From positions 1 through 43,412 of the forward strand of contig CAIVDS010000040.1 of the NCBI GenBank assembly GCA_903904685.1: a stretch of DNA of 43,412 nt, written 5' to 3'. The position numbers and the translations under genes were made by a program. Origin of the DNA: an uncultured Verrucomicrobiota bacterium. GTDB lineage: Bacteria > Verrucomicrobiota > Verrucomicrobiia > Opitutales > Opitutaceae. Below the pieces are notes generated by a model. That model ran no database searches. It was not told the DNA's origin and saw nothing but the letters and a program-made list of their open reading frames with translations. Positions 1-43,412 of this stretch are shown piece by piece; within the stretch, counting starts at the first letter, position 1; each line of letters opens with the position of its first letter.

Positions 1-944
1 CATTTACAGCCGAGTTTTTTGCGGATTCCGTCCATGTCTACGACGCCAAGGGCCGTGCCCAATTCGCCCACACGTTTCCGCCATGCCGACGCCCCCGGCG
101 AGTTCCACGCAAAGACCCGCGTGCAGGCCAGCCATGCGTTTTTAGCCCGACGATCAAACTCCACGCGGCGGCAACCCTTCCACGAATGCTTTCGCAGGAT
201 TAGACCGGCTTCGAGGTATTTGCCGACATACTCCGAAATCGCCTCCTTGCCCTTTCGCAATGGCAGCAGTTCCGCCCGTCCCAGTCCATAACGCGGCAGC
301 ACCTTGCGCAGCAGCGACCACAAGGCCACGAGTTCAGGGGCGGCGGATGCCTTGTAACGGGCGCGAAGCTCACGAAAAAGAGCAGTGGGGCCGTTTGTCC
401 GGCGTTCTTGCTGGCAACCGTCAAACGCTTCCCAATCGAAAGAATCAGCCCGCGTATTCCACGCCACGGCGACGAGCAAATGATAATGCGGTCGACCCTG
501 CTTTTGCGGTTCGAGCACCCGAATAAAACTCACAATCCACGCCCCGTTTCTCACCAAGAAGCTATTCCACCGGCGGGCAAATTGTGTGGGGTGCAAGTTG
601 GCTTCGTCCGTGATCGTGAAAAACAAACAGTGATCGCGACCGTAGTGCTCGACGAACGAGGCGACGTTTTGCCGGAGATGAAATGCTGATTTGGCTTCGG
701 CTCCGCTAGGTGCTCCCCATCGTTTCAGGGTGTCACCGTCCACTTGTTCCCAGACGGCGTTTTTATTGTCTTTGGAGGCGAACCAATCAGTGGCACCGGC
801 CAGCCGTTTGAGGCGGTATCTTTTGGGGTTTGTGTTGGAATTGTTACTATTCTGACAAGGAAGGGCGAAGGCAGGCGGCGGCGCGCCCCTGCGGGGCGCA
901 TCCGCCGTCCCGCCTTCCGCCCCTTTCGGAGTGTTGGAGGTCAT
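1..944 (-). CDS. HUH-family replication initiator (Rep), 3' end beyond window
   Basis: An open frame on the minus strand starts at ATG 944 and runs off the left edge, giving at least 314 residues. Three motifs in the right order mark a rolling-circle HUH endonuclease: a hydrophobic strand ending FFTIT (about 108-112, motif I), the metal-binding pair in PHYHLLV (H153, H155, motif II), and EYVGKYLEAG (Y239 and Y243, motif III). Two tyrosines three residues apart resemble the two-tyrosine phiX174 gpA class. Such enzymes nick one strand at an origin, stay covalently attached, and start rolling-circle replication. An AAAGGAGG Shine-Dalgarno lies about 10 nt before the ATG. The first 40 residues are proline/arginine-rich and low complexity. 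The gene follows the small ORF at 948-1217 in the same frame, and a tRNA-Glu gene lies just beyond, so this is probably one end of an integrated plasmid, phage or satellite. The catalytic assignment is inferred from motifs only. Confidence 0.72.
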   Translation of the reverse strand, partial: MTSNTPKGAEGGTADAPRRGAPPPAFALPCQNSNNSNTNPKRYRLKRLAGATDWFASKDNKNAVWEQVDGDTLKRWGAPSGAEAKSAFHLRQNVASFVEHYGRDHCLFFTITDEANLHPTQFARRWNSFLVRNGAWIVSFIRVLEPQKQGRPHYHLLVAVAWNTRADSFDWEAFDGCQQERRTNGPTALFRELRARYKASAAPELVALWSLLRKVLPRYGLGRAELLPLRKGKEAISEYVGKYLEAGLILRKHSWKGCRRVEFDRRAKNAWLACTRVFAWNSPGASAWRKRVGELGTALGVVDMDGIRKKLGCK

Positions 945-947
945 TAA

Positions 948-1217
948 TCATGCCCCTCCTTTCGCCTCATCCGTTCTGAGGTTTGACTGTGGCTCATTCC
1001 CACGACCGCCAGACCCGTCAAGGCACGCCCCTTGCTGGGAGGAGCCAGACGGGGAGCCACGGTCGGGCCTGTCCTGTTTGCGTCCGTCTAAAAGGTCGGT
1101 TTCTTCGTCGAGTGTGCGCCCGAGTGTGTCCAGTGAAACGCCGTCGAAGTAACCTAATTGCTCACCAAGTGCTTGCAGAAGTATGCGAATGAGTTCGAGT
1201 CTCTTCGCCTGCTCCAT
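948..1217 (-). CDS. small ORF upstream of rep, unknown function (89 aa)
   Basis: This 89-residue ORF starts with ATG and ends in TGA one codon before the rep start, in the same frame. The first 45 residues look like folded, helix-forming protein (MEQAKRLELIRILLQALG, then a Leu/Asp/Glu-rich stretch). The second half is low-complexity Gly/Ser/Asp/Arg. I do not recognise a family. It could be a small accessory or copy-control protein of the replicon, or a translated leader coupled to rep. No clear ribosome-binding site precedes its start; a strong hairpin lies 8-40 bases upstream instead. Its same-strand position next to rep is the main reason to accept it, and the low-complexity half is the main reason for doubt. 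Confidence 0.45.
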   Translation of the reverse strand: MEQAKRLELIRILLQALGEQLGYFDGVSLDTLGRTLDEETDLLDGRKQDRPDRGSPSGSSQQGACLDGSGGRGNEPQSNLRTDEAKGGA

Positions 1218-1224
1218 TTTGGAT

Positions 1225-1256
1225 AAGCGCCCCGAAACGACACGGGGCGCTTTTTT
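1225..1256 (+). terminator. strong hairpin followed by T6, terminator-like
   Basis: A 10-bp stem, AAGCGCCCCG pairing with CGGGGCGCTT, encloses an 8-nt loop and runs into six T residues on the plus strand. It has the form of a rho-independent terminator for plus-strand transcription, but no convincing plus-strand gene precedes it. On the minus strand it sits directly upstream of the small ORF and rep and ends in only two T residues. It may stop an antisense transcript across the rep leader, or be a structured site of the replicon. The same GCGCCCC/GGGGCGC arms recur at 883-899 inside the rep start region. Confidence 0.5.
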
Positions 1257-1292
1257 GTGCCCTAACGCGCCCTCTAGTGACTTGAGAAACTT

Positions 1293-1338
1293 ACTTGGTA
1301 TGCTCTCTTGTGACAGCCGAGAACTCGGAATGCCCTCT
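1293..1338. repeat. pair of iteron-like 16-bp direct repeats
   Basis: Two copies of ACTYGGWATGCYCTCT lie at 1293-1308 and 1323-1338. They match at 13 of 16 positions and their starts are 30 bp apart, about three helical turns. They lie in the non-coding stretch upstream of the rep transcription unit, where origin iterons or operator repeats would be expected. A more degenerate third copy may end near 1276. This is a pattern seen by eye; two copies are weak evidence. Confidence 0.3.
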
Positions 1339-1595
1339 GCGAGTACGTCATTTTGAGGTACAGTGAAGAGAGATCAAAGTGTCTATGGTTGTCAGCAAAG
1401 GGAGGTGCGTGCGTCTGGGTAAACTTTTCCCGTTAACAGTGCCGTGCAGGTTAAACTTTAGCGGTTCTTAACTCTTATTTGGCGGATCGCGGCTTAGCTC
1501 GCAGGCAAAGTTCAGGAGATTTTCGAGATTAAAGAATGTGCGATTGATGTGGAGTGTCCCCTTTCCGTCCCCTAAAATCCGCCTACCACTGAAAT
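1339..1595. other. non-coding stretch between rep locus and tRNA-Glu
   Basis: The 378 bases from 1218 to 1595 hold no credible ORF. Apart from the hairpin and the direct repeats listed separately, I see no gene, promoter or further long repeat. Composition is more AT-rich than the core genes. I searched by eye for a second copy of the tRNA 3' end that would mark an attachment site and found none within the window. Confidence 0.5.
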
Positions 1596-1670
1596 TGGTG
1601 CCCCCACGGAGAGTTGAACTCCGCTTTAAGGATTGAGAATCCCTTGTCCTAACCGATAGACGATGAGGGC
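1596..1670 (-). tRNA. tRNA-Glu (anticodon CTC)
   Basis: The minus strand folds as a complete cloverleaf. The acceptor arm GCCCTCA pairs with TGGGGGC. The anticodon arm AGGGA/TCCTT encloses the loop TTCTCAA, giving anticodon CTC. The T arm CGGAG/CTCCG encloses TTCAACT. The discriminator base is A and CCA is encoded (75 nt in all). It reads GAG codons. tRNA genes are frequent integration sites for mobile elements, which is relevant because a rep locus lies immediately downstream. Confidence 0.93.
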
Positions 1671-1687
1671 GTCTGTTGGAATGGGTC

Positions 1688-1715
1688 AGAATTAAGTTTT
1701 GGCGGCAGTCGTCAA
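1688..1715 (-). promoter_or_regulatory. possible promoter of tRNA-Glu
   Basis: A TTGACG hexamer (1715-1710) is followed, with a spacer near 16 nt, by an AT-rich AATTCT-like -10 region about 20 nt before the mature tRNA. The -35 match is good and the -10 is weak, so this is tentative. Confidence 0.3.
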
Positions 1716-1941
1716 GCGCTGGATTTTGTGAAAAACAAGGGCCGGGACATTTGAAACAAATCTGAGGTTACTCCGAATTGATGGGATGATCGCGGCACAC
1801 ATGTGTTCGCCATATTATAATCCAAGACCGATTCGTCTCTATTTTCCTTCTCGAGTATCGGTATTGCTCCCGCAGTCCGGATAAAGCGAGGCGGACCCTG
1901 TCGGAGTGGACGAGTTGAGCGTTGATTGTAAATCACTCAAC

Positions 1942-3660
1942 CTAGGAGGGCGTCAGGCGCAGGGCGAAAAAACCGGCAGTCACCAAGGCAAGGCTGGCGA
2001 GGATGAACCAGTCCCCGTGCTGCACATAAAAACTTTGTCGGCCAATCCAGCGGGCGTCGGCGGAGACGGTGACGGTCTGCGTGCCGCGAAAATAAACCGT
2101 GCCGTCGATCGCACGCAACGGGTCTTCAGTCACGGTGCCGTTGGTATTTTGGGTGAGCACGGCGCGGATGCTGCCGAATTCGTCGATCCAACCGCTCCAG
2201 CCGCCGTTGCCGCAACGCAATACCGGTCGGCGTGTTTCTACCGCGCGCAGGACGGAATGCGCGGCGTGTTGATAGGCCGCGCCGCCGGTGCCGAACCAGC
2301 CGTTATTGGTGTTGACCATGAGGACGTCCGCCCCGGCCAGCACGCTCTCTCGAGCGAGCGCCGGGAAAATATCCTCGTAGCAAATGAGCGCACCGAGAGC
2401 AATGGGCCGTCCGGCAATGGAAACGACCAGCGGCGATGGATCGGTGCCGCGTCCGAAATCATCACCGATGGGAACAATTTTTCCCAACCAACCCAGCAGC
2501 GGGCGCAGCGGCACGAATTCGCCGAAGGGCACAAGCTTGCGCTTGGCGTAGTAGCGCGGTTGCAGGCCAGTGCCGGGAGCGACCGCAAAGACGGCGTTGA
2601 ACCAGTCTTCGTCGCCGGCGGCTTTGCCGGGTTCGATCCCGATTGAACCGAGCACGAGAGGCACACCGGTCGCGTGAACCAATTGTTCGACCCAGGCGCG
2701 GGTGTTGGCATCACCTTTGACTGCCCATGGCGTGGTCGCCTCTGGCCAGAGAATCACGTCGGGATTAGTGGAGCTGGCGGCGAGTGTGAGAGACTTGAGG
2801 ATGTTGAGGATGGCCGGACCCTGCGCTGGGTCCCACTTCACGGCTTGAGGAATGTAGGGCTGCACGAACGCGAAGCGTCCGAGAGGCATGGCGTAGCGGG
2901 GGCGATTGAACGTCTGCTGGACCTGCGTGGCGACGCAGACCAGCAGCAGGAACATCGCGGCGAGGAACTCCTGCGAGCGGCGGTTGAAGCCGCGCAGGTT
3001 TTCGCGGAGAAGCCGGTGGGCATAGGCTGCGAAGCCGATATTCATGGCGATGAGCACAAACGACACGCCGCCCTCGCCGGTGAACGAGGCGATCTGGAGA
3101 ATCGACATGCGTTGCCACTGGCTCGCGGCGAGCGGCAGCCACGGGAAACCGCTCAGCAACCAAGTGCGCGTCCACTCGATCACCACCCAAAGTCCCGCCA
3201 AGCCAAAGAGAGCCAGCAACCGGTTCATCACGGGCTGCCCCAGCATGCGCGGCATGACCCACCATGCCGCCAGATACCATGAGCCGATCCATGCGCCGAT
3301 AAACGGCCCGAGCAGGATCAAGCCGCCCCAAGTGACATTATGCAGCCAGCCGAAAATGATCGTCCATGCGACGGCTTGGGCGGCGAAGATCGTCCATGCG
3401 AAGAGTCGCAACGAGGGCTGGCGATAAGCCCAAAAAAGGGCCGGCGCGGCAAACGCATAGGCAAATTCCGGGGTGCGCGCTGGCGGGAATGCCAGCACGG
3501 TGAGCACGATCGTTGCGACGAAAACGCCCGCGGCCCAGAGGCGGCTTTCATGGCGCCGCCAAAACGAGGGCGGCGCGTCGTAGTCATCGGAGGGGGAGGC
3601 GTGCGGGGTCACGGAGCGGCGGCGGTTAGGGTAGACGGCGTCCAGAGGGTCGCCGTTCAT
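1942..3660 (-). CDS. lnt: apolipoprotein N-acyltransferase
   Basis: Lnt transfers an acyl chain from phospholipid to the N-terminal cysteine of lipoproteins in the inner membrane, the last step of lipoprotein maturation in diderms. I place the start at ATG 3660, four bases after the secA stop; the longer frame to 3834 lies over the secA 3' end. The result is 572 residues, with several hydrophobic segments in the first 240 and a nitrilase-fold domain after them. The catalytic triad is visible: Glu in LWPEATTPW (about E307), Lys in YYAKRKLVPFGEF (about K373) and Cys in ICYEDIFP (about C427). A final hydrophobic helix lies near the C terminus (FILASLALVTAGFFALRL). Length is slightly above the E. 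coli enzyme because of a polar N-terminal extension. It is probably co-transcribed with secA. Confidence 0.95.
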   Translation of the reverse strand: MNGDPLDAVYPNRRRSVTPHASPSDDYDAPPSFWRRHESRLWAAGVFVATIVLTVLAFPPARTPEFAYAFAAPALFWAYRQPSLRLFAWTIFAAQAVAWTIIFGWLHNVTWGGLILLGPFIGAWIGSWYLAAWWVMPRMLGQPVMNRLLALFGLAGLWVVIEWTRTWLLSGFPWLPLAASQWQRMSILQIASFTGEGGVSFVLIAMNIGFAAYAHRLLRENLRGFNRRSQEFLAAMFLLLVCVATQVQQTFNRPRYAMPLGRFAFVQPYIPQAVKWDPAQGPAILNILKSLTLAASSTNPDVILWPEATTPWAVKGDANTRAWVEQLVHATGVPLVLGSIGIEPGKAAGDEDWFNAVFAVAPGTGLQPRYYAKRKLVPFGEFVPLRPLLGWLGKIVPIGDDFGRGTDPSPLVVSIAGRPIALGALICYEDIFPALARESVLAGADVLMVNTNNGWFGTGGAAYQHAAHSVLRAVETRRPVLRCGNGGWSGWIDEFGSIRAVLTQNTNGTVTEDPLRAIDGTVYFRGTQTVTVSADARWIGRQSFYVQHGDWFILASLALVTAGFFALRLTPS

Positions 3661-3664
3661 CGGG

Positions 3665-6655
<2,991 letters not shown>

Positions 6656-6855
6656 GAAAAGAAAAGAGCGTAAGCTGAGCCGTGTGCTTGGCAAACGACA
6701 AATGCCGTGGAACTGTGCGCGATTTCAGCGGGGTGCGGAAGGCCGACACAGTCTTTGAGTTCTCACTAAAACTCGGTGTCGATACCCTGTGCTCTCTGTG
6801 ACAAAATCTCTGACCTCAAGGCAACGGGTGGAGCAAAACGGCCGGCCCTGCCTCA

Positions 6856-7842
6856 TCAAGCCCGTTTGCTCCAATCGAGCATGCGCTGGATGGGAACGAG
6901 CGCGGCGGTGCGGATGGGCTCGGGCACGTCGATCTGCGGCGAGAGGGTTTTGAGCGCGTCGCGGACCTTCTCGATGGTGTTGAGCTTCATGAAGCGGCAA
7001 TCGTTGCAGGCGCAGGTGTCGGTCGGGCCGGCGATAAAGGTTTTGTTCGGCACTTCCTTGCGGAGGCGGTGGAGCATGCCGCTCTCGGTGACGACGATGA
7101 TGCGGTTGGCGGGAGTCTCCTTGGCAAACTTGACCATGAGTTCCGTGGAGCATACTTCGTCGGCGATGTCGCGCACGGCTTGCACGCATTCGGGGTGGGC
7201 GACGACGGGGGCGCCGGGAAACTGGGCGCGGGCTTTTTCGACGGCCTGCACGGTGAACATGACGTGCGCGTAACAACTGCCGGGCCAGAGGCGCATCTGG
7301 CGGCCGGTCTTTTGGGAGACCCACTGGCCGAGGTTCTGGTCGGGAACGAAGAGGATGTCGCGGTCGGCGGGAATCTGATTGACCATCTTGACGGCGTTGC
7401 CGCTGGTGCAGATGACGTCGCTGAGGGCCTTCACGGCGGCGGAGCAGTTGATGTAGGCGACGACGTAAACGTCGGGATGGGCGGCCTTGTAGGCGGCTAG
7501 GCGTTCGGCGGGGCAGGAATCGGAGAGGGAGCAACCGGCGGCGAGATCGGGCAGGAGAACGGTGCGGGCAGGGTTAACGATCTTGGCTGTCTCGGCCATG
7601 AAGTGGACTCCGCAGAAGAGGATGACGTCGGCCTGCGCGGCCTGCGCCTGATAGGAGAGGCCGAGAGAGTCGCCCACGTAGTCGGCCACCTGCTGAATCG
7701 CCTCGATCTGGTAGTTGTGCGCGAGGATGACGGCGTTGCGCTGGCGTTTGAGGGCGAGGATCTCTTCCTGGATGGGCGAGAGCTTGGGAGCTTCGCGACG
7801 CGGGGAGAGGACAAGGGGCTCGTAGTTGAGGACGGCGGGCAT
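6856..7842 (-). CDS. nadA: quinolinate synthase NadA
   Basis: NadA condenses iminoaspartate with dihydroxyacetone phosphate to quinolinate, in de novo NAD synthesis, using a [4Fe-4S] cluster. The 328-residue protein has the family landmarks: AVILAHNYQ near the N terminus, the cysteine region AAGCSLSDSCP, HPECVQAV, and TDTCACNDCRFMKLNTIEK near the C terminus. Length is normal. It is third in an apparent minus-strand operon after fur and a TPR protein (24 bp after the TPR gene). Neither nadB nor nadC lies in the window. The Fe-S requirement makes co-transcription with an iron-type regulator plausible, though that link is inference. Confidence 0.95.
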   Translation of the reverse strand: MPAVLNYEPLVLSPRREAPKLSPIQEEILALKRQRNAVILAHNYQIEAIQQVADYVGDSLGLSYQAQAAQADVILFCGVHFMAETAKIVNPARTVLLPDLAAGCSLSDSCPAERLAAYKAAHPDVYVVAYINCSAAVKALSDVICTSGNAVKMVNQIPADRDILFVPDQNLGQWVSQKTGRQMRLWPGSCYAHVMFTVQAVEKARAQFPGAPVVAHPECVQAVRDIADEVCSTELMVKFAKETPANRIIVVTESGMLHRLRKEVPNKTFIAGPTDTCACNDCRFMKLNTIEKVRDALKTLSPQIDVPEPIRTAALVPIQRMLDWSKRA

Positions 7843-7866
7843 GGGAAAATGACGGAAGGCGTCGCT

Positions 7867-8235
7867 TTAGCTCTGCGGCTTGGGTTTGGCGATGAGTGCC
7901 TGGAAATCGCTGGATTTTTTGAGCGTTTCCAAGTCGGGATCCTTGGCCATCCAATCGTAATCGGTGTAGCCGAGCGCGATCGCGCGTTCGAGGGTGCGGA
8001 GGGCGTCGGTCTTGCGTTTTAGAAGGGCAAGGCTGCACGCGAGATTGTAGTGTGCAGTGGCGTTGTCCGGCTCGAGTTTGACGAGCTTACGGTCCATCCT
8101 GAGGCCGTCGGAGATGCGGCCGGTCTTGGTGTAAAGGCCGCCGAGGAGCTCGATCACATCGGTGTAGCGCGGGTCGCGACGCAGCACGGATTCATAGAAG
8201 GTGATTTCGAAGGCGGGATCTTCTTTGCGGGCCAT
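7867..8235 (-). CDS. small TPR-repeat protein (122 aa)
   Basis: A 122-residue soluble protein made of two to three tetratricopeptide repeats. Typical TPR helix pairs are visible in RYTDVIELLGGLYTKTGR and NATAHYNLACSLALLKRKTDA, and the protein ends in a short basic tail. No signal peptide is present. TPR proteins act as binding scaffolds, so no specific function follows from the sequence. The gene starts 9 bp after the Fur-family gene stops and ends 24 bp before nadA, which suggests one transcript. Partner and role are unknown. Confidence 0.8.
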   Translation of the reverse strand: MARKEDPAFEITFYESVLRRDPRYTDVIELLGGLYTKTGRISDGLRMDRKLVKLEPDNATAHYNLACSLALLKRKTDALRTLERAIALGYTDYDWMAKDPDLETLKKSSDFQALIAKPKPQS

Positions 8236-8244
8236 GTCGTGAGT

Positions 8245-8712
8245 TTAGGCGGAATCGCGGTGCTTGCAAACGCCGGTGTCGCGAAGGGTGTTGCAATGGG
8301 CGTTGACCTGAAGGCGCTGGGTGACCGGGGTGAGGCCGAGCTTGGTGGACACGGTGTTGCCATACCACTCCATGAAGGGGGCGCTAATCTCGAAGATTTT
8401 GTCGCAATCGATGCAGATCACTTGGGCGACCTGGGCGTTGTTGTCGGTGTTGGGGTGGTAATACTTCAGGTTTTTCCCGATATCGACCTCACGCAGCAGG
8501 GCGCTCTCGGTCATGATCGGGAGGGTGCGGTAAACGGTGGCGCGCGAAACGGAATCGTCGATGGAGCGCGCATGGGTGACGAGCTCCTCCGCGGTGAAAT
8601 GCTCGGTGCGGGCGAACGCCGCCTCGAATATCGCGAGACGCTGGTTGGTCACGCGCAGGCCTTTGGTGGCGAGGTAGGCTTTGAACTTTTCGCGGGCCGC
8701 ATCGTTGCTCAC
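8245..8712 (-). CDS. Fur-family transcriptional regulator, atypical metal site
   Basis: A 155-residue Fur/PerR/Zur-family repressor. I choose the GTG start at 8712, since the open frame upstream only mirrors priA. The winged helix is in residues 10-75, with the recognition region SRATVYRTL at 56-64. The dimerisation domain keeps one structural zinc pair, C100 and C103 (ICIDC), plus later cysteines C140 and C149. The His-rich sensing segment before CxxC (HHDH-like in Fur) is replaced by NNAQVAQV, so the usual regulatory metal ligands are missing; H38 in EHFTAEEL remains. It heads the fur-TPR-nadA cluster and diverges from priA. It may sense something other than iron. The family is certain; the ligand is not. 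Confidence 0.88.
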
Positions 8713-8820
8713 GTTTGGCAATGTCAGTGGCGGTGCTGGGCCTGTCAACTGGTTCGTGGGTGCGCATTTTTTGCGGGTCGGATGCTTGCACGCGAAGGTC
8801 GGGGGCCTCATCAACCACCC

Positions 8821-11058
8821 ATGATCGTCGGCGTGCATCCCCTCGCGGGTTTCGACAAGCTCCTGCACTACAAAGTGCCGGAGACGCTGTCCGCGCAGGT
8901 CGAGGTGGGCTCGCTGGTGCGCATCCCGATCGTAAACCGGCTGCACCTCGGCATCGTGGGCGAGATCGGCGCGCCGAAGGATTTCCCGCTCGACCGCCTC
9001 AAGTCCCTCGCCGCGGTGATCTATCCCTTTCCCGCGCTCCCGCCCGACCTGCTGGGATTGGCGCGCTGGATGACGAGCTACTACGCCGCCAAACTCGACG
9101 GCATCATCGAGGCCATGCTGCCCGCCGCCGTGCGCAACGCGGCCAGCCTCAAGCAGGAGAAGCTCGTTTCCGTCACCCGCCAGCTCGAGGCCGGGGAACT
9201 CGCGACGCTTGCCAAGCGCGCGCCGGCGCAGGCGAAGCTCTACGCGTTTCTCGCCCAGCAGTTCAAGCCGCAGAAGAAGTCCCTCGTGCTCTCGCGGCTC
9301 GGCGTCACGGCCGCCGTGGTCACCGCGCTGGTGAAACGCGGCATCGTGCGCGAGGAGGAGCGCCGCGTCGAACGCATCGCGTATTCCGACGACTGGTCCA
9401 CGGGCGAAGTCGTCGCCTCGCAACCCCACCGGCTCAACGCCGAGCAGCAGGCGGCGGTCGATGCGCTCGCGGGCAAGATCGCCGGGGACAAATTCAGCGT
9501 CACGCTTCTCCATGGCATCACCGGCTCGGGCAAGACGGAGGTTTACCTGCGCGCCATCCACGACGCGCTCGAAGCCGGCGGAGGCGTTATCTTTCTCGTG
9601 CCCGAGGTCGCGCTCACGCCGCAGACCGTCGCCCGCCTGCGAGGACGCCTCGAAGCCATCGCGCCTGATCATCGCTGCGTCGTCTGGCACAGTCACCTCA
9701 GCGAGGGAGAGCGGCTCGACGGCTGGCTTGCGCTCGCGACCGGCGAGGCGCGCGTTGTCGTTGGGGCGCGTTCGGCGATCTTCGCGCCGGTGCACAATCT
9801 CAAGCTCATCGTGGTCGATGAGGAGCACGAGCCCGCCTACAAACAGGACGAGACGCCGCGCTACCACGGCCGCGACGTCGCGGTGATGCGCGCCAAGTTA
9901 ACCGGTGCGCATTGCCTGCTCGGCTCGGCCACGCCTTCGCTGGAAAGTTTTGCCAACGCGCAGGCGGGAAAATACGGCCTGCTCGAACTCAAGGAACGCG
10001 TCGACGCCCGCAAGCTCCCGCACATCGACGTCGTTGACATGAAGATCGAGATCATGCGCCAGCGGGGATTCACGTCGCTTTCGGGAAAATTGGTGGACGC
10101 GATGCACGACCGCTTCGCGAAGCGCGAGCAGACGATTCTTTTCATCAACCGCCGCGGCTACTCGTCGTCGATGCTTTGCACCAAATGCAGCCACGTGGAA
10201 GAGTGTCCGCATTGCAGCATCACAATGACGTATCATCGCGCCGACGAGCAGCTGCGCTGCCACCTGTGCGGACACGAACGCGCCGCGCCCGCGCGCTGTC
10301 CGTCGTGCGGCGCGCCGGAGATCCGCTGGCGCGGCACGGGGACGCAGCGCGTGGAGGAGGCCGTGCGCCGCGTTCTTCCGAAGGCGCGCATCGAGCGCAT
10401 CGACGCGGACACGATGTCCAAGAAGAACCGCTTCCGCGAATTGCTCTCCGAGTTTCGCTCCGGCAAGATCGACGTTCTCGTGGGCACGCAGATGATCGGG
10501 AAGGGGCTCGATTTCCCCAATGTGACCCTCGTGGGCCTGATCGACGCGGACATTTCGATGCACATTCCCGATTTCCGCGCTAACGAGCGGACGTTCCAGC
10601 TTCTCGTGCAGGTGGCGGGTCGTGCGGGCCGGGGCGATCGTGCAGGCGAGGTGATCGTGCAGACATTCACGCCGCAGGCCGAGGCGATCCAGTTCTCGCG
10701 CCAGGCCGACTTCACGGGATTCGCCGCGAGCGAGCTGAAGATGCGGAAGGAGTTTCGCTATCCGCCGTATCGCCACCTGATCCACCACATCTTTCGCGGG
10801 CCGAGCGAGGAGAAGCTCAAGTTTTTCACCGAGCAGTGGGCGAAACACGTCGAGAAGGAACTCGGCGGACGCATGGAGCTGCGAGGCCCAGCCCCGTCGC
10901 CCATCGAAAAGATCAAGGACGAGTATCGCTACCAGGTCTGGTATTTCACCAACGGCGTGACGCGGGTGATCGCCGACCTGAACGCGTTGCGCACGGCCTT
11001 CGCGTGGCCCGACGAGATCACGCAGGTGCTCGACGTCGACCCGGTTAACCTGACGTAA
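8821..11058 (+). CDS. priA: primosomal replication restart helicase PriA
   Basis: PriA recognises abandoned replication forks and reloads the replisome. I start at ATG 8821 ([20 protein letters not shown]), which matches the PriA 3'-end-binding domain; the long upstream extension of the frame lies over fur. Of 745 residues, Walker [12 protein letters not shown] is near 232 and the DEEH box [11 protein letters not shown] near 332. The paired zinc fingers [13 protein letters not shown] and [18 protein letters not shown] fall near 455-500, and the helicase motif [14 protein letters not shown] is near 600. All key residues are present. It stands alone on the plus strand, 108 bp from the divergent Fur-family gene. 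Confidence 0.97.
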
Positions 11059-11120
11059 TTCGCGACTGTGGCTCGCGTGATATTGGCGATCTAATAGAAC
11101 GGATATAAGACTATGATCAT

Positions 11121-12197
11121 TTAATGTGCTCCAGTGGAGCTCCGCACGACAAGTTCCGCGCGGACCAGCACGCGCCTGGCGGGAATGCGCGGCTGGCGCA
11201 GGCGACCGAGCATTGTCTCGACTGCGGCGGCGCCGAGCGTGGCGCATGGTTGACGCATGGTCGTCAAGGGAGGCGAAAAAAGACTGGCATAACGGATATC
11301 GTCGAAGCCGGTTACCATAAGGTTGCGCGGCACCGACCAACCGAGGCTTTGAACGGTTTGCAGGAGTTTCGCGGCGGTCGCGTCATTGGAGGCGAGGACT
11401 GCGTCGGCTCGTGTCTGTTTAAGCAATTTTCTCACCCAGGCAATCTCGGCGGGATCGCCGACAACGAAATCGAGATGGGCTTTCGCCACCCGCTCGACCG
11501 CCGCGCGAGCACCGGCCACACGTAGATCGGTCGATGCAGGGAAGGATGGCCGGGCGGTAAAGACAAGCCGTCGGCAGCCGCGTTCAAGCAAGTGGGCGGC
11601 CAAGTCGAAGCCCGCAAAGAAATCGTCGATGGAGACGAGATCGTAGATGCTCCGTTCCGGGAATTCGCCGAGATCGCGGTCGATCAGCACGATTGCCAGA
11701 CCCCGTTTGGTCAAGCAGTCCGCGAGCGCCCGGTTGACCGCTGCGCGCACCGGATGGTGCTCGATTGGTGCGAAAAAGACGCCGCTGACCCCGCGATCAG
11801 CCCACTCCCGAGCGATGAGATCCGGCGAACGGTCCGCCACCGCCGCACCCATGACCACATTCCAACCGGAGGCCTGAGCCGCCCGGACGATCTCGACCGA
11901 AAGCGGTTCTATCATCTCGGTAGCGCCGAGACCGTCGGCCAGAAGCCCCAGCGTGCCGGCGCTTGCCGGTGCATGACGGACAAAGGATCCGGCGCCCCGG
12001 TGCCGTTCGACCAGCTCCATGTGTTGCAGTTCCCGAAGGGCCTGCGCGACGGTCGGGCGCGAAGCCCCGAAGCGGCGGGCGAGCGCCGTTTCGCTGGGCA
12101 GGCGGTCACCGTCCTTAAATTCCCCGCGCTTGATGGCCCGGTGAAGATGCTGGAAGATGACGGCGTGTTTGGGCAGAGCGGCCATGGTTAATGTCAT
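11121..12197 (-). CDS. GntR-type HTH regulator with LacI-type sugar-sensing domain
   Basis: A 358-residue regulator of mixed architecture. Residues about 10-75 are a GntR winged helix (DRLPSETALARRFGASRPTV, then the wing RHRGAGSFV). Residues about 80-355 have the periplasmic-binding fold of LacI/GalR regulators, recognisable by DAVLASNDATAAKLL, MVTGFDDIRYASLFSPPLTT and the C-terminal VRAELVVRSST. This arrangement is the AraR-like class, which typically responds to sugars. It diverges from the heptose operon at 12293 and probably controls it, though that is inferred from position. Two starts are possible, ATG 12197 or ATG 12185; an 11-bp palindrome covers the first. No strong Shine-Dalgarno is visible. 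Confidence 0.88.
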   Translation of the reverse strand: MTLTMAALPKHAVIFQHLHRAIKRGEFKDGDRLPSETALARRFGASRPTVAQALRELQHMELVERHRGAGSFVRHAPASAGTLGLLADGLGATEMIEPLSVEIVRAAQASGWNVVMGAAVADRSPDLIAREWADRGVSGVFFAPIEHHPVRAAVNRALADCLTKRGLAIVLIDRDLGEFPERSIYDLVSIDDFFAGFDLAAHLLERGCRRLVFTARPSFPASTDLRVAGARAAVERVAKAHLDFVVGDPAEIAWVRKLLKQTRADAVLASNDATAAKLLQTVQSLGWSVPRNLMVTGFDDIRYASLFSPPLTTMRQPCATLGAAAVETMLGRLRQPRIPARRVLVRAELVVRSSTGAH

Positions 12198-12199
12198 TA
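12189..12199. promoter_or_regulatory. palindrome over the regulator start, possible operator
   Basis: TAATGTCATTA is a perfect inverted repeat of 5 bp around one base and overlaps the first ATG of the GntR/LacI-type regulator, in the 95-bp divergent promoter region before the heptose operon. Position and symmetry suit an autoregulatory operator. A second core, ACCGGT, lies about 20 bp further on. Eleven bases is short enough for chance, so confidence is low. Confidence 0.3.
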
Positions 12200-12292
12200 C
12201 AGCTTTTTACCGGTTGCCACAGTATTTAATTAACTCTCTTCGAGTCTGTGGTGCACACAAGGCGTGTCGGTTTCTCCAAACTCCATCTTCCT

Positions 12293-14209
12293 ATGACAGC
12301 AACACGGCTAAAAAATCTTTTGCGCGACATCGGTCGCGCACGCATCGGCGTCGTTGGCGACTTCTGTGTCGACAGTTACTATCTGATCGATCCAAGCGCA
12401 TCCGAGACATCCCTCGAGACCGGGCAGGCGACACGGCCGGTGCGCGAACAACGGCACACCTTGGGCGGCGCGGGCAATGTCGTGGCCAATCTCCATGCCA
12501 TTGGCGTTAAAGCGCTCAGCGCCTTCGGCATCATCGGTCCCGACATGATCGGGTTCGAACTCCGTCGGCTGCTGGCGAACCTATCGGTGAACTCCGACGG
12601 GATCGTCGTCCAGCCGGCGGGCTGGCAGACGCATTCCTACCTCAAGCCGATTATTGATCGCGTGGAAGCCAACCGTCTCGATTTCGGGCTTTTCAACACG
12701 CCTGCCTCCGATTCGACGCAGGCTCTGCTGTCGGTCATCGCCGCCGCGCTTCCCAAGCTCGATGTGCTGGTTATCAACCAGCAGTTCAAATCGGGCATTC
12801 ACTCGGAAGTCTTTCAGGCCGGATTGAACGCACTGCTTGAAAAGTATCCTCGGGTCATTGCATTGGTGGATTCCCGAAACCTCGGGCATGCCTATCCGTC
12901 CGGCCTGCGCAAGCTCAACGATCTGGAGGCAACACGTCTTTGCGGAGCATCGTACGATCCCGAGGACATCATTCCACGCCAAGAATCTCTTGATGCGGCT
13001 CGGCGGCTTTTTTCGCAATGGAAGCGCCCCTTGTTTGTCACACGCGGAAGAAACGGCTGCGCGGTCATCGACGAAGCCGGGGTGCATGAAATACCTGGCC
13101 TGCACATCATCCGAAAGACCGACTCTGTGGGGGCTGGGGACAGCATGGTGGCGGGGATCGCCGCGTGTCTGGCGGTCGGTGCGTCGCCGGCCGAGGCGGC
13201 GGAATTCGGGAATTTTACCGCTGGTGTAACGGTGCAAAAACTGCAGCAGACCGGGACGGCTTCGCCTGCGGAGATTCTCGCCATCGGCGAGAACGCCGAT
13301 TACGTATATCAGGCGGAACTTGCGGAGGATATTCGTCTCGCCACCTATGCGCCGGATACATCCATCGAGATCGCGGAGCCGCTTCCGGCTGAATTCAGCG
13401 TGCGATATGCCATCTTTGACCATGACGGGACAATCTCCACGTTCCGGCAGGGCTGGGAGGCGGTCATGGAACCCATGATGATTCAGGCCATCCTGGGGCC
13501 CTCCTACAAGACGGCCGATCGCGCCACCTACGAGCGCATCGCCCGTCAATCGCGCGAGTTTATCGACAAGACCACCGGCATCCAGACCTTGCAGCAGATG
13601 AACGGGCTGGCACTCATGGTACGCGAGGCCGGCTTCGTGCCGCCGGCGGAAATCCTCGATGCCCCCGGTTACAAGCGGATCTACAACGACGCGCTCATGG
13701 AGCTCGTCAAAAAGCGCAAGGAACAGCTGTGCCGCGGTGAACTTGGCGTGGAGGATTTCACCCTGAAGAATGCCGTCGCCTTGCTCCACCGGCTCCATCG
13801 TGCCGGCGTGCGTCTCTTCCTGGCAAGCGGCACGGATGAACAGGATGTCGTTCTTGAGGCGCAGGCCCTTGGTTATGCCGGGCTTTTTGAAGGCTGCATC
13901 TACGGGGCCAATCACGACATGACCCATGACGCGAAACGCATGGTGCTCGAACGCATCTTAGGCGAAATCGGCGCGGGAAGCGCCGCCCACATCGTCACCT
14001 TTGGAGACGGCCCTGTCGAAATCCGCGAGACGCGCAAGCGGGGCGGGCTGACGGTGGGGATCGCTAGCAACGAGGTGCAACGCTTCGGCTTGCAACCCGA
14101 GAAGCGCACCCGTGTGATTCGCGCGGGCGCCCACCTCGTGGTTTCCGACTTCTCCCAGCTTGACGCTCTGCTGAAGGTTCTTCGCATTCCCTCCTCAACT
14201 TCAGTTTAA
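12293..14209 (+). CDS. heptose kinase (RfaE1/HldE-type PfkB) fused to HAD phosphatase
   Basis: The 638-residue protein (ATG 12293) has two enzymes in one chain. Residues about 15-340 are a PfkB-family kinase most like the HldE kinase domain: RIGVVGDFCVDSYY at the start, the LGGAGNVVANLHAIG segment, and the nucleotide/catalytic signature DSVGAGDSM near 275-283. Residues about 370-630 are a HAD hydrolase: motif I FDHDGT (D376, D378), a helical cap of about 135 residues, motif II LASGTDEQD near 510, and motif III FGDGPVEI (D572). In the known pathway the kinase phosphorylates heptose-7-phosphate at C1 and GmhB, a different HAD type, removes the C7 phosphate. The fused HAD may fill the GmhB step; that is inference. 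The nucleotidyltransferase usual in HldE is a separate gene 12 bp downstream. Confidence 0.82.
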   Translation: MTATRLKNLLRDIGRARIGVVGDFCVDSYYLIDPSASETSLETGQATRPVREQRHTLGGAGNVVANLHAIGVKALSAFGIIGPDMIGFELRRLLANLSVNSDGIVVQPAGWQTHSYLKPIIDRVEANRLDFGLFNTPASDSTQALLSVIAAALPKLDVLVINQQFKSGIHSEVFQAGLNALLEKYPRVIALVDSRNLGHAYPSGLRKLNDLEATRLCGASYDPEDIIPRQESLDAARRLFSQWKRPLFVTRGRNGCAVIDEAGVHEIPGLHIIRKTDSVGAGDSMVAGIAACLAVGASPAEAAEFGNFTAGVTVQKLQQTGTASPAEILAIGENADYVYQAELAEDIRLATYAPDTSIEIAEPLPAEFSVRYAIFDHDGTISTFRQGWEAVMEPMMIQAILGPSYKTADRATYERIARQSREFIDKTTGIQTLQQMNGLALMVREAGFVPPAEILDAPGYKRIYNDALMELVKKRKEQLCRGELGVEDFTLKNAVALLHRLHRAGVRLFLASGTDEQDVVLEAQALGYAGLFEGCIYGANHDMTHDAKRMVLERILGEIGAGSAAHIVTFGDGPVEIRETRKRGGLTVGIASNEVQRFGLQPEKRTRVIRAGAHLVVSDFSQLDALLKVLRIPSSTSV

Positions 14210-14221
14210 TCCTCATCACGC

Positions 14222-14716
14222 ATGACAACATTCGATTACAAGACGCTCATCCTCACCCGCGACCAAATGAAGGCCGAGAGGGCCCGACTCCATGCCGCCG
14301 GCAAGAAGGTGGTGTTCACCAACGGTGCGTTCGACATTTTGCATCTGGGCCATCTGACCTATATGACATTCGCCCGCCAACAGGGGGACTGCCTGATCGT
14401 CGGGCTGAATTCCGACGCCTCGGTCAGACGCTACAAGAGCGAAAAGCGCCCCATCGTGCCGGAACAGGAGCGGGCTGTCATGCTCGCCGGACTCAAGTGC
14501 GTGGATTACGTTGTCATCTTCGACGAGGATGAGCCCAAGGAACTTATCGCCCACATCCTGCCGGATGTGCTGGTGAAGGGCGAGGACTGGGCGCATTATG
14601 TGAGCGGGCGAGACATCGTCGAGGCCAACGGCGGCAAGGTTGTGCTGGCCAAGATGGTGGAAGGACGCTCGACCACCAACGTCATCAAGAAAATCGTCGA
14701 GGCATACAGAACATGA
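14222..14716 (+). CDS. heptose-1-phosphate adenylyltransferase (RfaE2 / HldE C-terminal type)
   Basis: A 164-residue nucleotidyltransferase of the cytidylyltransferase-like fold. The nucleotide-binding motif is in FTNGAFDILHLGHLTYM (HLGH), and the family signature GRSTTNVIKKI lies at the C terminus. It resembles the C-terminal domain of HldE, which joins D-glycero-beta-D-manno-heptose 1-phosphate to AMP from ATP, giving ADP-heptose. Length is typical for the stand-alone form. It is the second gene of the heptose operon, 12 bp after the kinase fusion, and its stop overlaps the hldD start in ATGA, which suggests translational coupling. Confidence 0.88.
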   Translation: MTTFDYKTLILTRDQMKAERARLHAAGKKVVFTNGAFDILHLGHLTYMTFARQQGDCLIVGLNSDASVRRYKSEKRPIVPEQERAVMLAGLKCVDYVVIFDEDEPKELIAHILPDVLVKGEDWAHYVSGRDIVEANGGKVVLAKMVEGRSTTNVIKKIVEAYRT

Positions 14717-15681
14717 AACCAGCAATCATCGTCACCGGCGGAGCCGGCATTATCGGGCGCAACCTCGTCGAGGCGCTCAACCAGCGCGGGGAAACAAATG
14801 TCTACATCGTCGACGCGTTGGGTCGTGATGAGAAATGGAAGAATCTGGAAGGCCTCGCTTTCGAGGATGTCTGGACCATCGGGGACTTCCGGCAGCGGGT
14901 GCGGACGGATTCCCTCCCGAAGATCGCCACGATCTTTCATCTGGGGGCCTGCAGCGCCACCGACGAGATGGATGCCGATTACCTGCTCGACAATAACTAT
15001 CGCACCACGCGGGAACTCTGCGAATGGTCGATCCGCAAGGGTACGCGTTTCATCTACGCCTCAAGCGCAGCGACCTACGGCAACGGCGAGCACGGCTACG
15101 ATGATTCGGACGGGATCACCCCCCAACTTCGCCCGCTCAACATGTACGGCTATTCCAAGCACATGTTCGATCTCTGGGCTTTGCAAGGCGACCACCTGAA
15201 GTCGATCGCCGGCATCAAGTATTTCAATGTTTTTGGCCCCGGCGAGGACCACAAGCAGCATATGCGCTCGGTCATCAACAAGGCGGTTTCCCAGATCGTC
15301 GAGACGGGCAAGGTAAAGCTTTTCCGCTCCCATCGCTCGGATTATGCGGACGGCGAACAGCTCCGGGATTTCGTCTATGTGAAGGACGCTGTCGCCCAGA
15401 CGCTCTTCTATCACGACCGCCCCGACGTCTCCGGGTTGTTCAACGCCGGCACCGGCACCGCGCGTTCTTGGAAGGATCTCGTCAACGCGGTCTTTGCCGC
15501 GCTGGGACGCAAATCGGAGATCGAGTTTATCGACATGCCCGAGTCGATCCGCGATAAATATCAATATTACACCAAGGCCGACATGACCAAGGCCCGCGCC
15601 GCCGGTTACACCCGCGCCTGCTTCACGCTTGAGGACGCGGTGCGCGACTACGTTCAAGGTTATCTCATCCCGCGCCCATGA
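14713..15681 (+). CDS. hldD: ADP-L-glycero-D-manno-heptose 6-epimerase
   Basis: HldD inverts C6 of ADP-D-glycero-heptose to give the L-glycero form used in LPS core. The 322-residue protein is an extended short-chain dehydrogenase: NADP-binding GGAGIIG at residues 8-14, the HLGACSATDEMDADY segment, ASSAATYG, and the YxxxK pair in MYGYSKHMFD. YFNVFGPGEDHKQHM and RDFVYVKDA are diagnostic of HldD. Length is close to the E. coli enzyme (about 310). It overlaps the preceding and following genes by 4 bp each, so the genes form one tight operon. Confidence 0.94.
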   Translation: MKPAIIVTGGAGIIGRNLVEALNQRGETNVYIVDALGRDEKWKNLEGLAFEDVWTIGDFRQRVRTDSLPKIATIFHLGACSATDEMDADYLLDNNYRTTRELCEWSIRKGTRFIYASSAATYGNGEHGYDDSDGITPQLRPLNMYGYSKHMFDLWALQGDHLKSIAGIKYFNVFGPGEDHKQHMRSVINKAVSQIVETGKVKLFRSHRSDYADGEQLRDFVYVKDAVAQTLFYHDRPDVSGLFNAGTGTARSWKDLVNAVFAALGRKSEIEFIDMPESIRDKYQYYTKADMTKARAAGYTRACFTLEDAVRDYVQGYLIPRP

Positions 15682-16322
15682 GCTCTGTTGACTACCTCGC
15701 GGCACTCTTTGAACGCCGTCCCGAACTCCGTGAGTGCCGGGAGAAGATATCGCAGGCTGAGAGTACGCTGCTGCGCTGCTTCAAGGCGGGCGGCAAGCTG
15801 CTCCTGTGCGGGAATGGTGGCAGTGCCGCCGATTGCGAGCACATCGCAGGCGAGCTTCTCAAAGGCTTCATGAGTAAGCGCCCGCTCGCTGCCGCCGAGC
15901 GCACCAGCCTGTCCCCGGAAATCGCCTCCCGCCTTCAGGGCGGACTCCCGGCGATTCCGCTTTGCGGCTTTCCGGCCTTGGGTACGGCGTTCATCAACGA
16001 TGTGGATCCGCTGCTCGTCTATGCCCAACTCACTTGGGCGCTCGGCCGTCAGGGCGACGTGCTCTTGGCAATTTCGACATCCGGCAATGCGCGCAATGTG
16101 TGCTCTGCGGTCGAGGTCGCTCGTGCCCGAGGCCTGACCGCGATTGGGCTCACCGGTCGCAGCGGCGGTACCCTCAAAACTCTGGTGGATATCTGCATCA
16201 ACGTGCCGGCCGACGAGACATACCGGATACAGGAGTATCACTTGCCGGTGTATCATTATCTCTGTCAGGCGGTCGAAGCCGCCCTGTTCCCCGATTCGGG
16301 GCCGTCCGGAAACTATTCGTAA
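15678..16322 (+). CDS. gmhA: sedoheptulose-7-phosphate isomerase
   Basis: A 214-residue SIS-domain isomerase that makes D-glycero-D-manno-heptose 7-phosphate, the first step of ADP-heptose synthesis. Family marks are LLCGNGGSAADCEHIAGELL (sugar-phosphate loop and an HxxxE metal pair), the sugar-binding SerThr loop in LLAISTSGNARNV, and RIQEYHLPVYHYLCQ near the C terminus, whose Gln and His match active-site positions of GmhA. A slightly longer loop (KRPLAAAERTSLSPEIASRL) separates the first motifs, as in many GmhA proteins. The start overlaps the hldD stop by 4 bp. Confidence 0.9.
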   Translation: MSSVDYLAALFERRPELRECREKISQAESTLLRCFKAGGKLLLCGNGGSAADCEHIAGELLKGFMSKRPLAAAERTSLSPEIASRLQGGLPAIPLCGFPALGTAFINDVDPLLVYAQLTWALGRQGDVLLAISTSGNARNVCSAVEVARARGLTAIGLTGRSGGTLKTLVDICINVPADETYRIQEYHLPVYHYLCQAVEAALFPDSGPSGNYS

Positions 16323-16323
16323 T

Positions 16324-17469
16324 ATGCCGGCCAAACTGCCTGTCGCGAAGCCGCATTTCGGCCAGCCCTCATGGATGGTCGCGAGCGACCGTGTGCAGGC
16401 CCGGGTCACGCGGACTGGCGGCATGATGGGGCCGGTCAGTTTCGACCTTGGTGGCCGCAGCGTGGAGCCGCTTGCCATCGCCCCTTGGTGGAACGAGCCA
16501 TTGAAATCGGTTGGTTCTCCGCTGATGCAGGCGATGCGCGGGGATTTTTTCTGCCTGCCCTTCGGCTATGATCCCAAGGCGAATCCACCGGTGGCGCCGC
16601 ATGGACCCACTGCGAACGCCGCTTGGCGCATCCGTTCGTGCAACCAGGACAAGAAAACCTCCTCTATTTCCCTCGCGATGCGCCTCACCGACGGAGCGCA
16701 CGTGGACAAGAAGATCGAGCTGCGCAGCGGCCAGACGGCCATCTACGTCAGTCACACCTTTAATGGCCTGTGCGGCAAGCAGTCGTTTGGTCATCATCCG
16801 ATCCTGCGGTTCTCCGCCGGGGCGAAAAGCGGTATGGTGTCGACGGGACCGATGCGGTTTGGGCAGGTCTTCCCGTTCGAGTTTGAGGATCCCTCCAAGG
16901 GTGGTTACTCGAGTCTTCGCACAGGAGCGTGGTTCAAGGCGTTGAAACGTGTCCCGTTGCGGGAAGGCGGGTTCACCGACCTTTCCTGTTATCCGCAGCG
17001 CGAAGGATTCGAGGATCTGGTCATGATCGCGCACCGGCGAAATGCGCTGTTCGCATGGACGGCTGTCGTGCATGCCAGCCAGCGTTACGCCTGGTTTTCG
17101 CTGAAAAACCCCGCACTGCTGCCAAGCACGGTTCTCTGGATGTCGAATGGAGGCCGGCATTATCCGCCGTGGAGCGGCCGCCATCGCCATGTGATGGGCG
17201 TGGAGGACGTGTGCAGCTATTTCAACCTCGGTCGCGGACCCTCCGTACGGCCCAACCCTTGGCAACACCGCGGCGCGCCGACCTGTCTCGACTTCAGTGG
17301 TAGCGGGCAAACCGTGATCCCGATCATTTTTGGCGTGGTTGCGGTGCCGGAAAACTACGCCCGCGTGGCCGAGATCCAACCGGTCGGCGATACCATTGTC
17401 CTGATCTCTGAAACAGGGCAGCGAGTGCAAACCCGGATTGATCTTTCGTTCCTCTCGACGAACGCCTGA
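16324..17469 (+). CDS. aldose 1-epimerase-like protein, function unknown
   Basis: A 381-residue protein starting one base after the gmhA stop, so it is part of the heptose operon. It has no signal peptide or membrane segment. The second half carries sequences like those of galactose mutarotase-fold enzymes (SLKNPALLPSTVLWMSNGG, then PPWSGRHRHVMGVEDVCSYF), and an early APHG segment is also mutarotase-like. I assign the fold, not the reaction. In this context it could interconvert anomers of a heptose or a related sugar; the kinase, phosphatase and adenylyltransferase of this pathway are strict about the anomer. A carbohydrate-binding role is also possible. Convergent tyrS begins 57 bp beyond. 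Confidence 0.6.
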   Translation: MPAKLPVAKPHFGQPSWMVASDRVQARVTRTGGMMGPVSFDLGGRSVEPLAIAPWWNEPLKSVGSPLMQAMRGDFFCLPFGYDPKANPPVAPHGPTANAAWRIRSCNQDKKTSSISLAMRLTDGAHVDKKIELRSGQTAIYVSHTFNGLCGKQSFGHHPILRFSAGAKSGMVSTGPMRFGQVFPFEFEDPSKGGYSSLRTGAWFKALKRVPLREGGFTDLSCYPQREGFEDLVMIAHRRNALFAWTAVVHASQRYAWFSLKNPALLPSTVLWMSNGGRHYPPWSGRHRHVMGVEDVCSYFNLGRGPSVRPNPWQHRGAPTCLDFSGSGQTVIPIIFGVVAVPENYARVAEIQPVGDTIVLISETGQRVQTRIDLSFLSTNA

Positions 17470-17526
17470 TGGCGGCAGTCGTTTCATCGTCCCGGTTGGA
17501 CGGGGGAGGAACAGACCGCACTCTCC

Positions 17527-18810
17527 TTACGTGACGTTCAGGACGGCGTAGGTGCGCTTGCCTTTGCGGAGGAGGACGTGTTTGCCGAAGAGCAGATCGG
17601 CAGTCGTGAGTGCGCGGGTGACGGCGGTGGCATCGGCCTTGACGTTGTTCACATAGACGCCGCCGCCTTCGATGTCTTTTTTGGCTTGGCCCTTGGACTG
17701 TGAGAGGCCGGCATGAACCAACGCTTCAGTGAGCGCAAAGCCAGGTGCGGCGAGTTGGGCGGTGGTGATTTCATTGGTGGGAACTTCACCGACGACGTCA
17801 CGGAAGGTTTCTTCGCTGGTGTCGCCGATCTCGGCGCCGAAGAGGATGTCGCTGGCCTTGAGCGCGGCGTCGAGCGCGGCTTGTCCGTGGACGAGGCGGG
17901 TGACTTCGCGGGCGAGCGCCTTGTGGGCTTCACGCGGGCCGGGGTTGGCGGCGTGCTTCGCTTCCAGCGCTTCGATTTCTTCGCGGGGGAGGAAGGTGAA
18001 CTTGCGGAGGTATTCGGAGACCTTGGCGTCCTCGGTGTTGACGAAGAACTGGTAGAGCTTGTAGGGGCTGGTCTTGGTCGCATCGAGCCACACGGCGCCG
18101 CCGGCGGTTTTCCCGAACTTGGTGCCGTCGCTCTTGGTGATGAGCGGGAACGTCCAGCCCCAGACGTGCGCGCCGAGTTTTTTGCGGACGAGGTCAGTGC
18201 CTGCGGTGATGTTGCCCCACTGGTCGGAGCCGCCGATCTGGAGCTCGCAGTCGAACTCTTTGCGCAGGTGGTAGAAGTCGTGCGCCTGCAGGAGCTGGTA
18301 GCTGAATTCGGTGTAGCTGATGCCGCTGTCGCCCTCCATGCGGGACTTCACGGAGTCTTTCGCGAGCATGACGTTGAGGGGAAAATATTTTCCGACATCG
18401 CGGAGGAAATCGAGGAAGCTGATGGGCGCGGTCCAGTCGGCGTTGTCCACGAGGCGGGCCGGATTGGCGGTGGCGTCGAAGTCGAGGAGCTTGGCGAGCT
18501 GGCCTTTGATGCAGGCGATGTTAAGGGAGAGCTGTTCACGGGTGAGCAGGTTGCGTTCGGAGGAGCGACCGGAAGGGTCGCCGACCATGCCGGTGGCACC
18601 GCCGGCGAGGGCCATGACATGGTGGCCATCGAGTTGGAAACGCTTGAGCGTGAGCTGGCCCATGAGGTGGCCTACGTGGAGCGAGTCGCCGGTGGGATCG
18701 AAGCCGCAATAGAGCGTGATAGGGCCCTCGGTCAGGCGTTTGGAAAGCGCATCAAGATCGGTGCAGTCGGCGAGGAGTCCGCGCCATTGGAGGTCTTCGA
18801 GCAGGGTCAT
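17527..18810 (-). CDS. tyrS: tyrosyl-tRNA synthetase
   Basis: TyrS charges tRNA-Tyr with tyrosine. The 427-residue protein is the standard bacterial form: the class I HIGH motif appears as HVGH at 45-48, the tyrosine pocket in CGFDPTGDSLH and GGSDQWGNITAG, and the KMSKS loop as KFGKT at 231-235. A C-terminal S4-like RNA-binding domain follows (ALVHAGLSQSKGQAKKDIEGGG). All expected regions are present. The 247 bp upstream hold no T-box-like leader that I can recognise. It converges with the heptose operon. Confidence 0.97.
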   Translation of the reverse strand: MTLLEDLQWRGLLADCTDLDALSKRLTEGPITLYCGFDPTGDSLHVGHLMGQLTLKRFQLDGHHVMALAGGATGMVGDPSGRSSERNLLTREQLSLNIACIKGQLAKLLDFDATANPARLVDNADWTAPISFLDFLRDVGKYFPLNVMLAKDSVKSRMEGDSGISYTEFSYQLLQAHDFYHLRKEFDCELQIGGSDQWGNITAGTDLVRKKLGAHVWGWTFPLITKSDGTKFGKTAGGAVWLDATKTSPYKLYQFFVNTEDAKVSEYLRKFTFLPREEIEALEAKHAANPGPREAHKALAREVTRLVHGQAALDAALKASDILFGAEIGDTSEETFRDVVGEVPTNEITTAQLAAPGFALTEALVHAGLSQSKGQAKKDIEGGGVYVNNVKADATAVTRALTTADLLFGKHVLLRKGKRTYAVLNVT

Positions 18811-19057
18811 AGGCAGGGCTGAGAGTTGAAAAGATCAGCGGATAGCTTAAACATGAGGGTTTAGCTAGCTGTGAAGTTTCAGAAGTTTGTACGTTGCTGG
18901 AGCGAGATGGAAGTGAATATGAAGAATAAAAGGTTTTACAGCTGCCTCCATCGCACTCGCACCTCTTTGTGTGCTGGGAAAATGAGCTGCCAACCACACC
19001 GCCTTCGTTCACGTCGACTGTGCCTTCAAAATTCGAAGATTATAGGGATATGCTCTT
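18811..19057. other. intergenic region upstream of tyrS
   Basis: These 247 bases separate tyrS from the prc stop. They are more AT-rich than their surroundings. The short frames here have no family resemblance or ribosome-binding site and I do not call them. A tyrS promoter presumably lies here, but I see no clear -35/-10 pair. Confidence 0.4.
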
Positions 19058-21286
19058 TTAAGGTGCCGATATAGGCTTTACTTCCGTTTGAGCGGTGTGC
19101 GCCGCGCGTTCGACCGCTTCCTTGGTGCCAGACTCAATCGCCAGTTGGTCGATGACCACGCGCAAAGATTCGCGCAGGGGAATATCCATCGAGGTATAGC
19201 GTTCATTTTCGTCGGCGTTCAGGTCATCGTCCTGCGTATCCTCATCGTCCTTGAGCACCGCCTTGATGCGGGGGGGAGGAGGAGGGGCGAGCATGACTTC
19301 GGTGAATTTATAATCACCCACGCCAAGTCGCTTGCGTTCGGCATCCATCTTTTTTTTGAATGCGGCGTCTTCGGCTTTTTGATGGGTGCGTTCCTTGAGG
19401 TTAAGCGATACGGCCTTTTGATCCTGCCGAACCTTGAACCAATCAATGGCGCGTTTGAGATAATCAAATTCGGGAAGCTTGGCCAATCGCGACTGGCTGG
19501 CCGTGCGCAGGGTGAGCAGGGCCGAGGAAGGGAGAGGCTTGCCATCGAAGGAGCTAGAGGGAATCTCGTCCCATGCCAGTGCGTGCGGCAGGTCGGCTTC
19601 GCCGATCGGCAGATAGTCGTCAATAGAGGGAAGGATAATGTCGGGAATCACGCCCTTGAGTTGGGTGGAGGCACCGTTGGGGAGGTAGAATTTTTGAACG
19701 GTAAGCTTGGTTGCTCCGCTTTTTTCGGACGATTGGGCAAGTTTCGGAATGATGTTTTTCATTTCCACCACGGTTTGGACCGAGCCTTTGCCGTGGGTGG
19801 AACTGTCGCCGACGATGACCGCGCGGCCATAGTTTTGTAGTGCGCCCGCGACGATTTCCGAAGCCGAGGCGCTGAAGCGCGACACGAGCACGGCCAGCGG
19901 GCCGTCGTAGGGGGCGGGCGAGGCGGGGTTATTCTCAACGTTATCAACTTTGACCTCCCCGAAATAGGAGCGCACCTGCACAACGGGGCCTTGTTTGATG
20001 AACAACCCGGTGAGCGAAATGGCTTCGGAAAGGAGGCCGCCGCCATTACGGCGCAGGTCGAGGACGAGCCCTTTGATCTTGGCCTCCTTGAGGCGTTTGA
20101 TGAGTTCCGCTATATCCTTGGTGGCGCTGTTTTGGGCTTTGCTTTCGCCCGACATGTCGGGGCCGTAAAAGGTGGGTAGGGTGATAACGCCTATGGGTAT
20201 GATTTTGCCATTGAGGCCGGGAACGTCAAAAATGGCGGCGTGGGCGCGGGCGGAGTCGAGATTGACGACGTCGCGCGTGAGCACGATTTCCTTGCGGGTT
20301 GCCGAGGTCGCGCCTTCGGCCGGTTCGACCAGCAAGTGTACATGGGTTCCTTTGTCGCCACGAATCATGTCTACGATCTTACGCAGTTTCATCCCAATGA
20401 CCTCGACCGGTTCCTTGTCATCTTGGGCGACGGAGATGATTTTATCGTTGGGCTTAAGTTGTTTGTTAAGATCAGCCGGTCCGCCCGGAATGATTTCTTT
20501 TATCACGCATTGGTCGTCTTCAAGGCTGAGCAGCGCACCAATGCCCACGAGTTGGAGGCGCATCTGTATGCTGAAATCTTCATAGGTGTCGGCTGAAAAA
20601 TAGGTCGAATGAGGGTCGTAAAGCCGCGCGATGCTCGCGAGGAACATCTCAGAGAGATCGTTGTTTTCGATATCGCCGAGATTTTTTAGCAGACGCTGGT
20701 AGCGCTTGCGGACGTTGGTCTTGGCCTCATCAATGGTTTTTTTGTTGAGAATTTCCTTGATCACTTCGAAGCGGATGCGTCGGCTCCACAGGTCGTCGGC
20801 CTGAGCCTCAGTTGCAGGCCACTCGGCCTTGGCGCGGTCTAGGGTATAGGTGTCAGTGGTAGCGAGGCTGACGTCTTTGTTGAGAAAGGAGGATATCCAG
20901 GCGACCCGATCAGTGGCGCGTTTTTGGTAGACGGAAAAAATCTCGTAGGCGGGATCTATTTTATCCAACGCAGTGACATTGTAGTAGAGGGCGTCGGCGG
21001 TGTTGTAGCGTGTGACGAAGCTTTGTTTATCGGAGTCTAGGAAAAAAAGGTGCTGGCCATCGAGACCGGCCATGTAGTCGGGGATCACATCGGAGTAGCT
21101 GGAGGGCGTGACCGCGTCGCGATTATAGTGAACTTCCGCGAGCAGACGGGTGAGTGCGTGGATTTCCAGCCCGAGTGTGGCCGGAGTCTCTTTTGCGTGT
21201 TCTTGCTGGGCTGGCAGCTGGAGCGGAAGGACTGTGAGGGCCGTAATAAAAATCAGACCGCGCGCGAAACGATTCAGAGGGTGCAT
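19058..21286 (-). CDS. prc: carboxy-terminal processing protease (Prc/Tsp, S41)
   Basis: A 742-residue secreted protease. A signal peptide is clear at the start (basic MHPLNRFARG, hydrophobic core, LPAQQ). The order is that of E. coli Prc: an N-terminal helical domain, a PDZ domain around 240-330 (VIKEIIPGGPADLNKQLKPN), the S41 catalytic core with LVLDLRRNGGG, the nucleophile Ser in SRFSASASE near 468-474 and the Lys in THGKGSVQT near 499, then a charged C-terminal domain. Prc cleaves proteins from nonpolar C termini in the periplasm and processes lipoproteins and peptidoglycan enzymes. It lies 82 bp after a rhomboid gene on the same strand; whether they share a transcript is not clear. Confidence 0.95.
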   Translation of the reverse strand: MHPLNRFARGLIFITALTVLPLQLPAQQEHAKETPATLGLEIHALTRLLAEVHYNRDAVTPSSYSDVIPDYMAGLDGQHLFFLDSDKQSFVTRYNTADALYYNVTALDKIDPAYEIFSVYQKRATDRVAWISSFLNKDVSLATTDTYTLDRAKAEWPATEAQADDLWSRRIRFEVIKEILNKKTIDEAKTNVRKRYQRLLKNLGDIENNDLSEMFLASIARLYDPHSTYFSADTYEDFSIQMRLQLVGIGALLSLEDDQCVIKEIIPGGPADLNKQLKPNDKIISVAQDDKEPVEVIGMKLRKIVDMIRGDKGTHVHLLVEPAEGATSATRKEIVLTRDVVNLDSARAHAAIFDVPGLNGKIIPIGVITLPTFYGPDMSGESKAQNSATKDIAELIKRLKEAKIKGLVLDLRRNGGGLLSEAISLTGLFIKQGPVVQVRSYFGEVKVDNVENNPASPAPYDGPLAVLVSRFSASASEIVAGALQNYGRAVIVGDSSTHGKGSVQTVVEMKNIIPKLAQSSEKSGATKLTVQKFYLPNGASTQLKGVIPDIILPSIDDYLPIGEADLPHALAWDEIPSSSFDGKPLPSSALLTLRTASQSRLAKLPEFDYLKRAIDWFKVRQDQKAVSLNLKERTHQKAEDAAFKKKMDAERKRLGVGDYKFTEVMLAPPPPPRIKAVLKDDEDTQDDDLNADENERYTSMDIPLRESLRVVIDQLAIESGTKEAVERAAHTAQTEVKPISAP

Positions 21287-21368
21287 TAAGAAGTAAGAGT
21301 GGTCAGAGCCGAAAAGGTTTCACGGGGACTGTTTTTGTTGACTGTGTCGATTTTAAGAAATGCCTGCG

Positions 21369-22268
21369 TCAGCGACGACTGAGCATATCCTTGGCGTTAT
21401 CGAGGAGGGTTTTCTCTTCAGAGGTGAGTGAGGCGAATCCAGTGCTGTTAATCTTGTCGAGAATACGGTCGACCTCGGTTCGCAGGGTTTCGCGACTCGT
21501 AAGGTTGAGTTTAAAGGCAGGGGAAGGGGTTATGGTTTTGCGGGCCTTGCGAAGCCAGTTGGGTAATTCGATTTTGCCGTTGCCGGCGGGTTGCCGAAGC
21601 CAATCACCCGAGTGGATGTAGCGGAAATAAATCCATCCGGCGAGCATGCCACCCAGATGGGCGGAGTGGGCTACATCGAGGGAGCCATGTCGGCCGGGCA
21701 CCTCGAGAAAGAGCAGGCCAAAGAGATCGAACGCCAATAATCCCAGAGCGAGATATTTGGGCTTTAGCGTGACTGGCAGTATCCAGCAAAGTAGGATGGT
21801 AATCGGCTGTTCAGGGTTAAGGCAGGCGAATACCACAAGTAATCCGCATACGGCTGCACTGGCTCCGATAAGATTTCCACCGGTTATCCAATGGCAGGCT
21901 AGCCAAGCCAGTCCACCAGTGATGATTGATGCAAGGCAGACGGCGACAAAACGACGTTGACCCAAGAATGGAACTAGTGCGCGACCTAGGAAATAGATGC
22001 CTACCAGATTGCCAAGAATATGGAAAAACTGATTCGGGTCGTGTAGCAGGCTGTAGCTGGCAAGCGTCCAAATAAATCCTTCCCGAATGGTTTCCGGGGA
22101 AAGCTCGAGTGAGCGCATAACTGACCGGCCTACCTCAGGGTTGGAGAACCAACGCAGGGCTATGTTTTCAAAAATAAACCCTGCAACGATGGCGCAAATA
22201 ATCCACGTCAAAGCGGAAGTCGTCTTCCGCTCGTAATTGTCTCGCATATAAAACCGGTCCGAAAGCAT
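21369..22268 (-). CDS. rhomboid-family intramembrane serine protease
   Basis: A polytopic membrane protein of about 299 residues with the start I choose (ATG 22268); ATG 22247 is equally possible, while the frame to 22478 runs into the divergent promoter region. The catalytic serine is in LIGASAAVCG (about S137), and the histidine in AHSAHLGGMLAGWIYF (about H204). HILGNLVGIYFLGRAL corresponds to the conserved rhomboid segment before the serine. The cytoplasmic tail ends in a short helical motif (VDRILDKINSTGFASLTSEE) found in many Bacteroidota and Verrucomicrobiota rhomboids. The substrate is unknown. Confidence 0.9.
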   Translation of the reverse strand: MLSDRFYMRDNYERKTTSALTWIICAIVAGFIFENIALRWFSNPEVGRSVMRSLELSPETIREGFIWTLASYSLLHDPNQFFHILGNLVGIYFLGRALVPFLGQRRFVAVCLASIITGGLAWLACHWITGGNLIGASAAVCGLLVVFACLNPEQPITILLCWILPVTLKPKYLALGLLAFDLFGLLFLEVPGRHGSLDVAHSAHLGGMLAGWIYFRYIHSGDWLRQPAGNGKIELPNWLRKARKTITPSPAFKLNLTSRETLRTEVDRILDKINSTGFASLTSEEKTLLDNAKDMLSRR

Positions 22269-22328
22269 GCCGTCAGAAGCTACGGGCGAGTTTAATGAAC
22301 ACAAGCCGGCACCTTTTGATCCAGTCGT

Positions 22329-22357
22329 TTTCCTCGAGTTTTTCTGGAACGTATAAT
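22329..22357 (+). promoter_or_regulatory. possible promoter of the ferredoxin gene
   Basis: A perfect TATAAT (22352-22357) has a weak TTTCCT -35 region 17 bp upstream. Transcription would start about 55 bp before the ferredoxin ATG. The hexamer lies in the divergent region shared with the rhomboid gene. A TTGACG at 22381 is an alternative -35 but has no good -10. Confidence 0.35.
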
Positions 22358-22418
22358 TTTGGGGTTGTCGTGCTGTCCGCTTGACGAGGGCAGGGCATTC
22401 GCTTTTGTTGCCGTCTTT

Positions 22419-22655
22419 ATGGCTAATAAAGCAGACAAGTGGGATCAAAATGCCGGCGGGAAATTCTACGTCGACCAACAGTGCATCGATTGCGATCTAT
22501 GCCGCGAGACCGCCCCGGCGTTCTTTATGCGCAACGATGAAGGTGGTTATACGTTCGTACAAAAGCAGCCGACGACTGAAGATGAAATTGCGGTTTGCAT
22601 GGAAGCTCTTGAAGGCTGTCCAGTCGAAGCCATTGGCAACGACGGCGACGCTTAA
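22419..22655 (+). CDS. small ferredoxin, single [4Fe-4S] type
   Basis: A 78-residue acidic electron carrier. I start at ATG 22419. The cluster ligands are C22, C25 and C28 (QCIDCDLC) and the distant C67, followed by proline (GCPVEAI), the pattern of one-cluster ferredoxins. An extra cysteine, C60, matches the spare position seen in such proteins and may form a disulphide. No redox partner gene adjoins it. It ends 24 bp before a strong terminator, so it is probably a single-gene transcript. No good Shine-Dalgarno is visible before the start. Confidence 0.92.
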   Translation: MANKADKWDQNAGGKFYVDQQCIDCDLCRETAPAFFMRNDEGGYTFVQKQPTTEDEIAVCMEALEGCPVEAIGNDGDA

Positions 22656-22678
22656 CCGGTTTCCTGAGAGACTTTTTT

Positions 22679-22710
22679 AAACCCTGCGGTTCCGCTGCAG
22701 GGTTTCTTGT
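22679..22710 (+). terminator. rho-independent terminator after ferredoxin
   Basis: AAACCCTGC and GCAGGGTTT form a perfect 9-bp stem around a 9-nt loop, with T residues on both sides. It lies 24 bp after the ferredoxin stop. The A-tract/T-tract symmetry would allow termination in both directions, though only the plus strand has an upstream gene. Confidence 0.75.
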
Positions 22711-22729
22711 GGGAGGGGTAAATGTCGAA

Positions 22730-22763
22730 TTTGTTAATCGAATTAGGTCTTTCGATTAACAAA
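22730..22763. promoter_or_regulatory. 13-bp perfect inverted repeat upstream of the TonB receptor
   Basis: TTTGTTAATCGAA and TTCGATTAACAAA face each other across an 8-bp spacer (TTAGGTCT), 41 bp before the receptor ATG. The AT-rich arms contrast with the GC-rich genes. It lies between the ferredoxin terminator and the receptor start, so it is either a large operator (arm centres about two helical turns apart) or a leader-RNA hairpin. There is no run of T after it, so it is not a typical terminator. Confidence 0.6.
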
Positions 22764-22804
22764 AGGCTTGTTTTGAGTTCGGAGTTGGTTACGGGTTTCG
22801 AACC

Positions 22805-24637
22805 ATGCCTAATCATCGATTTACATTTTATCTCCTGATCACTGCTGTCAGCGCCTGTGCGCAGACGGAGCCTGTTACTCTTCCGGCGGTGACGGTCTAT
22901 TCGTCACAAGTGGCCAATCAGGAGCCCTCTGGCAGTTTTGCCATGCCGGTATCGGCTCTGAGTTATGAGCCGCTGGTCGATGTGCAGGCGCGTAATCTGG
23001 CCGAGGGGCAGGCGGATGTATCCATACGCGGCGGGACATTTGAGAATACTGGCTTCAGCATTGGCGCGGTGCCGATTTATGATCCCCAGACCGGCCATTA
23101 TTTTGCCGAGCTGCCGGTTACGCCTGCCATGCTTGGGGCCCCTTTGGTGCGCACGGGGGTGGACAACGCTGTCTCTGGTTGGAACGCCACCGCCGGCAGT
23201 GTGGCCTACGCGTGGAGTCCTATCCGCACGGGCGGGTTTGCCTCGGTGGGCGGGGGGGATAACGACTTGTTTCACTCGGAGCTTTACGCAGGCTATGTTG
23301 GCGATGTTAAGCTGCTTGGCCGCAGGCTTGCGGCTGATGCGTCGGTCGCTCATTCGGAGTCGGATGGCACTCGGCCTTTCGGTGACAGCAATTTTACGCG
23401 TTATAATGCCCGTCTCCAGTTGGCCAACGATGTTTCCCAGACAGACTTTTTCGCCGGCTACCAAGAGAAGCAGTTTGGCTGGGTGAATCTTTACACGCCG
23501 TTCAATACGCCTGAGACGGAAAATCTCCGGACAATGTTGCTGGCCCTCAACCATCGTGTTTCTCAAGGTGCCGATGGCGACTTCGTCGAAGTAGGTGCCT
23601 ACTACCGACGGAATATTGATAACTACCAGATTCCGGCGTTTGCCTACAGTGCTCACCACACCACTTGGGTGCAGGGAGCCGGGGTGGAAGGCAGCGTCTC
23701 CGTCGCTGACGCCACGGCTGTCAAGTATCGCGCCGGTGCGGTCGCCGATGACCTGCAATCGGACAAGCTCACGGCCGGCACTTACCATACACGCACTCAG
23801 GTTTACGCCGGCGTTGTTCCCGAGCATACCTTCACGCTGGACAGTCGGCAGTCGCTGGTGGTGAGCGCCGGAGCCAACTACGACGGTTCCAACCGCGCGA
23901 GCTCGCAGATTTCGCCCGTGGCGGAGATCGCGCTCGAACAAAAGACGTCCGTTCTCAAGCGTCTTTACGTCTCCTATGCCGAGACCACGCAACTGCCCAC
24001 TTATACGGCGCTCAATTCGCCGACCGGCGGCGGCTTGTTTCGCGGCAATCCCAACCTTGGACGCTCCATCTCCAAAAATTTCGAAATCGGTGCAAACGGT
24101 GTCGTGCAGGATTGGTCTGCTAAAGCCGCGGTCTTTTTCCGGCGCGACAACAATCTTGTAGACTGGACTTATAACTCTGCGCTTCCTCCGACAACGGCAC
24201 GTGTAGCCAACGCGGTCGATATCGACACGACAGGATTCGAGGTTGTGCTGAGCCGCACGTTTCACTCGGTGGACTTCGTGTTTGGTTACACGATTCTTCA
24301 CAAGAATGCCAATTATGGCTCTGCGGTGGTCGATGCCAGTTTCTATGCGCTCAACTATCCAGACCAGCGCTTGACTGCGGCGATTGTCGCCCGTCTCGGC
24401 TCGGGCTTTGAGCTGCGCATGGACAATGAGGGCCGTCTCCAGCAACCCAATGCGCTGCGCAGCCGTAACGACGACGTGGTCCTGAGTTCCCTCGGGCTTT
24501 ATTATGCGATTCCGCAAGTCAAGGGACTCACGCTTTCCGCGCAGGTTGATAACCTTTGGAATACCTACTACGAGGAAGTGCCGCTGGTGCCCGGTGCACG
24601 TCGCCAGTTTTCGGTTGGAGCGACTTACGGCTGGTGA
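22805..24637 (+). CDS. TonB-dependent outer-membrane receptor (BtuB-like)
   Basis: A 610-residue outer-membrane barrel with an N-terminal signal sequence (FTFYLLITAVSACAQ). A plug domain follows, in which the segment VDVQARNLAEGQADVSIRGG and the FSIGAVPIYDPQTGHYF loop are typical of TonB receptors. Alternating beta strands fill the rest, ending VDNLWNTYYEEVPLVPG, then an aromatic-terminal strand finishing YGW. It is short for the family and is nearest in style to vitamin B12/iron-complex receptors. A TonB box is not certain; the LPAVTVYSS segment is the best candidate. No transporter genes adjoin, so the substrate cannot be assigned. The dyad upstream is the likely control site. Confidence 0.88.
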   Translation: MPNHRFTFYLLITAVSACAQTEPVTLPAVTVYSSQVANQEPSGSFAMPVSALSYEPLVDVQARNLAEGQADVSIRGGTFENTGFSIGAVPIYDPQTGHYFAELPVTPAMLGAPLVRTGVDNAVSGWNATAGSVAYAWSPIRTGGFASVGGGDNDLFHSELYAGYVGDVKLLGRRLAADASVAHSESDGTRPFGDSNFTRYNARLQLANDVSQTDFFAGYQEKQFGWVNLYTPFNTPETENLRTMLLALNHRVSQGADGDFVEVGAYYRRNIDNYQIPAFAYSAHHTTWVQGAGVEGSVSVADATAVKYRAGAVADDLQSDKLTAGTYHTRTQVYAGVVPEHTFTLDSRQSLVVSAGANYDGSNRASSQISPVAEIALEQKTSVLKRLYVSYAETTQLPTYTALNSPTGGGLFRGNPNLGRSISKNFEIGANGVVQDWSAKAAVFFRRDNNLVDWTYNSALPPTTARVANAVDIDTTGFEVVLSRTFHSVDFVFGYTILHKNANYGSAVVDASFYALNYPDQRLTAAIVARLGSGFELRMDNEGRLQQPNALRSRNDDVVLSSLGLYYAIPQVKGLTLSAQVDNLWNTYYEEVPLVPGARRQFSVGATYGW

Positions 24638-24705
24638 ATCGGACGATGGAAGCATGAAGAGGGCTTGCTCGCGGGAGGGCATCACGTTCGTGTTAGACGA
24701 TACGT

Positions 24706-26775
24706 ATGCCTTCCCATCCTTTTCTTGATTCTGCTTTCGAGCCTCACTGGTCGCAGCTTACCCCTGAGCATATCGTTCCCGACATCGAGCTTGCGCTGAC
24801 CCAGGCGCGGGCAGCCGTTGACACGATAGCCGGCCAAGATCTTGGCACGCTGACTTACGCCAATACGTTTATTGCGATAGAAAATGCTACCGACGATCTC
24901 ACCCGTGCCTGGAGCAAGGTCACGCATCTCCAATCGGTCGCCGATTCGCCCGCCTTGCGCGAGGCGCACAACGCCCTTCTTCCCAAGGTTTCGGCGTTCT
25001 ACGCGAGCATCGCGCTCAACGCCGCGCTCTGGACGCGCCTGAAGACCTTTGCCTCCACGCCCTCTGCCGCTGCGCTTACAGGTATTCATCGCCGTTTTAT
25101 TGATGAGACGATCGCCGACTTTCAGCAGGCTGGCGCCGATCTGCCCGACGACAAGCGGACGCGCCTCGAAGCGTTGCAAAGTGAACTTGCCAGGCTCACT
25201 CAGGCTTACAGCGAACACGTTCTCGATGCTACCAACGCTTGGCAGATCGTAATTGAGGATGATGCCCGTCTGCGCGGTCTGCCGTCTCACGCTATCGCCG
25301 CCGCCAAACGCAGTGCGGAAAGCAAAAATATCGGATCCCTCGAAAAGCCCGCATGGCGGTTTACCCTCCACGTGCCGTCGATGGAACCGGTCATGCTCTA
25401 CGCCGAAGACGAGTCGCTGCGCCACGAACTCTGGAGCGCCTCCGTCGCCGTCGGTTCGCAGGCACCGTGGGACAACGAGGCGTTGGTCCGGAAAATCCTC
25501 ACGCTGCGTCAGGAGAAGGCCACGCTGCTCGGAAAACCGCATTTCGCCGATCTCGTGCTCGAGCGCCGCATGGCCGGAAGCGGCGCCCGCGCCCTCTCGT
25601 TTATCGAGGATTTGGAGCGCCGGGCCCATCCTGCGTTCGTGCAGGAATGTCGCGACCTTGAAGCCTTCAAGGCGCGCGAAACAGGTCTGCCCTCCGGCCC
25701 TCTTAAGGCGTGGGAAGTTGGCTACTGGTCGGAGAAACTCCGCCAGTCGCGCTACGATTTCGATGACGAGGTGCTGCGTCCCTACTTGCCGATGAATCGC
25801 GTGATCGCCGGCCTTTGGGAACTGGCGCATCGTGTCTTTAGTTTGCGCATCACCGAACGCGCCGCAGGCAGTGTCGAAGTCTGGCATCCCGAGGTGAAGT
25901 TTTACGACCTGCATGACGCGAACGGCCGCTACCTCGGTTCGTTCTATGCCGACTGGCATCCGCGCGAATCGAAACGCGGCGGCGCTTGGATGGGCTATCT
26001 CGTGACGGGCGGCCCGCAGCCCGACGGCACGCGTGCGCCGCATCTCGGCTACATCTGCGGCAACATGACGCCGCCTGCCGATGGCAAACCTGCGCTTCTC
26101 ACCCACAGCGAGGTTGAAACGATCTTCCACGAATTCGGCCACCTTCTACATCACTTGCTCGGTGAGGTGGAAATCAAGTCGCTCAACGGCGTCAACGTCG
26201 CTTGGGATTTCGTCGAGTTGCCATCGCAGCTCATGGAGAACTGGTGCTGGGAGCGCGAAAGCCTCGACCTCTTCGCGCGCCACCACGAGACCGGAGCGAC
26301 CATCCCCGCCGCGATTTTCAGCAAGCTGACTGCGGCGAAAAACTTCCGTGCGGCTTGCGCGACGATGCGTCAGGTCCAGTTTGCGAAGATGGACCTCGGC
26401 CTGCACGTGCGCACCCCGGAGTTTGCGGACGGCGACCTGGAGGCGAAGGCCCGCGCGTTGGTGGCCGATTGCATGATTCCCACCGAGCCTCCCGCCCGCA
26501 CCATCGTGAAACGGTTCAATCATCTCTTCAGCGACCCGGTCGGCTACGCGGCTGGTTACTATTCCTACAAATGGGCGGAGGTGCTTGATGCCGATGCCTT
26601 CACCCGCTTCAAGCGCGAAGGCATTTTCAACGCGAAGACCGGCGCCGAGTTCGTCGAGCACATCCTTAGCCGGGGCAACTCCGAGTCGCCCGCCGTGCTC
26701 TACCGCCGTTTTATGGGTCGCGATCCCGAGTTGGCCGCACTGCTTGTACGCTCCGGTCTCATGCCCGTCGCTTAA
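24706..26775 (+). CDS. M3-family zinc oligopeptidase (oligopeptidase A type)
   Basis: A 689-residue cytoplasmic metallopeptidase that trims short peptides, including cleaved signal peptides. The zinc motif HEFGHLLHHLL begins at H475, with a downstream glutamate ligand in the SLNGVNVAWDFVELPSQLME region that is characteristic of M3A enzymes. The substrate tyrosine region near the C terminus (GYAAGYYSYKWAEVLDADAF) and the ending LYRRFMGRDPELAALL are typical of PrlC/Dcp. The start is ATG 24706, 68 bp after the receptor stop. Length matches the family. It is likely independent of its neighbours. Confidence 0.95.
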   Translation: MPSHPFLDSAFEPHWSQLTPEHIVPDIELALTQARAAVDTIAGQDLGTLTYANTFIAIENATDDLTRAWSKVTHLQSVADSPALREAHNALLPKVSAFYASIALNAALWTRLKTFASTPSAAALTGIHRRFIDETIADFQQAGADLPDDKRTRLEALQSELARLTQAYSEHVLDATNAWQIVIEDDARLRGLPSHAIAAAKRSAESKNIGSLEKPAWRFTLHVPSMEPVMLYAEDESLRHELWSASVAVGSQAPWDNEALVRKILTLRQEKATLLGKPHFADLVLERRMAGSGARALSFIEDLERRAHPAFVQECRDLEAFKARETGLPSGPLKAWEVGYWSEKLRQSRYDFDDEVLRPYLPMNRVIAGLWELAHRVFSLRITERAAGSVEVWHPEVKFYDLHDANGRYLGSFYADWHPRESKRGGAWMGYLVTGGPQPDGTRAPHLGYICGNMTPPADGKPALLTHSEVETIFHEFGHLLHHLLGEVEIKSLNGVNVAWDFVELPSQLMENWCWERESLDLFARHHETGATIPAAIFSKLTAAKNFRAACATMRQVQFAKMDLGLHVRTPEFADGDLEAKARALVADCMIPTEPPARTIVKRFNHLFSDPVGYAAGYYSYKWAEVLDADAFTRFKREGIFNAKTGAEFVEHILSRGNSESPAVLYRRFMGRDPELAALLVRSGLMPVA

Positions 26776-26863
26776 TCATATTTTGAAACTCCCGGCGATT
26801 TGCGCTGTCACGCTTGCAGAATCAGCCTGAAATCGTTTCTTAAAACCAACTCATTATAACGCC

Positions 26864-27559
26864 ATGCTCATCTGGATTATCCTCATCATTATTCCTATGC
26901 TCTTCGGCTTCTATGCGCAGATGCGTGTGCGAAGCGCTTATGGTAAAAACGTGGAAATCGAGTCGCGCGGCCACATTACCGGTCGCGAGGCTGCCGAGGC
27001 CGTCATGAATTCCGCCGGCATCACCGACGTCGAGATTGTCCAGGTCGAGGGCCAACTCACCGACCACTACGACCCGATTCACAAGCGTCTCGCATTGTCG
27101 GAGCTCAACTATAACGGCACCAGCTTGGCTGCCCTCGGCGTCTCCGCCCACGAGGCGGGCCACGCCATCCAGCACAAGATTGGCTACGGTATGATGACGA
27201 TTCGTCAGACGCTCGCTCCAGCCACGCAGATCGCCTCGGGCATCGCGAATTTCGTGCTGATCATAGGAATCTTTCTTTTTAGCACCGCCATTGGCGGGAA
27301 ACTATTGGTTCTCGGCGCTGCGGCGCTTGCACTCATCTGCGTGTTCCAACTGGTGACGCTGCCTGTCGAGTTTGACGCAAGCCGTCGGGCCAAGAAGCAA
27401 CTGGTGACGCTCGGCATCGTGGACCAAGACGAAATGCATGGTGTGAATGAAACCCTCGATGCGGCCGGTCTCACCTATGTGGCCGCCTTTGCCGCTTCGC
27501 TCGGCACGCTCTTGCACATCTTGCTGCTAATCTCCGGCAACAGCCGAAGCAACGACTGA
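26864..27559 (+). CDS. YugP-type membrane zinc metallopeptidase
   Basis: A 231-residue membrane protein with an N-terminal helix (LIWIILIIIPMLFGFYA), a metallopeptidase domain with HEAGHAIQH at H96, and two further helices between about 125 and 170, plus a C-terminal hydrophobic helix (ASLGTLLHILLLI). The segment LPVEFDASRRAKKQL is diagnostic of the YugP family. Physiological substrates are not established for the family. It is separated from the M3 peptidase by 88 bp and could share its transcript. The downstream neighbour converges on it. Confidence 0.93.
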   Translation: MLIWIILIIIPMLFGFYAQMRVRSAYGKNVEIESRGHITGREAAEAVMNSAGITDVEIVQVEGQLTDHYDPIHKRLALSELNYNGTSLAALGVSAHEAGHAIQHKIGYGMMTIRQTLAPATQIASGIANFVLIIGIFLFSTAIGGKLLVLGAAALALICVFQLVTLPVEFDASRRAKKQLVTLGIVDQDEMHGVNETLDAAGLTYVAAFAASLGTLLHILLLISGNSRSND

Positions 27560-27612
27560 TCGCCGGTCTGTCTCTTTCGACCAAGGCCGCTCTCATGATT
27601 AGGCGCGGTTTT

Positions 27613-28555
27613 TTATGTCGTGCGGTTGATGAGCTGGTTTCCAGTGCGACGACGTATTAACAGAATCGTTAGGTAAACAAGCCCGAAACCGATCGCTGCG
27701 AGATAAGTCGTGATATTCACCGACTGGGAATAGGCGATGCCGACAGAGGCGTCGGGATACAGCGATGCTGGATAAAGTGACGGTTGTCCTGCGGCGTAGC
27801 GATGACGGGCGATCATACCGGACAACAAGGCGGTTGCTTCGATCAGGGTAAGACAGGGAAGCAATAGCCACCACGCGAAGCGCAGGCTGAGTTGAGGACG
27901 GGAGCCGAGACGGCACACGGCGAAGGTCAGCGCACCGAATGCCATACCGGGCCCAAGGGTGGCGACGATGGCGTATTGGATAGCGAGAAGGCCGTGATTT
28001 GAAATCGGCAACAGTGGACGATGGTAAGCCGTAAAATGCCGAGGTTCGACGCTGATCAGGTGCAGATCATGCGCACAGGCCCACGCGGCGATTGTCAACC
28101 CAAACGCGATGACGAACACGGCGAGCGTGCGCTCCTCGCCATCGGGAGTTTTGAGTGGAATCACTCGCTGTCTTTCTTGCCACCAAGTGTGCAGGTTGGG
28201 ATTGATGCGCTTCCAGACTATGCCGTGGTAACTCGGTTTTCGCATCTCCAAGACGATCAAGCCAGCGCTCGCGCCCAAGGACCCCCCCCAGCGTTATCAT
28301 CCAGCCAGGGAAGCCGGTGACGACGGTGGCGGTCGTCAGTAATATAAACAGTGCCGCCCAATACAGCTCCGGCCTCCGTTCTATCCTGAAGACATTGCAA
28401 AATAAGAAAAAGTGACCGACCGAGAATCCTACGATCACGCCGGTTTGCCAGAGCTTTGAGCCGAGTATGATCGTTCCCGTCACACCTCCAATCAGGATAA
28501 GCGCATCTCGCATGGAGATCCGAAAACCGGGTGAAAATCGTGGTTCATCGGTCAT
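27613..28555 (-). pseudogene. membrane protein of unknown function, broken at a poly-G tract
   Basis: Two overlapping minus-strand frames read as one protein of about 313 residues interrupted by a frameshift. The first part (ATG 28555) is hydrophobic to about FPGWMITLGG, and the same-frame sequence after it is Arg/His-rich and unlike protein. The second frame then continues sensibly from GASAGLIVLEMRKPSYHG to the stop at 27613, with several more membrane helices. The switch lies at a run of eight G on the minus strand (28282-28289); seven would restore the frame. A sequencing error, a recent mutation or slippage-based switching would all look like this. No family is recognised. Another small membrane protein lies just upstream on the same strand. 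Confidence 0.7.
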
Positions 28556-28656
28556 GGAATGTAGATGCGAATACTGGCCAATGACACAAAGCCTGGAACG
28601 CGAGGAAACTCAAGACTGCTCAGGGGTCGAAGCGCCGGTAGTCATACGCAACCGGA

Positions 28657-29166
28657 TCACCAGATGATACGCCACGCCGCCGGGATGCCTGCCACGCCGC
28701 CGAGGTAGGCGGCGTTGTGCATGTAGCCGGTGCATAGGAAACGCCGGAGCGAAACGAGATCCTGAGGGAGAAACCATCCTTCGTAGTTTTGCAGGTTGAT
28801 GTGCTCCGTCTGCAACCATCCGTAACCGAGTCCGCCCAAGGCGAAGAGCAGGGTGCAGGTAACGGCGACCGCAAAGGAGGCCAGTCCCACACGGAAGACA
28901 GCCGTTCCCGTTCGGTGGATCAATGCGACCGGCGCGATCAATAGCCCGATGGGAATGCCCATCCACCACGAGGCGAGAAACCCGACGATGCCGACCTTCA
29001 TCCGTTCCGGCAGGGGTGATTCCGTCAGTCCGAATTGGATGAACTTGAACTTGGTGAAATATTCGTGCGAAACCGTGTAACTGATCTGGTCATGCACCAC
29101 GCCGAAGGCTCCGGCGATGGGCGGGGCAAGCAGGAGAAGCAGCAGGTCGGCGGGGATTTTTCTCAT
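28657..29166 (-). CDS. small integral membrane protein, unknown function (169 aa)
   Basis: A 169-residue protein with four predicted hydrophobic segments (about 7-24, 58-83, 90-117 and 150-165). The loop HDQISYTVSHEYFTKFKF between the first two helices is polar, aromatic and looks conserved. I do not recognise a named domain. It precedes the frameshifted membrane gene by about 100 bp on the same strand; both have several helices and may belong together. The start ATG 29166 lies 44 bp from the ybeY stop. No catalytic motif is visible. Confidence 0.7.
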   Translation of the reverse strand: MRKIPADLLLLLLAPPIAGAFGVVHDQISYTVSHEYFTKFKFIQFGLTESPLPERMKVGIVGFLASWWMGIPIGLLIAPVALIHRTGTAVFRVGLASFAVAVTCTLLFALGGLGYGWLQTEHINLQNYEGWFLPQDLVSLRRFLCTGYMHNAAYLGGVAGIPAAWRIIW

Positions 29167-29210
29167 CGGGTGTGGTGAGGCGCCGCCTTTTTAGGTGCAT
29201 CTTGCCTGTT

Positions 29211-29687
29211 TCAGCCGACGCCCATGACGGCGCAGGTGCGCTTGCCTTTGCGGAGGAGTTTCATGGCGCGGGCCTCGGCGGCGCGCATGCGGCGTTTTTT
29301 GGCGGGTTGGAGATCGTCGTAACCGGCGAGGTGAAGCCAGCCATGCACGACGTAAAGGGTGAGCTCTTCGCCAAAGTTTTTTTTGTTGGCGGCCGCGAAG
29401 GCGGCGGCGGTGTCGGCGGAAACGCAGATTTCTCCGGCGGTGCCGAGCAGTGGCGCACCCTCGAAGGTGATGACGTCGGTCGTGGTCGGATCGTCAAGGA
29501 AGTCGGCGTGGAGTTTGGCCAGCGCCTTGTCGGTGAGAAACGCGAGGGAGAGTTCGCCGGCGGGGCAGCCGCCTTGGAATTTGTCGCGATGCCGGTCGAG
29601 TGTGCGGATGACCGCGACAATATCCGGTTTGCTGAAACGCAGGCACGGATGGGCGTTGCAAATTTCCACGGGACGGAGGGAGGGCAT
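29211..29687 (-). CDS. ybeY: endoribonuclease / rRNA maturation factor YbeY
   Basis: YbeY takes part in 16S rRNA 3'-end maturation and ribosome quality control. The roughly 158-residue protein has the zinc motif HGWLHLAGYDD. The third ligand position, His in E. coli (HxxxHxxxxxH), is Asp here, a variant also found in Bacteroidota-type YbeY. TTDVITFEG and GEICVSADTA are other family segments. I prefer ATG 29687; a TTG at 29696 would overlap the pgpH stop. It closes the HIT-phoH-pgpH-ybeY operon, an arrangement in which phoH and ybeY often adjoin in bacteria. Confidence 0.93.
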   Translation of the reverse strand: MPSLRPVEICNAHPCLRFSKPDIVAVIRTLDRHRDKFQGGCPAGELSLAFLTDKALAKLHADFLDDPTTTDVITFEGAPLLGTAGEICVSADTAAAFAAANKKNFGEELTLYVVHGWLHLAGYDDLQPAKKRRMRAAEARAMKLLRKGKRTCAVMGVG

Positions 29688-29692
29688 GGGGT

Positions 29693-32059
29693 TCAAGCCG
29701 AGGGAGCCGAGTCCGAATTGTCCAGCGGGTAGGCGACGCGACCGTGGAGCATGTTCAGCAGGGTGAAGGTGAAGCTGGTTTTTATTTTTCCAAGTTCTTC
29801 CAGCGTGACGGGAGCCTCGTTGAGCTGGCCGTCTTCCATGCGGTCGCGAAAAATCCGCTCGATGAGCTCGCCAAGATGCTGAGGGCCGACCTTGCGCAGC
29901 GAGCGGGAGGCGGCCTCGACGGCGTCGGCGAGATGGATGATCGCACTTTCCTTGAACTGCGGGATGGGGCCGTCGTAGCGGTAGGTGGTCTCGCTGACAG
30001 GGCCGGGATCGAGTCCGGGGGCGAAAGGATCGCGGGAGGAGGCGTTCGTGACGGGCGCAGGGGAGCGGGTATCGCTGACCGCGCGTTGATAGAAATAGCG
30101 GATCAGGCTGGTGCCGTGGTGCTGTTGAATGACATCGAGCACGGTGCGGGGGAGCTTGTGTTTGAGGGCCAGGTCCACGCCGTCCTTGACATGGCTTTTG
30201 ATGATGAGCGCGGAGAGCGAGGGACTGTTGTCGTCGTGCGGGTTGATGCCGTCGTGCTGGTTCTCGATAAAATACTCGGGCTTGGCGGTCTTGCCGATGT
30301 CGTGAAAAAGGGCGCAGACGCGGGCGAGGAGCGGGTTGGCGCCGATGGCCGACGCGGCATTTTCAGCGAGCTGGGCGACTACGAGAGAATGGTGGTAGGT
30401 GCCGGGCGCCTCCATCTGCATGAGGCGGAGGAGCGGGTGGTTGTAGTCGGTGAGTTCGAGCAGGGTGATGTCGGTGGTGCGTTTAAACAGTCCTTCGAGG
30501 ATAGGGAGGAGGCCGGCGACGACGACGCCCGTCAGCAGGCCGGTGAGGAGGCCCGCGCCCATGTGCTTGAGGATCGTGGGAAACTCCAGCCGGTCCACCA
30601 CGCCGATGAGGAGCGCGAACATCGCCACGGTGAGGCCGGCGAAGACGGAGGCACGCACGATGTTGCCGCGTTTGCGGGTATGTCGGCTGCAGAAGATCGC
30701 CACTACCGAGGCGAGAAAGGTGAGCACCAGCAGATCAAGGCGGTTGCCATAAATGACGCCGGTGAAAATCGAGATGAACAACGCCATGAAAATGGCGGAA
30801 CCGGCGTCGATCAGGATGGCAAGCAGCAGCGGCGCGATCGCCGTGGGGGCGAGAAAGGGGAGCAACGAGGCGGTCTGCGAGTCATGAACGAAGAATGGCA
30901 CGCCGCTCAGCGCATAAGTGAGGCGGACCAGAGCCAGATTGAAGATCACGACGAGGGCGAGCAGGCCGACGCGGCCGTTGCTGTGGAGCGTTTCCGGATC
31001 CTCCAGCCGGATGTAGAACAGGCTGGCGAGCACCATGGCCAGCACGAGCAGGACGCGGCGGAAAAGTTGCAATCCTTCGTCGATGGCGATGTCCCCCCGG
31101 TCCAGGAGGAACTCGCGCTGGGCGACGAGCATCTCGTATTGTTCGGGAGTTACCTGCGTGCCGGGCTCGATGATCGTCTGGCCGCGCACGACATTGACGG
31201 TGACGGGCTGCAAATCGCGCAAGGCGTCGTCCTGAAGGTGGATCGTGGCGTCGCGATTGAAGATCAAATTGGGCATGAGGCCGTTTCTGAAAATGTGAAA
31301 TAGGAGCACTGAAAGCTCCCGGTTGGCGGCTTCGGAGGTCAGGTTGATGCGCAGGGAGGTGAGCGCCTGCTCCATGGATTGAGCGGACCGCTGGACGATG
31401 TCGTTTTCCTGGCGCTCGATTTGGAAAACACTCACGCGATTGTGATCGTTGCTGGCGTTGAGGACGTGGCTGTCGTGCACGCCTTCGGTGTAAATTTCAC
31501 GCAGGATGCGCAGGCCGGTGTCGATCAGTGCGACGCGCGCAGGGACGTCGCCGACATTGAGCAGGCTCGTGACATCCTCGCCTGAGACGTGGTAAGGGCC
31601 CTTGGCGTTGAATGAGTCCACCAGCGCGGAGAAGTCCTCCTTGCGCTGGCCGGTGAAGGCGGAATTGGCTGGGTGGGTGCGCTGAAAGTTCTCCAAGTCG
31701 GCCAGCAGTTCGCGCAGGTGGGTTTCGAATTGTTGCAGCGGCTCGAAATCCAGGCGGTAAACCGGGGGCACTCGGTCGCGCATCTGCTCCTTGGCGATCT
31801 TCGTTTTCTCGGCGCTCTTGTAGCTGAAGGGCGCACTGGCGACGATGCGCACGCTGGCGAGCTGGTTGGGCAGCACGGGCAGGTTGACGGTCGAGACGCC
31901 TACGAAGGAGATAAGCACGATGGCCGCGATGGTGGCCACGAAGATGAGCAGCGTGACCACGCGGCTGGTTTCCAAAAACTCGACGGTGCCGGAGACGTGG
32001 GCGTTCTTGCGGGTGCGCGGCTTGTCGTGTCGGAGGATTTTGTGCAGGAAACCCAGCAT
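29693..32059 (-). CDS. 7TM-HD phosphohydrolase (PgpH-type c-di-AMP phosphodiesterase)
   Basis: A 788-residue membrane enzyme. One helix (about 32-54) is followed by an extracytoplasmic 7TMR-HDED domain (about 60-320), seven membrane helices (about 330-530) and a cytoplasmic HD domain. The HD metal residues are in TYHHSLVVAQLAENAA, VCALFHDIGKTAKPEYF, SHVKDG and QQHHGTSLIRYFYQ. In Firmicutes PgpH hydrolyses cyclic di-AMP; the same domain order and motifs suggest that role here, but no diadenylate cyclase lies in the window to support it. The gene sits between phoH (8 bp) and ybeY (5 bp), so it is within an operon. Confidence 0.92.
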   Translation of the reverse strand: MLGFLHKILRHDKPRTRKNAHVSGTVEFLETSRVVTLLIFVATIAAIVLISFVGVSTVNLPVLPNQLASVRIVASAPFSYKSAEKTKIAKEQMRDRVPPVYRLDFEPLQQFETHLRELLADLENFQRTHPANSAFTGQRKEDFSALVDSFNAKGPYHVSGEDVTSLLNVGDVPARVALIDTGLRILREIYTEGVHDSHVLNASNDHNRVSVFQIERQENDIVQRSAQSMEQALTSLRINLTSEAANRELSVLLFHIFRNGLMPNLIFNRDATIHLQDDALRDLQPVTVNVVRGQTIIEPGTQVTPEQYEMLVAQREFLLDRGDIAIDEGLQLFRRVLLVLAMVLASLFYIRLEDPETLHSNGRVGLLALVVIFNLALVRLTYALSGVPFFVHDSQTASLLPFLAPTAIAPLLLAILIDAGSAIFMALFISIFTGVIYGNRLDLLVLTFLASVVAIFCSRHTRKRGNIVRASVFAGLTVAMFALLIGVVDRLEFPTILKHMGAGLLTGLLTGVVVAGLLPILEGLFKRTTDITLLELTDYNHPLLRLMQMEAPGTYHHSLVVAQLAENAASAIGANPLLARVCALFHDIGKTAKPEYFIENQHDGINPHDDNSPSLSALIIKSHVKDGVDLALKHKLPRTVLDVIQQHHGTSLIRYFYQRAVSDTRSPAPVTNASSRDPFAPGLDPGPVSETTYRYDGPIPQFKESAIIHLADAVEAASRSLRKVGPQHLGELIERIFRDRMEDGQLNEAPVTLEELGKIKTSFTFTLLNMLHGRVAYPLDNSDSAPSA

Positions 32060-32067
32060 CGGAGAGG

Positions 32068-33051
32068 TCAGTTGGCGTCCCTGTCTTCGGCGGGCGTGAT
32101 GGGGTTTTGGTAGCGTTCGTAGGCCTCGATGATTTTGAGCACCAGCGGGTGGCGCACCACATCGGCGCCGCTGAACTGGTGGAATTCGATGCCGGGCACT
32201 TCGCGTAGGATACGCTGCACTTCCAGAAGGCCCGATTGCTTGGAACGGGGAAGGTCGATCTGGGTGACGTCGCCGGTCACCACCATGCGGGAGTCTTCGC
32301 CGAGGCGGGTGAGGAACATCATCATCTGCTCCGGCGTGGTGTTCTGCGCCTCGTCGAGCACGATGAAGGAATGCGACAGCGTGCGCCCTCGCATGTAGGC
32401 CAGCGGGGCGATTTCGATGATGCCTTTTTCGGTGAGGCGCGCGACATCCTCGGGGTCGAGCATGTCGTTCATCGCGTCGTAGAGCGGGCGCAGGTAGGGC
32501 AGGATTTTTTCGCGCAGGTCGCCGGGGAGGAAGCCGAGGGTCTCGCCGGCCTCGACGGCGGGGCGGGTGAGGATGATGCGCTCGACTTCGTTTTTAAGCA
32601 GGGCGGAAACGGCGGCGGCCATCGCGAGATAGGTCTTGCCAGTGCCCGCCGGGCCGATGCCGAAGACGAGCGGGTGTTTTTGAATCGACTGGAGATAGAG
32701 CTTTTGGCCAAGCGTCTTCGGGACGATGGTCTTGCGGTTGGTCGCGATGACGAGCGGTTTGCCGAAGAGTTCGCGGAGTTGGTCGGCTTCGCCGCGCGCC
32801 ACGGTTTCGGCGAAGCGCGTGAGATCGGGCGTGCGGATGGAAACACCCTGGGCGCGAGCTTCGTTGAGGAAGCCGAAAAGCGTTTCGAGTCGGGCGATGG
32901 CGTCATCAGGGCCGTCGATTTTGAGCCAGTCCTCGCGGGTGACGAGGGTGACGCCGAGATGTTTTTCGATGAACGCGAGGTTGTCCTCCCGGCCGGCGTA
33001 GAGCTGGTGCAGGTGGCGCGGGGAGGGGAAGTGAAGCGTCTTGGTGGCCAT
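32068..33051 (-). CDS. PhoH-family ATPase (YbeZ-like)
   Basis: A 327-residue ATPase with an N-terminal KH-like region (about 1-100, including LTRFAETVARGEADQLRELF) and a PhoH core: Walker A GPAGTGKT, RPAVEAGETLGFLPGDL, Walker B FIVLDEAQNTTPEQMMMFLTR and VVTGDVTQIDLP. YbeZ partners YbeY in rRNA metabolism in E. coli, consistent with ybeY being two genes downstream. Its ATG overlaps the HIT-gene stop by one base (TGATG), suggesting coupled translation. Confidence 0.94.
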   Translation of the reverse strand: MATKTLHFPSPRHLHQLYAGREDNLAFIEKHLGVTLVTREDWLKIDGPDDAIARLETLFGFLNEARAQGVSIRTPDLTRFAETVARGEADQLRELFGKPLVIATNRKTIVPKTLGQKLYLQSIQKHPLVFGIGPAGTGKTYLAMAAAVSALLKNEVERIILTRPAVEAGETLGFLPGDLREKILPYLRPLYDAMNDMLDPEDVARLTEKGIIEIAPLAYMRGRTLSHSFIVLDEAQNTTPEQMMMFLTRLGEDSRMVVTGDVTQIDLPRSKQSGLLEVQRILREVPGIEFHQFSGADVVRHPLVLKIIEAYERYQNPITPAEDRDAN

Positions 33052-33545
33052 CAGCGTTGCGCCAGTTTCGCCGCTCCAGTGGCGAGGCGCTCCCAGGTGG
33101 ACTCGAGGGCTTGCGGGAGGATGCGGGTCTGGCCGAGCACCGGCATGAAGTTGTTGTCGCCGTTCCAGCGTGGCACGATGTGGCCGTGCAGGTGGGGGAT
33201 GCTGCCGCCGGAGGCCGTTCCCAGATTAAAGCCGATGTTGAAACCGTCGGGCTTCATGGCGACCCGCAGGAGTTTTTTCCCGAAGGTGATGGTGCTGAAA
33301 AGGTCGGCGTTTTCTTCCGGTGTCAGTTCCTCGATGTCGGCCACCTCGCGAAACGGGATGGCAAGCAGGTGCCCCGGATTGTAGGGGAACCGGTTGAGCA
33401 TGAGGTAGCACAGCGGAGAGCGATGGACGATCAGGGCGGTGCGATCATCGCCGAGGGCCGGCAATTCAGTGAATGGCCGCTTCAGATCAGGCATGCGCGG
33501 CGCCTCAATGTAATCCATGCGCCAATAAGGATGAAGCTGCGACAT
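33051..33545 (-). CDS. HIT-domain nucleotide hydrolase (Ap4A-type)
   Basis: A 164-residue histidine-triad protein with the catalytic motif HLHGHIVPRW and the nucleotide-binding segment GFNIGFNLGTASGGSIP. These match the branch that includes Ap4A hydrolase or phosphorylase-like enzymes of many bacteria. The N-terminal segment MSQLHPYWRMDYIEAPR is typical. Substrate specificity cannot be read from the sequence. It is first of the four-gene HIT-phoH-pgpH-ybeY unit. Confidence 0.92.
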   Translation of the reverse strand: MSQLHPYWRMDYIEAPRMPDLKRPFTELPALGDDRTALIVHRSPLCYLMLNRFPYNPGHLLAIPFREVADIEELTPEENADLFSTITFGKKLLRVAMKPDGFNIGFNLGTASGGSIPHLHGHIVPRWNGDNNFMPVLGQTRILPQALESTWERLATGAAKLAQR

Positions 33546-33757
33546 GTTGAAAAGCCTGAGAGCTAAAAGTCTGCGGCAGGCAAAGTCAAAGCCGCCGATG
33601 ATGGAGGGAGTGGGGGTATTTTCAAACCGGCATCTTGCTTCAAGGGAGTCTCGACAACCCCGGAGTCGCCCCGTGCCTGAACCTCTCCGGCCGATCCGCT
33701 ACAGGAATGCTGTCCGCGAAGGTTGCGCATCCAACTGCGCGGAGTGATCAGCGTCAC

Positions 33758-34600
33758 TTAGTCGCTTAGCAGCACGATGGGGCCTTCGGCTTTGGAAACG
33801 CCGCCCTTCCGCTCAAGGCTCACGGCGAACTTGGCTGCGGTTTTCACCTCTTTGCCAGGCTTGAAAGAAATCCGGGCGGTACCGTTGGCGGGATTGACTT
33901 GGAATACACCGCCGTCAACGGGCATGGGATATTGCGGGTCGATGATCCAAAGTTGGTAATCCTTCTCTTTGGGGAGCAACGGAAGTTTGGAAACGGAGAG
34001 CACGCCTTCTTGGGTGCGAGGGTTCCACACGGCGATGGCCTGGGCCTCGGGGGTGTTGCCGGCGGGGGAGGCAAGCGAGGTGATCTTCAGGTCGGCGAGG
34101 GTGTTTTGCCCGCGGAGATCTTCGATGTCGTGTCGGGCGAGCTTGAGGTCGTCGATCTGCCGGCGGGAGATGAGGCGCTCGGCTTCGAGGAGGTTGCGCA
34201 GGCTTCGGGATTCGATGCGGGAGAGGCGTTCGCTTTCGCGAAGGGCGCCAAATGTGCTTCTGGTGTTGAAATTGGCGATGGCGAAATAGCCGGTGGCGAG
34301 GATGAAGCACGCGGCGGCGGCCCAGGCCGTCCAAGAGGGCAGGCGGAAGGGAACGACGTGGTCGGGCGGGGTGGTCGAGCGGTTGGCGGCGGCGGCCATG
34401 ATGCGTTTGCGAAGGAGGGGAGAGGGCGCGGCGGGTGGTGCGAGCAGGGCGATGGTGGCGGAAGTTTCGCGAAGCTGGGACACGAGTCGGCTCAACTCGC
34501 GGTCGGCGGCAAGATCGGCCTCGAATGCGGAACGTTCCGCGCCGTCGAGCAGGTCGAGGGCGTAGAGGGCGGCGGCTTCTTCTTTGCGTTCGTCGATCAT
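33758..34600 (-). CDS. RskA-type membrane anti-sigma factor
   Basis: A 280-residue single-pass membrane protein. The cytoplasmic N terminus begins with the usual anti-sigma stretch (AALYALDLLDGAERSAFEADLA), a membrane helix lies at about 90-112 (WAAAACFILATGYFAIANF), a coiled-coil-like region with repeated Leu/Arg follows, and the C-terminal domain (DYQLWIIDPQYPMPVDGGVF) matches the RskA extracytoplasmic domain. No HxxxCxxC zinc motif is present. It presumably holds the upstream ECF sigma factor at the membrane until released. The start overlaps the sigma stop in ATGA. Confidence 0.9.
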   Translation of the reverse strand: MIDERKEEAAALYALDLLDGAERSAFEADLAADRELSRLVSQLRETSATIALLAPPAAPSPLLRKRIMAAAANRSTTPPDHVVPFRLPSWTAWAAAACFILATGYFAIANFNTRSTFGALRESERLSRIESRSLRNLLEAERLISRRQIDDLKLARHDIEDLRGQNTLADLKITSLASPAGNTPEAQAIAVWNPRTQEGVLSVSKLPLLPKEKDYQLWIIDPQYPMPVDGGVFQVNPANGTARISFKPGKEVKTAAKFAVSLERKGGVSKAEGPIVLLSD

Positions 34601-35205
34601 AACCCAGGGGAGAGAACGTCGCGGAGCTTGAGCAGGGCGCGCCGGATGCGGGCTTTGATGGCGCCGGGAGGCGAGGCCGTTTTTTCGGCGATTTGCCGCT
34701 GGGTGAATCCGCTGAAGTAGGCGAGTTCCAGTGCTTGACGCTGGTCGGCAGGAAGCTTGGCGACGGCTTGGCGGACGGCGGCGGCTTTTGCCTTGAGCCA
34801 GCGTTTATTGGCGGAGTCGTTGGCGGTGCGTGAGTCCTCGTCGTAGCCGGGGTCCGAGGGAAAGGCCCCGGCGAGGATTTCGGCGCGGCGCTCGTGTGAG
34901 CGGCCGCGGTCAATGGCGCGGTTGCGTGTGAGCGTCATGGCCCAGGAGAAGACGTGGCCGCGGGAGGTCTCGAAACCGGCGGCATGTTCCCAGACGGTCA
35001 CGAAGACGTCGTGGAGGACGTCTTCGGCTGCTGCGGCGTCGTGGAGGATGTGGAGGGCGACGGAAAAAAGCGGCCGGGAAAGGCGGTCGTAAAGTTCTCC
35101 CAGCGCGGATTGATCGCCGGCGGCGATGCGCTGGAGAATCTGCGCATCAACGGCGTGCTGCTCCTCGTCGAGAGGAATGATGCTGATGCGTGCGTCCGAA
35201 CTCAT
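34597..35205 (-). CDS. ECF-family RNA polymerase sigma factor
   Basis: A 202-residue group 4 sigma factor. Region 2 is visible around YDRLSRPLFSVALHILHDAAAAEDVLHDVF and VFSWAMTLTRNRAIDRGR, and region 4 around LPADQRQALELAYFSGFTQ and PPGAIKARIRRALLKLR. It directs polymerase to promoters, probably including its own, and pairs with the anti-sigma gene overlapping its 3' end. The linker between regions 2 and 4 is long (about 45 residues). The regulon is not visible, but the pair sits next to exosortase genes, so control of surface-protein export is possible. Confidence 0.93.
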   Translation of the reverse strand: MSSDARISIIPLDEEQHAVDAQILQRIAAGDQSALGELYDRLSRPLFSVALHILHDAAAAEDVLHDVFVTVWEHAAGFETSRGHVFSWAMTLTRNRAIDRGRSHERRAEILAGAFPSDPGYDEDSRTANDSANKRWLKAKAAAVRQAVAKLPADQRQALELAYFSGFTQRQIAEKTASPPGAIKARIRRALLKLRDVLSPGL

Positions 35206-35392
35206 GCGACGGGGGCGGCATGCACACTCCTTCGCCGTCCATCGTTGGAGGGCGACATGATCAGGGCATGGGAACGGACTGCCTTAAGGAGAGACCGCTT
35301 CATGGCTGCAACGCGTGAGTGCATCGTAGGAATACAGGAAGTTTTCAGCGTTTCGGCGGGCAAATCAACGGAATAGTCCGGGCGCCGCGCCG

Positions 35393-35485
35393 TTACAAAA
35401 CAGCCAGCCCGATGACGCCGAGGGCGAGCAGGAAGGCGATCGTGCCAAGGGCATAACGTTCGCGGGAGGTGAGGCGGAGGAGCAT
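35393..35485 (-). CDS. 30-residue single-helix membrane peptide coupled to exosortase
   Basis: A 30-codon frame starts with ATG four bases after the exosortase stop and encodes a basic head (MLLRLTSRER) followed by one hydrophobic helix (about 12-30) that ends the protein. The tight spacing suggests translational coupling. The head resembles the start of small membrane proteins that follow exosortase genes and of ComEA-type N termini, but this is too short for a confident family call. It may be a small subunit or a chance frame in a GC-rich region. Confidence 0.4.
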   Translation of the reverse strand: MLLRLTSRERYALGTIAFLLALGVIGLAVL

Positions 35486-35489
35486 GGCG

Positions 35490-37100
35490 TCAGAGTCCGA
35501 GCGGTTGGAGATGGGAGAGCACTTCGATGACGAGAGGGTCGTCGCACAACGCTTCCCATGGCTGGTTGCTGGAGATGCGCACGAAGAGTTGGTCGCCGGC
35601 GGCGCGAAATCCGTAGCGAAGCGCCAGTTTAAGGAACGTGCGCGGTGACAAGGGCGCTATTTGCGGAATCGGCTGCCCGGCATAAAGGTGCCAATACCAG
35701 ACATGCTGGGGGTAGGCGTCGTTTTTAAATAGCAGGTATTCCGGTTTTGGCAGTGTCCGTCCACCGACAAGGAACGGCGAGGGCGCGGCCGTGTGGGCTT
35801 GCCACACCCAGCCGGAGCCGGGCCAGCATGTATCGGGCGTGTGGGAGGAGACGAGACTCACGGGAGCCTGCCCGGCGGACCAATAGGCGAGATAAAACGT
35901 GATCTGCATCGGCGGGCCGGACGGCGCCTTGCGAAGATAAGAGCGTTGCAGGAGATGATCCGTCTGCAGCAGCGATGAAAATTGGGAAAGGTCATCCGCC
36001 GTGCGCACCGTCCACTCAGGCGTTGTGACAGGGAGAAAGGATTCGAGGTTGGGCACCGGTGCATCCGCCCGCGAGGTATCGTGGGTGTTATACGCGAAGA
36101 ACCCGACCAGCACCACCGCCGCGACGAGGCCGGCGGGCACGCCCCAGCGGCGGGTGGGCGGCAAGGCAGACGCAGGTTGCCGCGTCGCGATTGCAGCGGC
36201 GGGCTTGGCGGGCGCGCGGTCTTCGAGCCAGAGGGCGAGTCCGCCCAGAATGGCCGCCGTCACGCCCAATACGGCGAAACCGGTGAGGTCGTGCCAGGTG
36301 CCGCCGATGTTGATGCCGGCATTGGCCAAAAGGGTGAGGACGAGCGAGCGCAGGATGTTCATCCCGATGGCGAGCGGCGCGGCAAGGGCCACGAGCAGCA
36401 CCCGGGCCCAAGGTTTGCGCACGAGCGTGGCGGAGAAAAATAGGCCGGCCACGATGCAGGAGATGAGGCTGCGCACCCCGCTGCATGCTTCTTCAACGCC
36501 CACGCTGGTGTGGGCCAGTTCGATGATGTTGCCCCGTGTGATGGCCGGGATGCCCAGCAGATGCAGCGCGTGGAGCACGACATCGGTCACGAGGAGTTGC
36601 AGCTTCAGGGTGATGTGCTGGTAGGTGTTCGGCGGGATCGGCGCGCTCAGCGGCCATAAACCGACCGCCACCAACGAGGACCAGTTGAGCGGCACCACCC
36701 GCACGCCGTCGCCGGCCAGCCAGAGCAACGTCGCGCAGAGCAAGGCCGCCAGGGCGGAAGCGAGGGTGAACCCCACCAACGCATGCGACCAGTCGAGGGA
36801 TGCGGCGAAAAGACCGCCGCAGGCGATCAGCACCAACCCGGAGACGAGGGTGGTGGTCCGCAGGATTTTGGTCGCGAGGGTTTCGGGTAAAAAACGGCAG
36901 GAGCCCTGACGGCGGCTTTCGTGCAACAGGATCAGGAAAATCGCCGGCACGAAAAGTCCGTGCGAGAGATCCGGGTTGTTCCGCCATTGCGGCCAGAGCA
37001 ACACGGAGAGCGCTCCGGCGAGCAACCCGCCGAGCGCGATCACGCACCAAACCATGGCGGGGATGGAGCGGTTCAACGGGACTGGCATGGAGGACGGCAT
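35490..37100 (-). CDS. exosortase fused to a C-terminal EpsI-like domain
   Basis: A 536-residue membrane protein. Residues about 15-300 hold eight or so hydrophobic helices with the exosortase catalytic residues: C206 in EEACSGVRSL, R251 in NILRSLVL and H270 in TWHDLTGF. These transpeptidases cut PEP-CTERM-tagged proteins at the membrane for surface anchoring or export. After a Pro/Ala-rich linker, residues about 350-536 are an EpsI/DUF3485-like domain with VSSHTPDTCWPGSGW, which in other systems is a separate gene. No PEP-CTERM substrate lies in the window. The next gene on this strand is the 30-residue peptide. Confidence 0.9.
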   Translation of the reverse strand: MPSSMPVPLNRSIPAMVWCVIALGGLLAGALSVLLWPQWRNNPDLSHGLFVPAIFLILLHESRRQGSCRFLPETLATKILRTTTLVSGLVLIACGGLFAASLDWSHALVGFTLASALAALLCATLLWLAGDGVRVVPLNWSSLVAVGLWPLSAPIPPNTYQHITLKLQLLVTDVVLHALHLLGIPAITRGNIIELAHTSVGVEEACSGVRSLISCIVAGLFFSATLVRKPWARVLLVALAAPLAIGMNILRSLVLTLLANAGINIGGTWHDLTGFAVLGVTAAILGGLALWLEDRAPAKPAAAIATRQPASALPPTRRWGVPAGLVAAVVLVGFFAYNTHDTSRADAPVPNLESFLPVTTPEWTVRTADDLSQFSSLLQTDHLLQRSYLRKAPSGPPMQITFYLAYWSAGQAPVSLVSSHTPDTCWPGSGWVWQAHTAAPSPFLVGGRTLPKPEYLLFKNDAYPQHVWYWHLYAGQPIPQIAPLSPRTFLKLALRYGFRAAGDQLFVRISSNQPWEALCDDPLVIEVLSHLQPLGL

Positions 37101-37179
37101 CTGCGGATTTCCGTCGGTGATGATGACGACGGATAAGGGGCGAACAATGCCTATCTGAGCGTGACCGGGAAAATCAGGT

Positions 37180-38034
37180 TCAGACTTTCACCAAAAACAG
37201 GTCGGGGTGCATGGCACCTTCGGCGACCTTGTTGACCGAGCCGGTCATGCGGATCGAAAACCCGGCGCCGATCTCGATGCCGATTTTGCCGCCGGGCATG
37301 TGGACGGTGACGTTGGCGTCCACGAGGCCGAGCTTGTGCGCGACGGCGGCCGAGGCGCTGGAACTGCTGCCCGAGGCGAGTGTGTAGCCGGCGCCGCGCT
37401 CCCAGATTTCGATCTGGATGTTGGCGCGATCGATGACCTTGAGGAACTGGACGTTGGTCTTGCGCGGAAAGTTGGCGTGGGTTTCCAGATGCGGACCGTA
37501 GCGGTGCGCCAATTCGGGCGAGATGACGTCGAGCGGGATCACGCAGTGCGGATTGCCGATGGTGGCCGAGCAATAGGTGAACGTGCGGTCGAGCACGGTG
37601 ATCGCCTCGTTGATGACCTCGCGTTCCGGGCCGACGTGCGGAATCTTGGTGCTGACGAAGCTCACGTTGCCCATGTCCACGGTGATGAGGTGGCCGTTGT
37701 CCTTGATGACGGACTGCACATGGCCGCCGGGCGTTTCGACGGTGAAGGTGGCGTTCTTGGCGAGCTTCCGGTCCCACAGGTAACGAGAAAAAATGCGCAG
37801 GCCGTTGCCGGATTTCTCCGCCTCGGAGCCGTCGGGATTGAAGATGCGCAGGCCGAAATCGCTCTTGGTGGAGGGGAGCGGGCCCCAGAGAATGCCGTCG
37901 GAGCCGACGCCGAAGTTGCGGTGGCAGATCACGCGGATCTGCCCGACCGTGGGCGCGGTTTTCCACTGCGGGAAATCGGCGGGATCAAGGACGATGTAGT
38001 CGTTGCCGAGGGCGTGATACTTGTAGAAACGCAT
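37180..38034 (-). CDS. DapF-fold epimerase homologue lacking both catalytic cysteines
   Basis: A 284-residue protein with the whole diaminopimelate epimerase framework: N-terminal FYKYHALGNDY, GVGSDGI, FNPDGSEAEKSGNG, the NPH segment (H163) and WERGAGYTLASGSS. In DapF the two-base mechanism uses Cys in AEMCGNG and Cys in ETLACGTG. Here the positions are S75 and S221, read as TCC and TCG, and the Glu of ETLACG is Tyr. Both cysteines are therefore serine and the second loop is rewritten. It may be a paralogue with a different reaction, an inactive homologue, or a lineage-specific variant that still works. It lies 12 bp after alaS on the same strand. Confidence 0.85.
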   Translation of the reverse strand: MRFYKYHALGNDYIVLDPADFPQWKTAPTVGQIRVICHRNFGVGSDGILWGPLPSTKSDFGLRIFNPDGSEAEKSGNGLRIFSRYLWDRKLAKNATFTVETPGGHVQSVIKDNGHLITVDMGNVSFVSTKIPHVGPEREVINEAITVLDRTFTYCSATIGNPHCVIPLDVISPELAHRYGPHLETHANFPRKTNVQFLKVIDRANIQIEIWERGAGYTLASGSSSSASAAVAHKLGLVDANVTVHMPGGKIGIEIGAGFSIRMTGSVNKVAEGAMHPDLFLVKV

Positions 38035-38046
38035 GAAGAAGGAGAA

Positions 38047-40839
38047 TCAGGCGTTCAGCACGGTGGCGAGTTTGGAGGCGTCTTTGCCGCCGCCCATGGC
38101 GAAGTCGGGTTTGCCGCCGCCTTTGCCGCCGAGCTGGGCGGTGAGGGCGCTGATGATCTTGCCGGCCTGATAACCCGCCTTGATGGCGGCGGGCGAGGCG
38201 AACGCGACGAGTGAAACCTTTTCGCTGCCGAAGGCCGCGCCAAGGACGACCACGCCTTCGCCGAGTTTGGCGAGGACTTGGGAACCGATTTCGCGGAGTG
38301 ACTCGGGTGTCTCGACGGTGACGACTGCGGAGACATGCGGCAGGCCGTCCTTGGTCGTCGCCTTGGCGGCGAGATCGGTGGCGATGGCGGCGATGGCGCG
38401 TTGCTCGAAGGACTTGAGCTTTTTGTCGGCCTCGGCCTTGTGGGCGAGGAGCGAGTCGAGCTTGAGATCGAGCTGGTTCACGGGAACTCCGATCTTGGCG
38501 GCGGTGACGGCGAGCTGGTTCTCAATCGCCGAAACATGGTCGTAGGCGGCCTGGCCGGCGACGGCTTCGAGGCGGCGGGTGCCGGCGGCGACGGCGCCTT
38601 CGGAAATGATTTTAACAAGGCCGATTTCGCCGGTGGTGGAGACGTGGGTGCCGCCGCAGAGTTCGCGGCTGTAGCCACCGGTGTCCACGACGCGGACGGT
38701 CTTGCCGTATTTCTCGCCGAAGAAGGCGAGGGTGCCTTCAGGCTTCTTGTCGAACTCGGTTTCGTAGGAGGCGACGGCGGCGTTTTCGAGGACGCGCTCG
38801 TTGACGAGGCCCTCGATCTCGCGGAGCTGGGCGGGCGTGACGGCCTCGAAGTGGGCGAAGTCGAAACGGAGGCGGTCGGGGGCGTTGAGCGAGCCGGCCT
38901 GGCGGACGTGCGTGCCGAGGACTTTGCGCAAAGCCCAGTGTAGGAGGTGGGTCGCGGTGTGGTGGCGGTTGATCGCGCGGCGACGGGTCGCGTCCACGCG
39001 GAGCGTGGACGCGAGTTTAAGATCAAAGTTTAAGTTTAAGGCGGAGACCTTGTGAAGGTAGCGGCCGGACTTGTCCTTCACGGTGTCGGTGATGTGGACG
39101 AGGTGGCCGGAGACGAGGGCCTCGCCGGTGTCACCGAGCTGGCCGCCCATTTCGGCGTAGAAGGGGGTTTCGGCGAAGACGAGGTAGGTGTCCTTCTCGG
39201 TTTTGACGATGTCGACGAGCGTGGTCTCGGCGGTGAGCTTTTCGTAGCCGAGGAAGGTCGTGGGCGTGACCTCGGTGGTGTCGGAGCCTTCGGTGGCGGC
39301 GACGACGATGGTCTTCTTGGTGGAGGCTTGGCCGCGTTTGCGCTGCTTGTCCATGAGGCGCTCGAACTCGGCGGTATCGACAGTGAGGCCGCGCTCGGTG
39401 GCGAGGAGCTGAGTCATGTCGAGGGGAAAGCCGTAGGTGTCGTAGAGTTTGAAGGCGAACTCGCCGCTAATTATTCTACTTTTTTCAGCTCCATCCCGCC
39501 GCTGGATTTCTACGGCATCAACGTTATCGGAATCGACCAAAATGAGCTTCCGACCGGGCACCGTATCTAGGTATTTGGACCCGTTAACAGCGGCGTTAAA
39601 AAGATCTAACCCCTTGTCGATGGTCCGACCGAAGCTCTCCTCCTCGCTGCGGATCACGCGGCGGATGATGTCTTGGCGCTCGACGAGTTCGGGGAAGACC
39701 GGGCCGAGGCTTTCGACCACGGGGGAGACGAGTTGTTCGAAGAAGCCGGTTTTGAGCCCGAGCTTGGTGCCGTAAAGAATGCCACGGCGGAGGATGCGGC
39801 GGATGACGTAGTTGCGGCCTTCGTTGCCGGGCATGATGCCGTCGGCGATGCTGCACGAGATCGTGCGGGCGTGGTCGGCGAGGACGCGGAAGGCTATGTC
39901 GGTGTTTTCCTGTTCGCTGAGGCCTTCGCGTTTGGTCGGAACGGTGCCGGTGTAGGTCTTGCCGGAGAGGGCGGTGACTTTGGCGAACAACGGGGCGAAG
40001 ACGTCGGCGTTGTAGTTGGAAGGCTCGGGGGAGAAGTCCGTAAACCCCTTCGTCGTGGCGTGGATGCCGGCGACGCGTTCGAAGCCCATGCCGGTATCGA
40101 CGTGTTTGGCGGCGAGAGGGGAGAAGGTGCCGTCGGCGTTGGCGTTGAACTGGATGAAAACGTGGTTCCAGATTTCAATGCAGCGCGGGCTGGAGGAGTT
40201 CACGCCCTTGCGGCCTTCGACTTCGTCGTCGGAGGGGAGCAGGTTGAAATGGATTTCGGAGCAGGGACCGCAGGGGCCGGTGTCGCCCATCTGCCAGAAG
40301 TTGTCCTTGCGGTTGCCGTGGACGATGTGGAGGGAGGGATCGAGTCCGGCGGCCTTGAAGAGCTCCGTCCAGATGGCGGCGGCTTCGTGGTCGAATTCGG
40401 AGGGATCGCCGGGTTTCGGCGCGTAGACGGTGGCGTAGAGACGCTTGGCGGGGATGCCCCAGACTTTCGTCAGCAAATGCCAGCCCCAGGCGAGCGACTC
40501 TTTCTTGAAGTAGTCGCCGAAGGACCAGTTGCCGAGCATCTCGAAGAGCGTGTGGTGGTAGGTGTCGTAGCCGACGTCCTCGAGGTCGTTGTGTTTGCCG
40601 CCGGCGCGGATGCACTTCTGGGTGTCGGCGGCGCGGGTGTCCTTGGCGGGGCGGGCTCCGGCCCATTTGGAGACGTCGGCCTGTTTGTCACCGAGGAAAA
40701 TGGGCACGAACTGGTTCATGCCGGCGTTGGTGAAGAGCAGTCCGGGCGAGTCCGGCAGCAACGACGACGACGGGACGATCGTGTGGCCTTGGGAGGCGAA
40801 GAAATCGAGGAAGGACTGGCGGATCTCGGCGGAAGTCAT
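38047..40839 (-). CDS. alaS: alanyl-tRNA synthetase
   Basis: AlaRS charges tRNA-Ala and edits mischarged Ser/Gly. The 930-residue protein starts at ATG 40839 (MTSAEIRQSFLDFFASQGH), the family start; the longer frame crosses the inverted repeat and the four-helix gene. The catalytic core has NAGMNQFVP and DTGPCGPCSEIHF. The editing domain metal motifs are HHTATHLLH and ELCGGTHVSTTG, and the C-Ala region ends KPDFAMGGGKD. Two in-frame stretches look inserted: about 25 extra residues encoded by an AT-rich patch (39465-39610), and a short peptide encoded by a palindrome and a TTTAA-rich tract (38989-39050). The leader before the ATG is pyrimidine-rich with no Shine-Dalgarno, because an inverted repeat occupies it. 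Confidence 0.96.
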   Translation of the reverse strand: MTSAEIRQSFLDFFASQGHTIVPSSSLLPDSPGLLFTNAGMNQFVPIFLGDKQADVSKWAGARPAKDTRAADTQKCIRAGGKHNDLEDVGYDTYHHTLFEMLGNWSFGDYFKKESLAWGWHLLTKVWGIPAKRLYATVYAPKPGDPSEFDHEAAAIWTELFKAAGLDPSLHIVHGNRKDNFWQMGDTGPCGPCSEIHFNLLPSDDEVEGRKGVNSSSPRCIEIWNHVFIQFNANADGTFSPLAAKHVDTGMGFERVAGIHATTKGFTDFSPEPSNYNADVFAPLFAKVTALSGKTYTGTVPTKREGLSEQENTDIAFRVLADHARTISCSIADGIMPGNEGRNYVIRRILRRGILYGTKLGLKTGFFEQLVSPVVESLGPVFPELVERQDIIRRVIRSEEESFGRTIDKGLDLFNAAVNGSKYLDTVPGRKLILVDSDNVDAVEIQRRDGAEKSRIISGEFAFKLYDTYGFPLDMTQLLATERGLTVDTAEFERLMDKQRKRGQASTKKTIVVAATEGSDTTEVTPTTFLGYEKLTAETTLVDIVKTEKDTYLVFAETPFYAEMGGQLGDTGEALVSGHLVHITDTVKDKSGRYLHKVSALNLNFDLKLASTLRVDATRRRAINRHHTATHLLHWALRKVLGTHVRQAGSLNAPDRLRFDFAHFEAVTPAQLREIEGLVNERVLENAAVASYETEFDKKPEGTLAFFGEKYGKTVRVVDTGGYSRELCGGTHVSTTGEIGLVKIISEGAVAAGTRRLEAVAGQAAYDHVSAIENQLAVTAAKIGVPVNQLDLKLDSLLAHKAEADKKLKSFEQRAIAAIATDLAAKATTKDGLPHVSAVVTVETPESLREIGSQVLAKLGEGVVVLGAAFGSEKVSLVAFASPAAIKAGYQAGKIISALTAQLGGKGGGKPDFAMGGGKDASKLATVLNA
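38989..39013. repeat. 11-bp inverted repeat inside alaS
   Basis: CGCGTCCACGC and GCGTGGACGCG face each other across three bases within the alaS reading frame. It is followed by an AT-rich tract containing two copies of AAGTTTAA-like sequence (39016-39040). The reading frame stays open and the encoded peptide (ASTLRVDA) falls just before the editing-domain motif. It looks like a palindromic repetitive element accommodated in-frame. Confidence 0.5.
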
Positions 40840-40853
40840 CGGAGAATGGTGAA

Positions 40854-40874
40854 GGGTGAAGAGTGAATGGTGAA
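40854..40874 (+). repeat. left inverted repeat of the four-helix-bundle cassette
   Basis: The plus strand reads GGGTGAAGAGTGAATGGTGAA, built of heptamers of the form GGTGAAG/AGTGAAT. Its reverse complement reappears at 41240-41260 with 20 of 21 matches. It lies 14 bp upstream of the alaS start codon. Confidence 0.7.
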
Positions 40875-40912
40875 AAGTCAGGAGCGAGCGCGGCTGTTTT
40901 TCACGATAGTGG

Positions 40913-41251
40913 TTAGAGAATGGCGGTAAGTTGATAAGACTCGTCAATGAGTGCGGAAATGCGAGTGGCGGGAACGATGTCGGCAGCGTTGAGAAGGCGG
41001 AGCCAGTAGTGGGTTTCGCGCGCCTCTTTGCAGGCAATGGAGGTTTTGTGGATAAAATCGGCGCGACTTTGGCTGGCTTGGGCTTCTTCAAGGTTTGCAC
41101 CAACCGAGGTCGCTGATCGGAGCAGTTGGCGCGCGAGGGTGGCATTGACTCCGGGCTGGGAATCGAGGGATTGGCAGAGACGGATCACGCGTAACGCGAA
41201 CTGGAAGGTTCGTTCACGGATTTCCGAGGGTTCTGTCAATTCACCCTTCAC
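40913..41251 (-). CDS. four-helix-bundle protein (23S rRNA intervening-sequence family)
   Basis: A 112-residue helical protein with the complete signature of this family: IRERTFQFALRVIRLCQSL, RQLLRSATSVGANLEEAQ, SRADFIHKTSIACKEARET and HYWLRLL. Homologues were first noticed inside intervening sequences of 23S rRNA genes, and a relative (Avd) is an accessory of diversity-generating retroelements; a general biochemical function is not established. Here it lies between leuB and alaS. Its GTG start is inside the right inverted repeat, four bases from the leuB stop. No reverse transcriptase or rRNA is nearby. The flanking repeats suggest it arrived as a cassette. Confidence 0.9.
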   Translation of the reverse strand: MKGELTEPSEIRERTFQFALRVIRLCQSLDSQPGVNATLARQLLRSATSVGANLEEAQASQSRADFIHKTSIACKEARETHYWLRLLNAADIVPATRISALIDESYQLTAIL

Positions 41252-41260
41252 TCTTCACCC
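41240..41260 (-). repeat. right inverted repeat of the four-helix-bundle cassette
   Basis: The minus strand reads GGGTGAAGAGTGAAGGGTGAA, matching the left repeat at 20 of 21 positions in inverted orientation. It contains the leuB stop (TGA 41257-41255), and the GTG start of the four-helix-bundle gene (41251-41249). Confidence 0.7.
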
Positions 41261-42364
41261 TTCCAAATTTTTGATGATCGCGTCGGCCATGGCCTTGGTG
41301 CCGACGGATTTTTTGCCGAAGGCGATGTCGCCGGTGCGCACGCCGTCGGTGGCGACGGTCTTGCGGACGGCGGCCTCGATCTTCGCGGCGACGGCGTCGA
41401 GGCCGTAGCTGTAGCGGAGCATCATCGCTACGGAGAGGATCTGCGCGCAGGGATTGGCGATGCCCTTGCCGGCGATGTCGGGGGCGGTGCCGCCGGCGGG
41501 TTCGTAGAGGCCGAAGGGCTTGCCGAGGGAGTTCTTGCCGGTGCCGAGCGAGGCGCTGGACAACATGCCGAGCGAGCCGCAGATGACGGCCATCTCGTCG
41601 GAGAGGATGTCGCCGAACATGTTTTCGGTGAAGAGCACGTCGAACTGGTTGGGATCGCGGGCGAGCTGCATCGCGGCGTTGTCCACATACATGTGGCTGA
41701 GGGCGAGGTCGGGATGGTTTTTCGCGAAGTAGGCGGTGACAACGCGACGCCACAGAACGGAGGTTTCGAGGACGTTGGCCTTGTCCACGGAGCAGACTTT
41801 CTTGCCGCGTGAGCGGGCGGTGACGGCGGCGACCTCGGCGATGCGCTCGATCTCGGAGGTCTTGTAAACCATCGTGTCGACGGCCTGCTCCTCGCCGTTT
41901 TCGAGCTTGGTGGTGGCCTTGGGGAGGCCGAAGTAGATGCCGCCGGTCAACTCGCGGATGCACACGATGTCGATGCCGTTGGGGATGCGCTCGACCTTGA
42001 GCGGGGAGGCGTCGAGGAGGTCCTTGTAAAGGAGGCCGGGGCGGATGTTGGCGAAAAGATTGAAGGCCTTGCGCAACGGGAGCAGCGCGGCGCGCTCGGG
42101 CTGTTCCTTGGGGGGGAGTTTTTCCCACTTCGGGCCGCCGACGGAGCCGAAGAGGATGGCGTCGGCCTGCCGGCAAAGCGCGAGGGTGGAGTCGGGGAGG
42201 GCCTTGCCGTGGTTGTCGATGCCGGCGCCGCCGACGTCGGCGATCTGGTAGGAGAGGGTGAGCTTTTCCTGCTTGGCGACGTGCTCCAGCACGCGCAGGG
42301 CCTCGGTCATGACCTCGGGTCCGATGTAGTCTCCAGGAAGAACGGCGAATTTAAGCGTCGGCAT
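41255..42364 (-). CDS. leuB: 3-isopropylmalate dehydrogenase
   Basis: LeuB oxidises and decarboxylates 3-isopropylmalate in leucine synthesis. The 369-residue protein has LPGDYIGPEVMTEALRVL at the start, ILFGSVGGPKW, the substrate arginines in FANIRPG and CIRELTGGIYFG, the catalytic Lys in SVDKANVLE, metal aspartates in LFTENMFGDILSDE, and the NAD-binding EPAGGTAPDIAGKG. All key residues are present. The usual partners leuCD are not in the window. The last codons (LEG) and stop lie in the right inverted repeat of the downstream cassette, so the cassette arrived at, or now defines, its 3' end. Confidence 0.96.
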   Translation of the reverse strand: MPTLKFAVLPGDYIGPEVMTEALRVLEHVAKQEKLTLSYQIADVGGAGIDNHGKALPDSTLALCRQADAILFGSVGGPKWEKLPPKEQPERAALLPLRKAFNLFANIRPGLLYKDLLDASPLKVERIPNGIDIVCIRELTGGIYFGLPKATTKLENGEEQAVDTMVYKTSEIERIAEVAAVTARSRGKKVCSVDKANVLETSVLWRRVVTAYFAKNHPDLALSHMYVDNAAMQLARDPNQFDVLFTENMFGDILSDEMAVICGSLGMLSSASLGTGKNSLGKPFGLYEPAGGTAPDIAGKGIANPCAQILSVAMMLRYSYGLDAVAAKIEAAVRKTVATDGVRTGDIAFGKKSVGTKAMADAIIKNLEG

Positions 42365-42514
42365 AAGGCGGAGGAGTTAGCGAAACGGTCGGGCGTCTGG
42401 CAAGGGGGGAAGTTTGGGCGCGGATCGAGGCGGACGCGGTCTCTTGGCGGAGTCCGCGACGATACCTTGGGGCCTGTTTCACTGGCCGTCGCCTGACGGG
42501 GCCGTGCGTGCCGG
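42365..42514. other. intergenic region upstream of leuB
   Basis: These 150 bases hold GCGGAC and GTCCGC arms around a 16-base spacer near 42432-42460, a weak inverted repeat. I see no clear promoter, terminator or small ORF. Confidence 0.3.
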
Positions 42515-43412
42515 TTATTTCCCGGCCTTGAGGGACGCCATATCGATGACGAAGCGGTATTTCACATCGCTCTTCAGCATGCGTTCGTAGGCTTCGTTGA
42601 TCTGGTCCATGCGGATCATCTCGATGTCGGAGGTGATGTTGTGCTTGCCGCAGAAATCGAGCATTTCCTGCGTCTCGGCGATGCCGCCGATGAGCGAGCC
42701 GGACAGGCTCTTGCGGCCCATGATCAAGCCGAACGCCGCGACGGGCAGCGGCTTCTCGGGCGCGCCCACGAGGGTGATGTTGCCGTCAACGGCCAGCATG
42801 CCGAGGTAGGCGTTGATGTCGTGGTCGGCGGAAACGGCGTCGAGGATGAAGTCGAACGTGCCCGCGTGCTTCGCCATCTCGTCGGCGTTGCGCGAGACGA
42901 CGACCTCGTGCGCGCCGAGGCGGATCGCGTCGGCGCGTTTTCCAGGCGAGGTGGTGAAAACGACCACGTGGGCTCCGAAGGCGCGGGCGAACTTCACGCC
43001 CATGTGGCCGAGGCCGCCCAAGCCGACGATGCCGACCTTCTGGCCCGGGCCGACCTTCCAATGGCGCAGCGGCGAATAGGTGGTGATGCCCGCGCACAGC
43101 AGCGGGGCGGCGGCGGCCAGGTTGAGGTGGGCGGGCATGCGGAGGACGAAGTCTTCCGTCACCACGATGCCCTGCGCGTAACCGCCGAGCGTGGTGCCGC
43201 CGAGGACCTTGTCGTCGCTGCCGTAGGTCATGACCATGCCGGGGCAGAATTGCTCGAGGCCCGCGCGGCAGTCGGGGCAAGTGCGGCAGGAATCCACGAG
43301 GCAGCCCACGCCGACGGTGTCGCCGACCTTGAATTTCTTCACGCCGGGGCCGACGGCCGCCACGCGGCCGACGATCTCGTGGCCCGGCACGGCCGGATAC
43401 TGGGTGAAGTTC
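42515..43412 (-). CDS. zinc-dependent alcohol dehydrogenase (YahK/CAD type), 5' end beyond window
   Basis: The minus-strand frame is open to the right edge, so the N terminus is missing; about 298 residues are visible. Features of the zinc MDR family follow in order: PGHEIVGRVAAVG, the structural-zinc cysteines in DSCRTCPDCRAGLEQFC, YSPLRHWKVGPGQKV, the NADP-binding GLGGLGHMGVKFARAFGAH, and the C-terminal DQINEAYERMLKSDVKYRFV. This matches aldehyde reductases such as YahK and cinnamyl-alcohol dehydrogenase relatives, which reduce a range of aldehydes with NADPH. The catalytic Cys near the N terminus is not in the window; the later zinc-ligand Cys is probably in LLCAGITTYSPL. Confidence 0.93.
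   Translation of the reverse strand, partial: NFTQYPAVPGHEIVGRVAAVGPGVKKFKVGDTVGVGCLVDSCRTCPDCRAGLEQFCPGMVMTYGSDDKVLGGTTLGGYAQGIVVTEDFVLRMPAHLNLAAAAPLLCAGITTYSPLRHWKVGPGQKVGIVGLGGLGHMGVKFARAFGAHVVVFTTSPGKRADAIRLGAHEVVVSRNADEMAKHAGTFDFILDAVSADHDINAYLGMLAVDGNITLVGAPEKPLPVAAFGLIMGRKSLSGSLIGGIAETQEMLDFCGKHNITSDIEMIRMDQINEAYERMLKSDVKYRFVIDMASLKAGK

Follow-up and report, generated by a model that had tools for sequence, protein, structure and literature searches.

The DapF homolog encoded at positions 37180..38034 on the minus strand of the window, the whole 43,412-nucleotide stretch analyzed here from an uncultured Opitutaceae bacterium, is probably a functional diaminopimelate (DAP) epimerase that forms meso-DAP from LL-DAP. 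It would keep the two domains and two bases of the DapF architecture, with Ser75 and Ser221 acting as acid and base in the places of the two catalytic cysteines. We infer its activity, its substrate and the proton-carrying role of the serines; the protein very probably acts on DAP, and a serine likely does the chemistry. DapF is the textbook case of cofactor-free alpha-proton removal by a thiolate/thiol pair, and we found no description of a natural Ser/Ser DapF in the open-access literature. The first-pass annotation of this DNA had offered another reaction, ligand binding or a modified mechanism as possible roles; among these we favor a modified mechanism acting on the same substrate.

The gene encodes 284 residues from an ATG start, and its product scores 230.2 bits against the TIGR00652 DapF equivalog model (cut-off 114.65) but only 62.7 bits, against a cut-off of 350, for the bifunctional DapF/glutamate racemase model NF038284. 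Its best sequence matches among solved proteins are DapFs. A structure predicted from a 20-row alignment (mean pLDDT 92.4; a single-sequence model with pLDDT 31.9 was discarded) has the two-domain DapF fold, with the catalytic positions at the N-ends of the two central helices, and compares at Z 33.7-36.5 with solved DapFs, which among the top 13 rows come from six bacteria or plants. The top Z, 36.8, belongs to an O-ureidoserine racemase, tied with DapF at 36.5; the sequence match to this racemase is weaker (106.4 bits vs 178.6 for DapF). The proline racemase superfamily shares the fold at 13-16% identity in the structure comparison, and none of its members occurs among the 17 solved-protein sequence matches, nor any such model in a family-model scan run without Pfam. 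In ancestry as in fold, the protein is a DapF. It resembles the solved enzymes of Haemophilus influenzae (1gqz), Anabaena (9mro) and Pseudomonas aeruginosa (8qzy) in length, two-domain fold, helix N-cap positions and substrate-binding residues at 34-36% identity, and differs from them in having serine at both catalytic cysteine positions, together with Lys74, Ile81, Tyr217 and Ser224.

Residues 75 and 221 face the catalytic cysteine columns in four alignments to solved proteins, and are encoded by TCC (37810..37812) and TCG (37372..37374), both on the minus strand. The only aligned chain with serine at the first site is 2q9h, titled a C73S mutant. This H. influenzae variant and its counterpart C217S (2q9j), with Z 34.2 and 33.7, each carry serine at one of the same two places, but are single mutants made in the laboratory, whereas the two serines of the window protein are natural and near-invariant in their clade. 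In the predicted structure Ser75 directly precedes helix 76-88 and Ser221 directly precedes helix 222-234, and the catalytic cysteines of solved relatives are described in the same helix-start places (PMC11602996, PMC12039745). Around the first site the protein reads N-P-D-G-S-EAEK-S-G-N-G-L-R, so that serine replaces the cysteine of the DapF active-site signature (PROSITE PDOC01029, quoted in PMC8225329) while all other positions fit; in the C-terminal domain Ser221 stands instead of the second cysteine. Family model, predicted fold, alignments and codons thus agree with the initial description of a DapF homolog in which both cysteines have become serine.

Across 264 aligned rows that we read, 183 are Ser/Ser, 81 are Cys/Cys and none is mixed, in a set whose rows overlap (some genes were fetched twice) and were partly picked by similarity, which makes these counts not independent. 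The residues N66, D68, N77, R80, H163, N194, E212, R213 and G222 are identical in 183/183 Ser rows and 81/81 Cys rows, and N11 (with two gaps) and N161 are each found in 181 of the 183 Ser rows, so the set of Asn, Glu and Arg residues that binds substrate is retained. Four other positions change along with the serines. Position 74 (codon 37813..37815, minus strand) is Lys in 180/183 Ser rows and Met in 75/81 Cys rows; position 81 is Ile in 181/183 and Cys in 79/81; position 217 (codon 37384..37386, minus strand) is Tyr in 179/183 and Glu in 68/81; and position 224 is Ser in 181/183 and Gly in 81/81. At the level of sequence, then, the site has been rebuilt. The earlier statement that all other framework residues are kept accordingly holds for the nine residues invariant in both forms but not for K74, I81 and S224. 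The change of the second-loop Glu that it also pointed out is real, yet was given too much weight: because 13 of the 81 Cys rows also do without Glu at 217, its absence alone is no catalytic marker.

The Ser/Ser change is clade-wide and old, and comprises Lys74, Ile81, Tyr217 and Ser224 as well, which goes beyond what had been noted from the window. In one contig scan 80/80 relatives were Ser/Ser, these being the best 80 of 525 by similarity, a selection that could not easily have shown the Cys/Cys form. Further DapF genes came from family-model searches of phylum and order and from a phylum-wide search with a Ser/Ser profile. Over 387 phylum genomes this profile gave two separate score groups, at 331 bits or more and at 238 bits or less. 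Outside the order the upper group holds 27 genomes in nine families, of which 19 were read and all 19 were Ser/Ser; in one of these genes (G374) the match is reported with a stop codon, and Val follows the first serine. Two genes of the lower group fetched for comparison were both Cys/Cys. A sequencing or assembly artefact, which was a vanishingly improbable explanation for the serines, is ruled out: they are shared by 80/80 relatives (the best 80 of 525) and 183/264 rows from many independent assemblies, and low dN/dS (0.05-0.22) in eight Ser/Ser pairs also speaks against an error. Nothing was found in favor of an artefact.

The first-pass annotation had called for a tree of the variant, and two quick trees (108 and 77 rows), both unrooted and with long branches flagged, separate the Ser/Ser rows from the others by a single branch (SH-aLRT 99). 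A single origin of the Ser/Ser form is not proven, since these are quick trees with flagged long branches. The Cys/Cys genes of the order cluster with those found elsewhere in the class, and two plasmid genes, one from Streptomyces sp. NBC_01216 and one from Agrobacterium vitis, fall on the Ser/Ser side. Searches matched 118 plasmid and 26 phage records, and five plasmid loci were read, two of them Ser/Ser and three Cys/Cys; in viral contigs, 63 stretches fitting the pattern included no relative. The Streptomyces and A. vitis plasmid genes (L183 and L185) are distant Ser/Ser DapF-like genes that adjoin genes for a 2OG-Fe dioxygenase and a molybdopterin oxidoreductase, surroundings that look like biosynthetic clusters with an amino-acid racemase of unassigned substrate.

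The codons also bear on how the serines are maintained. Ser75 is encoded by TCN in 93 and by AGY in 90 of the 183 Ser rows, and Ser221 by TCN in 175 and AGY in 8. When the AGY label is placed on the 77-row tree it needs 5 changes for Ser75 and 7 for Ser221, of which at least 3 and at least 4, respectively, are forced by well supported branches. A TCN codon becomes AGY only in two steps, which can lead via Cys or via Thr, and neither mixed state on these paths was seen among the rows read. With dN/dS of 0.05-0.22 in eight close Ser/Ser pairs, the pattern of substitutions indicates that the Ser/Ser site is under selection. Decay of the gene is ruled out by the low dN/dS and the conservation.

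The genome of this bacterium (completeness 99.98%) encodes a plant-type DapL (560.9 bits), a LysA over its cut-off (448 bits) and a MurE (538.8 bits) with the DNPR motif. No other PF01678 gene was found in it, which answers the suggestion to search for a second dapF, and it has no match to Ddh, which speaks against a Ddh bypass here. Meso-DAP is the substrate of LysA, and Ddh yields meso-DAP directly. LL-DAP is therefore made and meso-DAP is apparently needed twice, and besides the Ser/Ser protein no candidate for the intervening step was found. DNPR occurs in 29/30 of the best MurE loci of the order, and the DNPR-containing MurE of Verrucomicrobium is reported to be stereospecific for meso-DAP (PMC3681970). 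Across the order 11/87 LysA matches pass the model cut-off, this genome's included, and plant-type DapL is over its cut-off in 28/87 genomes. DAP has been detected in Lacunisphaera and Opitutus terrae, for which a genome survey in the same report lists DapL and DapF (PMC5303756); two loci labelled Lacunisphaera (L052 and L076) are Ser/Ser. The amounts described for Opitutaceae by GC/MS are about ten times lower than in Escherichia coli (3-7 nmol vs 63, the latter from another study), and in that account TLC showed no DL-DAP and ornithine was present (PMC5303756). A low DAP content would suit a slow enzyme, and other causes are possible.

Genomes in which DapF has been replaced point to the same step. 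Among 105 genomes of the order, 93 have a DapF match and 12 have none, and Ddh is over its cut-off in 6/12 of the latter vs 4/80 tested of the former (Fisher p = 0.0002, kinship ignored). The remaining six genomes with neither DapF nor Ddh are G337 and five of at most 1.0 Mb. In family f3, the four genomes of genus g24 (G148, G175, G338 and G351) have no DapF and carry Ddh and MurI in 4/4, and four others (G102, G328, G346 and G358) have a Ser/Ser DapF and neither Ddh nor MurI over cut-off, with a MurI-like match of 93.6 bits in G328. The murI and ddh genes adjoin in G175 (C18:63727-65633) and G351 (C10:28302-30208), as if the pair had been gained together in replacement of DapF. Where dapF could be read (84/93 genomes of the order), 75 genomes have the Ser/Ser form only, eight the Cys/Cys form only (families f72 and f80) and one, G326, has both; two genomes of the Opitutaceae genus g15 are Cys/Cys. 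The Ser form, the Cys form and Ddh thus replace one another, as expected if all serve the same step. The idea that meso-DAP synthesis here would rely on a serine enzyme is accordingly favored by the presence of DapL, LysA and a DNPR MurE, the failure to find Ddh, and the occurrence of Ddh in half of the DapF-less relatives. Some genomes do not fit this picture: both a Ser/Ser DapF and Ddh are present in G018, G080, G345 and G364, and neither DapF nor Ddh was found in G282 or in the five genomes of at most 1.0 Mb.

The protein may have a second product in some relatives. MurI had no match in 46/53 genomes of the order, and scores 163.3 bits in this genome (C55:971-1762). The DapF of Chlamydia trachomatis, from the same superphylum, is reported to racemize glutamate besides epimerizing DAP and has been suggested as a MurI substitute, a role proposed across the superphylum; it differs from the window protein in that both of its cysteines, C72 and C207, are present and required (PMC5885031). 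Because MurI accompanies Ddh in all four f3 genomes that lack DapF, the Ser/Ser DapF of relatives without MurI may make D-glutamate. Against such a double role, G298 and G357 lack DapF and have Ddh, and no MurI was seen in them. A D-amino-acid transaminase, over its cut-off in 2/53 genomes of the order with a weaker match in 46/53, is a possible source of D-glutamate. The wider reading, to which we give somewhat less than an even chance, is that most of the order, and several further families of the phylum, depend for meso-DAP, and hence for lysine and peptidoglycan, on a natural Ser/Ser two-base alpha-carbon epimerase as their only route, and that this enzyme may also make D-glutamate in the many relatives without MurI.

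Cysteine DapFs work with a thiolate that abstracts the alpha proton and a thiol that gives one back; their cleft is closed and dry, and helix ends and backbone amides ease the charge in it (PMC12039745). In the Ser/Ser form LL-DAP from DapL would likewise sit in such a cleft, bound by the conserved DapF residues. One serine, heading its own helix and perhaps aided by the adjacent Lys74, would take the alpha proton, and the other serine would supply a proton on the opposite face. Lys74 may act as a base itself or lower the pKa of a serine. Mutants speak against this chemistry: single Cys-to-Ser mutants of PddB are reported with <0.1% activity, the authors citing the same for Mycobacterium tuberculosis DapF, and a hydroxyl is described as several pK units harder to ionize than a thiol (PMC8225329), while Cys-to-Ser activity of HisR was “greatly reduced” (PMC11602996). 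We argue that a mutant in a site tuned for cysteine says little about a site rebuilt around serine. Precedent exists in the proline racemase superfamily, a sister group with the same fold, where 4HypE B9JQV3 (Ser93/Cys236; 4lb0) epimerizes hydroxyproline and t3HypD B9K4G4 (Ser90/Thr256; 4k7g) dehydrates, each with a natural acid/base serine (PMC4113996); these enzymes differ in having proline-type substrates and 14-15% identity, and neither pair is Ser/Ser. A Cys/Thr aspartate/glutamate racemase has also been reviewed (PMC8142540).

It is rather unlikely that the protein is a DAP epimerase in which the serines only bind carboxylate or position the base and at least one proton is moved by Lys74 or by some other group, for example water or Tyr217. 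Lys74 adjoins Ser75 and replaces the Met of nearly all Cys rows, Tyr217 and Ser224 change in concert, and in Anabaena DapF the loop with residues 72-74 is described as curving round the substrate (PMC12039745). Yet Lys74 is not needed for Ser/Ser in general, as L183 has Met and L185 Arg at position 74 (neither with Tyr217) and L238 has Ile74, and the serines occupy the exact helix N-cap places in the predicted structure. Unlikely too is a protein that has lost DAP epimerization and become another racemase, an elimination enzyme or a binding or regulatory protein, with meso-DAP coming from an enzyme that we did not recognize. The activity loss of Cys-to-Ser mutants of relatives (PMC8225329, PMC11602996) would fit this, as would the DapF-like proteins with other substrates (histidine, O-ureidoserine and diaminobutyrate), the binding of RppH by E. 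coli DapF (entry title 6d13) and the company of the dioxygenase and oxidoreductase genes on the two plasmids. So would several genomes that do not conform: a single contig of G440 carries DapF genes of the Cys/Cys and of the Ser/Ser form (C3:40041-40832 and 182778-183611; L292 and L291, respectively), and G311 and G292 keep a Ser/Ser DapF although LysA has no match in them and MurE none over cut-off. Coexistence of the two forms in G440 and, on two contigs, in G326 could mean that they have different jobs. What opposes loss of the activity is that the Ser/Ser gene is the sole DapF-type gene found in 75/84 genomes of the order read, that loss of DapF goes with Ddh in 6/12 genomes, that the residues binding both ends of DAP are kept, and that the genome's DNPR MurE and its LysA need meso-DAP. 

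A further explanation, which we consider very improbable, is that these bacteria have little need of meso-DAP, their wall using LL-DAP or ornithine, and that the epimerase has decayed to a weak enzyme. The low DAP, the ornithine and the lack of DL-DAP by TLC reported for Opitutaceae (PMC5303756) would agree with this, but LysA is present here, 29/30 MurE loci read have DNPR, and low dN/dS with a near-invariant serine site is unlike a decaying enzyme. Also at odds with a working DAP epimerase are five more genomes (G295, G297, G302, G314 and G343) that have a Ser/Ser DapF and MurE but no LysA match. G337, a single contig of 2.3 Mb, has no match to MurE, DapF, LysA or DapL, and belongs to genus g162, as does G311; these two are possibly wall-less or very unusual bacteria.

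If the Ser/Ser protein is indeed a serine-based DAP epimerase, a thiol is not required for this chemistry, and removal of a weakly acidic proton becomes comparable across two natural solutions, for which G440 offers a natural pair of Ser/Ser and Cys/Cys enzymes. Cysteine-directed inhibitors of DapF such as aziridino-DAP have been described (PMC12039745), and bacteria with the serine form would be predicted to withstand both thiol oxidation and DapF inhibitors aimed at a thiol. If the protein is not an epimerase, a large bacterial group makes meso-DAP by an unrecognized route, which would be of equal interest.

Among 20 scanned dapF neighborhood genes 10 had no family at threshold and the other 10 received names unrelated to DAP or lysine, in calls from a crude gene caller that recovered dapF itself in 58/100 loci. 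In the window, an exosortase-like protein of 536 residues is encoded at 35490-37100 on the minus strand (TIGR04178, 53.5 bits vs a cut-off of 23, with the named subtypes below their own cut-offs). Upstream of dapF, across a 12-base gap and on the same strand, lies alaS (38047..41145, minus strand); the two genes are possibly co-transcribed, which would imply no functional tie to DAP. The alaS reading frame as listed begins about 100 residues ahead of the match to the AlaS model, which runs from residue 107, and the true start is probably further inside it.
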